DNA of 64,000 nucleotides from an uncultured Bacilli bacterium (GTDB taxonomy: Bacteria; Bacillota_I; Bacilli_A; RFN20; CAG-449): contig CALVJL010000003.1 in assembly GCA_944332075.1 (NCBI GenBank), positions 1 to 64,000 on the forward strand, written 5' to 3'. The translations under genes and the position numbers were made by a program. This document shows positions 1 to 64,000 of the stretch, one piece after another. Position 1 is the first letter of the stretch. Every line of letters starts with the position of its first letter. Under the pieces are notes generated by a model. The model did not search any database. It was not told the origin of the DNA and saw only the letters and a program-made list of their open reading frames with translations.

Positions 1-43
1 GTGAACCAGACACGCGTCGGTTCGATTCCGATTAATCGCCCCA
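1..43 (+). tRNA. tRNA-His (GTG), 3' part only
   Basis: The window opens inside a tRNA. Positions 1-3 read GTG and are followed by AA, a CCAGA anticodon-stem half, a five-base variable loop, a T arm (GTCGG, TTCGATT, CCGAT), a seven-base acceptor strand, a C discriminator and an encoded CCA ending at 43. C at the discriminator position is the hallmark of bacterial tRNA-His, where it pairs with G-1, and this agrees with a GTG anticodon. The 5' half lies outside the window, so the anticodon assignment rests on counting back from the T arm. Confidence 0.82.
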
Positions 44-87
44 TATTAGAACGACATGTCTGATACATTCTTAGTCGATGACTAGGG

Positions 88-227
88 GTGTGCAGACTTT
101 TTTCATTTTTAGGCTTAAATGGCCACTTTTTAAAATTACGCCGTTGTAATAGTGGAAGCCAAAATCTCTAAAAAATACTAAAAAACCATCATTTTTAAGG
201 CTCACTTTGAAACGGTAGGTGTACACT
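88..227. mobile_element. Solo insertion-sequence end remnant, possibly IS21-like
   Basis: This non-coding stretch between the tRNA-His end and a recombinase remnant starts near TGTGCAGAC and ends near GTGTACAC, whose reverse complement gives a similar TG-starting tip. Inside are two related blocks, CATTTTTAGGCT at about 104 and CATTTTTAAGGCT at about 190, and a GGCCACTTTTT segment. Repeated terminal blocks of this kind resemble ends of IS21-family elements from memory, but there is no transposase and I could not align it. It may be an internally deleted copy. The remaining bases 44-87 show nothing recognisable. Confidence 0.35.
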
Positions 228-232
228 ATTGA

Positions 233-393
233 ATATTCATCTTCATAGAAACGCTTAAAAAAGGCGAACTTATTACTGATTTTGATGACGCTATATTCAA
301 CTTCAATCTAGAAAAAGCAGTGGTTCATAAAGACAAATCCATACGTTCATATTCTTATCTGGTATGGAAATTAAGGTAGAGGCCGGGGAGTAA
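233..393 (+). pseudogene. Serine recombinase C-terminal remnant, frameshifted
   Basis: Translating from 233 gives a peptide containing LEKAVVHKDKSI, which resembles the C-terminal region of large serine site-specific recombinases. After that the frame breaks: one frame reaches a stop at once, and the alternative frame continues as FIFLSGMEIKVEAGE and ends at TAA 391-393, as expected for the same family. There is no start codon, catalytic domain or upstream part, so this is a dead fragment. It sits between a tRNA-His end and an accessory gene cluster, consistent with debris of an integrated element. Confidence 0.6.
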
Positions 394-407
394 ATCCTTG
401 GCTTCTT

Positions 408-1238
408 TCATTTTTGAATTTTTCTTAAGATATGCAATTTATCTTTTTTGCAAATGGCGTAGAAAGTTATTGTAGTGTCTTCGCTGATTATCGGTATAAC
501 TACTCTGTTAGGTTCGTTCCTGAACTTAAGCGATATGTTTGTGGCAAAGCCAGGAATAGAAGAAGCACTAACGATTTCAGAGAGGTTTTCTTGTTCTTGC
601 CTAAAGAATTTTGATTTTTTTAGATGGGTTTCGACTATTTTGTCCCAAGGACCTAAGTCTTTGGCTATCAGGAAAGATTGACCATCTAACTCCTCAAAAG
701 TTACGCCCTCCGATTTTTTGGATAGAAAATGGTTTTTTGGAAGATAGACATATAATTTTTCGTCCATTATTTTCTCGCAATAAATGCCTTCTATTTGGAT
801 TTTTGAATTGATGAAGGCAATATCCGCAATGCCAGAGATGACGTCATTGATACATTTCTTCTCATCTTTTATTTCTAAGGCTTGGGGATTGTTGTCTTTT
901 TCAAAATAGAAGAAATCAGGATATTTGAATGTTGGGCCGGGCGCGGTCATTTCAACATGGATGGTCAAAGACTTTCGCTTGAGTTCCTTGGCCTTTTCCC
1001 TTATTCGCTTGTCGATTGAGATGGCGTCTTTTATATATTCAGAAATAATTCTTCCATTTTCGTTCAGAACTATTTTGTTTGGCCTTCTATCGAAAAGATC
1101 TATTCCCAATTCGTATTCGAGCTTTTGGATGGCTTTGGTAACGGAAGGCTGAGAGACATTTAGCTTTTCGCTGGCTTTAAGGGTCGTCCCTTCCTCAGCC
1201 ACGGCATTGAAATATTCCAGAAGATATGAATCTAACAT
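408..1238 (-). CDS. LysR-family transcriptional regulator
   Basis: The 276-residue protein has the usual LysR layout: an N-terminal winged helix-turn-helix at about residues 5-65 (motif KASEKLNVSQPSVTKAIQKLE) and a periplasmic-binding-protein-like effector domain from about residue 90. The recognition-helix motif is typical of the family. It is divergent from the flavodoxin/aldo-keto reductase cluster starting at 1335, the classical position for a LysR activator of the neighbouring operon. A GGTGAT ribosome binding site precedes the ATG. The inducer cannot be read from the sequence. Base use in this gene and the next three looks richer in GC than genes further right, suggesting acquisition. 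Confidence 0.88.
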   Translation of the reverse strand: MLDSYLLEYFNAVAEEGTTLKASEKLNVSQPSVTKAIQKLEYELGIDLFDRRPNKIVLNENGRIISEYIKDAISIDKRIREKAKELKRKSLTIHVEMTAPGPTFKYPDFFYFEKDNNPQALEIKDEKKCINDVISGIADIAFINSKIQIEGIYCEKIMDEKLYVYLPKNHFLSKKSEGVTFEELDGQSFLIAKDLGPWDKIVETHLKKSKFFRQEQENLSEIVSASSIPGFATNISLKFRNEPNRVVIPIISEDTTITFYAICKKDKLHILRKIQK

Positions 1239-1334
1239 TTTATCACCTACTATTCGTAATAATTATACTACACTAATCAATCGATATAAACATTTTTGAT
1301 GATTAGGATTTAAAATTTAATTGGAGGTAGAGAA
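1239..1334. promoter_or_regulatory. Divergent LysR / flavodoxin intergenic region
   Basis: This 96-base gap must carry both promoters. It contains an imperfect dyad, AATCAATCG near 1276 and TGATGATT near 1298, of the size expected for a LysR-type operator, and a GGAGG ribosome binding site just before the flavodoxin ATG. No promoter hexamers stand out clearly. Confidence 0.35.
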
Positions 1335-1805
1335 ATGAAGACATTAATCGCATACTTTAGCTGGTCAAACAACACAAAAAGGCTAGTGGAAGAAGTAAAT
1401 AAGGAATTTAACTTCGATGTCGTTAGAATCGAAAGAGAAACGCCTTATAGCAATGACTATAACGAATGCGCATACGTGGAAGCCAAGGACGAAGTCAGCA
1501 AACATATTCATCCCGAAATCAAAAAGCTAGATATTGACTTTGGTGGCTATGACTCGATTTTGCTGTTCGCTCCGATTTGGTGGTATACGGTCCCGATGCC
1601 GGTTTTAACTTTTATCGAGGAACTAAAATCATATAAAGGGAAGGTTGTTTTGTTCGCTAATAGCTACACGAACGATCCTCAATATATGGTCAACAGCAAA
1701 AAAGATATATTGGAAGTAAATCATGATTTGAATCTTGTAGACGGATTGTTTAACAAGAGCGTAAAGGAACACATTAATTTTATAGGAAAAATGGAGGACA
1801 AATAA
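1335..1805 (+). CDS. Flavodoxin-like protein
   Basis: A 156-residue single-domain flavodoxin fold. The N-terminus MKTLIAYFSWSNNTKRLVEE carries the phosphate-binding loop of the FMN site after the first beta strand, and APIWWYTVPMP at about residues 77-87 is the loop that packs on the isoalloxazine ring in this subfamily. It is a likely electron carrier or quinone/NADPH-linked reductase. The aldo/keto reductase starts 2 bases after its stop, so the two are one transcription unit. A GGAGG lies just upstream of the start. The redox partner is unknown. Confidence 0.85.
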   Translation: MKTLIAYFSWSNNTKRLVEEVNKEFNFDVVRIERETPYSNDYNECAYVEAKDEVSKHIHPEIKKLDIDFGGYDSILLFAPIWWYTVPMPVLTFIEELKSYKGKVVLFANSYTNDPQYMVNSKKDILEVNHDLNLVDGLFNKSVKEHINFIGKMEDK

Positions 1806-1807
1806 TT

Positions 1808-2668
1808 ATGGAAACTTTAAAACTTTACAATGGGGTAGAAATCCCCGCCAATGGATTTGGCGTTTATCAAGTCAGCAAGGAAGATTGCAAAAAGAGCGTC
1901 TTAGCAGCCCTAAAAGCCGGGTATCGTCATATTGACACGGCTCAATCTTACTTTAACGAAGAACAAGTCGGAGAAGCATTGGCCGAAACCGATGTGCCAA
2001 GAAAAGACATCTTCTTGACCACAAAGGTGTGGATCGATCATTATGGGGAAGACAAGACCTATGATTCGGTTATTGAATCCTTAAGAAAATTAAAAACAGA
2101 TTATCTCGATTTGATTTTGCTTCACCAGCCGATTGGAGATTATTACGGTGCTTATCGAGATTTAGAAAAACTTTATAAAGAAGGCAAGGTCAGAGCTATC
2201 GGAGTTTCGAACTTCTATCCTGATAGGCTCGTAGATATTTGTTTATTCGCCGATATTAAACCGATGGTTAATCAAATTGAAGTCAATGTCTTCAATCAGC
2301 AAATCGAAGCCAAAAAGTGGGCTGATAAATACGGTGTCATCTTGGAAGCTTGGGCACCTTTTGCAGAAGGTAGAAATAATATGTTCCATAACGAGACCTT
2401 GATGAGTATTGCCAAGAAACACGATAGAAGCGTTGCCCAGGTCATTCTTCGTTGGCTCTATCAAAGAGGGATCGTCTCTTTGGCCAAATCAACCCATGAA
2501 GAGCGAATCAAGGAGAATTTCGATATCTATTCGTTTGAACTCGACGGCGATGACATGAAGCTCATCGAGACTTTGGACACGAAGACATCATCTTTCTTCA
2601 GCCATCAGGATCCTGCTATGATCGAGTGGTTCGGACAGCTGATTGTCGAAAGAAGAAATAAACAATAA
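1808..2668 (+). CDS. Aldo/keto reductase (2,5-diketo-D-gluconate reductase type)
   Basis: The 286-residue protein is full length for the AKR superfamily. It shows GYRHIDTAQSYFNEEQVGEA (catalytic Asp and Tyr), the TTKVW strand with the catalytic Lys, LILLHQP with the catalytic His, and the C-terminal NADPH region containing AKSTHEERIKENF. It should reduce aldehydes or ketones in the cytosol with NAD(P)H. It is encoded between two flavodoxins downstream of a divergent LysR regulator, suggesting an inducible detoxification or redox-stress cluster. A GGAGG precedes its ATG inside the end of the first flavodoxin gene. Confidence 0.92.
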   Translation: METLKLYNGVEIPANGFGVYQVSKEDCKKSVLAALKAGYRHIDTAQSYFNEEQVGEALAETDVPRKDIFLTTKVWIDHYGEDKTYDSVIESLRKLKTDYLDLILLHQPIGDYYGAYRDLEKLYKEGKVRAIGVSNFYPDRLVDICLFADIKPMVNQIEVNVFNQQIEAKKWADKYGVILEAWAPFAEGRNNMFHNETLMSIAKKHDRSVAQVILRWLYQRGIVSLAKSTHEERIKENFDIYSFELDGDDMKLIETLDTKTSSFFSHQDPAMIEWFGQLIVERRNKQ

Positions 2669-2684
2669 AGAAGAGGAAAACAAA

Positions 2685-3359
2685 ATGAAAAAGGCATTCT
2701 TAACTGTAGCGGTTTTGATCGGGGCTATTTCCTTGGTCGGCTGCTCGACTAATGATTCGTCTATTACAAACGGAGGCGACTCGGGAAATCAAACTGATAC
2801 AGAAAATCCCAATACAGGTAGTGGCGATTCTTCGAATACAGGTGGAAGCGAAGAAAAGGCAGTAAACGCAATCGTCGTTTATTTCTCTGCGACGGGAAAC
2901 ACCGAAAGGGTCGCGCAAACCATAGCCGGCCATATCGATTCGGCAATATATGAACTTGAACCTGTTGATCCCTATACAAGCGCGGACCTTAATTATGGGA
3001 ACCAAAGCAGCAGAGTCGTCGAGGAACATAATAGGATTCTCGCCGGCGAGGACGTGAACATCGAGCTTGTGGATGTCGATTTCGAGGAATTCGCCGATGC
3101 CGATTACGTTTTTCTTGGAGCACCGGTTTGGTGGCAGGAACTCAGCTGGGTCATCGAAGACTTTGTTGCCAGCAACAATTTCTCAAATAAAACAATCATA
3201 CCATTTGGGACTTCTGCAAGCTCTGGATATACGCTTGGAAACCTTACTCCTTTAATCGAAGACGATGAAAACGTCACGTTGCTCGATCCGCAAAGATTCC
3301 GCTCAAGCGTTTCGGATGATGACGTCATCGAATGGGTTGATGGATTGGCACTCTTATAA
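2685..3359 (+). CDS. Lipoprotein flavodoxin
   Basis: The start is placed at the ATG at 2685, preceded by GAAGAGGAAAAC; the in-frame TTG at 2643 would add an implausible charged stretch before the signal peptide. The 224-residue product has a lipoprotein signal peptide ending in the lipobox LVGC, then a low-complexity Ser/Gly/Asn/Thr linker, then a flavodoxin domain from about residue 60 (IVVYFSATGNTERVAQTI, the FMN phosphate loop, and LGAPVWWQELSW). It should be anchored on the outer face of the membrane and carry FMN. The last strand-helix region appears complete. It closes the redox cluster and is followed by a strong terminator. Confidence 0.86.
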   Translation: MKKAFLTVAVLIGAISLVGCSTNDSSITNGGDSGNQTDTENPNTGSGDSSNTGGSEEKAVNAIVVYFSATGNTERVAQTIAGHIDSAIYELEPVDPYTSADLNYGNQSSRVVEEHNRILAGEDVNIELVDVDFEEFADADYVFLGAPVWWQELSWVIEDFVASNNFSNKTIIPFGTSASSGYTLGNLTPLIEDDENVTLLDPQRFRSSVSDDDVIEWVDGLALL

Positions 3360-3429
3360 GTTGCCGTTGTTGCCATTGTAAGGGTGTGCAATGTATCAAA
3401 AGCGTAGTATGTAGGCATGTAAAAAAATT

Positions 3430-3455
3430 CTAATGCGGATGCATTAGTTTTTTTT
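3430..3455 (+). terminator. Rho-independent terminator of the redox cluster
   Basis: A perfect seven-base stem CTAATGC / GCATTAG with a GGAT loop is followed by eight T residues. It ends the flavodoxin-AKR-flavodoxin unit. The rest of 3360-3576 is AT-rich with no gene visible. Confidence 0.88.
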
Positions 3456-3578
3456 ATAAATGAATTAGATATTATTTATTTTATCTCTTACTTTGAAAGA
3501 TAAACAAATATTGTGAAATAGAATATAACTGTGTTGATTGTCAAAAAACGAATAGAATATAGAAATTTTTTACGTACT

Positions 3579-3591
3579 AATTTATTAGATA
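3579..3591. repeat. 13-bp direct repeat flanking the hsdS cassette, copy 1
   Basis: AATTTATTAGATA occurs here and again at 4769-4781, exactly 1190 bases apart, just outside the two broken ends of the hsdS cassette. It may be a duplication or recombination scar, but the sequence is AT-rich and chance is possible. Confidence 0.5.
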
Positions 3592-3666
3592 GGTAAACAT
3601 GAATTTAAATCTCTCAAATAAAAGCAAAAAAATAGTGATTGCGGCAAAAAAGAGAGAATTATACTT

Positions 3667-4739
3667 ACGCTGATGAAGGGTGATAAGGTTATCAAGTTGT
3701 TTAAAAAATGTTCCGATTCTCTTTTCTTCTTCAACTTGTTCGGGGAAGTAAACACTATAATTAGCTAGTTGTGGAACTGTAAGTTGAGGTACTCCAGTAG
3801 ATTCAACAACAATTTTTAAAGTATTAATAGCGTTTTCTAAAAAGAGTGAATTATGTTTAGATTTTAATGATAAAAGCCTTACAACTGGCGTAAAATTAAC
3901 ATTTCTTGCCTTTGCATGCCCAACATCACCACGTCCAGTTATTGTTACTGCTGGTGCTATAACTCTATATTCATTAGCATAATATCCAATAATGCCATCA
4001 TCAGTTAATGCATTAGCAATTACTGGGAAATTCCAATTATCACTAATTAAGTCTTTATCGATATCTCCACCTGCAATCATCTCAGTGGCTTCGCTTCTCA
4101 ACTTACGCTGTTCCCAAGGGTCAGTGAAGCCATTGAATCTAATTTTTGGAGTATTTTCATGTTCGGTCGGGAACATTTTTTCTAATAGAGCTTTTTTTAC
4201 TCGTATCAAAGCCTCACACTCACGCTGATGAAGGGTGATAAGGGAATCTAGTATTTCGAACAAGCGATATATTTTTGTTTGTTCCTCATATTGTTTTGGA
4301 AAAGTAATTTCACCATTAATGGCTGCTTTATCGCTAATTAGAAGTGTATTTTTTGCACCTTTATTTACTAACGGCTTCAAATAATTATTTAAACGTGCAT
4401 CTTGTTCAAAATACGTTTGTATAAGTTCAGAACAAACGTTTTCTTTAGGCTGATAAACACCGTAAAGAACTGAGACAATCCCATTTTTTCCTTTATTTGT
4501 TTTGATAATTCCGTATGGATTAGCTTTAAGTGGAGACTTGGTATAAACAACTTGATGCGTTCTCAAAACACCGTAATTAGAAACACTTTCCCCTGCAAAA
4601 GATCTTCCTTGAAACTCTATTTGATTAACTACACCAAAGTCTCCTGATACTGATAAGACATCACGTTTATCAAACGTTAAATCACTATTAATTTCGTTTG
4701 ATACGTCCAGATAGTTATTCAACTTACGCTGTTCCCAAG
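3667..4739. repeat. Internal hsdS direct repeats (two pairs)
   Basis: Pair A, a 21-base sequence encoding WEQRKL, is identical at 4098-4118 and 4719-4739. Pair B, a 22-base sequence encoding LITLHQR, is identical at 3667-3688 and 4222-4243. Such conserved-region repeats flank each target-recognition domain and are the usual sites at which hsdS halves are exchanged by homologous or site-specific recombination. Confidence 0.8.
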
Positions 4740-4768
4740 AATAACGAAAATAACTCCTTGTTATAATA

Positions 4769-4781
4769 AATTTATTAGATA
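4769..4781. repeat. 13-bp direct repeat flanking the hsdS cassette, copy 2
   Basis: Identical to AATTTATTAGATA at 3579-3591. It lies 28 bases beyond the N-terminal break of the hsdS cassette. Confidence 0.5.
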
Positions 4782-4837
4782 TTTGCTGAACTAAATAATA
4801 AATTATTTTATACTAAAATAAAGAAAGAAATTATTAT

Positions 4838-5479
4838 ATGAAAAAAGTAGATGATAAGTATTTTATTAAACCTGAAAAAGATTATTCAGAACAAACAATT
4901 GAATCAGTTATTGGTGAAGATGAGAAAATATTATGGAAAGATAAGCCGCGGAGATTATCTTTCATACTAAGCGCTATTTTGAAAATGGCTCCTATCGCTA
5001 TTATTTGGCTAGGATTCGATATTTTCTTTATCTGTGTGATGGTTTCTTCAATGGGGGCTATCCCAAGCGGATTGATTGCTTTTATTGTTATCTTTTTTGC
5101 CTTTCACTTAATCCCGGTTTGGATGTGGATTTATTCAATATTATCTGCATCACGTAGACAAAAGTTAGAAGAATACGCCTTCACTAATTTAAGAATCATA
5201 ATTAAAAGAGGATTTATTGGATCAGAGATTAAATCGATTTATTATTCTTCTCTTAACTCGGTAAATTTAAAAGTAGGTATTATTGAAAAACTCTGTAAGG
5301 TCGGTGATATTTATCTTGTGGCAAATAACGAAAAAATTATTTTAGAAGATGTTAAAGATCCATACTTTATTTCTCAAAAACTCCAAAAAATCGCCTTAGA
5401 TATTAAAACCGACATTATTTATCCTAACGATCTTCGCCCAAAGACAAATCATGGTTATAAAACTGATTATAAAGAATAA
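4838..5479 (+). CDS. PH-domain (YdbS/bPH2-like) membrane protein
   Basis: The 213-residue protein has a soluble N-terminal stretch with IGEDEKILWKDKPRR, two hydrophobic segments at about residues 45-75 and 80-105, and then a beta-rich C-terminal domain (YAFTNLRIIIKRGFIGSEIKSI). The order 'WxxKP, two TM helices, YxxTxxRIIIxxG' is characteristic of bacterial PH-like membrane proteins. The function of the family is not established. It stands alone on the plus strand with only a weak AAAGAAAG ribosome binding site, and convergent genes follow. Confidence 0.72.
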   Translation: MKKVDDKYFIKPEKDYSEQTIESVIGEDEKILWKDKPRRLSFILSAILKMAPIAIIWLGFDIFFICVMVSSMGAIPSGLIAFIVIFFAFHLIPVWMWIYSILSASRRQKLEEYAFTNLRIIIKRGFIGSEIKSIYYSSLNSVNLKVGIIEKLCKVGDIYLVANNEKIILEDVKDPYFISQKLQKIALDIKTDIIYPNDLRPKTNHGYKTDYKE

Positions 5480-5500
5480 GGTGCCTAAGCACCTTTTTTT
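5478..5500 (+). terminator. Terminator after the PH-domain gene
   Basis: AAGGTGC / GCACCTT with a CTAA loop is followed by a run of T. The loop also contains the stop codon of the convergent glycerophosphodiesterase gene, so the hairpin sits between the two 3' ends. Confidence 0.85.
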
Positions 5501-6213
5501 ACTATATTTAATGGAAGAAATTGGAAGGTCAAAATATCGCTGACAGCAAGAGCTAATTTAGCCTTTTCTTGATCATCAATTGTCCAAGACATCGTTAAGC
5601 GTTTAGAAATAGATTTTTGGTATTTTTTTTCTTTAAGAAGTTCAATGTCAAGGTCAACACCTTCAAAGAAATTTCTTAGCACATAAGTAGAAGGATTATC
5701 TTTACCAACTAATAAGCATCTAACGATATTAAGATGTTTTAAATATAATAATGGCTGTGGATAGAAACTAATCAAAATAAAGTTTCTTGTATCTTTGATA
5801 TTCCTTAATTCTTCTTCAACCTTTTCTGCAATTTGTCGGTAATTCTTTTTTTTAGGATCAGGCTTGATTTCAATCACCATTCCGACTTTTTCATTAATTA
5901 AGGAAAGAACTTCCTTTAATGTAGGAATTCTTTCTCCATTGAGAAGTTGGTATTGCTCCTTAATTTCTTTACTAGTTAAATCTTCAATAATTCCTTCTTT
6001 GCCAGTTGTCCTCTTTAAAGAAGCATCATGGCAAACAAATAATTCATTATCCTTGCTAAGATGAACGTCTAGCTCTAAAGATATATTATGTTCAAGAGCG
6101 TTTTTAAAAGCTGATGGTGAATTTTCTGTAATAGTTTCTGTATGGAGTCCGCGATGCGCTACTCCGTTAAAAAATAAAGGATTAATCATTGAAAGAACTT
6201 TATCTTTTTTCAT
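5485..6213 (-). CDS. Glycerophosphodiester phosphodiesterase
   Basis: The 242-residue protein is a GDPD-family TIM barrel: VAHRGLHTETITENSPSAF gives the catalytic HR and the first metal ligand, LELDVHLSKDNELFVCHDASL gives the ExD and catalytic His, and VIEIKPD gives a further metal-site acid. It should hydrolyse glycerophosphodiesters to glycerol-3-phosphate and an alcohol. There is no signal peptide, so it acts in the cytosol. Its ATG overlaps the stop of the MFS transporter gene by one base (TAATG), indicating translational coupling, and suggests the transporter supplies its substrate. Confidence 0.9.
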   Translation of the reverse strand: MKKDKVLSMINPLFFNGVAHRGLHTETITENSPSAFKNALEHNISLELDVHLSKDNELFVCHDASLKRTTGKEGIIEDLTSKEIKEQYQLLNGERIPTLKEVLSLINEKVGMVIEIKPDPKKKNYRQIAEKVEEELRNIKDTRNFILISFYPQPLLYLKHLNIVRCLLVGKDNPSTYVLRNFFEGVDLDIELLKEKKYQKSISKRLTMSWTIDDQEKAKLALAVSDILTFQFLPLNIVKKGA

Positions 6214-7622
6214 TAGTCTTCATCTCCAATTGCTTCAAGACCTTTTTTGAATGTGGTCTTAACAGTTTTTACATTCTTAATGAATAAGAAAACGATTAAA
6301 GAAATAATTACGCAGGCTAAGGCATAGAAAGGAAGAACACCAAAATCAAAAGACGGAATCAATAAAATTGAACCGAGTAAGATAGGTGTGACTGTTTGAG
6401 CGGCCATACTCGATGCGTAGTAATAACCGGTGAATTTTCCAATTTTCTTACTATTGCAAAGTTCTACAACCATTGGATAGGAGTTAACATGGACAAGTGA
6501 CATTCCAAATCCCTTGACAAACCAAATAATATATAAATAAATTGGGAATGTTCCTGATCCTGGTTGGAAGCCTAAAAGTACACCTGATAGAATTGCCCAA
6601 ATTAAATATGATAAAAGAGTTAAAGATAGTCCAGAAACAACAGTCCATTTCCTACCGATTTTACTAGCGATGATACCTCCAATAGCAAAGCCGATAACCG
6701 ACCCGACACCTCCGATAATGGTGTTAATCATCGTTGATGATGAGGAGGCTTCAAAGTAATAGATAGTATAGTTTGTCATGAAAGTTGAGATACCATTATC
6801 AGCCATGAACCAAAAGAATTCGGCGACTAAAATCAAAATAAGCATGATTTTATTACCGCGTGATAACGGTTTATCATCTTCAACTTTTTCGGTTAAATCG
6901 CTAAGTTCTTCTCCAATTTTCATCTCCTTAGCCATTTCTTTTTCAATTTTATTTTCTTTGATTGTTAGAAATAATACTAGGCATGAAATCACCATTAATA
7001 CTGAAGCGAGGAGAAAAGGAACTTCAATTGCCCAAATGTTATGATATTGCCAAGTATCAACTCCGTTTGTCCCTAAATAATCAGATAATACGAAAAAGAT
7101 ACCGACGACTGTGGCGAAAGCACCACCGATATATCCCATAATATTTATAATTCCATTAGCTTTACTTCTTAATGGTTTTGGTGTCATATCCGGCATTAAA
7201 GCAACAGCAGGATTTCGATACATCATCATAAATATAACGACAATTGCCATCATTGAAATGACACCGGCTACATTATTGTAATAAAAGAAAACCGGAACAA
7301 AAGGAAAGGCAATCGCACAAACTAATGTACCGACGATAATATACGGCATTCTTTTTCCGATTGGTGATTTTGTCTTATCAGAAAGATTACCAAAAATTGG
7401 CAAAAGAATTAATGCCGCTAAATTATCAAGAGCCATAATAATACCTACTAGATATTGGACTTGCTCTGATTCTGTAATGTTAAAAGAATTCTTAAATAGC
7501 TCAGTTAGAAATGTTGGGCACCATGAATCATAGACTTGCCAAAGAAGCAAAATGCCGAAAAAGGCGAAACCGATGATAAATGTCCGTTTCCAATTGAGTT
7601 TTAATGCTATATTATTGTTCAT
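6213..7622 (-). CDS. MFS transporter, GPH / SLC45-like
   Basis: A 469-residue polytopic membrane protein with about twelve hydrophobic segments and a charged central loop (about residues 225-255, rich in Glu and Lys). GNLSDKTKSPIGKRMPYI after the second helix is the loop 2-3 signature of the GPH/SLC45-type sugar symporters. It is coupled by a one-base overlap to the downstream glycerophosphodiesterase gene. The substrate may be a glycerophosphodiester or a sugar; the coupling favours the former but this is inference. No obvious dedicated promoter appears in the 14 bases to the HAD gene, so it may be transcribed with that gene. Confidence 0.85.
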   Translation of the reverse strand: MNNNIALKLNWKRTFIIGFAFFGILLLWQVYDSWCPTFLTELFKNSFNITESEQVQYLVGIIMALDNLAALILLPIFGNLSDKTKSPIGKRMPYIIVGTLVCAIAFPFVPVFFYYNNVAGVISMMAIVVIFMMMYRNPAVALMPDMTPKPLRSKANGIINIMGYIGGAFATVVGIFFVLSDYLGTNGVDTWQYHNIWAIEVPFLLASVLMVISCLVLFLTIKENKIEKEMAKEMKIGEELSDLTEKVEDDKPLSRGNKIMLILILVAEFFWFMADNGISTFMTNYTIYYFEASSSSTMINTIIGGVGSVIGFAIGGIIASKIGRKWTVVSGLSLTLLSYLIWAILSGVLLGFQPGSGTFPIYLYIIWFVKGFGMSLVHVNSYPMVVELCNSKKIGKFTGYYYASSMAAQTVTPILLGSILLIPSFDFGVLPFYALACVIISLIVFLFIKNVKTVKTTFKKGLEAIGDED

Positions 7623-7636
7623 AGAAAAACTCCATT

Positions 7637-8272
7637 CTATCTATCAAGCAGATCATCAGCAAGCTTCAGCAATTGCTTGAGATCTGAAATAGCCAATACT
7701 TTATCTGAAATTGTGCCAAAGCCATATTTAGCGTGAATAAAAACACCATTAGCTTTTTTAGTCTCTATATAATCTTTGTTAGTGTCGCCGACATATAGAT
7801 ATTTATCAAGATGGTATTTATCCTTAACTATTAAGATATTGTCATGCTTATCTTTGTTTGTATCACCGGCACATAAATGACCAGAAAAATATTTTTCAAA
7901 ATGATAGGTTTGAAGATAATTTTCTATATATCCTTTATCACTATTAGAAACGACAAAAAGCAAATATTTTTTTGAAAGAGCTGATAAAACTTCTTCTTCG
8001 TCAGCATATAAAATACCTGGGTTGTGTTTCAAAAAGATTATTTCATCATTGACACATTGTTTAAAAATTTCTAATCCTTTGGAAAGTAATAAATCTGGAA
8101 AAGCAAGGTGTACAGTTTCTTCTGGGGTTAATCCCATATGTGACTTAATATCTAAATATGAAAAACGATAGGGAAGAGCAAGTCTTTCCATCGTCTGATT
8201 CCAGCTATTTTTGATTTGTTCGACGGCATCCCAAAGAGTGCCATCGAGATCAAATAGTATCCCTTTTCTCAT
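7637..8272 (-). CDS. HAD-family phosphatase
   Basis: The 211-residue product starts with MRKGILFDLDGTLWD, the DxDGT nucleophile motif of the haloacid dehalogenase superfamily. Motif II Ser is in VVSNSDKG, motif III Lys in GDTNKDKHDN, and motif IV acids in YVGDTNKD; an alpha-helical cap lies between residues 15 and 85. It resembles phosphoglycolate phosphatase-like enzymes, but the substrate is unknown. An in-frame ATG four codons upstream is possible; neither start has a clear ribosome binding site. It leads the minus-strand HAD-MFS-GDPD group. Confidence 0.85.
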   Translation of the reverse strand: MRKGILFDLDGTLWDAVEQIKNSWNQTMERLALPYRFSYLDIKSHMGLTPEETVHLAFPDLLLSKGLEIFKQCVNDEIIFLKHNPGILYADEEEVLSALSKKYLLFVVSNSDKGYIENYLQTYHFEKYFSGHLCAGDTNKDKHDNILIVKDKYHLDKYLYVGDTNKDYIETKKANGVFIHAKYGFGTISDKVLAISDLKQLLKLADDLLDR

Positions 8273-8329
8273 GATTATTATCATTATATCACTAGAAAAA
8301 AGAATTATTAATATACGACTTTAAAAAAC

Positions 8330-8358
8330 TTGCTATAAAGTTGTAAATAAGTGTGATA
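8330..8358 (+). promoter_or_regulatory. Possible promoter for the TIR gene
   Basis: TTGCTA at 8330 and a GTGATA/TGATAA-like -10 region at about 8353-8358 are 17 bases apart. A start about 7 bases after this would put the transcript end almost at the ATG at 8369, and no ribosome binding site is visible, so the mRNA may be leaderless. Confidence 0.3.
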
Positions 8359-8368
8359 AATTAATGGT

Positions 8369-11300
8369 ATGGGATCAATATTTATATCGTATTGTCATAG
8401 GGATGCAGATAAAGTTCTTCCTTTTTGTGAGTTGTTAAGAAAAAGGAATTATTTATGCTGGTTTGATAAGAAAAATATTGATGATGGAGATTTCTGGGAC
8501 GAACATATCAAAACTGCAATTGCTTCTTGCCGAGTATTTATTGCTTTTTTATCAAACGAATATAATAATTCAATTTATTGTCGCGAAGAATTTGCCCGCG
8601 CAAAAAGAAATGATCACTGTAAAATTTTCGTTGTCACAATCGGTAATGTCTTAAATAATCTTAATATCTTGGAGGAATATTCAGCCTATCAAGTGATTAC
8701 TTTGGAAGGTGAAGGTTTTGATCAAAATCTTTTAAATAGATTATCAGTGAGAGATGAATTTGATGAATGTCGTTTAGTTGCTACAAAAAGAAAAGTTGAT
8801 ATTGATAAATGTAAAACTTTTATAACATTTCTTGGGCAAAATAAGGAAAGAAATTTATTGAATTATCTAAAAATATTTCTGCAAGTTTTGCTAAAAATTA
8901 ATGATTTTAATTGTGAAGGAAAATATTTAAATAAACAGAGCGATTTTTCATCATTAGTAATTGATGACGCTTTTTCGTCAGATCCAGAGGCTTTCTTCAT
9001 CAACGATAATGATTTTAGTAATAATCTTGAAGACATGTGTTTTCAAAATAATTTCATAAAAAATGTTTATCTCAATTTATTTACATTATTTCAAAATCCT
9101 TTTTCCCAGAATATCAAACTTAATAAAATCTGTTTGAGTAATGCTTTTGCTGATTACTTAGAAAAAAATTATTTGCGACGTGACAATTTTAATAGCAAAC
9201 CAGTTAGTCATTTTATTAAGGAAACTTTTAAGTATTTTGAATATGAAATAAATAATTTATTTTCTGCCGATGAATTATTAGATAATTTAATTCAGAGAGT
9301 AGCAAGTATATATAGTGCTTATGCAACTTTTATTAATATTCTCAAGAGAATTAATCTTGAAACATCATTTGTTGATTCAAGTGTTAGCAGACAATGTTTT
9401 GATGTTTTAAAAATTTATTACAAATGTTTTTATTTAGACAAGAAAATTATTAGTGAATGCCTACCGGATTTGAAAGATGAAGGAAGCGGAAAAATTTTAA
9501 GTGAAAACTCTTTGGGTGAAAATTATTTCAGAAATGGTAATTTTTATTTATACGGAAATTATGGCTGCGGAGCATCATGTCTTTTGATTTCACTTTTTCT
9601 TAAATCTTCTGACATACTCTATTTGGATTTAAGCAAAATAGTCGAGTATGCTGAATGCGAAGATAATTTAATAAAACATTCGTTTACTTTAACGTATAAA
9701 AATACATTGGGTCTTAGCTATGCCCCATTAAGTAATTACTCTTTTTATCATTCGCGCGTCACATTAATCCTTGATAACTTTGATTATTTGAATTCTGAAA
9801 ATAAAAAGAAAATTTTAAAAGAACTAGAGGATTTAAATGATAGCTTTAATATTTGTTTTTATTCACGCAAGAGAAATATTGATAATAAAGTATATCTTGA
9901 TAATCAAACGAGTAATGTTTTTCAAAAATTTTCATATCTTGAAGTCTTGCCATTAGATTCTAAAAAGATTTTGACATATTTAGAAAAATGTAATACTGAT
10001 CTCGACTTAATTAGCCAATTAAAAAATAATAGTAATCAATCTTTTTTTGAATTTTTCAATTCTTTTTCAAAATTAAATATTTTTATTTCACTGAATCAAG
10101 ATAATGGTATTTCTGATGAAGACGAAACTTTAATTTCGCCAATTAAGATGTACCAATTGTTCTTTGATAGTAAAGAAGATTTTTCTTTATCAAAAAATAT
10201 CAGCACATTGTTTGAAAACGATCTCGCGGATATTGAAGATATTATCACATCAGCTGTTCAAGATGAAATTAGAAGAATTGAGCAAATAGCTTTTTATGGT
10301 AATTATGATGAACTAACAAAAAAACGTTTTAGAAATCTTTTTGTTAAATACAATGTTTTATATGAAAAGGATGGAAAATATTATATTGTCGATGATTTAA
10401 AAGTTTATTTTAAAGCGAGCTATTTAAGTCATCAAATTAAAGAAAGCATCACTAATTATGATTTTGAAAATCTTGAAAAGATGTTAATGCCATTTGCAAA
10501 CCAGTATCAAGTTTTAGAATACTTATCTGAAATGAAACTTTTTGATGATGATTTTTATTTTACGCTAAGTCAAACGCAAGAAGATAAATTTGTGCATTTA
10601 AAAGAGATAATTTATAAAATAGCCCTATATAACGATGAAGAAGAAGTACTTAGATTAATGAGTTTAATATCACTTCCCGAAATTTCCGAACATGCTTTTC
10701 TTAATTGTGAAAATTTAGAAATTGTTTATTTGCCAAATAATTTAAAAAAGATTGGTCACGCGGCTTTTGCTAATATGTCGCGATTAAAAAAATTAGTGTT
10801 ATCTTCATTAAGCGAAGAACTAATTATATCAGCTTTTGCTGCCGTTAACTGTCAAAATCTTAAAACGATTATTCTCGGTGATAATTATAAAAAGTACCAT
10901 CACCCATTGTTCTTTAATCTAAAAAATTTGAAGAAAATTATTGTGTCTGAAAATAATTCATTCTTCACCTCTTTATTAGATGATAAAGTTTTATATTCTT
11001 TTGATGGCAAGATTTTATATATCGCTGCAAATTCATTACAAGGTGAAGTTATTCTTCCAGAAACTACAGAAGTTATCACTGAACATTCGCTTGCATATTT
11101 AGATAAAATTACCAAATTAAAAATAAATAAGAATTGTATATCTATTTCTAGTGATTTTACTGATTTCGATATGATGCTCACTGAATATGAAGTAGATTCA
11201 AAAAATCCTCTTTTCTTCACTTCTTCCGGTGTTCTTTATAAAAAAGATGACAAGCTTACACTTTTTAGATTACCACCTGGTTATTTTGGTGATGTAAAAA

Positions 11301-12004
11301 TTTCTGATGATGTGAAAGTCATTGGCGGAGATTCTCTTTCGACTTGTCAAAAAGTTAAAAAAATCATTTTAAATCGCGGATTAGAAAAAATTGGTAGCTA
11401 TGCATTTGCAGATATTTATAATCTTGAAGAAGTTGATTTTACATCATCTGATATCAGAAAAATTCAGTTAGGAAATTATTTATTTTTATCAAGCAATGAT
11501 GATGTCAAAATTATTATAAAATCCTTTGATGAAATAAAAAGTTTAAATCTCAAGCAGTTCAATAGCGTTTATAATCAAAACAATATTCACTCTATTGAAT
11601 ATCGCTTCGTCGAACCGCAAAAAATTGATATTGGATTCTTAGAAAAAAACTTTGAGATAATTTCAAATCCGAAGAATGAAAAAGAATATGCTCGAGTTGT
11701 TTTATTAAGAAATACTAAACAGTTTAGAGATGTTATTAGTATCAAAGATACAAATTATAACATTCTTTTAATTGGATTAGCTGAATATAATCTGATTAAT
11801 TGCAAAAGCCATGATGAAATCATAAAATATCTTGATGATTTAATTATAAATAGTCATATTTCAATGATGGTATTTTTACGTGATTTACCGATTATTGAAG
11901 AGTTCTTATCCTTTAAAAATCAAATAGCTTTGTTGAGATCTGAAAGAGATTTTTTAAAGGGCTCCACTTTATTAATTGATATGTTCAAGGAGGAAATTAA
12001 ATGA
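8369..12004 (+). CDS. TIR / NACHT-like NTPase / leucine-rich-repeat protein (bacterial NLR-like)
   Basis: A 1211-residue protein with three recognisable parts. Residues 1-130 are a TIR domain: SIFISYCHRDAD at the start, CWFDKKNIDDGDFW, and SIYCREEF with Glu74 at the position of the NADase catalytic glutamate. Residues about 390-560 resemble a NACHT/STAND NTPase: a P-loop-like GNYGCGAS at 396-403 in which the usual Lys is Ala402, a Walker B VTLILDNFD at 464-472, and an EVLPLDSKKILTYLEK segment like that after sensor 1 in NACHT proteins. Residues about 755-1000 are BspA-type leucine-rich repeats (AFLNCENLEIVYLPNNLKKIG and relatives). The remaining 200 residues are unassigned. By analogy with bacterial TIR and NLR proteins it is a candidate antiphage sensor-effector. 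Its TGA overlaps the next ATG. Confidence 0.82.
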   Translation: MGSIFISYCHRDADKVLPFCELLRKRNYLCWFDKKNIDDGDFWDEHIKTAIASCRVFIAFLSNEYNNSIYCREEFARAKRNDHCKIFVVTIGNVLNNLNILEEYSAYQVITLEGEGFDQNLLNRLSVRDEFDECRLVATKRKVDIDKCKTFITFLGQNKERNLLNYLKIFLQVLLKINDFNCEGKYLNKQSDFSSLVIDDAFSSDPEAFFINDNDFSNNLEDMCFQNNFIKNVYLNLFTLFQNPFSQNIKLNKICLSNAFADYLEKNYLRRDNFNSKPVSHFIKETFKYFEYEINNLFSADELLDNLIQRVASIYSAYATFINILKRINLETSFVDSSVSRQCFDVLKIYYKCFYLDKKIISECLPDLKDEGSGKILSENSLGENYFRNGNFYLYGNYGCGASCLLISLFLKSSDILYLDLSKIVEYAECEDNLIKHSFTLTYKNTLGLSYAPLSNYSFYHSRVTLILDNFDYLNSENKKKILKELEDLNDSFNICFYSRKRNIDNKVYLDNQTSNVFQKFSYLEVLPLDSKKILTYLEKCNTDLDLISQLKNNSNQSFFEFFNSFSKLNIFISLNQDNGISDEDETLISPIKMYQLFFDSKEDFSLSKNISTLFENDLADIEDIITSAVQDEIRRIEQIAFYGNYDELTKKRFRNLFVKYNVLYEKDGKYYIVDDLKVYFKASYLSHQIKESITNYDFENLEKMLMPFANQYQVLEYLSEMKLFDDDFYFTLSQTQEDKFVHLKEIIYKIALYNDEEEVLRLMSLISLPEISEHAFLNCENLEIVYLPNNLKKIGHAAFANMSRLKKLVLSSLSEELIISAFAAVNCQNLKTIILGDNYKKYHHPLFFNLKNLKKIIVSENNSFFTSLLDDKVLYSFDGKILYIAANSLQGEVILPETTEVITEHSLAYLDKITKLKINKNCISISSDFTDFDMMLTEYEVDSKNPLFFTSSGVLYKKDDKLTLFRLPPGYFGDVKISDDVKVIGGDSLSTCQKVKKIILNRGLEKIGSYAFADIYNLEEVDFTSSDIRKIQLGNYLFLSSNDDVKIIIKSFDEIKSLNLKQFNSVYNQNNIHSIEYRFVEPQKIDIGFLEKNFEIISNPKNEKEYARVVLLRNTKQFRDVISIKDTNYNILLIGLAEYNLINCKSHDEIIKYLDDLIINSHISMMVFLRDLPIIEEFLSFKNQIALLRSERDFLKGSTLLIDMFKEEIK

Positions 12005-13107
12005 TTATCAGAAAGGGAAGAATAGGAGAAAATGAGAAAATCGTTTCTTGCGCGAATGCTGCGTTTATCCCGGTTAGATATCCTGGATTTGATTTTCATG
12101 TTAATATGAAAAAAATTTATGATGGTAAAGTTGATTATTCTCCTGAGCATTTTCTTGCAGAAGAAGATAATAAAATAGTCGGTGTCGCCGGTAATATTTT
12201 AACAAAATTTTATTGCCAAGGACATGAGTATTTGACCTCATTCGTTGGTTCTGTCGCTGTGATTCCAGAATATCAAAATCGCTTTATTATGCGAAAGATG
12301 ATGGAGGAGATTGATAGGGAAAACAAAGAAAAAAATGTTGTTTTTTCAGTTCTAACTGGAGATCGAACGCGCTATAACCATTATGGGTATGAAAAAATCG
12401 GATTTGATTATTATCTTACTGTCAATCGCCGGAGAATTAACCAAGAAGATTTAACTTTAAATATTATCGAAATTAAAGAAAATTGTGATCAGATTAAAGA
12501 GGCATTTCATATTTATCTAGAAAATGATTTTTTTAAAACGCGTAAAGAAGATAATTTTTACGATTATTTAATTACTGGCAAGAGAAAAGTATATCTTCTA
12601 AAAATTGAGAATCAGTTAATTGGGTATTTCTCGTTAAATAAGAATCTTCAACAAATTGATGAAATTTATCTTACTGCGATTGATTTATTAAACGCTTCCC
12701 TAAAAAGCATTTTCAATTATTTTGGAAAAGATGAATTGACGTTTGTTATTTCTTCATTAAATAAACCATATTTATTGGTTTTTAATAATTTTGCTGAGAC
12801 AATAGCAATAAAAGATAATCTATTAGTGAAAGTTTATAATTTAAAAGAATTTCTTAAGCTAACTTTTAATCTAAATAAGATAGTTAAAAAGTTTGAAGAT
12901 AAAGAATATATCTATCGAATTGAAGATGAAATCTATAAAATATCAATTAAAAATCAAAATATTGAAATCAGTATTGGCGAATACGCATATCAAAAATATT
13001 ATCCGACGCGCAAAGACTTCTTAAGACATGTTTTTACTTTAGGAAGCATTTATGATGAGAGGGATTTAAGTTTGCTCTTCTCTATTTCCTATGCAGATTT
13101 GTTCTGA
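12001..13107 (+). CDS. GNAT acetyltransferase, Eis-like
   Basis: The 368-residue protein has an N-terminal GNAT domain: a strand FVGSVAVIPEYQNRFIMRKMM for acetyl-CoA binding and SVLTGDRTRYNHYGYEKIGF, a motif common in Eis-type acetyltransferases. The acetyl-CoA loop usually reads Q/RxxGxG/A; here Gly is replaced (QNRFIM), so cofactor affinity may be altered. The C-terminal half resembles the second acetyltransferase-like region and small C-terminal domain of Eis proteins only in length. The ATG overlaps the stop of the TIR-LRR gene (ATGA), with a GGAGG inside that gene's 3' end, so the two proteins are translationally coupled. The substrate is unknown; a role in the same system as the TIR protein is inferred from the coupling. 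Confidence 0.78.
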   Translation: MIIRKGRIGENEKIVSCANAAFIPVRYPGFDFHVNMKKIYDGKVDYSPEHFLAEEDNKIVGVAGNILTKFYCQGHEYLTSFVGSVAVIPEYQNRFIMRKMMEEIDRENKEKNVVFSVLTGDRTRYNHYGYEKIGFDYYLTVNRRRINQEDLTLNIIEIKENCDQIKEAFHIYLENDFFKTRKEDNFYDYLITGKRKVYLLKIENQLIGYFSLNKNLQQIDEIYLTAIDLLNASLKSIFNYFGKDELTFVISSLNKPYLLVFNNFAETIAIKDNLLVKVYNLKEFLKLTFNLNKIVKKFEDKEYIYRIEDEIYKISIKNQNIEISIGEYAYQKYYPTRKDFLRHVFTLGSIYDERDLSLLFSISYADLF

Positions 13108-13695
13108 ACGATATTGTTTAAGAAGACGATAAAACGTTCCCTTAGAAATATTAAGGACTTTTAGGCATTCATTTAAAGCAAGATAGTGATGCTCATAACA
13201 AAATAATAGTTCTTTATAATTGTCTGGAAGTTCTTTTTTAGGCCTTCCAAAGCGAATGCCTTTTTCTTTGGCAATGCGAATTCCTTCGGCCTGCCTCTGA
13301 CGGATATTTTTTCTTTCATTTTCGGCAACAAATGACAATATCTGTAAAACGATGTCACCAATAAACCTGCCAACAAGGTTTTTTTCATCATCACGAGTAT
13401 CTAATAAAGGCATATCGAGTACTAAAATATTCGCGCGAATAGTTTTAGTTATTTTCCTCCATTCATCTAATATCATTTGGTAGTTTCTTCCGAGTCGATC
13501 AATTGATTTGATGATGAGCAAATCTCCTTCTTTGAGCTTTTTGATTAATTTTTGATAATTGTTGCGATTAAAATCTTTTCCTGATTCTTTATCTACATAG
13601 ATATGTCGTGGATTTTGAACATATCTTTTTATTTCTTCAAATTGCCTATCAATATTTTGCTGCCTACTTGAAACGCGAACGTATCCATATCTCAT
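13066..13695 (-). CDS. Small serine recombinase / DNA invertase
   Basis: The start is placed at the ATG at 13695, preceded by AGGTGGTG; an upstream in-frame start adds 20 residues without family similarity. The 209-residue protein begins MRYGYVRVSSRQQNIDRQ with the catalytic Ser in RVSS, has the arginine motif in IKSIDRLGRNY, a long helix at about residues 105-140, and a C-terminal helix-turn-helix (LNECLKVLNISKGTFYRLLK). It is of the resolvase/invertase size class. It converges on the acetyltransferase gene and the 3' ends overlap by 42 bases, which is odd for an independently acquired gene. Its target sites are not evident. Confidence 0.9.
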   Translation of the reverse strand: MRYGYVRVSSRQQNIDRQFEEIKRYVQNPRHIYVDKESGKDFNRNNYQKLIKKLKEGDLLIIKSIDRLGRNYQMILDEWRKITKTIRANILVLDMPLLDTRDDEKNLVGRFIGDIVLQILSFVAENERKNIRQRQAEGIRIAKEKGIRFGRPKKELPDNYKELLFCYEHHYLALNECLKVLNISKGTFYRLLKQYRSEQICIGNREEQT

Positions 13696-13805
13696 TTTGA
13701 AACACCACCTGCCTGTTGACCTTACAAAATTATATACTATGGTGGCAAGTATCAAAAATTATAAGATATTAAACTTAATTTTTATGGTGATTTTTAACTA
13801 AAAAT

Positions 13806-13844
13806 GGTAACAAATGTAACTTTATTTGATATAATTATTGTTAC
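13806..13844 (+). promoter_or_regulatory. Promoter with GTAAC/GTTAC repeats upstream of the methylase-like gene
   Basis: A consensus -10 TATAAT lies at 13830-13835. It is flanked by GGTAAC at 13806, GTAAC at 13816 and an inverted copy GTTAC at 13840, so a regulator binding this dyad would cover the promoter. No good -35 is seen. The region also separates this gene from the divergent recombinase gene. Confidence 0.42.
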
Positions 13845-13879
13845 AAGTGGAGTTGAAAAAGGTATACATTTTTATACTT

Positions 13880-15325
13880 ATGGGGTTTGATGAGGTTAAA
13901 TTAAGCGATAAGATAATTGACAATTATCACTTAGATATAGATAAATTCGGCTTTTCTGAAGTATGGAAAAAGTATCTTTTTATTATCAAAAATGATCCTC
14001 AAACTTTTGTAAATCGTTATTTTCCATTAGAATTAATTGGTTTTATGTATGAAAATGGATATTTATATTCGAAAAGTGGAGATAACAAATTATCTCAATC
14101 ACAATTCACGCCTAATGATGTTTCACAAATCGTGGCTGAGTTAATAATCGATAAGGATATTAAAACTATTGCTGATGTTTGCTGCGGAGATGGAAATTTG
14201 ATTATTAATATCCTAGCAGAGATTAAAAAAATTGATATACATTTATTAAATAATCTTCATGACAAAATCTTCCTTTATGACAATGATTCTCTATCTTTGA
14301 AAGTTGCAGCAGCTAGAATAAAATCTCTTTTTTTCATTAAAATTCCAGAAAAAAATTTAATTCTCGGAGATTTTTTAAATGAGAACATAAAGTTACCTCC
14401 GTATACATATGCTATATGCTATCCACCTTTAGATAATAAAGGTTACAATAAAGACTATTTTTTGTTTTTCTTCGATAAAATTCTAAAGTCGGCTTCTAAA
14501 TTTGTTTTTATTGCTCCTCAAACTATTATTGACGAATATAAATTTTCGAGTTTTAGAAAAAAATTAATGAGTAATTCCTTTGGCGATATTTTTTGTTTTG
14601 ATAATGTCCCTGATGCTCTTTATCCGATTGAAAAAGGAAATTTTGGAGTAAAGACCTGTATTATTAATGGTGAATGTGATTTTTCACATCGTGGATATCG
14701 ACTAACTCACCTAATAAGGTTTAACCGAAAGGAAAGATCAAAAGTTTTGACAACCGATTACCTTCTCTCCTGCTTAGGAACAATTAGACAAGATTTAGTT
14801 AGACCTTTGAAACTTCATAAAAAAGCTGAAAATTTTGTTGTATCATGCTATCAAGAAGATGAAACTTTGGCTTCGCTTTGTTCTGAAAATAAAAACGAAT
14901 TCTGTTTAAGCGTTATTAATTCTGGACGTTATTATCTAGCAGCGTGTAAGCATGAAATTAAAAGAAATGGTGCATTTAAGATATACGCTAAAGACCAGCA
15001 TTCATTTATTATTTTATATTTACTTCTTAATTCTTCTTATTGTTATTTGTTCTTCCGATCAATTGGCAATGGTTCAATACTTTCAAAAAAAGAATTATTA
15101 TCTTATCCTTGCCCAAAAATTGTTTTGACTGATGAATTGCGAACTTTGGCTAGTTTTATGATTAACCAGGAGAATAAATTAATAAAAGCAAAGTTTATTC
15201 AAGGTGAACTACAAGAACATTTAAAGTTCCCTGAGATATATTGCGAATTTCTTGATAATCTGTTATTTGAAAAAAATTTTAAATTTCTTCATAAAAACTA
15301 TGAAATCTCTGATAACAGCAATTAA
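13880..15325 (+). CDS. Solo N6-adenine DNA methylase-like protein with degenerate motif IV
   Basis: The product is about 481 residues from the ATG at 13880; in-frame TTG (13838) and GTG (13847) starts are possible, as none has an ideal ribosome binding site. It has the order of a gamma-class N6 methylase: QFTP near residue 75 (motif X), ADVCCGDGNL at 98-107 (SAM motif I), FLYDNDS (motif II), LGDFLN (motif III). The catalytic NPPY/F position reads CYPPL at 180-184, so the key Asn is Tyr181. The C-terminal 250 residues may be a recognition domain. Either it is catalytically dead or it uses altered chemistry. No restriction subunit is adjacent; the neighbours are a recombinase and the TIR protein. 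Confidence 0.72.
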   Translation: MGFDEVKLSDKIIDNYHLDIDKFGFSEVWKKYLFIIKNDPQTFVNRYFPLELIGFMYENGYLYSKSGDNKLSQSQFTPNDVSQIVAELIIDKDIKTIADVCCGDGNLIINILAEIKKIDIHLLNNLHDKIFLYDNDSLSLKVAAARIKSLFFIKIPEKNLILGDFLNENIKLPPYTYAICYPPLDNKGYNKDYFLFFFDKILKSASKFVFIAPQTIIDEYKFSSFRKKLMSNSFGDIFCFDNVPDALYPIEKGNFGVKTCIINGECDFSHRGYRLTHLIRFNRKERSKVLTTDYLLSCLGTIRQDLVRPLKLHKKAENFVVSCYQEDETLASLCSENKNEFCLSVINSGRYYLAACKHEIKRNGAFKIYAKDQHSFIILYLLLNSSYCYLFFRSIGNGSILSKKELLSYPCPKIVLTDELRTLASFMINQENKLIKAKFIQGELQEHLKFPEIYCEFLDNLLFEKNFKFLHKNYEISDNSN

Positions 15326-15337
15326 AGATTCTTTTGA

Positions 15338-15366
15338 TTGTAAAGCCTTTTCCTATTAGCTATAAT
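15338..15366 (+). promoter_or_regulatory. Sigma-70-type promoter for the cyclophilin gene
   Basis: TTGTAA at 15338-15343 and TATAAT at 15361-15366 are 17 bases apart, 36 bases before the gene's start codon. Confidence 0.65.
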
Positions 15367-15401
15367 CTAAATAATTATTTATTCAATTAGGAGAAATGGA
15401 C

Positions 15402-15905
15402 ATGATCAGAATTACTGTATGCAAATTCGGAGAAATCGATATTGAACTCGATTATCAGAATGCGCCTAACACAGCGGCTAATTTTGCAGAATTAGCTAGA
15501 AATCATTTTTATGATGGTCTAACATTCCACCGCATAATTAAGGGATTTATGATTCAAGGTGGAGATCCGAGAGGAAATGGAACCGGTGGAGCGGATTATA
15601 ATATTCGCGGTGAGTTTAAACTGAATGGTTTTGATAATAAAATCTCTCATAAGCGCGGGGTGATTTCAATGGCTCGAGCAATGGATTTTGATTCAGCGAG
15701 TAGCCAGTTTTTTATCATGCATAAAGATGGTGAGTATTTAGACAATCAATATGCGGCTTTTGGAAAAGTTATCAAAGGTATGGATATTGTTGATCGAATC
15801 GCTAACGTTAAAACTGATCGCTTCGACCGGCCATTAGAAAAAGTCGTGATAGAAAAAATTGAAACTATCGGTGAAGAACCAAGAAATGTTGAAAAGATTA
15901 AGTAG
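15402..15905 (+). CDS. Peptidyl-prolyl cis-trans isomerase, cyclophilin type
   Basis: The ATG at 15402 lies 8 bases after AGGAG; the ATG at 15396 is too close to it. The 167-residue protein is a single cyclophilin domain: FHRIIKGFMIQGGDPRGNGTGG carries the catalytic Arg and the Gln-Gly-Gly loop, and SSQFFIMHKDGEYLDNQYAAFGKV matches the Phe and His positions of the proline pocket. It has no signal peptide, so it folds proteins in the cytosol. It is followed 12 bases later by the CofE-like gene and probably shares its transcript. Confidence 0.93.
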   Translation: MIRITVCKFGEIDIELDYQNAPNTAANFAELARNHFYDGLTFHRIIKGFMIQGGDPRGNGTGGADYNIRGEFKLNGFDNKISHKRGVISMARAMDFDSASSQFFIMHKDGEYLDNQYAAFGKVIKGMDIVDRIANVKTDRFDRPLEKVVIEKIETIGEEPRNVEKIK

Positions 15906-15917
15906 GAGGAAAATAAC

Positions 15918-17120
15918 ATGGAAAGAATGGTTGGAACAGTCGTAAGGGGAATTCGCGGACCGATTATTAAAGAAGGTGATGATTTAGTAAAAATTGTTGT
16001 CGATTCTTTATTAGAGGCAAGCAAATCAGACTTGGGTTTTCAAATTCACGATAAGGATGTTTTAGCGATAACTGAAGCCGTTGTCGCTAGAAGTCAAGGA
16101 AACTATGCTACTTTAGATGATATTGCTGAAGATGTTCATCAAAAATTCGGCGATGCTGATGTCGGCATTATTTTTCCTATTCTCTCACGTAACCGCTTTG
16201 CGATGTGCTTAAAAGCTTTTGCTCGCGGATTAAAGAAAATTACCTTAATGCTTTCCTATCCTACAGATGAAGTGGGCAACGCACTTATTAGTATTGATGA
16301 TGTTGACGCTAAAGGAGTAAATCCTTATTCAGATGTTTTAAGCGAAGCAGAATTTGTTGCTAAATTTGGACATCCAAAACACATTTTTACAGGTGTGGAC
16401 TATGTTGCCTATTATCGTGAGTTAATTGAAAAACAAGATTGCCAATGCCGGATAATCTTTGCTAATAATCCTCGCGCGATACTTTCCTACACTAAAAATA
16501 TTCTTAACTGCGATATTCATACGCGTAAAAGAACTAAAAAAATATTATTAGAAAACGGAGCAGAAAAAGTATTTTCTCTCGATGATATCCTCACCAAATC
16601 AATTAATGGATCAGGATACAATGACAAATATGGATTACTTGGTTCAAATAAAGCGACAGAAGAAAGAGTAAAACTTTTCCCAATTCACTGCCAAGAATTT
16701 GTTGATTCAGTCCAAAAGAAAATTAGAGAATTAACAGCAAAAGAAGTTGAAGTTATGGTTTATGGTGATGGAGCCTTTAAAGACCCTGTTGGAGGAATTT
16801 GGGAATTAGCTGACCCAGTAGTCTCTCCTGGTTATACTAAAGGTCTAGAAGGAACACCTAATGAAGTTAAATTAAAATATCTTGCAGATAATGATTTCGC
16901 TGCTCTACATGGTGATGAGCTCAAAAAAGCTATTAAGGACTACATTGCCTTAAAGGATTCTAAAAATTCTTCTTTAAAAGGTCAAATGGTATCGCAGGGA
17001 ACTACTCCTAGAAGATTAACTGATTTAATTGGTTCTCTTTGTGATTTGACTTCTGGTTCTGGCGATAAAGGCACTCCGTTTGTTTTTATTCAAGGATATT
17101 TCGATAATTATACAAAATAG
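15918..17120 (+). CDS. CofE-like (coenzyme F420-0:L-glutamate ligase family) protein
   Basis: The 400-residue protein matches the F420_ligase fold at its N-terminus (VVRGIRGPIIKEGDDLVKIV, DVLAITEAVVARSQGNY) and in the GDGAFKDPVGGIWELADPVVSPGYT block at about residues 282-306. CofE enzymes add gamma-linked glutamate to F420-0. No F420 biosynthesis is expected in this lineage, and similar stand-alone proteins occur in other low-GC Gram-positives, so the true substrate is probably another gamma-glutamyl acceptor. It is longer than archaeal CofE. A TAGGAGG ribosome binding site precedes the ATG. Confidence 0.75.
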   Translation: MERMVGTVVRGIRGPIIKEGDDLVKIVVDSLLEASKSDLGFQIHDKDVLAITEAVVARSQGNYATLDDIAEDVHQKFGDADVGIIFPILSRNRFAMCLKAFARGLKKITLMLSYPTDEVGNALISIDDVDAKGVNPYSDVLSEAEFVAKFGHPKHIFTGVDYVAYYRELIEKQDCQCRIIFANNPRAILSYTKNILNCDIHTRKRTKKILLENGAEKVFSLDDILTKSINGSGYNDKYGLLGSNKATEERVKLFPIHCQEFVDSVQKKIRELTAKEVEVMVYGDGAFKDPVGGIWELADPVVSPGYTKGLEGTPNEVKLKYLADNDFAALHGDELKKAIKDYIALKDSKNSSLKGQMVSQGTTPRRLTDLIGSLCDLTSGSGDKGTPFVFIQGYFDNYTK

Positions 17121-17167
17121 AATCTTCTTCTTAAAAAAAGCTATGAAAAAAGGTAAAATTAATTGGT

Positions 17168-19516
17168 ATGCCAATTAAAGTTGATTTATCTGTTCATGGA
17201 CTAGTAGATTTTGTTCTTAGACGCGGATCGATCGATTCGCGTTCTTTTAATAATGATACCATGGCCGAGGGAACAAGAATTCATATGCGTTATCAATCGC
17301 TTCAGGATGGTAGCTATCAAAGTGAAGTACCTCTTGAAGGTGATGTTGAACGCGGTGGATATCTATTTCATCTACATGGACGAGCTGATGGAATCATTAA
17401 TTCAAAAAATTATGACATCATTGATGAAATCAAGTCTTGTAATGTCGATTTAGATACCTTTTTTATGGAACAAGGCGAATGGCATTTAGGACAAGCAATT
17501 TGCTATGCTTATTTATTAGCGAAAAGCAATAATTATTCGCAAGTTGGTATTAAATTAACCTATATATCACAAGTAGACGAAGATGATAATGAGATTATCA
17601 AGAGAAAGCGAATGGTTAAAGATTTTCTTTTTTCTTATGAGGAATTAGAAAAAAGAGTTTTTTCACTTCTAGATAATTATCTTAATTTCTATCAGCAAAT
17701 AGAAAATTATCATGATAAAAGAAATCAAACAGCAGAGACTATTGCCTTTCCATTTCCTCAGTTTCGGAAAGGGCAAAGAGAAGCAGCAAAATATGTTTAT
17801 CAAGTTTCTCATGACGGAGGACTTTTCTTTTTTGAAGCACCGACTGGTACAGGAAAAACGATGTCTAGTATATTTCCGGCAATCAAAACTTATGTCGGTG
17901 ACATCAATGAAAAAATTTTCTATCTCACCGCGAAAACACAGGCCAAAATCGTTGCTGAACAAGCTATTGATTTACTAATCAAAAATGGTTTATATCTACA
18001 TTCAATTACATTATCTAGTAAGGAAAGCCTTTGCCAATTAGATGAAAGTAAGTGCAATCCTGAAGACTGTCCATTTGCTAAAGAATACTATAACAAAGTC
18101 AACGATTTGATTAAGTTGATTCTCTTAAAGGAAAATAATATTACTAAGGAAAAAGTATTGACTTATGCTTTAAGCGAAAATATCTGTCCATTTGAATTTC
18201 AGTTAGATGTTTCTTTATACTGCGATTTTATTATTTGTGACTATAATTATATTTTTGATCCGTTAGTCTATCTTAAACGTTTCTTTGATGAGGGAAATAC
18301 AGAATATTTTGCTTTGATTGACGAAGCTCATAATCTTAGCGAGAGAACAAAAGATATGTATACAGCATCGATAAATTATTCTCAACTTGATAATTTATCG
18401 CATAAACTTAGAAATGTAAAAAAGCCTGGATTAAAACGTCATCTAACTAATTTAAAAAGTTATATGAAAATGACGATTGTTGATGAACATACAATCTTTG
18501 AAAATGATTTTGATCAGCATTTTTACCAGCTTTTAGAAAATCTTTATCAATCACTTCAAGATTTTTTAAAAGACGATGAATACGATGTTCAAGAGGCCCT
18601 TGAAACATTTAGAATGATTAATAGGTTCTTAAAAATACATGATTATTTAAATAGCGATTTTGTTTGTTATACAGAAAATGACAGTGACTTATCATATGTT
18701 ATCCGTTGCTTAAACGCAAGCGACTTAATTCGTTATTGCCTTAGCAAATTGCGCGGTGCCGTTTTTTTCTCAGCGACATTATCTCCAATGGAATATTATG
18801 TGAATACATTAGGAGGAGATAGTCAAACACCGTATTTGCGAATTGATTCACCATTCAATCCAAATCATGTATTGGTCATGGTTCAAGATAATATTTCGAC
18901 CCGTTATCGCGACCGCGATTTATCATATAGCGATATCGCTAGTTCAATAAAGGCATTTATATCGGAAAAAACAGGAAATTATTTAGTATTTTTCTCTTCA
19001 TATGCATATCTTCAAAATGTACTGAAATATTATAAAACTGATGAAGAAGAAATATTGATTCAAGAGCGAGATATGGATTTAAATAAGCGCGATTTCTTCT
19101 TATCAAGATTTATTGAAAATCCTGACCATACCGTCGTTGGATTTGCTGTTTTAGGTGGTTCATTCTCTGAAGGTATTGACTTAACTTCTTCACGATTGAT
19201 TGGCGCGGTAATTGTCGGAATTGGGTTACCGATGGTGTCATTTGAACGCAGCTTAATAAAAGATTATTACGATAAAAAAGGATTATCTGGCTTTGATTAT
19301 GCCTATACTAATCCTGGAAAAAATAAGGTGATGCAAGCGTCAGGTCGAGTAATCCGTACTGATGATGATATCGGTGCCTTGCTTTTTATTGATGAGCGGT
19401 TTGCTTCTCAAAAGTACTCCGATATGTTTCGCGGACAATATAAAAATTATGTATTAGTTCGTGATGGTGACCAAATTAGTTATTTTTTAGAACAGTTTTG
19501 GCGTAATAATTCTTGA
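17168..19516 (+). CDS. XPD/DinG-type Fe-S helicase with N-terminal PD-(D/E)XK nuclease
   Basis: The 782-residue protein joins two enzymes. Residues 1-200 form a Cas4/RecB-like nuclease domain: GRADGI with Asp74, DEIKS with Glu87 and Lys89, and GQAICYAYL (Gln109, Tyr113). From about residue 205 it is a superfamily 2 helicase: EAPTGTGKT with Lys230, IDEAHNL at 384-390, SATLSP and the motif VI ASGRVIRTDDD. Four cysteines (Cys289, Cys296, Cys301, Cys340) lie between motifs Ia and II as in XPD-family iron-sulfur helicases. It likely unwinds 5'-3' and trims DNA during repair. No ribosome binding site of note; it begins 48 bases after the CofE-like gene. Confidence 0.88.
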   Translation: MPIKVDLSVHGLVDFVLRRGSIDSRSFNNDTMAEGTRIHMRYQSLQDGSYQSEVPLEGDVERGGYLFHLHGRADGIINSKNYDIIDEIKSCNVDLDTFFMEQGEWHLGQAICYAYLLAKSNNYSQVGIKLTYISQVDEDDNEIIKRKRMVKDFLFSYEELEKRVFSLLDNYLNFYQQIENYHDKRNQTAETIAFPFPQFRKGQREAAKYVYQVSHDGGLFFFEAPTGTGKTMSSIFPAIKTYVGDINEKIFYLTAKTQAKIVAEQAIDLLIKNGLYLHSITLSSKESLCQLDESKCNPEDCPFAKEYYNKVNDLIKLILLKENNITKEKVLTYALSENICPFEFQLDVSLYCDFIICDYNYIFDPLVYLKRFFDEGNTEYFALIDEAHNLSERTKDMYTASINYSQLDNLSHKLRNVKKPGLKRHLTNLKSYMKMTIVDEHTIFENDFDQHFYQLLENLYQSLQDFLKDDEYDVQEALETFRMINRFLKIHDYLNSDFVCYTENDSDLSYVIRCLNASDLIRYCLSKLRGAVFFSATLSPMEYYVNTLGGDSQTPYLRIDSPFNPNHVLVMVQDNISTRYRDRDLSYSDIASSIKAFISEKTGNYLVFFSSYAYLQNVLKYYKTDEEEILIQERDMDLNKRDFFLSRFIENPDHTVVGFAVLGGSFSEGIDLTSSRLIGAVIVGIGLPMVSFERSLIKDYYDKKGLSGFDYAYTNPGKNKVMQASGRVIRTDDDIGALLFIDERFASQKYSDMFRGQYKNYVLVRDGDQISYFLEQFWRNNS

Positions 19517-19563
19517 TAAATTATCAATTGATTTTTTAGAATATATTAGATTGGGTGGTAATG

Positions 19564-21384
19564 ATGCGTAAATACAGTTTGTCACATATTCGCAATTTTT
19601 CAATTATTGCACATATAGATCATGGTAAGTCAACTTTAGCAGATAGAATTCTTGAACTTACTCATGCTTTAGATAAAAGAGAAATGAAGGATCAGTATCT
19701 CGATAGCATGGATTTGGAGAGAGAAAGAGGAATTACAATTAAATTAAATTCGGTTTCTCTTAATTATCATGCTAAAGATGGTCAAGATTATTTATTTAAT
19801 TTGATCGACACTCCTGGCCATGTCGATTTTTCTTATGAGGTTTCTCGTTCCTTAGCAGCTTGTGAAGGAGCTTTATTGGTCGTGGATGCTACGCAGGGGG
19901 TCGAGGCTCAAACCTTAGCTAATGTTTATCTAGCACTAGATAATAACTTAGAGATTATTCCGATTATTAATAAAATAGATTTACCGAGTGCTGATTTTGA
20001 TAAGACTTGCAAAGAGATAGAAGACACGATAGGCTTACCTTGCGATGATGCAGTTGGGGTAAGCGCTAAAACTGGATTAAATGTCGACTTAGTTCTTGAA
20101 GAAATTGTTAAAAAGATTCCATCGCCTAAGGGTGATGATACAAAACCATTACAAGCTTTGATTTTTGATTCATATTATGATTCTTATCGCGGTGTTGTCG
20201 CTTTAGTTACAATTAAAGAAGGTACGTTAAAAGTCGGAGACCATATCAAGATGATGTCAAATGGCTATACTTATGAAGTTACTGAACTCGGAATTCGCCG
20301 GCCGCATGACGAAAAAGTCGAAGCTCTTTATGCTGGAGAAGTTGGGTATGTCGCAGCTTCTATTAAGGAAATAGGTCATGTTAGACCAGGTGATACAATT
20401 ACATCTCTTGAGCATGAAGCAACTGAAGCTTTACCTGGATATAGGAAGATGAATCCTATGGTTTATTGCGGACTTTATCCATGCGATTCGAAAAAGTATG
20501 GCGATTTAAAAGATGCACTTGAAAAATTATCCCTAAATGATGCTTCTCTTCATTTTGAACCAGAAACTTCGCAAGCTTTAGGTTTTGGATTCCGCTGCGG
20601 GTTCCTCGGCTTATTACACATGGACGTGGTTCAAGAAAGACTAGAAAGAGAATATAATATTGATTTGATTTTAACTGCTCCCTCGGTTATCTACCACGTT
20701 TATTTATCTAATGGAGAAATGATTAGTTTGGATAATCCTTCAAAAATGCCAGATATAGGAACTGTAGACAGAATTGAAGAACCAATTGTTAAAGCGAGTA
20801 TTATGACTCCAAAAGAATATATTGGACCAATTATGACATTATGCCAGGAAAGAAGAGGCAATTATGTCGATATGGTTTATCTTGACGATAGCCGCGTTGA
20901 TATTATATATAACCTCCCTCTTTCAGAAATTGTTTATAATTTTTTCGACAAATTGAAATCTTATTCTAAGGGATATGCCTCTTTTGATTATGAATTAGAT
21001 GGCTATCAGGCAGCTAACTTGGTCAAAATGGATATTTTACTTAATGGTCAACCAATTGATGCTCTTTCCTCAATTGTTTTCCGCGATTTTGCTTATCAAC
21101 GCGGGTTAGTTATTGTTAAAAAGTTAAAAGATATTATTCCGCGTCAACAATTTGAGGTGCCAATTCAAGCAGCAATTGGCGGAAAGATTATTGCTCGTTC
21201 CGATATCAAAGCCGTTAGAAAAGATGTTTTAGCAAAATGCTATGGCGGTGATATATCGCGTAAGAAGAAACTTTTAGAAAAACAAAAAGAAGGTAAAAAG
21301 CGGATGAAAGCAGTTGGTACTGTTGAAGTACCTCAAGAAGCTTTTATGGCTATTCTTTCTGTTGATGATGAAGAAAATAATTAA
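19564..21384 (+). CDS. lepA: Elongation factor 4 (LepA) GTPase
   Basis: About 606 residues, the usual LepA length. The GTPase motifs are [13 protein letters not shown] (G1), RGITIK (G2), DTPGHVDF (G3) and NKIDLP (G4). The LepA-specific C-terminal domain is present (RRKNYVDM-like, and [20 protein letters not shown]). The factor back-translocates or remodels stalled ribosomes. The ATG at 19564 is 5 bases after GGGTGG; ATG 19561 and GTG 19555 are in frame and cannot be excluded. A terminator follows the gene. Confidence 0.96.
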
Positions 21385-21414
21385 CAATTGCTAATTAGTA
21401 GAAAATTAGTATTT

Positions 21415-21441
21415 AATCTAGACAAGGTCTAGATTTCTTTT
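21415..21441 (+). terminator. Terminator after lepA
   Basis: A nine-base perfect stem AATCTAGAC / GTCTAGATT with a three-base loop is followed by TCTTTT. Confidence 0.8.
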
Positions 21442-21468
21442 ATAAAATATAGGAGATGAGGTGAGAAT

Positions 21469-22821
21469 TTGGAACTCGATTTCGCGCTCCGCTTTAGCGA
21501 AGACAGCTACTTAACAATTGACGAAATCAGAACTGCTCTTAAAACGTCTTCAGTTGACTTGATTTGGGAGAAGGTTCAAGCATATCGCCATCTTTATAGC
21601 GTTTCTATCGATTTACCTAATTGCGAGGATAAACTTTTTTCTTATACTTTGACTCGCTCATTAGTTAAAAAAATTATCCGTTTAGAACGCGAGATGACAT
21701 CTTTAATCGTGTCGTTTGATCATCTCGATTCCGAAGCTCAAAAGTCATTAGTTAATGATCATCTATTTGCAATAGCGGCTACCTATGCCAAAATAAATTC
21801 TTTAACTATTTCTAATGATGAGTTAAACAATATTATATATAATCAAACAGTTGAAATTCCCCAAGCTTTCCGTTCGTTAAGAAACTATATCAATCTAATT
21901 AAAACTTATATGTTTTCTGATCAAGAAGAGTTAACTATTAATGAGATAGCTTCGGTATACGGTCAGTTTGTTAGAAAAGATTTCAATGGCAACTTTGAAA
22001 ACTTATTTCGTGAGACTGATTTAATAAATCCTGATGATCATAAAGAAAAAGGCAGCCATTATGAAGCTGCTCCGCTTGATAAGATTAAATCAATGCTTAG
22101 CGATTTATTAAGTTACCTTTCAAATAATGAGGAAATTCCGTTAATAAAAAGCAGCATTTTGCTATTTTATTTAACATATATTGTCCCATTTAATTATTTT
22201 AATGAAGAATGCAATTTGATCTTATTTAAGTATCTTTTGGGCGGCAAAAATTATAAAATATTAACCATGCTGATGAATTTTGAAGATGAATTTCTTGAAT
22301 GCAATTCTTTAGCTTTCAAATCAGCTTTTTTAAGTAGCGAAATGACTTTAGATCTAACTTACTTTATCGACTATGTCGTTAATAAAGTCTCTCAAGCCAT
22401 TGATGCTTTTACTTCGGTTAAGAAAGTAATGTTTGATAAAGAAGTTATCCTTCCGAAAAAAGAAGAAAAGAAAGAAGCAGAAAGCTTTAATCAAGAATCA
22501 CCAACCATTGTTGTTGAGCGAAAGGTAGCCTTGCCGACTCTTCCAGAAGGATTAAAAGCTGATGAAATAGAATTAGTGGCTAATTCCTTAGTTGAACTTT
22601 ATCCTTCGCTTAAGTCAGGTCAAGCATATTTCTATGCCGCGCATTGCGTCGTTGGTAAATATTATACGATTGCTCAATATAAAAAAGAGATGAACGTCGC
22701 TTATGAAACTGCCAGAACAAGTATGGACAATCTGGCCAATCTCGGACTTTATAAAAAAGAAAATGTTAAAAATAAATTTGTCTATACACCAGTAATTCAA
22801 AAAGAGGAGGAAGAATTATGA
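21469..22821 (+). CDS. Degenerate Fic-fold protein with C-terminal winged helix
   Basis: Translation starts at TTG 21469, preceded by GAGGTGAGA. The 450-residue product has an all-helical central region that resembles Fic proteins, but the place of the HPFxxGNGR active site reads VPFNYFNEECNLILFKYLL at about residues 239-257: the catalytic His is Val and the phosphate-binding GNGR is gone. Residues about 410-445 (YYTIAQYKKEMNVAYETARTSM) look like a winged helix that follows in many Fic regulators. It therefore is unlikely to transfer AMP and may be a DNA-binding or scaffold protein. An acidic linker separates the domains. The next gene overlaps its end. Confidence 0.6.
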   Translation: MELDFALRFSEDSYLTIDEIRTALKTSSVDLIWEKVQAYRHLYSVSIDLPNCEDKLFSYTLTRSLVKKIIRLEREMTSLIVSFDHLDSEAQKSLVNDHLFAIAATYAKINSLTISNDELNNIIYNQTVEIPQAFRSLRNYINLIKTYMFSDQEELTINEIASVYGQFVRKDFNGNFENLFRETDLINPDDHKEKGSHYEAAPLDKIKSMLSDLLSYLSNNEEIPLIKSSILLFYLTYIVPFNYFNEECNLILFKYLLGGKNYKILTMLMNFEDEFLECNSLAFKSAFLSSEMTLDLTYFIDYVVNKVSQAIDAFTSVKKVMFDKEVILPKKEEKKEAESFNQESPTIVVERKVALPTLPEGLKADEIELVANSLVELYPSLKSGQAYFYAAHCVVGKYYTIAQYKKEMNVAYETARTSMDNLANLGLYKKENVKNKFVYTPVIQKEEEEL

Positions 22822-23102
22822 TTTACTTAGCTGCAGGTTCCGGATGGTGGGTATTTTTAATTATCGGTGTCTTCGCTGTCATCGGTATCGTTGTTTTCTT
22901 ACTTAGAAAATATATTCCAGGTCTAGCTAATTACGAAAAAGAAGACGAGGAAAAGATTGCTAAAGATAATCTCGACCGCATTTTAGTTGATGTCGATGAT
23001 GAAAAAAAACAAGAAGAATTCAATAAACAATTCAAAAAAAATTCAGAAGAAGATGAGGAAACGGAAGAAAAATCATCAAAAGACGATGAAAAAAATTCTT
23101 AA
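22818..23102 (+). CDS. Small single-span membrane protein with acidic tail
   Basis: A 94-residue protein with one hydrophobic helix (WWVFLIIGVFAVIGIVVFLL, residues 10-30) and a highly charged Glu/Lys/Asp tail. Its ATG overlaps the stop of the Fic-like gene (ATGA), after GAGGAGG, so the two are translated together; its 3' end overlaps the start of hemW by 17 bases. No family is recognised. The coupling hints that it tethers or modulates the Fic-like protein, which is inference. Confidence 0.68.
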   Translation: MIYLAAGSGWWVFLIIGVFAVIGIVVFLLRKYIPGLANYEKEDEEKIAKDNLDRILVDVDDEKKQEEFNKQFKKNSEEDEETEEKSSKDDEKNS

Positions 23103-24183
23103 ACCTGCTCTTTATGTTCATATTCCTTTCTGCAATTACATCTGTCCGTATTGCAGTTTTACTAAAGTTTTTTATGATCAAGATTTTGCTGATCGTTATT
23201 TAACATACTTAGAAAAAGAATTAACTAAATATTCAAATTTTCTTTTTAAATCGATTTATATCGGTGGAGGGACACCGACTAGCCTTTCTCATACTCAGCT
23301 CGAAAGGCTTTTTTTGATTCTAAAAAAGTATCAAAGCGAAAATTATTTCATAACAATTGAATCTAACCCAGAATTAACTGAAGACAAAATTGAAGTTCTT
23401 GAAAAATATAATGTCAAAAGAATTTCGATTGGAGTTCAAACTTTTAATCAAATTTTTCAAAAGCAAATTAATCGTTTTACAACACCTGAAGAAATTAGTT
23501 CTTTAATTAATTGTCTCCATAAGCATGGCATTTCGGATATTAACCTCGACTTAATTTATGGTTTTAATCATGAGACAATTGATGATGTTATTGGAGACTT
23601 AAAAATTTTTACTTCACTTGATATAAAGCATATTTCGACTTATTGCTTGCAAGTAGAGGAAATGTCGATTTTTTATAATAAAAAATATCCTGCGCCAGAC
23701 CAAGATGAGGCAAGAAAACAATATGATGCAATTTGCGATTATCTAAAGATAAAAGGCTTTTATCGCTATGAAGTCAGTAATTTTGCTAAAAAGGGATTTG
23801 AATCAAGACATAATCTTATTTATTGGAATGACCAAGAATATGGCGGAGTTGGTTTAGGTGCTTCTTCTTATATAAATAGGATAAGGAGAACATCGACAAA
23901 ATCATTAAGCTCATATTTAAAAGGAAAATATGATGATTACGTAGAACCTGTTGATGATAATTCAGACAAATTTTATTTTATAATGCTCGGATTGCGCCTT
24001 GAACAAGGCTTTGCGTTAGATGAATATCAGCGGCGTTTCAAAGCAAATTTTTTAGATGAATACCATGATAAGATTTCACCGTTATTAGATGACGGTAATT
24101 TAGTCATTAAAAATGGATATATCGCTTTGCGCGAGGATGATTTATATATAGCAGATTATTTTCTAAGAAAAATCTTATTTTAA
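23086..24183 (+). CDS. hemW: HemW, radical-SAM coproporphyrinogen III oxidase-like heme chaperone
   Basis: The start is at ATG 23086 (MKKILKPALYVHIPF); the longer upstream reading in the same frame is low-complexity Lys/Asn and belongs to the overlapping gene in another frame. The 365-residue protein has CNYICPYC, the CxxxCxxC of a radical-SAM cluster, then GGGTPTSL and the HemW C-terminal domain (EQGFALDEYQRRF). True HemN oxidases have an additional N-terminal region; this short form is HemW-like. It ends shortly before the HrcA-controlled promoter. Confidence 0.92.
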   Translation: MKKILKPALYVHIPFCNYICPYCSFTKVFYDQDFADRYLTYLEKELTKYSNFLFKSIYIGGGTPTSLSHTQLERLFLILKKYQSENYFITIESNPELTEDKIEVLEKYNVKRISIGVQTFNQIFQKQINRFTTPEEISSLINCLHKHGISDINLDLIYGFNHETIDDVIGDLKIFTSLDIKHISTYCLQVEEMSIFYNKKYPAPDQDEARKQYDAICDYLKIKGFYRYEVSNFAKKGFESRHNLIYWNDQEYGGVGLGASSYINRIRRTSTKSLSSYLKGKYDDYVEPVDDNSDKFYFIMLGLRLEQGFALDEYQRRFKANFLDEYHDKISPLLDDGNLVIKNGYIALREDDLYIADYFLRKILF

Positions 24184-24198
24184 AAAAATATAAAAAAA

Positions 24199-24225
24199 TT
24201 AGCACCAAGGGCTTGACAGTGCTAA
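24199..24225 (+). promoter_or_regulatory. CIRCE operator 1
   Basis: TTAGCACCA, nine bases, CAGTGCTAA: an inverted repeat matching the HrcA operator TTAGCACTC-N9-GAGTGCTAA at most positions. It overlaps the -35 hexamer of the heat-shock promoter. Confidence 0.85.
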
Positions 24226-24240
24226 AAAATCACATATAAT
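24213..24240 (+). promoter_or_regulatory. Heat-shock operon promoter
   Basis: TTGACA at 24213-24218 and TATAAT at 24235-24240 with a 16-base spacer. The two CIRCE operators flank it on either side. Confidence 0.88.
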
Positions 24241-24244
24241 ATGT

Positions 24245-24271
24245 TTAGCACTGAAAGATAGTGAGTGCTAG
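24245..24271 (+). promoter_or_regulatory. CIRCE operator 2
   Basis: TTAGCACTG, nine bases, GAGTGCTAG, immediately downstream of the -10 in the leader of hrcA; a GAGGAGG ribosome binding site overlaps its end. Confidence 0.93.
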
Positions 24272-24286
24272 AGGAGGCGAAAAAAG

Positions 24287-25333
24287 ATGTTATCACGTCA
24301 AGATATGATCTTAAAATATATCGTCGAATCTTTTATTAAGACTGCTGTTCCAGTCGGGTCAAAAACTTTGATTGAACAGTATCAGCTTCCATATTCATCG
24401 GCAACAATCCGTAATGAAATGGCAGCTCTTGAAGAAAAAGGCTTGTTAGAAAAAACTCATGCTTCATCAGGAAGAGTACCTTCTAGCGAAGGATATCGCT
24501 ACTACGTTAAATATCTCCGCGATGAGCAACAAGATGTCGATAGCCAGTTAAAGATGCAACTCTCACTGATTATTGATCAACATAATAAGTCGATTGAGGA
24601 TGTCTTGAAAGAATCGTGTAAAATTTTATCTCATATGACTAACTTAGCCTCGGTGGTTTTAGGGCCATCAGCTGATCAAGAACATCTCGCATCTATTCAG
24701 CTAGTGCCTATCTCGACTAATAGTGCCGCATGTGTCTTTGTTACTGATACCGGTTATGTTGAAAATAAAACTTTCGTCTTTGATGAAAGCGTCAACATGA
24801 ACGATGTTAAAAAGTGCGTCAATATCATCAATGATCGGATGAAAGGTACAGCGATTTCTGAATTATCTGATAAGATGGAAATCGTTAAACCATTAATTCA
24901 AACCCTCATTCAATCAAACGATGCTATCTACCGTGCTTTTGCTGAAGCTTTCTTGAAATTTACATCGGATCGAATTGCTTTCTATGGCAAGGAAAATTTG
25001 TTAGATCAGCCAGAGTTCACTTCAGATCTCAGCAAATTCAAGAAGTTGCTGGAGTTTATCGATTCGCCATCTAAGATGCGTGACATTATCGATAGCGATG
25101 AATCTCTTGATGTCCATATTGGAAAAGATGAAGAAGGAAATGGATTTGATGATGTTTCCTTTGTCACAAAGAAGATTTCTATCGGTAATGATAACGAAGG
25201 AACGATCACCTTGGTTGGTCCGACAAGAATGGATTATGATCGAATCGTTAATGCTCTGGAATATCTAGCTAAGAAGATCGATGAAATCTATAACAAAGAA
25301 AGCGAAAGAAAGGAGCAAAGCGATGAAGGATAA
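24287..25333 (+). CDS. hrcA: Heat-inducible transcription repressor HrcA
   Basis: The 348-residue protein starts with a winged helix (YSSATIRNEMAALEEKGLLEK, residues 35-60) followed by SGRVPSSEGYRYYV, the HrcA signature, and the GAF-like dimerisation region. It binds the two CIRCE sites immediately upstream and thus represses its own operon until chaperones are titrated by unfolded proteins. Its 3' end overlaps grpE by 11 bases. Confidence 0.97.
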   Translation: MLSRQDMILKYIVESFIKTAVPVGSKTLIEQYQLPYSSATIRNEMAALEEKGLLEKTHASSGRVPSSEGYRYYVKYLRDEQQDVDSQLKMQLSLIIDQHNKSIEDVLKESCKILSHMTNLASVVLGPSADQEHLASIQLVPISTNSAACVFVTDTGYVENKTFVFDESVNMNDVKKCVNIINDRMKGTAISELSDKMEIVKPLIQTLIQSNDAIYRAFAEAFLKFTSDRIAFYGKENLLDQPEFTSDLSKFKKLLEFIDSPSKMRDIIDSDESLDVHIGKDEEGNGFDDVSFVTKKISIGNDNEGTITLVGPTRMDYDRIVNALEYLAKKIDEIYNKESERKEQSDEG

Positions 25334-25952
25334 AAACAAAGATAAGAAAAATGAAACCTTAGAAGAAACTCAGGAAAAGAAACCTGAAACGTCTGAGAAA
25401 AAAGAAGAAAAGATCGATCCAAATCTCGCTAAGATTGAAGCTTTGGAAAAAGAATTAGCAGAATGGAAAGATAAAGCTTATCGAACCGTTGCTGATTGCG
25501 ATAACTTACGTAAATCTTATGAAAAAGATCATCAGACCATGGTAAAGTATCGCGGACAACCATTCGTGGAAAAGCTACTTCCAACTCTTGATACATTCTA
25601 TCTGGTTTTAAAAAATGAACCAGCTGATCCAAATCTTAAAGCTTATCTAGCAGGATTCCAGATGATTTATAAATCAATGCTTCAAGCTTTAGAAAGCGAA
25701 GGTGTCAAATTGATTATGCCGACAATCGGTAAGGAATTTGATCACCAGACGATGCAAGCTATCGAAGTTGTCGATGGCGAAAAAGATAATATCGTGGTTG
25801 AAATAAGAAAACCTGGTTATCTGCTTCGCGACCGTTTAGTAAGTCCAGCTTCAGTAGTTGTATCGAAAGTAAAAGCTGAAAAGTCTGAAACAAAAGAAGA
25901 AAAAACTGAAAATAAAGATGATGCTTCTGCTGATATAGAACATCAAGCATAA
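25323..25952 (+). CDS. grpE: Nucleotide exchange factor GrpE
   Basis: The start is at ATG 25323 after GAAAGGAGCAAAG, inside the end of hrcA. The 209-residue protein has a Lys/Glu-rich N-terminus, a long coiled coil (residues 40-90, LEKELAEWKDKAYRTVADCD) and a C-terminal beta domain (FDHQTMQAIEVVDGEKDNIV). It exchanges ADP for ATP on DnaK. Short flanking tails of Lys and Glu are normal for the family. Confidence 0.95.
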   Translation: MKDKNKDKKNETLEETQEKKPETSEKKEEKIDPNLAKIEALEKELAEWKDKAYRTVADCDNLRKSYEKDHQTMVKYRGQPFVEKLLPTLDTFYLVLKNEPADPNLKAYLAGFQMIYKSMLQALESEGVKLIMPTIGKEFDHQTMQAIEVVDGEKDNIVVEIRKPGYLLRDRLVSPASVVVSKVKAEKSETKEEKTENKDDASADIEHQA

Positions 25953-25970
25953 AGAAAAAGGAGAAATTAA

Positions 25971-27797
<1,827 letters not shown>

Positions 27798-27806
27798 TAA
27801 ATCACT

Positions 27807-27833
27807 TGGAGGTATGCTAAATACCTCCATTTT
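27807..27833 (+). terminator. Hairpin between dnaK and dnaJ
   Basis: A nine-base perfect stem TGGAGGTAT / ATACCTCCA with a GCTAA loop and a short TTTTG tail. The T run is weak, so it may attenuate rather than stop transcription, lowering dnaJ relative to dnaK, or protect the dnaK mRNA end. Confidence 0.6.
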
Positions 27834-27852
27834 GTAAGGGAAAGGAGTAATT

Positions 27853-28971
27853 ATGGCCCAAAAGAGAGATCCATATGAGGTTTTAGGTGTTTCTAAGAGT
27901 GCATCTGCTGATGAAATTAAATCAGCTTATCGTAAACTCGCAAAAAAATACCATCCTGATCTAAATAAGGAACCGGGTGCTGAAGAAAAATTTAAGGAAG
28001 TTCAAGAGGCATACGATATCTTATCAGATCCAAATAAAAAAGCTAAATACGATCAATTTGGCTATGCTGCTTTCGATCCAAATAGCGGTGGATTCGGTGG
28101 CGGAAATCCTTTCGGAGATTTTGGTGATGTCGATTTAGGCGATATCTTTGGCAGTTTCTTTGGCGGTGGTCGTTCGCGGAGAAGCCAGTCTTCAGGACCG
28201 GTTCGTGGCGCGGATAACTTAATGCGGGTGAGAATTTCCTTTATGGATGCGATAAATGGCAAGAAAATTGTCATTAATCCAGTCGTTGAAGAAACATGTC
28301 CGCATTGTAACGGAACTGGCGCTGAATCACCTAGCGACATTCAATCATGTCCAGATTGCCATGGAACTGGCAGAATTAGAAGTGTTCAAAATACGATTTT
28401 TGGCCGGATGCAGAGCGAGAGAGCTTGTCCGCGTTGTAACGGAACCGGTAAGATCATCAATAAGCGCTGCAGCGTTTGCCAAGGTAAAGGATATACTTCT
28501 AAGAAAGAAGAATTGGAAGTCAATATTCCAGCCGGTATTTCTTCAGGACAACAAGTTGTTGTTCGCGGAAAAGGTCAACGCGGTCAAAATGGTGGACCTA
28601 ATGGCGATCTCTATATCGAAGTTGTGGTCGATGATAGCAAGATTTTCACCCGTGAAGGTAACGATATACATATTTATAAGGATGTTTCATATATTGATGC
28701 GATTCTCGGATGTGAAGTCGAAGTCGATACTGTATATGGCAAAGTAAATATGAAAATTCCAGCCGGAACTCAACCGAATACAATCCTTAGATTATCTGGC
28801 AAAGGTGTTAAGGATTTGCGTTCTAGTTCCTATGGTGATGAATTAGTTCATATTAATATTAAATTGCCGACATCGCTCAGCAAAGAAGAAAAAGATTTGT
28901 TGATACAGTTACGCGACAAATCAAGTAAGAAGAGTAATAACATCTTCTCATCAATCTTCGGAAAGAAATAA
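27853..28971 (+). CDS. dnaJ: Hsp40 co-chaperone DnaJ
   Basis: The 372-residue protein has the J domain (residues 5-70, with HPD in KKYHPDLNK), a Gly/Phe-rich linker, four CxxCxGxG zinc repeats ([32 protein letters not shown]) at about residues 150-215, and the C-terminal substrate-binding domains. It delivers substrates to DnaK and stimulates its ATPase. A GGAAAGGAG site precedes its ATG. Confidence 0.98.
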
Positions 28972-28980
28972 ATTTAAATA

Positions 28981-29017
28981 AAAAAGGAAATTCATATGTT
29001 TGTAATTTCCTTTTTTT
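28981..29017 (+). terminator. Terminator of the heat-shock operon
   Basis: AAAAAGGAAATT pairs with AATTTCCTTTTT around an eleven-base loop and continues into a T run. Confidence 0.85.
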
Positions 29018-29042
29018 ATGCGTTTTTAAAAATTAAGCAAAA

Positions 29043-29067
29043 TAAAAAGTCCCAAGTTTGGGACTTT
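29043..29067 (-). terminator. Terminator of the minus-strand tRNA cluster
   Basis: AAAGTCCCAA / TTGGGACTTT is a near-perfect ten-base dyad. Read on the minus strand it is followed by TTTTT, fitting transcription end after the tRNA-Ser gene. Confidence 0.75.
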
Positions 29068-29109
29068 ATTCATCATTTTGCTACATTGTAACAAAATGTT
29101 AGTTTTAGA

Positions 29110-29200
29110 TGGCGGAGAAACAGAGATTTGAACTCTGGCGGGACGCGAATCCCCTATCGGTTTTCAAGACCGACCCCTTCAGCCACTTGGGTATTTCTCC
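29110..29200 (-). tRNA. tRNA-Ser (TGA)
   Basis: A 91-base class II tRNA with a long variable arm. Acceptor GGAGAAA pairs with TTTCTCC, the anticodon loop reads CTTGAAA with anticodon TGA, the T loop is TTCAAAT, the discriminator is G, and CCA is encoded. Confidence 0.95.
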
Positions 29201-29222
29201 ACATATATATCATATCGCAAGT

Positions 29223-29299
29223 TGGTGGACCCGGAGGGGCTCGAACCCACGACCCGCGGTTTATGAGACCGCTGCTCTGACCAACTGCGCTACGGGTCC
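29223..29299 (-). tRNA. tRNA-Ile2 (CAT, lysidine-modified)
   Basis: A 77-base tRNA with loop CTCATAA and encoded CCA. The CAT anticodon alone is ambiguous with Met. Acceptor GGACCCG carries C4 and C5, as recognised by TilS in Ile2 tRNAs, and differs from the neighbouring Met tRNA, so an AUA-reading Ile2 is the best call. Confidence 0.8.
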
Positions 29300-29305
29300 A
29301 AATAA

Positions 29306-29382
29306 TGGTGGCGGCGGAGGGACTCGGACCCCCGACATACCGGGTATGAGCCGGTTGCTCTAACCAACTGGGCTACGCCGCC
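29306..29382 (-). tRNA. tRNA-Met (CAT), elongator
   Basis: A 77-base tRNA with acceptor GGCGGCG, anticodon stem ACCGG/CCGGT, loop CTCATAC and encoded CCA. It resembles the Bacillus elongator tRNA-Met, and the paired first acceptor base argues against an initiator. Confidence 0.85.
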
Positions 29383-29404
29383 ATAACACTTAACGCGCTT
29401 TATA

Positions 29405-29433
29405 ATAATATGAGATATATGATATAAAATCAA
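29405..29433 (-). promoter_or_regulatory. Promoter of the tRNA cluster
   Basis: On the minus strand TTGATT (29428-29433) and TATTAT (29405-29410) are 17 bases apart, placing the start a few bases before tRNA-Met. The stretch 29434-29600 is AT-rich and shows nothing else. Confidence 0.5.
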
Positions 29434-29621
29434 GCGTTTTTTTAATTTTTTTAAAATAAAAAACTATTATTTTTCCTTATACAAAATTGAATAGTTAAAT
29501 TTTAATTATATAAAAATATTTATTATTTAAAACGCATTGCCATTGAGAAATATTATCGCGTTCTTTTAATTTTTTTATGATAGTGCTATTATTTAAATAG
29601 AATATAACTTGGAGGAATAAT

Positions 29622-30152
29622 ATGAAAAAATTATTAATAGTTGTCGATTATCAAAAGGATTTTGTCGATGGCGCATTAGGATTTGAGGCAGCTAAGAACA
29701 TAGAATCTTATATTGCTGATTTAATTAAAGAATATCGGGCTAATGGTGATGAAGTCATGTTTACGATGGATACCCACGATGACGATTATTTAAAGACTGA
29801 AGAAGGAAAATATATTCCGACTAAGCACTGCATTAGAGGAACAGAGGGATATAAACTCTACGGAAAGATTGCTCGTTTATCAGGTGGTTCATTAATCTTT
29901 GAAAAACGCGCTTTCCCATCATCTCAACTCTGTTTCTATCTTAGGGGATCGGGTTATACTGAAGTAACACTTGTTGGTGTCGTTACAAATGTCTGCGTAT
30001 TAGCAAATGCAATCATGGTCAAAGCTGCATTACCTTATGCTCATATCATTATCGATGCTAAGGGCTGCGCCTCAAATAATCCTGAACTTGAACAAAAAGC
30101 ATTTGATATTTGCAAAGACTTATTAATTGAGGTCAAAAATAGTGATAGATAA
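29622..30152 (+). CDS. Nicotinamidase-like cysteine hydrolase (isochorismatase family)
   Basis: The 176-residue protein has the family catalytic triad: Asp in VVDYQKDFVDG near residue 8, Lys in IFEKRAFPS, and Cys in VVTNVCVLANA near residue 126. DTHDDDYL and PTKHC supply likely metal ligands. It probably converts nicotinamide to nicotinate for NAD salvage, but related amidases act on other substrates. A GGAGG precedes the ATG, and the next gene overlaps its end by 11 bases. Confidence 0.85.
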   Translation: MKKLLIVVDYQKDFVDGALGFEAAKNIESYIADLIKEYRANGDEVMFTMDTHDDDYLKTEEGKYIPTKHCIRGTEGYKLYGKIARLSGGSLIFEKRAFPSSQLCFYLRGSGYTEVTLVGVVTNVCVLANAIMVKAALPYAHIIIDAKGCASNNPELEQKAFDICKDLLIEVKNSDR

Positions 30153-30576
30153 ACTATCTAATTTCTTTAAAGAATTTTTTACTAAGCAAAATCAAAAATT
30201 ATTTGTTAGGACAATGATTGTGTCACTTGTCCTTTTTATCATTTTATCTGTTTGCTTCTTTTTCTCATTGATGGAAATTCCACTTGGTTTTCTTTTAGGA
30301 GTTGTTGCTTCTTTTGGAGGGTATTTACTCCGTTATATCTATAAGAAAAATGATCAAGATAATTCAAAAGGTATCGTTTTTGGAGCCACGATGTCTTTCC
30401 TTTTAAGCATTTTAATAATTGTTTATTATTTATTTTTTATCTTACTAGCTTTGTTTTTATATCATTCTGGCATAGCTGCTTTTAATTATGTAACGGTTTT
30501 AATTGGCTTAGCAATGATTGATATAGTTCACTATTTAACAAAATATTTTTTCCAAAATGAAGGAGGTAAGGCATGA
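30142..30576 (+). CDS. Four-helix membrane protein of unknown function
   Basis: The start is taken as GTG 30142, preceded by GAGG; a TTG at 30127 is less likely. The 144-residue protein has a short amphipathic N-terminus and four hydrophobic segments (about residues 24-44, 46-66, 80-106, 112-130). It is wedged between a nicotinamidase-like gene and pyrophosphatase with overlaps on both sides. That suggests a shared role, perhaps in nicotinate or NAD-related transport, but no family is recognised. Confidence 0.65.
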   Translation: MIDKLSNFFKEFFTKQNQKLFVRTMIVSLVLFIILSVCFFFSLMEIPLGFLLGVVASFGGYLLRYIYKKNDQDNSKGIVFGATMSFLLSILIIVYYLFFILLALFLYHSGIAAFNYVTVLIGLAMIDIVHYLTKYFFQNEGGKA

Positions 30577-31118
30577 ATATTTGGCATGACATAGATCCTA
30601 AACGAGTGACGTCAAAAGAATTTATTGCAGTTGTGGAAATCACATCTGAAAGTAAAAATAAATATGAATTAGACAAGGAAACGGGTCTATTAAGGCTGGA
30701 TAGAGTTCTTTATACTGCGACTCACTATCCAGCTAATTATGGTTTTATCCCTTTAACATATGCAGAAGATCACGATCCTCTTGATGTTTTAATTATTTGT
30801 TCGCAGCCATTGCTTCCATTAACTTTGGTTCGCTGCCGTCCAATTGGCGTCTTGAAGATGAAAGATGATGGGGAAGGTGATGAAAAGATTATCGCTGTTT
30901 GCCTAGATGATCCGGCCTATGAATACATTACAACCATTCATGAATTGCCTTTGCACGTTTTTAAGGAATTTAAACATTTCTTTGAAGTTTATAAAATTCT
31001 CGAAGGTAAAAAAACAGTAGTTGAACATATTCATAATGCTGATGTTGCTGAACGAATTATTCAAGAATGCATCGACCGCTATATTTCTGTTTTCGGAAAT
31101 AAAAAAGAAATTAAATAA
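30573..31118 (+). CDS. ppa: Inorganic pyrophosphatase, family I
   Basis: The 181-residue protein has the family I core: NKYELDKETGLLRLDRVL with the substrate Lys/Glu, YGFIPLTYAEDHDPLDVLI with the DxDPxD metal-binding signature, and DDGEGDEKIIAV. It hydrolyses the PPi released in macromolecule synthesis. Its ATG overlaps the previous stop (ATGA) after GGAGG. Confidence 0.95.
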   Translation: MNIWHDIDPKRVTSKEFIAVVEITSESKNKYELDKETGLLRLDRVLYTATHYPANYGFIPLTYAEDHDPLDVLIICSQPLLPLTLVRCRPIGVLKMKDDGEGDEKIIAVCLDDPAYEYITTIHELPLHVFKEFKHFFEVYKILEGKKTVVEHIHNADVAERIIQECIDRYISVFGNKKEIK

Positions 31119-31139
31119 ATTAGAAGGTACTACAAAATT

Positions 31140-33296
31140 ATGGAAATTAATAAAAAATTAGCTGAAGAATTAAATATTAAAATTAGTCAAGTTGACGCGG
31201 TTTTAAAATTATTAAGCGAAGGAGATACCATTCCTTTTATTGCCCGTTACCGGAAAGAAGTAACTGGATCGCTTGATGATGAAATATTAAGAAAATTTGA
31301 AGAGAGATTAGCTTATCTTAATAATTTACAAGATCGCATGAATACGGTTATCGGGACCATTGAAGAACAAGGTAAGATGACTGATGAATTACGCGAAAAG
31401 ATTGAAAACTGTCAAACTCTCAGCGAACTTGAAGATTTGTATCGACCATATAAACCTAAAAAGAAAACTCGCGCGGTTATCGCTAAACAAAAGGGATTAG
31501 AACCCTTAAGCGAATATATTCTTAAGCAGGTAGAAGAAAAACCGTTAATGGAAAAATGCGCAGAGTTTATTGATGAAGAAAAAGGTGTCAAAACAGCTGA
31601 AGAAGCATTGCAGGGCGCTAAAGATATCATCGCTGAAAAAATTAGCGATGATCCGGATTACCGTAAAGTAATTAAAAAACTTGATCAAAAGAAAGCTTTA
31701 ATTACTTCTAAAGAAGTTAAAAAAGCGGAAAATGATGTTTACGGCATGTATAGCGATTATCAAGAATTAATTTCTAAAATTCCACCTCATCGAATTCTCG
31801 CTTTAAACCGCGGCGAAAAAGAGAAATGCTTAAGAGTATCAATTGAAACTCCAGAAGAAGAAATTCTAAATTATCTTGAATTGCGCATTATTAATGAAAA
31901 ATCTCCATTTGAAGATGTGTTGAAAGAAACCATTAAAGACGCTTATGAAAGATTAATTGCTCCATCAATTGAAAATGAAATCCGTAATGATCTAGAAGAA
32001 AAAGCTGAAGACGAAAGCATGGAAGTTTTCAAGGACAATTTAGTGCAAGTCTTACTTCAATCGCCAATCAAAGATAAGGTTGTTCTCGGTTTTGATCCAG
32101 GTTATTCACATGGCTGCAAATTAGCTGTTGTCGACGGCACGGGAAAAGTTTTAGCTACTGATGTCATCCGTCCAACTTTGAAATCTGATAAAGAAGCTGA
32201 AAAAGCTAAAAAAGTTTTACTTGATTTAATTAAACGTTACCATATCGATTTAATCGCATTGGGCAATGGAACAGCTTCGCGCGAATCTGAAAATTTCTTA
32301 AAAAATTTAATAAAAGAAAATAATTTAGAAAAGCAAATTAAATATTTAATCGTTTCTGAAGCAGGAGCTTCGGTTTATTCTGCTACTGATTTAGCTAAAA
32401 AAGAATTCCCAGATTTCGATGTTAATCTTCGCTCAGCAGTCTCTATCGCGCGGAGATTACAAGATCCTCTAGCCGAATTAGTTAAAATTCCTCCTGAATC
32501 GATAGGTGTTGGACAATATCAGCACGATATGAATCAAAAACGATTAAAAGAAGTTTTGGGAAATGTTGTCGAAGACTGTGTTAACTCAGTTGGCGTTAAT
32601 CTTAATTCTGCATCGGTATCCTTGCTTAATTACGTTTCAGGTATTTCGCCGAGCATCGCTAAAAATATCGTAGCGTACCGCGATGAGCATGGAAATTTCC
32701 GTAACAGAGAAGAATTATTATCGGTTAAAATGCTCGGACAAAAAGCATATGAGCAATGCGCGGGCTTTTTAAGACTTGAAGGCGATAATCCTCTTGATAA
32801 TACCGCGGTTCACCCAGAATCTTACGAGACAGCAAAAAAACTTCTGAAATCTCTTAATTTAGCTTTAAAAGATTTAGGAAGTGAAGAGTTAATTTCATCT
32901 TTAAATCATATAAATGATATTAACGCTTTAGCGAAATCTCTCAATGTCGGTGTCCCAACTTTAGAAGATATCATCGCTGAATTAAAACGTCCAGGAAGAG
33001 ATATCCGCGAAGATTATAAGCAAGTTGAATATTCTAACGATATTATGGATATCAGCGATTTAAAAGTCGGTATGCAGCTTTATGGAACAGTTAGAAATAT
33101 TATGGATTTTGGTTGCTTTGTTGACTTAGGTGTTCATGTTGACGGATTAGTCCATATCTCAGAACTTTCTAATAAGTTCATAAAGAATCCTCGTGAAGTA
33201 GTCCACGTTAATGATGTTGTCAAAGTAAAAGTCATTTCAGTTGATGTCGAGAAAAAGAGGATTGGCCTATCGATGAAACAAGTATCAAATGCATAA
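31140..33296 (+). CDS. tex: Tex, S1-domain RNA-binding transcription accessory protein
   Basis: The 718-residue protein has the complete Tex layout: helical N-terminal domain with IPFIARYRKEVTGSLDD, the YqgF/RuvC-like domain (LGFDPGYSHGCKLAVVD, about residue 315), helix-hairpin-helix motifs (NYVSGISPSIAKNIVAYRD) and a C-terminal S1 domain (VGMQLYGTVRNIMDFGCFVD). It acts on nucleic acids in transcription and stress tolerance. It starts 21 bases after pyrophosphatase and ends at a bidirectional terminator. Confidence 0.95.
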   Translation: MEINKKLAEELNIKISQVDAVLKLLSEGDTIPFIARYRKEVTGSLDDEILRKFEERLAYLNNLQDRMNTVIGTIEEQGKMTDELREKIENCQTLSELEDLYRPYKPKKKTRAVIAKQKGLEPLSEYILKQVEEKPLMEKCAEFIDEEKGVKTAEEALQGAKDIIAEKISDDPDYRKVIKKLDQKKALITSKEVKKAENDVYGMYSDYQELISKIPPHRILALNRGEKEKCLRVSIETPEEEILNYLELRIINEKSPFEDVLKETIKDAYERLIAPSIENEIRNDLEEKAEDESMEVFKDNLVQVLLQSPIKDKVVLGFDPGYSHGCKLAVVDGTGKVLATDVIRPTLKSDKEAEKAKKVLLDLIKRYHIDLIALGNGTASRESENFLKNLIKENNLEKQIKYLIVSEAGASVYSATDLAKKEFPDFDVNLRSAVSIARRLQDPLAELVKIPPESIGVGQYQHDMNQKRLKEVLGNVVEDCVNSVGVNLNSASVSLLNYVSGISPSIAKNIVAYRDEHGNFRNREELLSVKMLGQKAYEQCAGFLRLEGDNPLDNTAVHPESYETAKKLLKSLNLALKDLGSEELISSLNHINDINALAKSLNVGVPTLEDIIAELKRPGRDIREDYKQVEYSNDIMDISDLKVGMQLYGTVRNIMDFGCFVDLGVHVDGLVHISELSNKFIKNPREVVHVNDVVKVKVISVDVEKKRIGLSMKQVSNA

Positions 33297-33298
33297 CA

Positions 33299-33328
33299 AA
33301 AAAGCAGAATCAAGCGATTCTGCTTTTT
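33299..33328. terminator. Bidirectional terminator between tex and thrS
   Basis: AAAAGCAGAATC pairs with GATTCTGCTTTT around AAGC, with A and T runs on the two sides, so it can end transcripts from both convergent genes. Confidence 0.88.
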
Positions 33329-33344
33329 ATTATGGATGGATTAA

Positions 33345-35255
33345 TTACTTTTCAGTTAATAGAGTTTTTTTCTCAATTTCGTCTTTAATTAATTTGACGA
33401 ACTCATCAACGGAAACAGTGATTTGTTCTTTTGAACCATACTTACGATATGTTACGGTGTGGTCTTTTACCTCATTGTCACCAATTACAAGCGTATATGG
33501 AATCTTATGAGTTTGAGCTTCTCTCATGCGGTAGCCTAATTTCTCTTCGCGTTCATCGACTTCACTTCTTAAATGAAGATCCATAAATTGTTCATTTAAT
33601 TTTTCTGCGTATTCATTATGTACTGAAGCGACAGGTAAAATTTTAACTTGAACTGGAGCTAACCAGGTTGGGAAAGCACCTGCAAAGTTTTCGGTGATAA
33701 TTGCGATGAATCTTTCAAGCGAACCAAAGCAAGCGCGGTGAATCATAACCGGAGTAACTTTATTACCGTCTTTATCAATGTAGAAGCAATTGAAACGTCC
33801 TGGTAATTGCATATCGAGTTGGATTGTACCGCATTGCCAAATTCTGTTCATTGAATCGCGAAGCTTGAAATCAAGTTTTGGACCATAGAAAGCTCCGTCA
33901 CCTGGGTTAATCTTGAATTCACGTCCTGTTGCTTTGCAGGCGGCGATTAAATCAGCTTCAGCCTTATCCCAAACAGCGATATCACCGATGAAGTTATCTT
34001 CTGGACGAGTTGATAATTCAATATGGTAATTGAGGTGGAATAAAGAATAAATATGGTCGTAAACTTTAATAATATTGGTGATTTCTTCACCGATTTGATC
34101 TTCTCTTAATAAGATATGAGCATCATCTTGAGTAAAGGTTCTAACGCGGAATAAGCCGTTTAAAGCACCTGATGCTTCGTGGCGGTGAACGTGTCCGAGT
34201 TCAGCAATTCTAACAGGTAAATCTTTATAAGAATGTAAAGAGTTATTGTAGATAAGGATTGCTCCTGGGCAGTTCATAGGTTTAATCGCATATGGTGTAT
34301 CATCGACCATTGTGATATACATATCATCTTTATAGTGATCCCAGTGTCCTGAAATTTCCCATAATTCTTTGCTAAGCATCATTGGGGTTTCGCAGACTAA
34401 GTAACCATGTTTACGGTGGAAATCAATCCAGTAATTTTCTAATTCTCTCTTAATTGCATATCCGTTAGGAAGGAAGAATGGTAATCCTGGACCATATTCA
34501 CTCATCATGAAGAGACCGAGTTCTTTACCAATTTTTCTGTGGTCTCTCTTCTTTCTTTCCTCTAAATCGTGAAGGTGATTTTGTAATTCTTCTTCTGTGA
34601 AGAAAGAGGTACCGTAGATTCTAGTTAACATTTTGTTGTTAACATTGCCTCTCCAGTAGGCACCAGCGACGGATAAGAGTTTGAAATGCTGAATTTGTGA
34701 AACTTTTTCAACGTGTGGACCAGCGCATAAATCATAAAAATCGCCTTGACGGTAGATAGTGATTTCTCCGTCAATACCGTCGATTAATTCTAATTTATAT
34801 GGATTGTTTGCAAATAATTTCTTAGCTTCTTCTTTGCTAACGACTTCTCTAACGATTTCTTTGCCGGAAGAAGCAATTTTTTTCATTTCTTTTTCAATCT
34901 TTGGAAAATCGGCATCAGTAATTTTTTCATCACCGAAATCGACATCGTAATAGAAACCTTCTTCAATACTTGGTCCAAATCCAAATTTAGCATTTGGATA
35001 GAGGTGAGAAATAGCTTCTGCCATTAAATGGGAAGTTGAGTGATTTAATACATCATAAGATTCTTCGTCACCTTTTTTGATAATTTCAAAATGTCCTTCG
35101 TGTTCAATAGGACGTTTTAAATCATAAATTTCTCCGTCGAGTTTATAAGCGATAGCTTGTTTAGCAAGCGAGGAAGAAATTTTTTTTGCGATATCTTCGC
35201 CGTTTTCATTGGCTTGGACTTCAAGTTCGCGATCATCGAGTAAATATACTTTCAT
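33345..35255 (-). CDS. thrS: Threonyl-tRNA synthetase
   Basis: A full-length 636-residue class II synthetase: TGS domain at the N-terminus (residues 1-60), the editing domain with HSTSHLMAEA (HxxxH), catalytic domain with motif 2 around RHEASGALNGLFRVRTFTQDDAH and motif 3 MIHRACFGSLERFIAI, and an anticodon-binding domain. It charges tRNA-Thr. It is preceded by a T-box leader and has an AAAGGAG ribosome binding site. Confidence 0.98.
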   Translation of the reverse strand: MKVYLLDDRELEVQANENGEDIAKKISSSLAKQAIAYKLDGEIYDLKRPIEHEGHFEIIKKGDEESYDVLNHSTSHLMAEAISHLYPNAKFGFGPSIEEGFYYDVDFGDEKITDADFPKIEKEMKKIASSGKEIVREVVSKEEAKKLFANNPYKLELIDGIDGEITIYRQGDFYDLCAGPHVEKVSQIQHFKLLSVAGAYWRGNVNNKMLTRIYGTSFFTEEELQNHLHDLEERKKRDHRKIGKELGLFMMSEYGPGLPFFLPNGYAIKRELENYWIDFHRKHGYLVCETPMMLSKELWEISGHWDHYKDDMYITMVDDTPYAIKPMNCPGAILIYNNSLHSYKDLPVRIAELGHVHRHEASGALNGLFRVRTFTQDDAHILLREDQIGEEITNIIKVYDHIYSLFHLNYHIELSTRPEDNFIGDIAVWDKAEADLIAACKATGREFKINPGDGAFYGPKLDFKLRDSMNRIWQCGTIQLDMQLPGRFNCFYIDKDGNKVTPVMIHRACFGSLERFIAIITENFAGAFPTWLAPVQVKILPVASVHNEYAEKLNEQFMDLHLRSEVDEREEKLGYRMREAQTHKIPYTLVIGDNEVKDHTVTYRKYGSKEQITVSVDEFVKLIKDEIEKKTLLTEK

Positions 35256-35271
35256 AATGTTCTCCTTTCAT

Positions 35272-35535
35272 AAAAAAATCCTTATGGAAATAAAACCATA
35301 AGGACGAATTTACCGCGGTACCACCTTAGTTCATTTATATAAAAAACAATAAATGCACTTCATTAATTGCTTTTAACGCAAGCGACGTCTTATTACTAAG
35401 AAAGCTCCGTAGTGGTATTCAGAGTATTGTTTGCTACTTTCACCAAATGCAGCAATCTCTGGAAAGTTTCTCTGAACGTGTCTACTTCATTGCTCGGCTA
35501 TATTATTTGCTAGTTGCTTTTTATTTGCAAGAGAT
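35272..35535 (-). promoter_or_regulatory. T-box riboswitch, threonine
   Basis: On the minus strand the leader contains the T-box core AAGGTGGTACCGCG (35314-35327), a stem I region with a specifier ACC (Thr) at 35414-35416 read in GAATACCACTA, and a terminator stem TCCTTATGG / CCATAAGGA with a T run just before the thrS ribosome binding site. Uncharged tRNA-Thr should stabilise the antiterminator and let transcription into thrS. A TTGACA on the minus strand lies at 35550-35555 beside the ROK gene end, without a clear -10. Confidence 0.93.
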
Positions 35536-35544
35536 TTTTATCTT

Positions 35545-36414
35545 TTATTTGTCAAAATAGAAACCAACGGCTGCTCCTCCCATCAATCCAGCGTCTTGAT
35601 CGAATTTAGCAAAGACGAATGCTGGTGATTTCAATGGGAATTTTTCAATATATTGATAGAAGCGGTGTTTAAGCTCTTCAATAAAGACAGAACTTGATAA
35701 CATGACTCCGCCAGATAAAACAATGCAATCAACGTTATACATGATTTGAATATTCGCAATTAACTTTGCGACGTGTTCAAGCCAAAGATCATAAAGTCTC
35801 AAAGCGCGAGAATTTCTTTTGTCGACGAGTTCAAAAAATTCTTTTGCGTTTTCAATCATAAACTGATGCTTATGGCAAAGTCTTTTGATTCCATTACCAG
35901 AAAGATATTCTTCTACTTCGTGATAGTTATGCTCAATATAAATATAAGTGTGACCGATTTCAAAAGGTAAATCGAGAAGTTTTCGGTTATAGACAAAACC
36001 TCCTCCGATACCAGAAGAAATGGTAATAAAGAATGAAGAATTATAATTTTTGCTACTTCCGAAAATTGATTCAGAAAAAGCGGTAGCATTTGCGTCATTA
36101 ACAACTTTAACTGTCAATGATGGAAAAGCCTCTTCAATAACTTTTTTGAGATTAAAATCATTAATATATAGGTTAGGCGAAGCGGTGATTATTCCGTTTT
36201 CAACAAATCCGCACGCAGAAACACCGACTGTATCAATATCGTATTCTGAATAATTTAACGAAGAAATCATTCGAATAATCTGCTGTCCGAGGGCTTCTTT
36301 ATCATACTTAAGAGAATGCTCACGGAGCACTTTGACAATTGTACAATCGTTTTTAACTATTCCAACGCGCACATTAGTTCCGCCTAAATCGACAGATATA
36401 ACGTACTCTTTCAT
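35545..36414 (-). CDS. ROK-family sugar kinase-like protein lacking the zinc motif
   Basis: The 289-residue protein has the ROK ATPase core: ISVDLGGTNVRVGI (phosphate 1), VVNDANATAFSES with the catalytic Asp, ISSGIGGGFV (phosphate 2) and a C-terminal LSGGVM. The usual CxCGxxGCxE zinc site after EIGH is replaced by YIYIEHNYHEVEEYLSGNGI, with no cysteines there. It lies 2 bases after pyk on the same strand, suggesting co-transcription with lower glycolysis. The substrate is undetermined; glucose or an amino sugar is plausible. Confidence 0.82.
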   Translation of the reverse strand: MKEYVISVDLGGTNVRVGIVKNDCTIVKVLREHSLKYDKEALGQQIIRMISSLNYSEYDIDTVGVSACGFVENGIITASPNLYINDFNLKKVIEEAFPSLTVKVVNDANATAFSESIFGSSKNYNSSFFITISSGIGGGFVYNRKLLDLPFEIGHTYIYIEHNYHEVEEYLSGNGIKRLCHKHQFMIENAKEFFELVDKRNSRALRLYDLWLEHVAKLIANIQIMYNVDCIVLSGGVMLSSSVFIEELKHRFYQYIEKFPLKSPAFVFAKFDQDAGLMGGAAVGFYFDK

Positions 36415-36416
36415 AA

Positions 36417-37886
36417 TTATATATCTAAGTTTCTAGGTTTATTTACAGTAATAATTTTCATGAAATTAGTGTTTTCAGATCCTGATGGATTGCTTCCTGT
36501 GATGATAATTCTGGTGCCAGGTTCCATATTTAATTTTCTCGCTTGGAGCAAAGCAATAACTTCCATTTCTTCAATGAATTGAGGAACATGTGGGATTAAG
36601 ACAGGATAAACGCCCCAGTTCAAAGATGAAGTGAAAGCTTCAGTCCGGTTATCAGTGACAAAGAGAATTGGGCAGCATGGACGTGATTTAGAGATGAGTT
36701 TAGCCGATGCTGATGAAGAAGAGAAGCAAATGATTAACTTTGTATCAGTTAAGACAGCAGTTTGAGTTAATGTATTTGCCATAGCGGCATTGATATTTTT
36801 AATCTTTCCGTTTTGGTGAGCAGTGATATTGAATTCTTCACTTGCTAATGTGTAGTAGTTAAGATATTTTTCCATTCTTGAAGAAATCTTAGCTTGCATA
36901 GCAGCGGCGAGAACAGGATATTCACCATTAGCTGATTCAGCGGAAAGCATAACGCAGTCACTAGATTCAAGGACAGCATTTGCAACATCGGAAACCTCAG
37001 CTCTAGTTGGGTTTGGATTAGTTTTCATGCTATCAAGCATTTGAGTTGCTGTAATAACTGGTTTACCAGCAATGCGGCATTTTTCAATTAATTCTCTTTG
37101 GACGACAGGAACATCTTCAGCAGGAATCTCAACACCTAAATCGCCACGAGCGACCATGATGGCATCCGTTGCTTCAATGATAGAGTCAATATTTTTGACC
37201 GCCATCGGATTTTCAATTTTTGAAATAATTTGGATATCTGGACGACCATTATCAAGTAAGATTTTTCTAATTGCATTGACGTCATCAGCATTTCTAACGA
37301 AAGATGCAGCGATAAAGTTAAATCTTTGAGTGCAACCCCAAACTAAGTCATCGCGGTCTTTATCGGAGATGAATTCCATTGATACTTCGGTATCTGGGCA
37401 ATTGACACCTCTCTTATTTTTAATAACCATATGGTTAAGTGCTTTTGTGACGAGTTCGCGGTGCTCATCATCTTTTTCAATGACCTCAAGAGTTAAGTTG
37501 CCATCATCGAGTTTGATTCTATGACCGACTTTGATATCATCATAAAGACCTGGGTAGGTGATAGAGAATTTTTTATTAGTTCCGAGGCATTCAGTCATCG
37601 AAATTCTGATAATATCACCGGTCTGAACAGAAATTTGTCCGCCTTCAAAGTCGTGAGTACGGATTTCTGGTCCTTTTGTGTCGAGGATAACCGGCATGAT
37701 GATGCCATCTTCACTTTCAAGTTTAGCTGAGATATCAAGCTTTTTTTGATGTTCTTCATGCGTGCCGTGAGAAAAATTACAACGCATGCAGTTCATACCT
37801 GCATAATAAAGTTCTTTACATGTTTCATACGTATCGGAAGCAGGACCGATAGTACAAATAATTTTTGTATTCTTGCTAATATTCAT
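36417..37886 (-). CDS. pyk: Pyruvate kinase
   Basis: The 489-residue protein has KIICTIGPASDTYETCKELYY at the N-terminus, the active-site Lys/Glu/Asp loop IQIISKIENPMAVKNIDSII, and ARGDLGVEIPAEDVPVVQ, followed by the C-terminal allosteric domain. It converts PEP and ADP to pyruvate and ATP. A GGAGATTAGC site precedes the ATG. The ROK gene follows closely. Confidence 0.97.
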   Translation of the reverse strand: MNISKNTKIICTIGPASDTYETCKELYYAGMNCMRCNFSHGTHEEHQKKLDISAKLESEDGIIMPVILDTKGPEIRTHDFEGGQISVQTGDIIRISMTECLGTNKKFSITYPGLYDDIKVGHRIKLDDGNLTLEVIEKDDEHRELVTKALNHMVIKNKRGVNCPDTEVSMEFISDKDRDDLVWGCTQRFNFIAASFVRNADDVNAIRKILLDNGRPDIQIISKIENPMAVKNIDSIIEATDAIMVARGDLGVEIPAEDVPVVQRELIEKCRIAGKPVITATQMLDSMKTNPNPTRAEVSDVANAVLESSDCVMLSAESANGEYPVLAAAMQAKISSRMEKYLNYYTLASEEFNITAHQNGKIKNINAAMANTLTQTAVLTDTKLIICFSSSSASAKLISKSRPCCPILFVTDNRTEAFTSSLNWGVYPVLIPHVPQFIEEMEVIALLQARKLNMEPGTRIIITGSNPSGSENTNFMKIITVNKPRNLDI

Positions 37887-37923
37887 GCTAATCTCCTATA
37901 TAAAAAGCAATTTTTACACTAAG

Positions 37924-37952
37924 AATATAGCATGACAAAGTCATAAATTAAA
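37924..37952 (-). promoter_or_regulatory. pyk promoter with a palindrome in the spacer
   Basis: On the minus strand TTTAAT (37947-37952), 17 bases, TATATT (37924-37929). The spacer holds the perfect 13-base palindrome ATGACAAAGTCAT at 37932-37944, which could be an operator. The divergent dnaB gene begins at 38012. Confidence 0.42.
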
Positions 37953-38011
37953 CAATTTAAAACTATAAACTAGAAATTATTTTTGCTATCATATCTCTAG
38001 AGGTTACTAAA

Positions 38012-39268
38012 GTGAAAGAAATTAATTACTTAAGTAAAGATGACTTTTTTGAAGTGAAATTAGGGTCGATGCTCGCTAGTTATGATCGAGATATTTTGAC
38101 GACCCTTTATCAGCCTATTATCGGTTACAAAGCGCTAGCTTTATATTTTACTTTATGGAGTGAAGTGAAACGTATGGAATATTCACCTTTAACTAAACAT
38201 GAGATTTTGTTAAAGGAAATGGATATTGGAATTGATGAACTATACGCTGCTCGCTTAAAACTGGAAGGAATTGGACTTTTGCGCTCATATCGTTCAAAAG
38301 TTGGCAAATCATCGGCAACTTATCTTTATGAATTATATGCACCCAAAACACCACAAGAATTCTTTGAAGATATTATCTTCAAAGGATTATTAGCTAGAAA
38401 AATAGGTGAACGCGAGGTCCAAAAATTAACGATGATTTTCTCATCGCCAGAAATTAGCCATGGCGATTACGAAGAGATTTCTGCAAGTTTTTCCTCTGTT
38501 TATTCACTTGATGAAGAAGAAAGTTTAAAGACGATAACCATTAAATCATCTCGGGGAAGAAAGACGATTAATATTAGAAGCAACTTCGCAATAGGCGAGT
38601 TTTTAAAAGAAATTGTTCAGACTGCTAAAATATCTAAATCTTCATTTTTGCCTGAAGATTTGGAAGAAATTTCAAGAATTGCTGTTCTTTTTGGCTTTGA
38701 TGTTTCTGAAATGAGCGATATTGTTTCTCGAATATTTGACCCTAATGCTGTTAATCATATAGATTACGATGAACTTTATAACATGGCTAAAAAATATAAA
38801 GAAGGAAATTCTTTAATCCTCGATTCAAAAGATGAGGTAAATAAAGAATATAATGGTGATCAAGAATTTGCTAAAAAATTAAACATGATGACGCAGTGCT
38901 CACCTATCGATTATTTAAGAATTAAACAAAATTATACTAACCCTTCACCAGCCGATGTTAATATTCTTAATATACTTTCCTCAAAGTATCAATTAACTGC
39001 TCCAGTAATCAATGCCTTGGTTGATTTTACTTTGACAATGTGTGATAACGAATTACCTAAATCATATATTGAGAAGGTTGGAGCTTCATTAAAGAGAAAA
39101 GGTGTTACGACAGCTTTAGCTGCTTGCAATGCATTAACGAGAAAAAGAAAACCAAAACCTGTTGAAAATCACGCATATCATGCGGATGATCAGAATCAAA
39201 CTGCACAAGAAAATACCGAAGAACAGATTTCTGATGAAGAATTAAATAAATTACTTGAAGGATTTTAG
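38012..39268 (+). CDS. dnaB: Primosome protein DnaB (helicase-loader type, DnaD/DnaB family)
   Basis: The 418-residue protein starts at GTG 38012 after AGAGG. Its N-terminal winged-helix domain begins NYLSKDDFFEVKLGSMLASYD and contains YQPIIGYKALALYFTLW, typical of Firmicutes DnaB. The C-terminal DnaD-like domain is at about residues 310-385 (MTQCSPIDYLRIKQ). It helps load the replicative helicase at oriC or at restart sites together with DnaI, encoded 3 bases downstream. Here DnaB is the loader component, not the replicative helicase. Confidence 0.87.
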   Translation: MKEINYLSKDDFFEVKLGSMLASYDRDILTTLYQPIIGYKALALYFTLWSEVKRMEYSPLTKHEILLKEMDIGIDELYAARLKLEGIGLLRSYRSKVGKSSATYLYELYAPKTPQEFFEDIIFKGLLARKIGEREVQKLTMIFSSPEISHGDYEEISASFSSVYSLDEEESLKTITIKSSRGRKTINIRSNFAIGEFLKEIVQTAKISKSSFLPEDLEEISRIAVLFGFDVSEMSDIVSRIFDPNAVNHIDYDELYNMAKKYKEGNSLILDSKDEVNKEYNGDQEFAKKLNMMTQCSPIDYLRIKQNYTNPSPADVNILNILSSKYQLTAPVINALVDFTLTMCDNELPKSYIEKVGASLKRKGVTTALAACNALTRKRKPKPVENHAYHADDQNQTAQENTEEQISDEELNKLLEGF

Positions 39269-39271
39269 AAT

Positions 39272-40180
39272 ATGAAAGAATTAAAAATTGAAAAAATTAT
39301 CGCAGATGATCAAATTGAAGTCTTAAAAAAAAGATTCTTAGATATTGTTTACTCAGATTTAGAATGTTCAGATTTCATTAAAAGTAATCATCTTAGCGAA
39401 AAAAAAGTTTCTGATAATTTATCAAGTTTTTTGAAATACCTTGAGTCGCGTGAAAAATGCGAGAATTGTAATGATTTATCAACTTGTCCGTTGCAGTTAC
39501 AAGGTGTTAGACCATATCTTGATTATGACTTAATTTCTAATCAAATATCCTTACAGTTCAGAAAATGTCAACTCAATTATTTTACTGACGAGTTAGAACA
39601 TAATTTCATAATCCATGATTTTCCTAAGTCTTTCTTGAAATATCGTTTAACAGATACCCTTAATGATGATTATCGTTTAGTCAGAGCAAATGTTGTTGGT
39701 TATTTAGCTAAAATATTAAGAGGAAATGCTGATAAAGGGGCCTTTATATACGGTCCAAGACAAGTTGGTAAAACATTTATAGCTGTAACATTTTGCAAAA
39801 CTTTTATTGAAACATCACATAAAATGGTGGCTTTTATCTCACCAGATTACATTCAATATTTATCTAATATATCATTCCAAGCTCCTGATGAACTCAAGAA
39901 GCTTTTAAAAACTTTGACCGATGTTGATTTGTTAGTTTTTGATGATTTTGGCAATGAGTATTTAACTGGTTATGTTCGGGATAATATCGTTTATCCATTA
40001 CTCGATGGTCGCCTTAAATCTGATAAAATAACCTGTTTTACTTCCTGTTATAGTCCTTCTGAGATTCAAAGCATCTATTCTTTAAAAGACCGTTATTCAC
40101 CGAAAGGAAAACAGATTAGAGAGTTAATCGTTGCATTGAGCAAGCCATTTGAGCTTTCTGGTCTTCCTTATCAAGAATAA
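39272..40180 (+). CDS. dnaI: Helicase loader DnaI (AAA+)
   Basis: The 302-residue protein has an N-terminal zinc-binding region (CENCNDLSTCPL around residues 65-78) and a C-terminal AAA+ ATPase: GAFIYGPRQVGKTFIAV (Walker A, near residue 165) and VDLLVFDDFGNE (Walker B). It loads the replicative helicase together with the upstream DnaB. Its length and order match Bacillus DnaI. Confidence 0.9.
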   Translation: MKELKIEKIIADDQIEVLKKRFLDIVYSDLECSDFIKSNHLSEKKVSDNLSSFLKYLESREKCENCNDLSTCPLQLQGVRPYLDYDLISNQISLQFRKCQLNYFTDELEHNFIIHDFPKSFLKYRLTDTLNDDYRLVRANVVGYLAKILRGNADKGAFIYGPRQVGKTFIAVTFCKTFIETSHKMVAFISPDYIQYLSNISFQAPDELKKLLKTLTDVDLLVFDDFGNEYLTGYVRDNIVYPLLDGRLKSDKITCFTSCYSPSEIQSIYSLKDRYSPKGKQIRELIVALSKPFELSGLPYQE

Positions 40181-40189
40181 TTAATAAAA

Positions 40190-40240
40190 AAAGTACTGCT
40201 TCCCCTATATAGTTTATAGGAGGAACGCATGAAGTACTTT
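40190..40240 (+). promoter_or_regulatory. Hairpin sequestering the start of the C39 peptidase gene
   Basis: Three nested complementary blocks enclose the start: AAAGTACT (40190-40197) with AGTACTTT (40233-40240), TTCC (40200-40203) with GGAA (40222-40225), and CCTATA (40204-40209) with TATAGG (40215-40220). The GGAGG ribosome binding site and codons 2-4 are in the stem, and the ATG lies in an internal loop. There is no T run, so this looks like a translational control element rather than a terminator. Confidence 0.65.
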
Positions 40241-41398
40241 GTAAGACAAAATTTCCCTAAAGAATGTGGTTTTGTTTGCCTAAAGGTTCTTTTAAGTAAT
40301 TTACATAATGATGAAAATTACTTGTTTTTGCCATCTCCAGAAATCAATGAAGATTACTCTTTTTATGATTTGATTAAGGAAGGTGAAAAATATAATTTAA
40401 CATTGCAAGGCTTTGCCATAGATACCCTAGAAGAAATCACTTTACCCTGCATTGCTTTGATTACGTTAGATTCATCAGATCATTATGTTGTAGTCTATAA
40501 TTGCAATAAAAAATATCTCTGGATTTTTGATCCTGGTTTAGGACGAGCAAAAATTTCAAAACCGAAATTTCAAAGTCTTTCAAAAAATTGTTATTTATTG
40601 GTTAAAAGTTATAATAGGACAAAAATAAAATCAAAGTTTTTCGATAATCAAAAATATTATCATCTCTTGCAAATTATTAATGCGTTTCTTCAAATCTTTT
40701 TTCTATTTTTAATCTCTTTTCAAATTAGAAATATCAATGTTTTGTTTTTTATTAACGTAATTTTATTCATTGCATCAATTATATTTAATCAAATTATACA
40801 TTCTATTTTTATGCGTAAGTTTGATAGAGAAATTATTTATCCGTTTTTAAAGTTAATTGATAATATTAGTTATCAACAGGCACATAAATATATTGAAAAT
40901 GAGTATGAATTAAAAAAATCATTGTTCATGCAAAATATTTCATCTTTAAATATTTTTTTGTATATCGGTTTCATATTTCTAATTTTATTAATTAATGATT
41001 ATTGGAATTTTATTAGCGTTATATTTATATCAATCTGCATTGTTTTCAAGTGCTGGTTCACTTATTGTCATCAAAGAAAATTTTTCTCAAAAATTGAATC
41101 TTTAGAGCAAAGTGAGAAAAATTATTCCATCAATTACCGTATTGCTGACGAATTATCTTATCGCTACGCTTTTTTGATGCAAATTATAGATGCCATTTCG
41201 ATAGCGGTTATTGCTGCAATTAATATAGCTATTTGTTATTTTCGCGGTTATATACATCTATTTATCTATTATTTCTTCTTGGAAAAAATTCTTTATGAAA
41301 ATATGTATAATGCCTATAATCTTAAAGATAAAAAGGACTTTATTCGTAAAAGAATAGCTTATCATTTCACAATGAGCCACTACTATAAAAATAAATAA
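40229..41398 (+). CDS. C39-type peptidase fused to an ABC-exporter-like membrane region without ATPase
   Basis: The 389-residue protein begins with a C39 peptidase domain like that of peptide-processing ABC exporters: Gln7 and Cys13 in QNFPKECGF, His85 in DHYVVVYN and Asp101 in FDPGLG give the complete active-site set. Residues about 145-350 are hydrophobic and have several membrane segments in the place of the transporter membrane domain. There is no Walker A, signature or Walker B: the nucleotide-binding domain is absent and the gene ends with a normal TAA. It may cleave leader peptides at the membrane. No peptide substrate gene is visible nearby, and the neighbours are replication and ribosome-maturation genes. 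Confidence 0.7.
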   Translation: MKYFVRQNFPKECGFVCLKVLLSNLHNDENYLFLPSPEINEDYSFYDLIKEGEKYNLTLQGFAIDTLEEITLPCIALITLDSSDHYVVVYNCNKKYLWIFDPGLGRAKISKPKFQSLSKNCYLLVKSYNRTKIKSKFFDNQKYYHLLQIINAFLQIFFLFLISFQIRNINVLFFINVILFIASIIFNQIIHSIFMRKFDREIIYPFLKLIDNISYQQAHKYIENEYELKKSLFMQNISSLNIFLYIGFIFLILLINDYWNFISVIFISICIVFKCWFTYCHQRKFFSKIESLEQSEKNYSINYRIADELSYRYAFLMQIIDAISIAVIAAINIAICYFRGYIHLFIYYFFLEKILYENMYNAYNLKDKKDFIRKRIAYHFTMSHYYKNK

Positions 41399-41465
41399 AT
41401 ACACAGTTATAATTACATAGATATTTTTTGCGTTTTTAGTTACAATTATTCATGAGGTAAAATCC

Positions 41466-41933
41466 ATGAATATTGAACTTACTTTTGAAAATCAGACTAG
41501 CGAAGAATTGTCTGAGTATGAGAAAAAATATCATTTATTAATTGACACTATTTTAAAACATCTTAATCTGGATGGTAATTTTATGTTAGAAATTGATTTA
41601 GTTGATGGTGAGACTATCCATCAAATCAATAAGCAATATCGTAATATTGATCGAGAGACCGATGTCATTTCTTTCGCATTTGAAGATAATAAAGAAAACT
41701 TAAAAGCTCCAAGTGATTATCCGCGCGATCTCGGGGAAATTTTTATTTGCGTCCCTGTAGCTCATCGTCAGAGCGAAGAATATCAGCATTCTTTTGAAAG
41801 GGAAATGATGTTTTTAGCTTGTCATGGCGTCCTTCACTTACTTGGATACGACCATATGAAACCAGAAGATGAAAAAGTGATGTTTGCTATTCAAGATGAA
41901 ATAATGAAAATTTTAAATTTGGAGGTTAAATAG
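41466..41933 (+). CDS. ybeY: Endoribonuclease YbeY, 16S rRNA maturation
   Basis: The 155-residue protein has the metal-binding motif HGVLHLLGYDH near residue 120 and TDVISFAF upstream. It is a zinc-dependent ribonuclease for 16S 3'-end maturation and quality control. It heads the conserved ybeY-cdd-era-recO-glyS-dnaG-rpoD order, and cdd follows directly. Confidence 0.95.
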   Translation: MNIELTFENQTSEELSEYEKKYHLLIDTILKHLNLDGNFMLEIDLVDGETIHQINKQYRNIDRETDVISFAFEDNKENLKAPSDYPRDLGEIFICVPVAHRQSEEYQHSFEREMMFLACHGVLHLLGYDHMKPEDEKVMFAIQDEIMKILNLEVK

Positions 41934-42338
41934 ATGCTTTCTATAGAAGAAATGATTTCTGAAGCAAAAAAAGCGCGTGAACTTAGTTACTCACCATATT
42001 CTAAATTTGCCGTTGGCGCGGTTATTGAATGCAAAGATGGAACATTAATTTACGGAGCAAATATTGAAAATGCAGCTTATGGCTTATGCATGTGTGCGGA
42101 AAGAAATGCTGTTTTTCAAGGATATTTGAAAGGGTACCGTCAAAAAGATTATCTCCAGATTTGTATTATTGCAGATTCGGAAGGCATTACTTCGCCATGT
42201 GGATCTTGCAGACAAGTTCTAAGCGAACTGTTTTCACGTGAAGCAAGAATCATTTGTGCAAATATGGATGGAGAATATTTAGTTACTAATATTGATGAAC
42301 TTCTCCCGTACTCATTCAGCAAAGGAAATATGAGATGA
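41934..42338 (+). CDS. cdd: Cytidine deaminase
   Basis: The 134-residue protein has the zinc ligands and catalytic Glu in CAERNAVFQG and the second ligand pair in PCGSCRQVLSEL. It deaminates cytidine and deoxycytidine in pyrimidine salvage. Its ATG starts right after the ybeY stop with GGAGG in ybeY's last codons, and its stop overlaps era. Confidence 0.95.
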   Translation: MLSIEEMISEAKKARELSYSPYSKFAVGAVIECKDGTLIYGANIENAAYGLCMCAERNAVFQGYLKGYRQKDYLQICIIADSEGITSPCGSCRQVLSELFSREARIICANMDGEYLVTNIDELLPYSFSKGNMR

Positions 42339-43231
42339 AAAAAGTTGGATTTGTTTCAATTGTCGGAAAAACTAATGCCGGCAAATCAACATTATTAAAT
42401 TTAATTCTTGGTAAGAAAGTTTCTATCGCGACAAGTAAACCTCAAACAACGCGTAATGCTATTCAAGGTATCTATAACGATGAAGATTCGCAAATTATTT
42501 TTATTGATACTCCAGGATTGGTTAAAGCTCATCAACAGTTAGACCGTTATATGAATAAGCAAATATCTTCTTCATTGATAGATGTTGATGCCTTAATTAT
42601 TTTAGTTGATGCATCTATTCCTTTTAATAAGGAAAAAGATCAAATTATCAAAGACCGTTTTGAACGCGATTGCCCAACTTTTATCGTTTTTAATAAAATT
42701 GATTTGACAAATATCTTCTTAATTGAAAATTTGAAAAAAGAATATCATGAACTTCTGCCAAAAGCAGAAATACTTGAAATATCTTGCAAAGATAAATTTA
42801 ATATCGACGTTTTATTGCAGAAAATTAAAAGTGTCTTACCTGAAGGAGAAAAATATTATCCTGAAGAAATGACGAGTGATCATCCGATGTCTTTCCTTAT
42901 GGGTGAGATTATTCGCGAGAAAATTTTATTGTTTACTGAAGAAGAAGTACCACATAGCGCAGCAGTTAAAATTGATTCAATTAAAAAAATTAATGATACT
43001 TTGCATATTGATGCAACTATTCTTGTCGAAAAACAGTCACAGAAAAAAATTATTATTGGAAAAGGTGGCTGGTTAATTAAAAAAATTGGTATTGCAGCTA
43101 GAAAAGATATTGAAGAACTTCTTGGCAGAAAAATTAACCTTACCACATTTGTCCGCGTTGAAGAAAATTGGAGAGATTCTGCAAATTATCTTAATGAATT
43201 TGGTTATGGTCTGAACAAACGTGATGAATAG
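42335..43231 (+). CDS. era: GTPase Era, 16S rRNA binding
   Basis: The 298-residue protein has GKTNAGKSTLLN (G1), IDTPG (G3) and NKIDL (G4), and a C-terminal KH domain with KKIIIGKGGWLIKKIG. It binds the 3' end of 16S rRNA in small-subunit assembly. Its ATG overlaps the end of cdd (ATGA). Confidence 0.97.
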   Translation: MKKVGFVSIVGKTNAGKSTLLNLILGKKVSIATSKPQTTRNAIQGIYNDEDSQIIFIDTPGLVKAHQQLDRYMNKQISSSLIDVDALIILVDASIPFNKEKDQIIKDRFERDCPTFIVFNKIDLTNIFLIENLKKEYHELLPKAEILEISCKDKFNIDVLLQKIKSVLPEGEKYYPEEMTSDHPMSFLMGEIIREKILLFTEEEVPHSAAVKIDSIKKINDTLHIDATILVEKQSQKKIIIGKGGWLIKKIGIAARKDIEELLGRKINLTTFVRVEENWRDSANYLNEFGYGLNKRDE

Positions 43232-43952
43232 TGATAATCAATTAGTAAAAGGATATGTTATTCGAAATGTTCCCTATGGCGAGAGCGATGCAATTGTTAG
43301 CGTACTCACCGAAGAGGGAATTATTTCTTTTAAAGCGCGTGGAATTAAAAAGATAACAAGTAAGAATGCTTCATCTTGTCTTTTATATGCTTTTTCTGAG
43401 TTTGAATGCACAATAAAGGGAAATTATAAATATCTGACGCGTGGAAGTTTAATTTCTTCTAACTACCAGCTTTACGAAGATATCGATAAGATGTGTATCT
43501 GTGGGTTGGTTAGTGAAACAATTCTTACATTCTTGCCTGAATCGAGTAAACAAATCTACATTTTGTTTGAATATTTGATGCGCGTTGTAAATGGAGAATT
43601 TGAATTATTTTCCTTTGCTGCGATTTTTATAGCAAAAATCATTGTCGAATGCGGATATGGATTAGATGTCGATGGATGCGTTAAATGTCATACAAAAAAT
43701 AAAATAGTTTCAGTTAACTATGCTGAGGGGGGTCTTATTTGTTATAAATGCCGCGAAAATGAAAATATTGAATCGCCTCTATATTTAAAAACATTACGTT
43801 ATATCTTTAAAGTAGATGAGGAAAATTACTTTCACCACGTGATTGAAAAACCATTAGCAGTTCGCTTAATAAAAGAGTTGATGAATTATTTAAAAAATCA
43901 ATATGATTATCGCAAACTTGTCTTTTGCGAAATGTTTTTTGAAACATATTAA
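43224..43952 (+). CDS. recO: DNA repair protein RecO
   Basis: The 242-residue protein has an N-terminal OB fold (VKGYVIRNVPYGESDAIVSVLTEE) and a zinc-binding site with CVKCHTKNK and CYKCREN at about residues 149-175. It loads RecA together with RecR at gaps. The start is ATG 43224 within the end of era; GTG 43221 is an alternative. Confidence 0.92.
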   Translation: MNSDNQLVKGYVIRNVPYGESDAIVSVLTEEGIISFKARGIKKITSKNASSCLLYAFSEFECTIKGNYKYLTRGSLISSNYQLYEDIDKMCICGLVSETILTFLPESSKQIYILFEYLMRVVNGEFELFSFAAIFIAKIIVECGYGLDVDGCVKCHTKNKIVSVNYAEGGLICYKCRENENIESPLYLKTLRYIFKVDEENYFHHVIEKPLAVRLIKELMNYLKNQYDYRKLVFCEMFFETY

Positions 43953-43968
43953 ATACACTTATAATAGG

Positions 43969-43997
43969 TTGACAAATAGTATACTATAATATTAAAT
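43969..43997 (+). promoter_or_regulatory. Possible promoter for glyQS
   Basis: A perfect TTGACA at 43969-43974 lies in the 74-base gap before glyQS. The best -10 at 17-base spacing, TTAAAT, is weak; a consensus TATAAT at 43985 is too close to be used with it. Confidence 0.35.
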
Positions 43998-44026
43998 CAT
44001 AAGAGTATTTTTATTATGGAGGAAAT

Positions 44027-45391
44027 ATGGAAGATAAACTTTTTAAGGAAATCGTAACCCATTTACAGGTTCAAGGTTACGTATATCCTGGTTCACAAAT
44101 ATATGGTGGATTAGCAAATGCTTGGGATTATGGTCCACTTGGAGTTTTAATTAAAAATAATGTAAAAAGTCTTTGGTGGCAAAAATTTGTTACTGAACAA
44201 CCGATGAATGTCGGCTTAGATCCTGCAATTATTATGAATACTAAAGTTTGGGAAGCAACAGGACATATCTCAAATTTTAATGACCCATTAATCGATTGCA
44301 AAAAATGTAAGTCACGTCATCGCGCTGATGATTTAATTGAGCAACAAGCGCATATTTCATGCGATGGTTGGAGCAACGAACAAATGATAAATTACATCCG
44401 TGAAAATCATGTTAAATGCCCTGTTTGCGGTTCAAGTGATTTCACTGATATTCGCCAATTCCAATTAATGTTCAAAACACATATGGGTGTCACTGAGGAT
44501 GCGAAAAGCGAAGTTTATCTCCGCCCAGAAACTGCTCAAGGAATTTTTGTTAACTTTAGTAATGTTGCCCGTTCGGCTAGAAAAAAATTGCCTTTTGGTA
44601 TCTGCGATATCGGCAAAGCTTTTAGAAACGAAATTACTCCAGGCAACTTTACATTCCGTACTAGAGAATTTGAACAGATGGAAATGGAATTCTTTTGCCA
44701 TCCTGGAGAAGATTTAAAATGGTTTGAGTATTGGAAGAAATATTGTCATGATTTTCTCTTAACACTTGGCATTAAAGATGAGCATTTACGTCTACGCGAC
44801 CATGATAAAGCAGCTCTAGCTTTCTATTCTAAAGCTACTACTGATATTGAATATCTCTTCCCATTTGGTTGGGGTGAGTTATGGGGCATTGCTGATCGTA
44901 CTGATTATGATTTAAAACGCCACCAAGAATATAGCGGAGAAAATCTTACTTATCTCGATCCATTTACCAATGAGCGTTTTACTCCGTTCTGCGTCGAACC
45001 ATCAGTTGGTGTTGATAGAGTTGTCTTAGCTTGTCTATGCGATAGTTACGAAGTTGAACAACTCGAAAAAGATACCCGTATCGTTATGCATTTACATCCA
45101 GCATTAGCTCCATATAAAGTTGCAGTTCTCCCTCTTTCAAAACAGTTAAAAGAAGAGGCGGAAGGTGTCTTAAACAGATTAGTTAAAGAATTTTCATGCA
45201 CTTATGACGATGCTGGGGCGATTGGAAGAAGATACAGAAGACAAGACTCTATCGGTACTCCTTTCTGCTTAACAGTCGATTTTGATTCACAAGGTCAATC
45301 ATATACCCTTAGAAACCGCGATACTATGGAACAATTCCGCGGTTCATTAGACGAAATAATTGAATACGTCAAGAAAGCGATAAAATTATAG
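44027..45391 (+). CDS. glyQS: Glycyl-tRNA synthetase, homodimeric class II type
   Basis: The 454-residue protein is the alpha2-type enzyme: [15 protein letters not shown] (motif 1 region), a Cys-rich insertion ([20 protein letters not shown]), [25 protein letters not shown] (motif 2) and [13 protein letters not shown] (motif 3), followed by the anticodon domain. The presence of this form implies the separate glyQ/glyS pair is not used. It is the fifth gene of the conserved ybeY-rpoD cluster. Confidence 0.96.
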
Positions 45392-45395
45392 ATTC

Positions 45396-47147
45396 ATGAT
45401 TCCTAGAGAAGTTATTGATGATATCCTTAGCAAAGCGGATATCGTTCAAATCATTGGAAGTTATATAAATCTTGTTAAGAGAGGAAATAACTACTGGGCT
45501 CTCTGCCCATTTCATAACGATCGGCATCCTTCTTTAAGCGTGTCACCTTCTAAGCAAATATATTCTTGTTTTGTCTGTCATGAAGGTGGTAACGTTTTTA
45601 CCTTTGTCCAAAACTATGAAAAAATATCTTATATTGACGCGGTAAAAAAAGTAGCTAAGATGATTGGTTATTCTTCTCCTTCTCTTAATGTGGAGCAACG
45701 CCGTGTCGACGATGCGACAAAGGGGATACTTAGCTGCTTAAAAGATGCGAACGAATTTTATCATTACGTCGTTTTTACCGAAGCTGGTAAGCACGGATAT
45801 GATTATTTACAGTCAAGAAATATTGATAACGAAATGATTAATTATTTCTCTCTTGGATTTTCCCCAGATAACGGAGATATAACAATTAGGCAACTCCGTG
45901 GTAAAAATCATTCTGTTGACGAAATAGATCAATCCGGTATTCTTATTAGAAATGCAAACACCTTCTCAGATCGCTTTCAAGGAAGAATCACCTTTCCAAT
46001 CTATAATGAATATAGTGAGGTAATTGGCTTCTCAGCGCGAAAAATTGATAACTCATCAGATGATGCAAAATTTATTAACTCACCTGCAACTAAGGTTTTT
46101 AATAAATCAGCAATACTTTACAATTATCAAAACGCTAGTAAAGAAGCGCGTCGCGAAGGCTATATCTATATAGTTGAAGGATTTATGGATGTCTTTGCTT
46201 TCTATAGAGCCGGAATTAAATCTTGTATAGCTTTAATGGGAACAGCGTTCACAAGTGAGCATGCGAAAATACTAAGAAGATTAAATGTGCCATTGAGATT
46301 ATGTCTAGATGGCGATGACGCTGGACAGCACGGCATTTTATTGATGACGAAAATTCTCGATGAGTACCATATTTCTTATCAAATTGTGGATTATCACGGC
46401 GATAAGCGCGATCCTGATGATATATTCAATCAAGATGGAAAAGAAAAATTTATTACATTGGTTAGCAAATTAATCAAGAAGAATGATTTCCTCATAAATT
46501 ATTTTACAAACAGGCATGACTTATCATCAATTGATGGAAAAAAAGATTTTCTCGATGATGTAATCAAAAATTATTCTTCATTTAGTGATGATATTGAAAA
46601 AAAATTATTTCTTAGCCAAGTAAGTTCATTAGTCAATCTTGATATATCGTCACTGAAGGAATTATTTAAGGATAAAAAAGTTGATGATGCCTTCGCGTTT
46701 GGAGATTTTAGAATAAAAAAACAAAAATTAACCAAAATTGAAAATTCTGAACAGCATTTAATACGTTATATGCTTCAATCAATGGAGGCCGTCGAGTATA
46801 TCAAAGAAAGCTCAATTCCAGTCTTCATTGATGATATCTATAACCTATTAGCTAAGTATATTATTGAATATAAAAGCGAGAAACCAGACATTGATATAAA
46901 AGATTTAATTAATCTTATTCAGCAGACTGGCGGCGATCAAAAAATGATTAATCTGTTAATCTCAATTAGTGAGATGAAAGATATGTCACCATATAGCAGA
47001 AAATCAGCTGATGAATATATTGATGTCATACAAAAAAATTTATCCGACAAAGAGTTCCTCAATCAATTTGAGGATGCTGGAAAAAAACAAGATCCATTAT
47101 TGCAAGCTAAATTGTTAGATATGCGAATAAAGAAAAAAAGACAATAA
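45396..47147 (+). CDS. dnaG: DNA primase
   Basis: The 583-residue protein has the CHC2 zinc-binding domain (CPFHNDRHPSLSVSPSK, CFVCHEGG), the Toprim domain with IVEGFMDVFAFYRAG and LDGDDAGQHG, and a C-terminal helicase-interaction region. It makes RNA primers for replication. It starts 4 bases after glyQS and is followed by rpoD, the classic macromolecular synthesis operon. Confidence 0.97.
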   Translation: MIPREVIDDILSKADIVQIIGSYINLVKRGNNYWALCPFHNDRHPSLSVSPSKQIYSCFVCHEGGNVFTFVQNYEKISYIDAVKKVAKMIGYSSPSLNVEQRRVDDATKGILSCLKDANEFYHYVVFTEAGKHGYDYLQSRNIDNEMINYFSLGFSPDNGDITIRQLRGKNHSVDEIDQSGILIRNANTFSDRFQGRITFPIYNEYSEVIGFSARKIDNSSDDAKFINSPATKVFNKSAILYNYQNASKEARREGYIYIVEGFMDVFAFYRAGIKSCIALMGTAFTSEHAKILRRLNVPLRLCLDGDDAGQHGILLMTKILDEYHISYQIVDYHGDKRDPDDIFNQDGKEKFITLVSKLIKKNDFLINYFTNRHDLSSIDGKKDFLDDVIKNYSSFSDDIEKKLFLSQVSSLVNLDISSLKELFKDKKVDDAFAFGDFRIKKQKLTKIENSEQHLIRYMLQSMEAVEYIKESSIPVFIDDIYNLLAKYIIEYKSEKPDIDIKDLINLIQQTGGDQKMINLLISISEMKDMSPYSRKSADEYIDVIQKNLSDKEFLNQFEDAGKKQDPLLQAKLLDMRIKKKRQ

Positions 47148-47168
47148 ATATTAGAAAGGAAGAATTTT

Positions 47169-48464
47169 ATGCTAGAAAAAGACAGAGACGATTTAGAGAT
47201 GGAAAACGAACTCGATGAAGATGAAGAAATCGATGATTCTCCAGTAGAGATTGAAGATGTACACGATGATATTGAATCTCTTGATTCCATTAAAAAGAAA
47301 TTTGAAAAACAAGGACTAAAAGACGGCTATATCAATCAAGAAGACCTTCTTGATGCAACTCAACGTCTTGATTTAAAGGATGATGATATTGAATCTTTAA
47401 TTAAATATTTCCAAGATAAGAATATCAAAGTTATCTCCGATACTGATGATGAGCAAGATTTTGATAATATGGATGTCTCGGAAGAAGAATTGGAGAAGAT
47501 GGATAATCAAGATGATCTCACCGAAGTCTTCGAAGATGATAGCGGAGATTTTAGCGATGGTCAAACTGAAGATGTAGATACTTCTGCTCTTGATTTTGAT
47601 AACGATTTATATGCGACCGATTCTAGTAAAATTAATGACCCGGTTAAAATGTATCTCAAGCAAATTGGCTGCTATAAGTTACTAACTTCACAGGAAGAAA
47701 TTGAGTTGGCGAAGAGAATTAAACAAGGCGATCAACAAGCTAAAAATAAATTAACTCAAGCTAACTTAAGATTGGTTGTTTCCATTGCTAAGCATTATGT
47801 TGGCCGCGGTATGCTCTTCCTCGATTTAATTCAAGAGGGAAATTTAGGTTTGATGAAAGCTGTTGAAAAGTTTGATTATACAAAAGGATTTAAATTTTCA
47901 ACCTATGCTACTTGGTGGATTAAACAAGCTATTACTCGTGCGATTGCCGACCAAGCTAGAACCATTAGAATTCCAGTTCACATGGTCGAGACAATTAATA
48001 AGATAACTCGTGTCCAAAGAAAACTTGTCCAAGAAAAGGGACGTGAGCCGACAGCTGAAGAAATTGCAGCCGAATTGAAAAATGATGCTATTACTCCAGA
48101 AAGAGTCAGAGAAATTCAAAAAATTGCTCTTGACCCAGTTTCATTGGAAACACCTATCGGCGAAGAAGACGATTCTCATTTAGGTGATTTCATCGAAGAT
48201 AAAGATGCGGTATCACCATCTGAATATACGACAAAATCATTATTAAAAGATGAATTAAGATCAGTGATGAAGGAATTAACTGACCGTGAAGAAAGAGTTT
48301 TAAGACTTAGATACGGACTTGATGATGATCGACCAAGAACACTTGAAGAGGTCGGTAAAGAATTCGGCGTTACGAGAGAAAGAATTCGTCAAATTGAAGC
48401 AAAGGCTATTAGAAAATTAAGACACCCAGCTCGGGCAAAACGTTTTGGTGATTTCCGTGACTAA
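47169..48464 (+). CDS. rpoD: Principal sigma factor RpoD
   Basis: The 431-residue protein has an acidic N-terminus (region 1.1, about residues 1-150), region 2 ([25 protein letters not shown] and [16 protein letters not shown]) and regions 3 and 4 ([23 protein letters not shown]). It directs RNA polymerase to TTGACA/TATAAT promoters such as the dnaK and cyclophilin promoters seen here. The GAAAGGAAG site precedes the ATG. Its C-terminus overlaps the start of trmK. Confidence 0.98.
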
Positions 48465-49122
48465 AAATATTTCTGCTAGATTAAAAGAAATTAGTGAATA
48501 TATTTCTCCCGATGATAGGGTTGCCGATATTGGCTCTGATCATGGATATCTTCTTCTCCTTTTACTCGATAAAGGATGTAAAAGATTATTGGGAATTGAA
48601 AATAAAAATGGTCCGTTTTTGCATTTAAAAGAAAATCTTAATCAATATTTAAATGATAAAATTGAAGTTTCTTTTTCTGACGGACTTTCGTATCTCCCAG
48701 CTGATATTAATACTTTAGCATTTGCCGGAATGGGAGGGAAAAATATTATTTCTATCTTATCCAATAACGAAAGCAAGTTAGAGCAAATTGAAAAAATTGT
48801 TGTATCACCGCATATTGATATTCCTGCATTAAGAAGATATTTAACAGGAAAAGGGTATTATATCGAAAGTGAAGATATCATCTTTGATGAAAAATATTAT
48901 TTTGTGGATGTCTTTAAAAAAGGATCTAAAACTTATACTGACGAAGAAATTTATTTCGGCCCAATTCTTTTAAGCGTTCAACCATATTTATTTCGCAAAT
49001 ACTATCAAGAATTAGCTGATCATTATCGCCATTTATTACTTACTGCTCCTCTTGACAGCGTACGAAAAAAAGAACTTAACGATAAGATAAGTTACATAAA
49101 GGAGTATGTCCGTGAAAAGTAA
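48457..49122 (+). CDS. trmK: tRNA (adenine22-N1)-methyltransferase TrmK
   Basis: The 221-residue protein starts most plausibly at GTG 48457 ([12 protein letters not shown]) within the rpoD end, preceded by [24 protein letters not shown] is SAM motif I and [14 protein letters not shown] follows later in the fold. TrmK methylates A22 of tRNA in Gram-positive bacteria, and the rpoD-trmK-nif3-like order is typical of Bacillus. Confidence 0.9.
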
Positions 49123-49882
49123 AAAATTAATCAGAAAGCTTTTTTCTTTATATCCGACTAGTATTGCCAAAAAATATCATGATTACGTCGGGAAGATGCT
49201 TCCCTGTCTGCGCGAGGAAGTTAATAAAATAATTGTTTGCCTTGATGTAACTAAAAAAGTTGTTGATGCTGCACTTGTTAATGATGTCGATTTAATTATT
49301 TCACATCATCCGTTTATCTATGGGAAGAAAAAAGATGTTTTGTTAGATCCATATAAAGCAGATTTGTATAGTCGTTTGCTTTCCCATAACATCTGCGTTT
49401 ATTCTTTTCATACAAATTTTGACGAAGGCAAAAATGGCATGAATGATGCTCTGCTAGGCGCGTTAGGATTAGAAAATATTCATCCGCTTGAAAGTATTCC
49501 GATGGCTAGAATCGGTATGCTTCCAGAAGAAGTCGATATCAATGTCTTTGCTAAAAATGCTGTGAAAAGTTTAAAATTAAATTATGGTCAATTGCTTCCA
49601 TACGGAAAAAATAAAATTAAAACGGTAGCCATTATCGGCGGAGCTGGAGCAAGAGAATGCTTCTTAGCTTATAAAGAAGGCGCAGATTTATTTATCTCTG
49701 GTGACACGCCTTATCATATTCGCCGAGAAATTATCGATAAGGGGTACAACTATTTGCATCTCGATCACGAAATAGAAAAAATATTTATTCCGACTTTTGC
49801 AAAAATTCTTTCAAAAATTGATTCATCATTAGAAATTATACCTATTGATGATGTCGTTCAAATGGAATTAATAACTCTTTAA
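49112..49882 (+). CDS. Nif3-like dinuclear metal centre protein
   Basis: The 256-residue protein is taken from GTG 49112 rather than ATG 49106, because AAGGAG is 7 bases before it. LIISHHPFIYGKK and FHTNFDEGKNGMNDALLG are the metal-ligand regions of the Nif3/YqfO fold, and GDTPYHIRREI matches the third. The family is a hexameric metal-binding protein of uncertain function, possibly a GTP cyclohydrolase-like enzyme. It is co-transcribed with trmK. Its 3' end overlaps the convergent ispH by 15 bases. Confidence 0.87.
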   Translation: MKSKKLIRKLFSLYPTSIAKKYHDYVGKMLPCLREEVNKIIVCLDVTKKVVDAALVNDVDLIISHHPFIYGKKKDVLLDPYKADLYSRLLSHNICVYSFHTNFDEGKNGMNDALLGALGLENIHPLESIPMARIGMLPEEVDINVFAKNAVKSLKLNYGQLLPYGKNKIKTVAIIGGAGARECFLAYKEGADLFISGDTPYHIRREIIDKGYNYLHLDHEIEKIFIPTFAKILSKIDSSLEIIPIDDVVQMELITL

Positions 49883-50725
49883 ATATTCAATAATTGGATT
49901 TATCACTTCTTTTGGAGTTGAAGCTCCCGCGGTGATAAATCCTTTTTCATTTTTTGAAAAATTAATTCTTTTGACTTCATCAAGAGAATTAACCAAAAAG
50001 ACACGTTTGTTTGAATATTTTTGCTTTGCTAATTCAAATAATCTCGTCGAATTAGATGAAATTTTATCTCCGATTACAATAATAAAATCTTCATCGCTTA
50101 CTTCATCTAAGGCTTGCTGCCGTTTTTTCGTGGCAAAGCAAATATCGTTAATAATCTTAACATGCGAATAATACTTTCTTATCACATCGTATATCGGATT
50201 CAAAGCGTCTTGAATCAATGTTGTCTGATTATGAACAGAAGCGTATTCGCCTTTTTTTAAGACTGAATAATCAGGATTTTTAAAATCGAGAAAAATAATA
50301 TTTTTATCAAGTGATAATGAAGCTAGTGTCTCAGGATGATTTGTAATTCCGATAAAAATAACATCATCACCTTCCTCAAGAGCTTTTTCAATTGATTTAA
50401 AGTTTGCTTTAACTCGTGGACAAGTCGTATCGATAATTTTTAAACCTTTATCTATCGCTAGTTGATCTAGTCTTTTATCGTGACCATGCGCGGAAAAAAC
50501 GATTGTTCCTTGGTCAAGCGAGTTAATTTTTTCAGCTAGAGACCTGTTATCATCAAGAACAAAATAACCATCTTTAGCTATATTTTCCATTATCAAAGAA
50601 TTATGAACGATAGGTGAAAGTAATGTAATTTTTTCAGAGTTATCTTGTTTTGCTTGGCGTAAGATTCTCAAAGCATTTTCAACGCCTAAACAAAATCCAT
50701 AACAGCTCGCTAAGGTGATTTTCAT
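49868..50725 (-). CDS. ispH: 4-hydroxy-3-methylbut-2-enyl diphosphate reductase
   Basis: The 285-residue protein has the three cluster cysteines (YGFCLGVENAL, DTTCPRVKANF and NDICFATKKRQQALDE) and the HGHD/HNQTT/NHPETL-type substrate motifs. It catalyses the last MEP step, giving IPP and DMAPP. Together with ispG at 59.4-60.4 kb this shows isoprenoids are made by the MEP route. The gene is convergent with the Nif3-like gene and overlaps it. Confidence 0.95.
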   Translation of the reverse strand: MKITLASCYGFCLGVENALRILRQAKQDNSEKITLLSPIVHNSLIMENIAKDGYFVLDDNRSLAEKINSLDQGTIVFSAHGHDKRLDQLAIDKGLKIIDTTCPRVKANFKSIEKALEEGDDVIFIGITNHPETLASLSLDKNIIFLDFKNPDYSVLKKGEYASVHNQTTLIQDALNPIYDVIRKYYSHVKIINDICFATKKRQQALDEVSDEDFIIVIGDKISSNSTRLFELAKQKYSNKRVFLVNSLDEVKRINFSKNEKGFITAGASTPKEVINPIIEYLKSY

Positions 50726-50815
50726 ATGTTTAATGTATCACAGATAAAAATAATAACAAGTAAATGCTAGAAAAAAGATGAGAATAGAAGTGAAAATTAT
50801 ACAAAATATGGCGTA

Positions 50816-50832
50816 TTGATATATAATATCAA
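50816..50832 (+). promoter_or_regulatory. Palindrome over the apt -10
   Basis: TTGATAT-ATA-ATATCAA is a perfect inverted repeat that overlaps TATAAT at 50822-50827, 23 bases before the apt start. It may be an operator. No clear -35 is seen. Confidence 0.4.
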
Positions 50833-50854
50833 TGCAATGTGCAGGGAGGTTATT

Positions 50855-51385
50855 ATGAATTTAAACGATTATATTGCGGTTATTGATAATTATCCAAAAA
50901 AGGGAATTTCTTTTAAGGATATCACACCGTTAGTAAAAGATCCTGACGCTTTTGCTGATGCTTGCTCACAGCTAGCAGAATTTGCTAAAAGTGTCGGGGC
51001 TAATATAATTGTCGGTCCGGAAGCTCGCGGATTTATTTTTGGTGCACCGACCGCAATTATGGCACATATGGGATTTGTCCCGGTTAGAAAGCCAAATAAA
51101 TTACCGCGTGAAGTAATCACGTATACTTATCAACTCGAATATGGTACCGACACTCTCTGCATGCATCGAGATGCAATTAAAAAAGGTGACAAAGTAGTTA
51201 TTATTGATGATTTAGTCGCTGTCGGCGGTACAATTAATGCCGTTGCTCACATGGTTGAAGAACTTGGAGGCGAAGTAGCCGGTGTTGGATGCGTTATCGC
51301 CTTAGAAGGTTTATCCGGTATTAAAGAATTGCCAGAAAAATATCCATTTAAAGCTTTGCTCACCCTCACGGATGAGGTGAAGTAA
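50855..51385 (+). CDS. apt: Adenine phosphoribosyltransferase
   Basis: The 176-residue protein starts at ATG 50855 (MNLNDYIAVIDNYPKKG) after AGGGAGG. VVIIDDLVAVGGTINAV is the PRPP-binding signature and ARGFIFGAPTA the purine-side loop. It makes AMP from adenine and PRPP. It precedes relA as in many Firmicutes. Confidence 0.97.
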   Translation: MNLNDYIAVIDNYPKKGISFKDITPLVKDPDAFADACSQLAEFAKSVGANIIVGPEARGFIFGAPTAIMAHMGFVPVRKPNKLPREVITYTYQLEYGTDTLCMHRDAIKKGDKVVIIDDLVAVGGTINAVAHMVEELGGEVAGVGCVIALEGLSGIKELPEKYPFKALLTLTDEVK

Positions 51386-51388
51386 TTA

Positions 51389-53584
51389 ATGGGGAAATTC
51401 GTATATCCAAAACACACATATCAGGATGTAAAAAATAAATTTGAAAATTACATCCACAATCCCGACGATATCGCTAGAATTGATAAGGCTTATCAATTTG
51501 CCTGCGAAAAACATGCTGGACAATTTAGAAAATCCGGTGAACCATATATTGTTCATTTGATTGAAGTAGCTTATATTGTGACTGAGTTCAATGTCGGACC
51601 GACGACGATTATCGTCGCTCTTTTGCATGACACGGTTGAAGACTGTCAGGTTACGTTAGAAGAATTAGCCAATACTTTTTCTCCAGAAGTAGCGACTATG
51701 GTCGATGCCTTAACAAAAATTAAGGCTCTTTCAAAGCGGAAAGATAAAGAATTTTTAGCGGAATCGCACCGGAAGATTTTCATCGCGATGTCACGCGATG
51801 TCAGAGTTATTATTGTTAAATTAGCGGATCGCTTACATAATATGCGGACATTAGATTTTATGCCTGAGGATAAAAGAAAACGGATTGCTACTGAGACTCT
51901 CGAAGTCTACGCTCCGATTGCACACCGCTTAGGTATTAATATCATCAAAAGCGAATTAGAAGATTTATCTCTTTATTATCTTGAACCAGAAAAATATCTA
52001 GAGATTGAGTCGCTTTTAAACAATAATACGATTAACCGGCAAAATAATATAAAAATAATGGAAAAGAAAATCGCTGATATGCTGATTTCTAAAAATATTA
52101 AGTTTGAAATCTCCGCGCGTATTAAGTCGATTTATTCCATTTACAAAAAAATCCATGTTAAGGGTCGGAAATTTGATGAAATTTACGATATCATGGCGAT
52201 TAGAATTATTACCGAAACCGAAGTTAACTGCTACGAAGTATTAGGTTATATCCATAGCATTTATAAACCAATTCCTGGCCGTTTTAAAGATTATATCGCT
52301 ATGCCTAAACCAAATATGTATCAATCTCTACATACGACAATTGTTGCTAATGATGGCAACATTTATGAAATTCAAATCAGAACTAAAGAGATGGATGAAA
52401 TTGCTGAAAACGGTGTTGCCGCACACTGGAGATATAAAGAAGGCGAAAAATACGATCCTAAACGCGAGCAAAAAGAAATTGAAGAAAAACTTCACTGGTT
52501 AGGTGAATTTAAATCATATGAATCAGATAGCAAAGATGCTAGAGATTATATGACTGCTCTTCAACATGATATTTTTGATGCGAACGTTTATGTATTTACT
52601 CCGCTTGGGAGGGTTATTGACCTACCGACAGGTGCTACACCTCTTGATTTTGCTTATAAAGTCCATACAAAGGTTGGCGATCAAGCTGTCGGGGCATTGG
52701 TTAATGGCCTGCTTGTTCCATTGACCTATCAATTAAAAACCGGTGATGTCTGCGAGATTAAAACAAGTAAAAATTCACCTGGTCCAAATGAAGGTTGGTT
52801 AAATATTGTCAAAACTAGTTTTGCAAGGAACCATATTAGAAAATATTTAGCTAAGAAAAATGTACAAGTTAACCGCGAAATCAATATTCAAAAAGGTAAA
52901 GCGATGCTTGCAGATGATTTTAAAGATTACGGTTATAATGATAAACAAATGGTCAAGATGTTAATGGATAATAAAATTCTTGATAAATATCCGTATCAAA
53001 CACTTGATGATTTGTTTGCTGGTATAGCTACAAAAAATCCACCTACTTCTAGTATTATTGATGCATTAGGTTTAAAAAAATTTTCTGATGATGTTGCATT
53101 AAAGAAATATTTAGGAAAGAATTCTTCTAAAACTTATAATCCAAATCAAGCGATTTTGGTTAATGGAGTGGATCAATTGAAAGTCACAGTTGCTCCTTGT
53201 TGCTCACCGCTTCCTGGCGACAAGATTATCGGATTTGTTTCACGCGGAAAAGGCGTAAAGATTCACCGAGTTGAGTGTCCAAATATTAAAGAAGAGCAAA
53301 GACTTATCCAAGTTATGTGGAATCCGGATATGAAAGATCAAAACTTCCCGGTTAATGTCGAAGTCGATGCAAATGACCGAAATAATTTGCTTGTCGATAT
53401 CATGTCACTTTTAAGCCAGTTAAAAGTTCCTTGCCAAAAAATTTCGGCAAAAATTCACCGCGATACTGTCACTGTTCAGGTATCGATGACGGTTATGCTT
53501 CCAAATATTGTTAAGATGCAAGATTTATTTAATGCGCTTATCAATGTTGATGGAGTTTATGAAGTGAAAAGGGTCATGAAATAA
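51389..53584 (+). CDS. relA: Bifunctional (p)ppGpp synthetase/hydrolase (Rsh/RelA)
   Basis: The 731-residue protein has the HD hydrolase domain (ALLHDTVEDCQVT, LADRLHNMRTLD), the synthetase domain (YDIMAIRII and MPKPNMYQSLHTTIV), a TGS domain (YVFTPLGRVIDLPTGATPLDFAYKVHT), a Zn-finger-like CCSPLPGD region and a C-terminal ACT domain. It makes and degrades the stringent alarmone. It overlaps translationally with apt upstream (3-base gap) and rluD-like downstream. Confidence 0.97.
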   Translation: MGKFVYPKHTYQDVKNKFENYIHNPDDIARIDKAYQFACEKHAGQFRKSGEPYIVHLIEVAYIVTEFNVGPTTIIVALLHDTVEDCQVTLEELANTFSPEVATMVDALTKIKALSKRKDKEFLAESHRKIFIAMSRDVRVIIVKLADRLHNMRTLDFMPEDKRKRIATETLEVYAPIAHRLGINIIKSELEDLSLYYLEPEKYLEIESLLNNNTINRQNNIKIMEKKIADMLISKNIKFEISARIKSIYSIYKKIHVKGRKFDEIYDIMAIRIITETEVNCYEVLGYIHSIYKPIPGRFKDYIAMPKPNMYQSLHTTIVANDGNIYEIQIRTKEMDEIAENGVAAHWRYKEGEKYDPKREQKEIEEKLHWLGEFKSYESDSKDARDYMTALQHDIFDANVYVFTPLGRVIDLPTGATPLDFAYKVHTKVGDQAVGALVNGLLVPLTYQLKTGDVCEIKTSKNSPGPNEGWLNIVKTSFARNHIRKYLAKKNVQVNREINIQKGKAMLADDFKDYGYNDKQMVKMLMDNKILDKYPYQTLDDLFAGIATKNPPTSSIIDALGLKKFSDDVALKKYLGKNSSKTYNPNQAILVNGVDQLKVTVAPCCSPLPGDKIIGFVSRGKGVKIHRVECPNIKEEQRLIQVMWNPDMKDQNFPVNVEVDANDRNNLLVDIMSLLSQLKVPCQKISAKIHRDTVTVQVSMTVMLPNIVKMQDLFNALINVDGVYEVKRVMK

Positions 53585-54580
53585 ATGAGAAAAAGTAACT
53601 TAGTTAATGAAAAAGTTTTAAAAGAATACCGCGTTCATCAATCGATGCGTTTGATTGATTTTTTGATGGAAACTTTTGCATCAAAAAGCAGAAACAATAT
53701 TAAGTCATTATTAAGTAGAAGACTTGTTTTGGTTAATGGTGCTCCAGTTTCCCAATTTGACTTTCAAGTCGTAAATGGTGACATCGTTCAAATATCTCCG
53801 CATCCGGTTAGGGAAACTAGACAAAAAGCTTCAAAATTAGAAATTATTTACGAAGATGAAAATTTCCTTGTCATCAACAAACCGTCCAATCTTCTTTCAG
53901 TTGCCAGCGATAAAGAAAAAACTATTACAGCTTATCGCTTATTGTCTGATTATGTAAAACAAGAAGATAAGCGCAAAAGAATTTATGTCGTCCATCGAAT
54001 CGATAAAGAAACATCAGGTGTCTTAGTCTTCGTTAAGAGCGATAAGCTTAGACACTTATTAACTGATGGCGATAACTGGAATAATCTAGTCAAGAAAAGA
54101 GAGTATATCGCTCTCTGTGAAGGCGTAATGGAAAAGAAGAGCGATGTCTTAATTAATAACCTTCTAGAATCAAACACTAATTTAGTGTATGTTGCCAAAG
54201 GAAGAGACGGACATAAAGCAATTACTAAATATCAAGTTATAAAAGAAAATGAAAAATATTCTATGCTTGATGTTGAAATTGAAACCGGCAGAAAGAATCA
54301 AATTCGCGTTCAACTAAAACATATTCATCATCCAATTGTCGGAGATGAGAAATATCTTTCATCAAGTGATCCAATTCACAGATTAGGATTACATGCTTAT
54401 AAACTGGTAATCACTAATCCTTTAGATAACAAAACAATGACATTCGTGGCCAAAGAGCCAAAAGAATTCGAACGCGTTTTTGCAAAAGATTTTATTGAAC
54501 CACAAAAACGTAAAAGTTTTAAAAATGATAGAGCGGCTTCTGTTGAGAAAAATAAGAAGTCATCTATAATTAATAGATGA
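53585..54580 (+). CDS. Large-subunit-type pseudouridine synthase (RluD-like)
   Basis: The 331-residue protein has an N-terminal S4 domain (MRLIDFLMETFASKSRNNIKS) and the RluD/RsuA-type catalytic domain with VVHRIDKETSGVLVFVKSD (catalytic Asp) and ETGRKNQIRVQLKHI. It probably converts uridine to pseudouridine in 23S rRNA, but the site cannot be told. The start follows relA without a gap. Confidence 0.92.
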   Translation: MRKSNLVNEKVLKEYRVHQSMRLIDFLMETFASKSRNNIKSLLSRRLVLVNGAPVSQFDFQVVNGDIVQISPHPVRETRQKASKLEIIYEDENFLVINKPSNLLSVASDKEKTITAYRLLSDYVKQEDKRKRIYVVHRIDKETSGVLVFVKSDKLRHLLTDGDNWNNLVKKREYIALCEGVMEKKSDVLINNLLESNTNLVYVAKGRDGHKAITKYQVIKENEKYSMLDVEIETGRKNQIRVQLKHIHHPIVGDEKYLSSSDPIHRLGLHAYKLVITNPLDNKTMTFVAKEPKEFERVFAKDFIEPQKRKSFKNDRAASVEKNKKSSIINR

Positions 54581-54589
54581 GGTATAATT

Positions 54590-55873
54590 ATGGCAAATTA
54601 TCAAGTACAAAGAGGAACATATGATGCGTATTATGAAGATGCGTATTATATCCACGAAATAGAAGATTTATTAGGTACAATCGCCCAAACATACGCCTTT
54701 AGTGAAATCGTTACCCCAATTTACGAGCAAACCGAGTTATTTACTCGCTCAGCTGGTGAAGGCAGCGATATCGTGACCAAAGAAATGTTCTCTTTTACCG
54801 ACCGCGGTGGAAGAAATATTACAATGCGTCCAGAATTAACCGCAGGGGTTATTAGAGCAGTTGTCACCAATAAATTATACGCAAATAGCGATTTACCATT
54901 GAAGCTATATTACTGCGGACCGGCTTTCCGCTATGAAAGACCGCAAAAGGGTAGATATCGCCAATTTACTCAGTTTGGAGTTGAATGCGTTGGGGTTAAT
55001 TCATATCTTAACGATGTCGAAGTCATCACTTTAGGATATCGCGCTTTAATGGAATTAGGTTTCCCTCACGTTATTTTGAAGATTAATTCTTTAGGCAATA
55101 AAGAATCTCGTCAAAAGTATATGAAAGCTCTTCGCGAATATTTTGCAAATCATATTCAAAATATGTGCGATGACTGTAAACACCGCTTTGAAACTAATGT
55201 TTTACGCATCTTAGACTGCAAAGATCCAGATGATCAAAAAATTATTCAAGATGCTCCAAAAATAGAAGATTATCTCGATCAAGAATCTAAAGATTATTTT
55301 GATAAAGTTAAAGCGATGCTCGATGAAGATCAGATTCCTTATGAAGTCGATGACACTTTAGTTAGAGGTTTAGATTATTATTCTCACGTCGTCTTTGAAT
55401 ATCACTTTATTGCTGAAGATGGAACTTCACTAGGCGCGATTGCTGCTGGTGGCCATTATGATAATTTAGTTAAAGAGATCGGTGGTCCGGAACTATCAAG
55501 TGTCGGTTTAGCAATCGGCATTGAAAGAGTATTTACTTTATTAAAACAAATCACTCCTGAAAGATTTAGTAAATTGACTGTTCCAGTTTATCTAGCGCAT
55601 ATCGGTGAAGAAGCTATTGATCATACATATTTGCTCATGCAGCACTTGAGAAATGATGGAATGATTGAATGCGATATGACATTTGAAAATAAAAATCTCT
55701 CAGCTCAAATAAAAATTGCTAATCGTAAGGGTGCAAAATTATTGATTATCGTCGGTGAAGATGAGATGAAAAAGTATGCTTATCAAGTCAAAAACCTTGA
55801 AGAAAAAACGCAAGAAGTCGTTGAATATGATAAGTTAATCGATTATATCAATAATTTGGAAATAGAATATTGA
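54590..55873 (+). CDS. hisS: Histidyl-tRNA synthetase
   Basis: The 427-residue class II synthetase has YQVQRGTYDAYYED at the N-terminus, YCGPAFRYERPQKGRYRQFTQFGVE (motif 2), LVRGLDYYSHVVFEY (the histidine A motif) and GLAIGIERVF (motif 3), then the anticodon domain. It needs the G-1:C73 pair of tRNA-His, as seen in the tRNA at the left end. A GAGG site precedes the ATG; aspS follows. Confidence 0.97.
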   Translation: MANYQVQRGTYDAYYEDAYYIHEIEDLLGTIAQTYAFSEIVTPIYEQTELFTRSAGEGSDIVTKEMFSFTDRGGRNITMRPELTAGVIRAVVTNKLYANSDLPLKLYYCGPAFRYERPQKGRYRQFTQFGVECVGVNSYLNDVEVITLGYRALMELGFPHVILKINSLGNKESRQKYMKALREYFANHIQNMCDDCKHRFETNVLRILDCKDPDDQKIIQDAPKIEDYLDQESKDYFDKVKAMLDEDQIPYEVDDTLVRGLDYYSHVVFEYHFIAEDGTSLGAIAAGGHYDNLVKEIGGPELSSVGLAIGIERVFTLLKQITPERFSKLTVPVYLAHIGEEAIDHTYLLMQHLRNDGMIECDMTFENKNLSAQIKIANRKGAKLLIIVGEDEMKKYAYQVKNLEEKTQEVVEYDKLIDYINNLEIEY

Positions 55874-55884
55874 AGGTGAAAAAA

Positions 55885-57636
55885 ATGTTAAAAATGGAAG
55901 CACGTGACCATACCAATGGTGAATTAAGACTTTCCGATGTCGGTAAAACTGTTAAACTTATCGGCTGGGTCAGCAAAAGAAGAAATTTAGGATCGCTTGT
56001 TTTTATCGATTTACGCGATCGTTATGGTTATACGCAAATCGTCTTTGAAAGCGAATCATTCCCAGAAGCCGCTAAAATAAGAAATGAGTATATTATTGAG
56101 GTTGAAGGAGAGGTCTGCAAGAGACAAACACCTAACCCGAAATTGCCTACTGGTGAAATTGAAGTAAATGCTAAAAAGATCACTATTATTAATTCAGCTA
56201 ATACAACTCCGTTTATCATCGCCGATGAAACCGATGCTTTGGAGGATACTCGTTTAAAATATCGTTACCTCGACTTACGCCGCCCGATGATGCAACGCTA
56301 TTTGATGAACAGAGCTAAGATTACTAAATCAATAAGAGAATATCTCGATAATCAAGATTTTATCGAAATTGAAACGCCTATTCTCACTCTATCAACCCCA
56401 GAAGGAGCTCGTGATTATCTCGTTCCTTCAAGAACTCGTAAAGGTTCTTTCTATGCTCTTCCACAATCACCACAACTTTTCAAACAACTTTTGATGATTG
56501 GTGGATTAGAAAGATATTATCAAATTGCTAGATGCTTCCGCGATGAAGATTTAAGAGCCGATAGACAACCTGATTTTACTCAAGTTGATATTGAAACTTC
56601 TTTCTTATCACAAGATGAAATTTTAACCTTACTCGAAGGTTGTATTAAAAAGGTTTGGAAAGATGTCTTAAATATTGATATTGAGACTCCTTTCAGAAGA
56701 ATCCCTTGGAAAATTGCGATGGGCAAATATGGTTCAGATAAACCTGATACCCGTTTTGATCTTTTCTTAAATGACATTAAGGAAGATATTTCAGGAATTA
56801 CTTTCCAAGCGTTAGCAGAAGCGGAAGATGTTAGAGCTTTAGTTATTCCGCATCAAGCAGCAGAGACATCGCGTAAAGTTGCTGATTCCTTAAATGATAT
56901 TTCAAAGAAATTTGGTATCAAACAAGTAACTACTTTAAAATTTGTTAATGGAGAAATTACCGGATCATTTACTAAATTCTTAAATGATGATATCAAAAAG
57001 AAACTTATTGAACATCTCGGACTTAAAGAAGATGATTTATTAATTATCGCTGGTGGCAGCTTTAATCATGTTTGTTTTGCCTTAGGAGCGATTAGAAGCT
57101 TCTACGCTAAAAAGTTAAATTTAATTCCACCACATTCCTTTGATTTCCTTTGGGTTGTCGATTTCCCACTCTTTGATAAACTCGATGATGGCAGCTACAC
57201 TTCTGAGCACCATCCATTTACTCGTCCAAGAAAAGAAGATGAACAATATCTTGATACCTGCCCTGAAAAGGTTCTTTCTGCAGCATATGATATCGTTATC
57301 AATGGCTATGAAGCCGGCGGTGGATCGCTAAGAATCTATGATCAAACCATGCAAAAGAAAATATTTGAAATTCTTGGATTTACCGAAGAAGATATTAAGA
57401 GAAAATTTGGTTTCTTCGTCGATGCTTTCCAATATGGTACCCCACCTCATGGCGGAGCAGCTTTCGGACTTGATCGCTTAACAATGATTATCTCAGAAAC
57501 TGATAATATCCGTGATGTCATCGCCTTCCCGAAGAATCTCTCTGCTGTCTGCCCAATGTCCAATGCTCCAATGCCAGTTGATGAACAACAGCTTAAAGAT
57601 CTCGGAATTAAAGTCGTTACAGAGGAGGACAAGTGA
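55885..57636 (+). CDS. aspS: Aspartyl-tRNA synthetase
   Basis: The 583-residue protein begins at ATG 55885 after AAGGTGA. It has an N-terminal OB fold, then DFIEIETPILTLSTPEGARDYLVPSR (motif 1), FRDEDLRADRQPDFTQVDIE (motif 2), a GAD insertion domain, and GAAFGLDRLTMII (motif 3). It is the bacterial type. Its TGA overlaps the next ATG (TGATG). Confidence 0.97.
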   Translation: MLKMEARDHTNGELRLSDVGKTVKLIGWVSKRRNLGSLVFIDLRDRYGYTQIVFESESFPEAAKIRNEYIIEVEGEVCKRQTPNPKLPTGEIEVNAKKITIINSANTTPFIIADETDALEDTRLKYRYLDLRRPMMQRYLMNRAKITKSIREYLDNQDFIEIETPILTLSTPEGARDYLVPSRTRKGSFYALPQSPQLFKQLLMIGGLERYYQIARCFRDEDLRADRQPDFTQVDIETSFLSQDEILTLLEGCIKKVWKDVLNIDIETPFRRIPWKIAMGKYGSDKPDTRFDLFLNDIKEDISGITFQALAEAEDVRALVIPHQAAETSRKVADSLNDISKKFGIKQVTTLKFVNGEITGSFTKFLNDDIKKKLIEHLGLKEDDLLIIAGGSFNHVCFALGAIRSFYAKKLNLIPPHSFDFLWVVDFPLFDKLDDGSYTSEHHPFTRPRKEDEQYLDTCPEKVLSAAYDIVINGYEAGGGSLRIYDQTMQKKIFEILGFTEEDIKRKFGFFVDAFQYGTPPHGGAAFGLDRLTMIISETDNIRDVIAFPKNLSAVCPMSNAPMPVDEQQLKDLGIKVVTEEDK

Positions 57637-58961
57637 TGAACTTTGCATCTTATAATCTAGAAAGAAATCTTCTTTCTGCATTACAAGATCTAGGTTATGT
57701 CACCCTGACCCCTATTCAGGAAGCAACTTTGCCAAAGGCTTTAAAAGGAGAATCTTTCATTGCCAAGGCGGAAACCGGTTCAGGGAAGACGCATGCCTAT
57801 CTTGTACCGCTTATTAACAATTTAAATCATAATTCTGCATCTTTGCAGGCAATTATTCTCGAGCCGACAGGTGAATTATGCCGTCAGGTTTATAACTTTG
57901 CTAAAGAGCTTAGCAATCTTACTAAGGATTTTAATGTTGAATATTATTACCAATCATCAACCCTAAAAGAAGCAAGAAGCTATTCATTGCCAACCATTAT
58001 GGTTATGACTCCTGGAAAACTCTTAGAGCTGATTAAAAACCATTTAATCTCGCTTTCTGAGGTCTCTTCGTTAGTTCTTGATGAATCCGATATGCTTTTT
58101 GAAGGTGAAGCTAAAAATCTAATGGAAGAAGTTTTAAGCTATATTAAAGCTAAACAAAAAATGATTTTTACTGCGACGATGAAAGAACATGAGATTAATG
58201 CTTTAAAAAAATATTTTGGAATAAATAAATATTATGAAGTCAGTAAAAATTATACATCTAAAAATGTTCTTCACCATTTTGTTGATATCAAACATCGGGA
58301 TAAAGTCAAAGCTCTTGAACTTTTCCTCAAGATAAAAAAACCATACTTTGCGTTAGTATTTCTTAGCAAGGTTAAAGAAGCAAAACAAACTTATCAACAG
58401 CTCAATGATGATGGTTTTCCGTGCGCTTTATTAAGTTCAGAATTATCTGACCGCGAGAGAAAAAATCTTCTCAAACGGATTAACGATGGTGAATTTTCAT
58501 TAGTTATTTGCTCAGATTTAGCTTCGCGCGGCCTTGATTTCCCATCCGTTAGCGATGTTATTTCTCTCGATATACCGCGTTCAATAGATTATTATTATCA
58601 CCGCGCGGGAAGAACTGGCCGATATAAAAACAGAGGGGATTCATATATCTTCTATGATGATGAATTAAATAAAGATGCAAAAAAGACATTAGAAAGCAAG
58701 CTCACTTTCGATTATTTAATCTTACGTGATGAAGGCCTTAAAGAAGATAAAAAACGGGTAAACCAACCTAAGAAGAGAAATCTTGAACTGGAAAAAGAAA
58801 TCAAAAAGGCGGTCAGCAAAGTTCGCTCAAATAAAGTTAAACCAAATTATAAAAAGAAAATGAGAAGAGCTGCTGAAAAAGCAGTTAAGCAACATAAAAG
58901 AGCGATTATCATTAAAAATTTAAAATCTAAAAGAAAGGCTTTAGCTAGCGTTGATAAATGA
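57636..58961 (+). CDS. DEAD-box RNA helicase, CshB-like
   Basis: The 441-residue protein has the Q motif (YVTLTPIQEATLPKAL), AKAETGSGKT (Walker A), LVLDESDM in the place of DEAD (motif II reads DESD), FTATM (motif III) and HRAGRTGRYK (motif VI), with a basic C-terminal tail of Lys and Arg that likely binds RNA. The DESD motif is a conservative DEAD variant. ATG 57636 follows GAGGAGG. It is likely in ribosome assembly or mRNA turnover. The tail is about 90 residues. Confidence 0.93.
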   Translation: MNFASYNLERNLLSALQDLGYVTLTPIQEATLPKALKGESFIAKAETGSGKTHAYLVPLINNLNHNSASLQAIILEPTGELCRQVYNFAKELSNLTKDFNVEYYYQSSTLKEARSYSLPTIMVMTPGKLLELIKNHLISLSEVSSLVLDESDMLFEGEAKNLMEEVLSYIKAKQKMIFTATMKEHEINALKKYFGINKYYEVSKNYTSKNVLHHFVDIKHRDKVKALELFLKIKKPYFALVFLSKVKEAKQTYQQLNDDGFPCALLSSELSDRERKNLLKRINDGEFSLVICSDLASRGLDFPSVSDVISLDIPRSIDYYYHRAGRTGRYKNRGDSYIFYDDELNKDAKKTLESKLTFDYLILRDEGLKEDKKRVNQPKKRNLELEKEIKKAVSKVRSNKVKPNYKKKMRRAAEKAVKQHKRAIIIKNLKSKRKALASVDK

Positions 58962-59431
58962 TTGAAAAAGCTTATTTACGCATTTTTAATAAGTCTTTTC
59001 GGGTTATATCTGAAAATCAGCAAATTATTGAAATTTATCCATCTAACGAGTTTTTGCAAATCCAAGAAGGATATGCCGCGGAATGCGTAAAACAGTTAAG
59101 AGAATACTTTACTGGGAAAAGAAAGCAATTCTCTTTAAATATCGCCTTGCCAGGAACAGAAAATGAAAGGAAAGTATATCGTTTGCTTTTGTCTATCCCA
59201 TACGGTCAAACTATTACATATCAAGAATTAGCTAAACTCTACGGAAACATTAACTCATCGCGGTTTATCGGTAATTGCATGCGTAAAAATCGTTTGCTAT
59301 TTATCTTGCCGTGCCACCGAGTTGTCAAAAAAAACCGAGCAGGAAATTATTTGCTCGGTGAAGAATTTAAAATTTGGCTATTAAATTTAGAGAAATCACA
59401 TATTTTTAATTTCATTCATAAGGACGTCTAA
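58958..59431 (+). CDS. ogt: O6-methylguanine-DNA methyltransferase (Ogt-type)
   Basis: The 157-residue protein carries PCHRVV with the acceptor Cys, YGQTITYQELAKLYG (helix-turn-helix) and NRAGNYLLGEEFKIWLLNLEK. It repairs alkylated bases by a suicide transfer. It overlaps the helicase stop (ATGA) and converges on ispG with a 36-base overlap. Confidence 0.93.
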   Translation: MIEKAYLRIFNKSFRVISENQQIIEIYPSNEFLQIQEGYAAECVKQLREYFTGKRKQFSLNIALPGTENERKVYRLLLSIPYGQTITYQELAKLYGNINSSRFIGNCMRKNRLLFILPCHRVVKKNRAGNYLLGEEFKIWLLNLEKSHIFNFIHKDV

Positions 59432-60448
59432 GGCGTCCTTTTCTTCTATTGTTTTATAGATTTGACCTTTTTTGAAGATGACGTATTTTCCTTTTCCTCC
59501 GGCTAATCCAATATCGGCATGCTTTCCCTCACCAGGACCATTGACTATACATCCCATTACTGCGACAGTAATTTTTTTATTAATTTTATTTAATTCTGCA
59601 GAGACTTTATTAGCTAATGAGATTAAATCGACCTGAGTTCTGCCGCAGGTTGGACAAGAGATTAATGTTGGATAATTATCATATAAACCCAAATCGTGCA
59701 ATAAGCGTTTGCAAGCGATTATCTCTTCGCAAGGATCATCTGATAAAGAAATTCTAATTGTGTCACCGATTCCTTCAAGAAGAAGAGGAGCTAAACCGGC
59801 TGCCGAACGGATTAAGCCAATTTCTTTAGTTCCAGCTTCGGTAATCCCTAAATGTAATGGATATGGAAAAACTTTACTAGCTTCGCGGTAAGCGGCAATG
59901 GTTGTTAATACTGATGATGCCTTAAGAGAGATTACAATATCATAGAAACCTTGACTTTCAAAATAATCAACGTATTTTTTAGCTAATGAAACAATACCTC
60001 TTGCAGTTACTTCATCATTATTTTGCTTAAGTGTTTCTTCATCAAGAGATCCAGAATTAACACCGATTCGAATAGCTACATGTTTTTCCTTAGCTTTATC
60101 TAGAACGAGTTTGACCTTTTCTAAACCACCGATATTTCCAGGATTAATTCTTATTTTATCAATGCCGTTATCCATCGCTAATAAAGCTAAACGGTAATCA
60201 AAATGGATATCTCCGACTAGAGGAATTGAAATTTGTTTTTTTATATCCGCGACAGCTTTTGCGTCAGCTTCATCCATAATTGAACAGCGAATCATCTCAC
60301 ATCCTAATTCAGTTAATTTTTTAATTTGGGTGACAACCTCGTCCACTTTGCTGGTTTTAATATTACACATCGACTGAATGACAACCTTATTTTGATGGCC
60401 AATTTGAATATTTCCGACTTTAATTGCGCGAGTTTCTGTTCTTTTCAT
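59396..60448 (-). CDS. ispG: 4-hydroxy-3-methylbut-2-enyl-diphosphate synthase
   Basis: The 350-residue protein has the GcpE N-terminal TIM barrel (VVIQSMCNIKTSKVDEV, GDIHFDYRLAL) and cluster cysteines in ISCPTCGRTQVDL and MGCIVNGPGE. It makes HMBPP for IspH. It is short, as in other non-plant IspG. A run of pairing bases near its end coincides with a terminator for the convergent gene. Confidence 0.96.
   Translation of the reverse strand: MKRTETRAIKVGNIQIGHQNKVVIQSMCNIKTSKVDEVVTQIKKLTELGCEMIRCSIMDEADAKAVADIKKQISIPLVGDIHFDYRLALLAMDNGIDKIRINPGNIGGLEKVKLVLDKAKEKHVAIRIGVNSGSLDEETLKQNNDEVTARGIVSLAKKYVDYFESQGFYDIVISLKASSVLTTIAAYREASKVFPYPLHLGITEAGTKEIGLIRSAAGLAPLLLEGIGDTIRISLSDDPCEEIIACKRLLHDLGLYDNYPTLISCPTCGRTQVDLISLANKVSAELNKINKKITVAVMGCIVNGPGEGKHADIGLAGGKGKYVIFKKGQIYKTIEEKDALDVLMNEIKNM
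59420..59446 (+). terminator. Terminator in the ogt/ispG convergent overlap
   Basis: AAGGACG / CGTCCTT with a TCTAAGG loop is followed by TTCTTCT. It covers the ogt stop codon and lies within the last codons of ispG on the other strand. Confidence 0.55.
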
Positions 60449-60609
60449 ATCTAAAACCTTTCAAAATGATTTGATAACTTAATTATAATAGAAAAAAATC
60501 ATCGATTAATAAAAAATACTAATTATTTCTGTAAAAAGTAAATTTTGTTATGGAAATTAATATTATTACTATGATAAAATACCTATTGTGAAATTGGAGG
60601 TGTCCAAAA

Positions 60610-60762
60610 ATGGCTCGTGATAACATTATTTTACAATGTACCGAATGCGGCAATCAAAACTATACAAGTACCAAAAATAAAAAGGCCCATCCTGAAAGAA
60701 TGGAAATCAAAAAATATTGCCCAAACTGCAACCGCATGACCGTTCATAAGGAAAAGAAATAG
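60610..60762 (+). CDS. rpmG: 50S ribosomal protein L33
   Basis: A 50-residue protein starting [18 protein letters not shown] and ending TVHKEKK. It has two CxxC pairs (CTEC, CPNC), so this is the zinc-binding (C-plus) form. TTGGAGG lies 6 bases before the ATG. A likely -10 TATGAT lies at about 60570. It belongs to the large ribosomal subunit. Confidence 0.95.
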
Positions 60763-60780
60763 AGCTGAGGCTCTTTTTTT
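60761..60780 (+). terminator. Terminator after rpmG
   Basis: AGAGC / GCTCT with a TGAG loop is followed by six T residues, directly after the rpmG stop. Confidence 0.8.
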
Positions 60781-60786
60781 GTGTTT

Positions 60787-61428
60787 ATGGAAATTAAAGT
60801 CTTTAAAAAATTCCCATTATTTAGTGCTCAAAGTTATTTGCTCATTAAAAATGACAAAGCTCTATTAATTGATTGCGGCTACCTTAGCGATGAATTATTA
60901 GAAGCTCTTAATAGAGTGACATTATGCGGTTTAATAATTACCCATGGTCATTTTGATCATATACGCGGCATTGATAATTTAAAAAAACTCTATCCTGATT
61001 TAAAAATTTTTTATAATCAGACTAATACTGATTTTTTAAGTAATCCGATTAATAATTGTTCGCGCTTTGCTAATCAAAATGATGTCATTATTAATGCGAA
61101 AACTATTTCTTTAAGTGAAGGAGTTCATTCTGTTGGTGAATTTGATTTTGAAGTTATTTATACACCTGGTCACACCAAAGACAGTATGTCGATTCTCTTT
61201 CCAAAAGAAAACGTCATTTTTACTGGAGATTTTTTGTTTCCGCGGACGGTAGGGAGATATGATCTACCGACATCATCAATCAGTGATTTAGAAAAGTCAT
61301 TAAAAAAGATTAAACCTTATATTAATGATGAACTAACCATCTACTGCGGGCATGATCAAGCCACAAACGGAAAAAGAATCTGCCATGAAAACCGATATAT
61401 CATTGATATATTCAATAAAACATTTTAA
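60787..61428 (+). CDS. Metallo-beta-lactamase-fold hydrolase (GloB-like)
   Basis: The 213-residue protein has the HxHxDH motif as THGHFDHIRG near residue 59, YTPGHTKDSMS, FTGDFLF and a C-terminal YCGHDQAT, all ligands of a binuclear metal site. It resembles glyoxalase II-like thioesterases, but the substrate is unknown. The ATG at 60787 is chosen; GTG 60781 is adjacent. A role in methylglyoxal detoxification is only inference. Confidence 0.87.
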   Translation: MEIKVFKKFPLFSAQSYLLIKNDKALLIDCGYLSDELLEALNRVTLCGLIITHGHFDHIRGIDNLKKLYPDLKIFYNQTNTDFLSNPINNCSRFANQNDVIINAKTISLSEGVHSVGEFDFEVIYTPGHTKDSMSILFPKENVIFTGDFLFPRTVGRYDLPTSSISDLEKSLKKIKPYINDELTIYCGHDQATNGKRICHENRYIIDIFNKTF

Positions 61429-61474
61429 AAAAGTATTATTTTTGCTAGAATAATAAAGAATTATAGGAGGAATT

Positions 61475-62038
61475 ATGGTAAACGTTACTGAAGTTAGACC
61501 AGGAAATGCATACGCCTGGGAAGGAGAAATCTATAGCTGCATCGATATTGATCTCAATAAGACTGCAATGGCTAAGATGAAAGTAAAAATCAAATCAAAG
61601 AATTTACGTACCGGAGCTGTTCTCGATATGTCATTCATCGGTGGTGATAAAGTAGAAATCTTACACCTCGATAAGAAGAAAATGGGTTATCTCTATGATG
61701 ATGAAGATTTTGTCTATTTCATGGATAACAACACTTATGAACAAGTATCAATTGCTAAAGATCGTTTAAAATGGGAACTCAACTTCCTTAAAGAAGGTAC
61801 TGAAGTTGAAATCCTTGATTATGAAGGAGAAATGCTCGGTATTTCCTTACCAGCAAAAGTCGCTTTAACAATTACTGAGTGCGAACCAGCAGTTAGAGGT
61901 GATACTGTTAATAAAGCTATGAAGGATGCTTATCTCGAAACTGGTTTAAAAGTTAGAGTTCCATTATTCATCGAACAAGGAGAAAAGGTCTGGGTCTTTA
62001 CCAATGATGGTAGTTACGATTCTCGGGCTAACGACTAA
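61475..62038 (+). CDS. efp: Elongation factor P
   Basis: The 187-residue protein has an N-terminal KOW-like domain and two OB folds, with AVRGDTVNKAMKDAYLETG in the C-terminal region. It relieves ribosome stalling on proline runs. The modified-residue loop at about residues 30-40 is DLNKTAMAKMKVKI, with Lys29 at the modification position only tentatively. GGAGG precedes the ATG. Confidence 0.96.
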   Translation: MVNVTEVRPGNAYAWEGEIYSCIDIDLNKTAMAKMKVKIKSKNLRTGAVLDMSFIGGDKVEILHLDKKKMGYLYDDEDFVYFMDNNTYEQVSIAKDRLKWELNFLKEGTEVEILDYEGEMLGISLPAKVALTITECEPAVRGDTVNKAMKDAYLETGLKVRVPLFIEQGEKVWVFTNDGSYDSRAND

Positions 62039-62041
62039 TTT

Positions 62042-62326
62042 ATGTGGCAAACAATTCTCTATATATTAATCGGATTAATTGTTGGAGCTGTAGCGACATT
62101 CTTCATTACTCGTTATTTCTTTACAAAACAATTAAAAGAGAATCCTCCGATTACTGAAAAGCAAATCAGAGTTATGTTCCAGAGTATGGGTATGCGTCCT
62201 TCTGAAGCAAAAATTCAACAAGTCCTTCGTTCTATGGGAATTCAACCATCGACGAATCAAGAAAAAAAGCAACCATACATCAACGAAAATAAAAAGAAAA
62301 ATAAAGAAGATTCTCAAGGTAAATAA
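62042..62326 (+). CDS. UPF0154 (YneF-like) membrane protein
   Basis: The 94-residue protein has one N-terminal membrane helix (ILYILIGLIVGAVATFFITRYF) and then KENPPITEKQIRVMFQSMGMRPSEAKIQQVLRSM, the signature of the YneF/UPF0154 family of Firmicutes, plus a basic tail. The function is unknown. It starts 3 bases after the efp stop. Confidence 0.9.
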   Translation: MWQTILYILIGLIVGAVATFFITRYFFTKQLKENPPITEKQIRVMFQSMGMRPSEAKIQQVLRSMGIQPSTNQEKKQPYINENKKKNKEDSQGK

Positions 62327-62329
62327 TTT

Positions 62330-62355
62330 AAGCCCGTTAATCGGGCTTTTATTTT
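62330..62355 (+). terminator. Terminator after yneF
   Basis: AAGCCCG / CGGGCTT with a TTAAT loop is followed by TTATTTTT. Confidence 0.82.
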
Positions 62356-62388
62356 TATTAACAAAGTATAAAGTAAAAAAAAGAGGAA

Positions 62389-63123
62389 TTATTTATCCTC
62401 TTTTTCATTTTCATTTGAACAGTTAGATTCAGTTGAAGATGTTTTCTTCATTAACCATTTAGCTTTGTTTTCAGTTCCGTTTATTAATCTAGCGATATTT
62501 TGATGATGCCTTAAGATTACGTAAAGAGCCACGAAGATTAAAAGCAGAGAGTAATAAATATCACCAACCATCGCAAAATTCATAAACATTTGTGAGAAAT
62601 TAGGAATAAAGGAAACTCCAGCGACAACTATTCCGGCGGCCATTGAACCGACTGAAACGTATTTAGTAGTAAAGAAGAAGAGAGCAAATGCTGCAATACC
62701 GATTAATGCGAAAAGATAATTTGTAGCGAATAAAATTCCAAACATGCAAGCAACTGCTTTTCCTCCGCGAAATTGAAAGAAAACAGGGAAAGTATGGCCT
62801 AGACATGCTCCAACCCCGGCGATATAGACTAAATAAGATGGGTTAAGATATAAAATTTGATTGACCGCTGGTATTCGAGCGATAAGCAAGACAATCCACA
62901 TTGCAATCATCGTCTTAAGCATATCTAAGATAATTGTAATTAAACCGATTTTTTTGCCAAGGACTCTACCGGTATTTGTCCCACCGGCATTATGTGATCC
63001 AAGAGTACGAACGTCGATATGAAAAAATAGCTTTCCGATAATAACCCCGTTAGAGATACTACCAAAAAGATATCCAATAACTAGCGAACAGATAACTGAA
63101 AGTATAATACTAAGAGCTTCCAT
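62389..63123 (-). CDS. plsY: Glycerol-3-phosphate acyltransferase PlsY
   Basis: The 244-residue polytopic protein has GSISNGVIIGKLF, GSHNAGGTNTGRVLGKK and FRGGKAVA, the three conserved loops of PlsY. It transfers acyl groups from acyl-phosphate to glycerol-3-phosphate in the membrane. It is a little longer than most, with a charged C-terminal tail of about 25 residues. Confidence 0.95.
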   Translation of the reverse strand: MEALSIILSVICSLVIGYLFGSISNGVIIGKLFFHIDVRTLGSHNAGGTNTGRVLGKKIGLITIILDMLKTMIAMWIVLLIARIPAVNQILYLNPSYLVYIAGVGACLGHTFPVFFQFRGGKAVACMFGILFATNYLFALIGIAAFALFFFTTKYVSVGSMAAGIVVAGVSFIPNFSQMFMNFAMVGDIYYSLLLIFVALYVILRHHQNIARLINGTENKAKWLMKKTSSTESNCSNENEKEDK

Positions 63124-63264
63124 AAGAGTTTACCTCCGTTTATCTATTATACTGATTTTTTTAAATTTGTAATATATAAATATCCTCTTTTAAAAAATAG
63201 GCATATTTTTAAAAAGTGCAAATTAATAATGAAAATTGAAGTCGATAATATTTTACTTATTTAA

Positions 63265-64000
<736 letters not shown>

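Follow-up and report, generated by a model that had tools for sequence, protein, structure and literature searches.

A gene of an uncultured Bacilli bacterium, located in the 64,000-nucleotide stretch of DNA that was analysed (the window), encodes a C39 peptidase joined to an exporter-type membrane region, and its product looks, on sequence, like the first half of a PCAT-type exporter. We consider it fairly probable that this product is a PCAT-derived, membrane-anchored maturation protease for a small, conserved membrane protein, acting without export powered by ATP; its cleavage of that protein is inferred.

The C39 gene and its setting

The gene is an intact open reading frame (Table 1) and is the sole C39 match in its own genome in a profile search. 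Pfam Peptidase_C39 covers residues 3-127 of the protein (E 7.4e-18), and the original prediction that all four C39 active-site residues are present was borne out, Q7, C13, H85 and D101 being the only invariant columns in 29 diverse homologues. The predicted membrane segments after this domain are also there: hydropathy gives five clear ones (146-164, 172-190, 237-255, 261-279 and 319-337), and a sixth (about 340-358), clear in many homologues, stays below the hydropathy threshold in the window protein. The spacing of the helices, 2+2+2 in the window protein and its homologues, is like that of full-length exporters. An AlphaFold model of the protein was too poor for use (mean pLDDT 46.6).

Table 1. 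Features of the C39 locus in the window and of the candidate substrate gene outside it
Feature	Position	Strand	Remarks
Start-site hairpin	40190..40240	+	SD paired in the inner stem; upstream AAAGTACT and codons 2-4 form the outer stem
Shine-Dalgarno sequence (SD) AGGAGG	40218..40223	+	Paired in the hairpin
C39 peptidase with exporter-type membrane domain, without ATPase	40229..41398	+	389 aa
Peptidase C39 domain	40235..40609	+	Codons Q7 (40247), C13 (40265), H85 (40481), D101 (40529)
Membrane region	40664..41302	+	Helix pairs 1-2, 3-4, 5-6; cytoplasmic loops 2-3 and 4-5 shortened; hydropathy, hhalign
ybeY	41466..41933	+	Kept downstream neighbour (ybeY-cdd-era); TIGR00043, 3.6e-44; context, outside the mechanism
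Leader protein, own genome	contig C3 116531-116704 (= L141:1423-1596)	-	Between valS and radC; MRELTIEEMKNLKGG followed by ELTVAAVMAVMVAAIVAVIVYRLFMSSEGSTTLPGGFKFTWE

Family labels in what follows come from the genome search tool: f1 is the window's own family, f2-f8 belong to the same order and f11 upwards to the same class. The absence of a nucleotide-binding domain, which had been noted originally, holds for the window open reading frame and its f1, f4 and f5 homologues, and no ABC ATPase was found in the downstream gene throughout this group. A frameshifted ATPase downstream of the window gene was looked for and none was found; there is no room for one, because ybeY begins 67 nt after the stop codon.

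The protein was found in 65 of the 98 relatives searched, nearly always as an open frame of about 380-450 aa, too short for an ATPase. Among 62 sampled genomes of the order, C39 was found in 59, and the three gaps consist of two assemblies without ybeY and one genome with the f2 form described below; more generally, genomes without a C39 match mostly lack ybeY in the assembly too (G090, G414, G011, G012, G034 and G035). The same architecture, at about 370-430 aa, occurs almost throughout the order, which consists of gut bacteria, nearly always just 5' of ybeY, and the arrangement C39-ybeY-cdd-era seen in the window is kept in nearly all loci read. The gene upstream of C39 varies between loci (dnaI, a yqfD-like gene, deoC-rpsU or dnaJ). 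The original prediction was correct in placing the gene between dnaI and ybeY, but its description of these as unusual surroundings was misleading, as the ybeY site is ancestral across the order and the sister family f20 and it is the upstream neighbour that changes. In some f1 loci the protein encoded before the C39 gene resembles, by eye, the sporulation protein YqfD (L006:521-1453, plus strand; L024:2688-3638, minus strand).

A candidate substrate between valS and radC

The usual interpretation of double-glycine leaders and C39 exporters is bacteriocin or pheromone export. The original prediction had suggested a search for double-glycine leader peptides, and such a protein was found. No leader peptide adjoins the C39 gene at the loci, and a small upstream open reading frame in f4 loci was rejected as a substrate because it is rpsU. 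The search used a single degenerate DNA pattern together with a small number of leader profiles. In the window's own genome the pattern gave three matches and its reversed control also three; under the filter used, no match had a suitable short open reading frame. The general leader model TIGR01847, run on 13 genomes, gave no match in this genome. It was profiles of double-glycine peptides from f17, a sister family with full-length exporters, that led to the valS-radC protein in the focal order. The f17 peptides are 44-56 aa long, often paired, and lie beside the exporter; at several loci (L093:2302-2439 and 2456-2620, plus strand; L094, L095, L099, L101 and L107) the exporter is followed by a conserved pair whose members both end near a conserved Cys, and a neighbour at L094 weakly resembles Mycoplasma MAG1140 (NF045999).

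The candidate substrate, encoded outside the window and unlinked to the protease gene, has 57 aa, a double-glycine leader and a single helix. Its leader in the own genome reads L-12, E-8, M-7, L-4, GG, a sequence match at every recognition position to the published C39 leader consensus of L-12, E-8, L-7, V/I-4, GG (PMC6363468), and L-12, E-8 and G-1 are invariant in our alignment A6. The region after the helix contains a conserved Lys/Arg (Y[KR]), with further basic residues in f20, so that by the positive-inside rule the mature peptide is predicted to lie N-out, C-in. No Pfam or NCBIfam model matched the protein over its cut-off, and a PDB search with the peptide profile gave no convincing match. 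In most of the f1, f2, f4 and f5 loci read, valS and radC flank the peptide gene, and in f20 it lies beside one or both of them; with its own profile the peptide was detected in 61 of the 62 sampled genomes of the order. Tandem copies are seen in some f20 genomes (L209, L210).

The protease might instead mature a different target, such as a signalling peptide or membrane protein, in which case the valS-radC peptide would be present by coincidence, as a vertically inherited gene. The two genes are unlinked, as this would allow, and the leaders of f4 and f25 depart from GG: in f4 (L173-L191) the -2 Gly is often P, S, A, T, V or C, with L-12, E-8 and G-1 mostly kept. A homologue of the peptide also persists in f3 (G019) although the protease there has lost its catalytic Gln, and some f25 genomes (G330, G338) have peptide homologues and no C39 match. 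Against such a coincidence stand the complete fit of the own-family leader to the C39 consensus, the finding that in f20 the peptide occurs in the same 17 sampled genomes as the C39 exporter, and the failure of TIGR01847 to give any further candidate in the own genome. Co-occurrence of C39 and the peptide is phylogenetically confounded, and we regard another principal target as unlikely while giving it real weight.

Probable descent from a full-length exporter

The family profile matches PCAT1 across both the C39 and the membrane domain, and hhalign against full-length C39 exporters of the same class aligned 396 columns (E 1.4e-31), with the large gaps falling at the two cytoplasmic loops. Measured between hydropathy peaks, the median helix 2-3 spacing is 64 in the ATPase-less family versus 78 in full-length exporters, and the helix 4-5 spacing 65 versus 88.5; helix 3-4 is about equal (22 versus 23.5), and helix 1-2 is also shorter (25 versus 37). 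The cytoplasmic loops that would touch an ATPase are consequently about 14 and 24 residues shorter. In ABC exporters, the coupling helices that contact the ATPase sit on these loops.

Full-length and further reduced forms occur at the same chromosomal site. In f20, a full-length exporter of 679-687 aa, with its ATPase, lies directly before ybeY, while in f2 the protein at the ybeY site is only 167-171 aa long and consists of C39 with all four catalytic residues and one C-terminal hydrophobic segment. In a maximum-likelihood tree, in which branches are long, the 44 ATPase-less rows of f1, f4 and f5 form one group (support 100/99), and the ATPase-less copies of f8 fall on the other side of the tree, possibly representing a second, independent loss of the motor. 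These f8 proteins (L118:1238-2527; L119:2850-4175) are encoded away from ybeY, beside an apparent importer-type ABC operon.

The original prediction offered leader-peptide maturation with a partner ATPase as one role; the maturation part gained a candidate with the valS-radC protein, but the partner did not materialise. A working exporter with its ATPase in trans, still exporting the cleaved peptide, would be in keeping with the six exporter-type helices retained in f1, f4 and f5 and with the 49 PF00005 matches in the genome. Among the best 30 of these 49, however, no orphan exporter-type ATPase was found: by a C39-exporter ATPase profile, the exporter-type ones (150-229 bits) are frames of 508-653 aa fused to their own membrane domains, with membrane segments before Walker A in all cases in which this motif could be located, and the stand-alone ATPases score at most 133 bits. 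The family-wide shortening of the ATPase-contact loops, and the persistence of the peptidase with just one helix in f2, also argue against ATP-driven export, which we judge improbable.

A conserved hairpin at the start site

The ribosome binding site and start of the window gene had been predicted to be buried in a hairpin. This proved correct, the hairpin having a folding energy of -20.6 kcal/mol (z = -4.1), with none of 200 shuffled sequences as good, and the masking of the SD is conserved order-wide. The congener L003 has substitutions on both sides of the outer stem: its start reads ATG AAA TAT TTT in place of ATG AAG TAC TTT, with matching changes upstream, and since the codon changes are synonymous the protein sequence MKYF is unaltered. 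Among the 38 C39 genes of the order that have a recognisable SD, the SD is paired upstream with a probability above 0.7 in 76%, compared with 0 to 33% for other genes of the same loci. When the SD was held fixed and the upstream bases were shuffled, p was at most 0.05 in 20 of the 38 genes and about 0.01 in 13 of them; for each control gene the number was 0-3. In the stems beyond the SD core, T-A, A-T, G-C and C-G pairs occur in mixed proportion, a tabulation that illustrates the stem and is not an independent covariation test, because the pairs came from each minimum-energy fold.

Several of the hairpins lead into a U-run before the ATG, like an intrinsic terminator, and no convincing promoter was seen by eye inside the hairpin loop. 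As the hairpin hides the ribosome binding site, translation would be low unless the hairpin is opened or transcription starts inside it; one possibility is that it blocks translation from read-through transcripts. Several full-length exporter genes are also preceded by hairpins, and the element may therefore predate the loss of the motor. At two f20 loci (L096, L098) the layout that masks the start is different, a long hairpin of about -20 kcal/mol pairing the first codons of the exporter with the upstream region.

The faster divergence of the C39 gene compared with its neighbours (81% versus 96-98% identity) and the degenerate look of the f3 copies, which are short, C39-only or nearly so, and without the catalytic Gln (L204:2042-2437, minus strand; L197:993-1463, plus strand; L208:1720-2103, minus strand), might suggest a decaying exporter remnant without function, but we consider this highly improbable, since the frame is retained intact order-wide with an invariant catalytic quartet and a conserved hairpin, and dN/dS against the congener (about 0.23 in C39 and 0.12 in the membrane region) shows that both parts are under purifying selection. 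For f1, f4 and f5, decay is contradicted by these conservation data; where the original prediction had raised random decay in relatives, the relatives show conservation instead. The window protein is a maintained and active-looking protein, not a product of decay.

Proposed role and relation to known systems

We propose that the gene derives from a PCAT-type exporter, comprising C39, membrane domain and ATPase, whose ATPase was lost in the ancestry of the order, and that the remainder survives as a membrane-anchored, leader-removing cysteine protease whose main substrate would be the 57-aa valS-radC protein. The C39 domain would bind the leader helix at the inner face of the membrane and cut after the second Gly, between Gly15 and Glu16, and membrane insertion of the single-helix core would follow and need no ATP. 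What was the exporter membrane domain would now be an anchor or docking site, and its shrinkage to one helix in f2 would be possible for that reason. Whether the whole amounts to a housekeeping pathway, in which C39-6TM-ATPase gave rise stepwise to C39-6TM and then C39-1TM, as a membrane-tethered leader peptidase for a conserved, hitherto undescribed single-helix mini-protein, with expression under the control of the conserved SD hairpin, is in our estimate evenly poised. A pilin-type system, in which the peptide would be a small pilin and C39 would replace the prepilin peptidase, is suggested by the short leader ending in Gly before a hydrophobic helix but has very little to recommend it, as the own genome, with both peptide and protease, has no match to PF00437 (type IV pilus or secretion ATPase) and the matches in f1 and f5 are mostly weak.

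With the PCAT / AMS transporters (PCAT1 of Clostridium thermocellum, ComA, TIGR01193 and the Mbov_0121 family, NF045998) the window protein shares the N-terminal C39 domain, complete with catalytic Cys, His and Asp and oxyanion Gln, and a homologous six-helix membrane domain. Their substrates carry double-glycine leaders, and a protein with a matching leader sequence is present in this genome. The window protein is not itself a PCAT because the ATPase is missing; its cytoplasmic loops are shortened, and its gene stands without an adjacent substrate gene in a housekeeping position before ybeY. Against the Mbov_0121 model it scores 36.2 bits, below the curated cut-off of 500. FapD, a C39 maturation endopeptidase (NF058616), is likewise a C39 protease without an ABC ATPase, but differs in substrate class and lineage, and the window protein gives only a weak C39 match to its model (26.6 bits, below the curated cut-off of 330). 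We know of no exporter-type six-helix domain in FapD. The C39-like domains of HlyB-type exporters also place a C39 fold on an exporter (PMC6363468); in them the ATPase is retained and it is the catalytic Cys that has gone, the reverse of the window family. Class IIb bacteriocins (lactococcin G, cerein/lactobin) share their leader type with the valS-radC protein, and f17 has such a peptide pair beside a full-length exporter. The valS-radC protein, however, falls below the curated cut-offs of TIGR03949, PF10439 and TIGR01847, and has a conserved tail, fixed synteny and no neighbouring exporter.

In the open-access papers to which our literature search was confined, nothing on point was found for a C39-membrane protein without an ATPase, for the valS-radC peptide or for C39 in Erysipelotrichia. 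Both genes hold fixed chromosomal sites across the order, the peptide shows good conservation, and the exporter has kept its protease while losing its motor, so that the C39-peptide pair has the look of core cell biology. If the proposed reading is true, it would provide a clear example of a protease that evolved from an ABC exporter, it would add a new family of small membrane proteins, and it would mean that C39 matches in gut genomes need not signal antimicrobial peptides.
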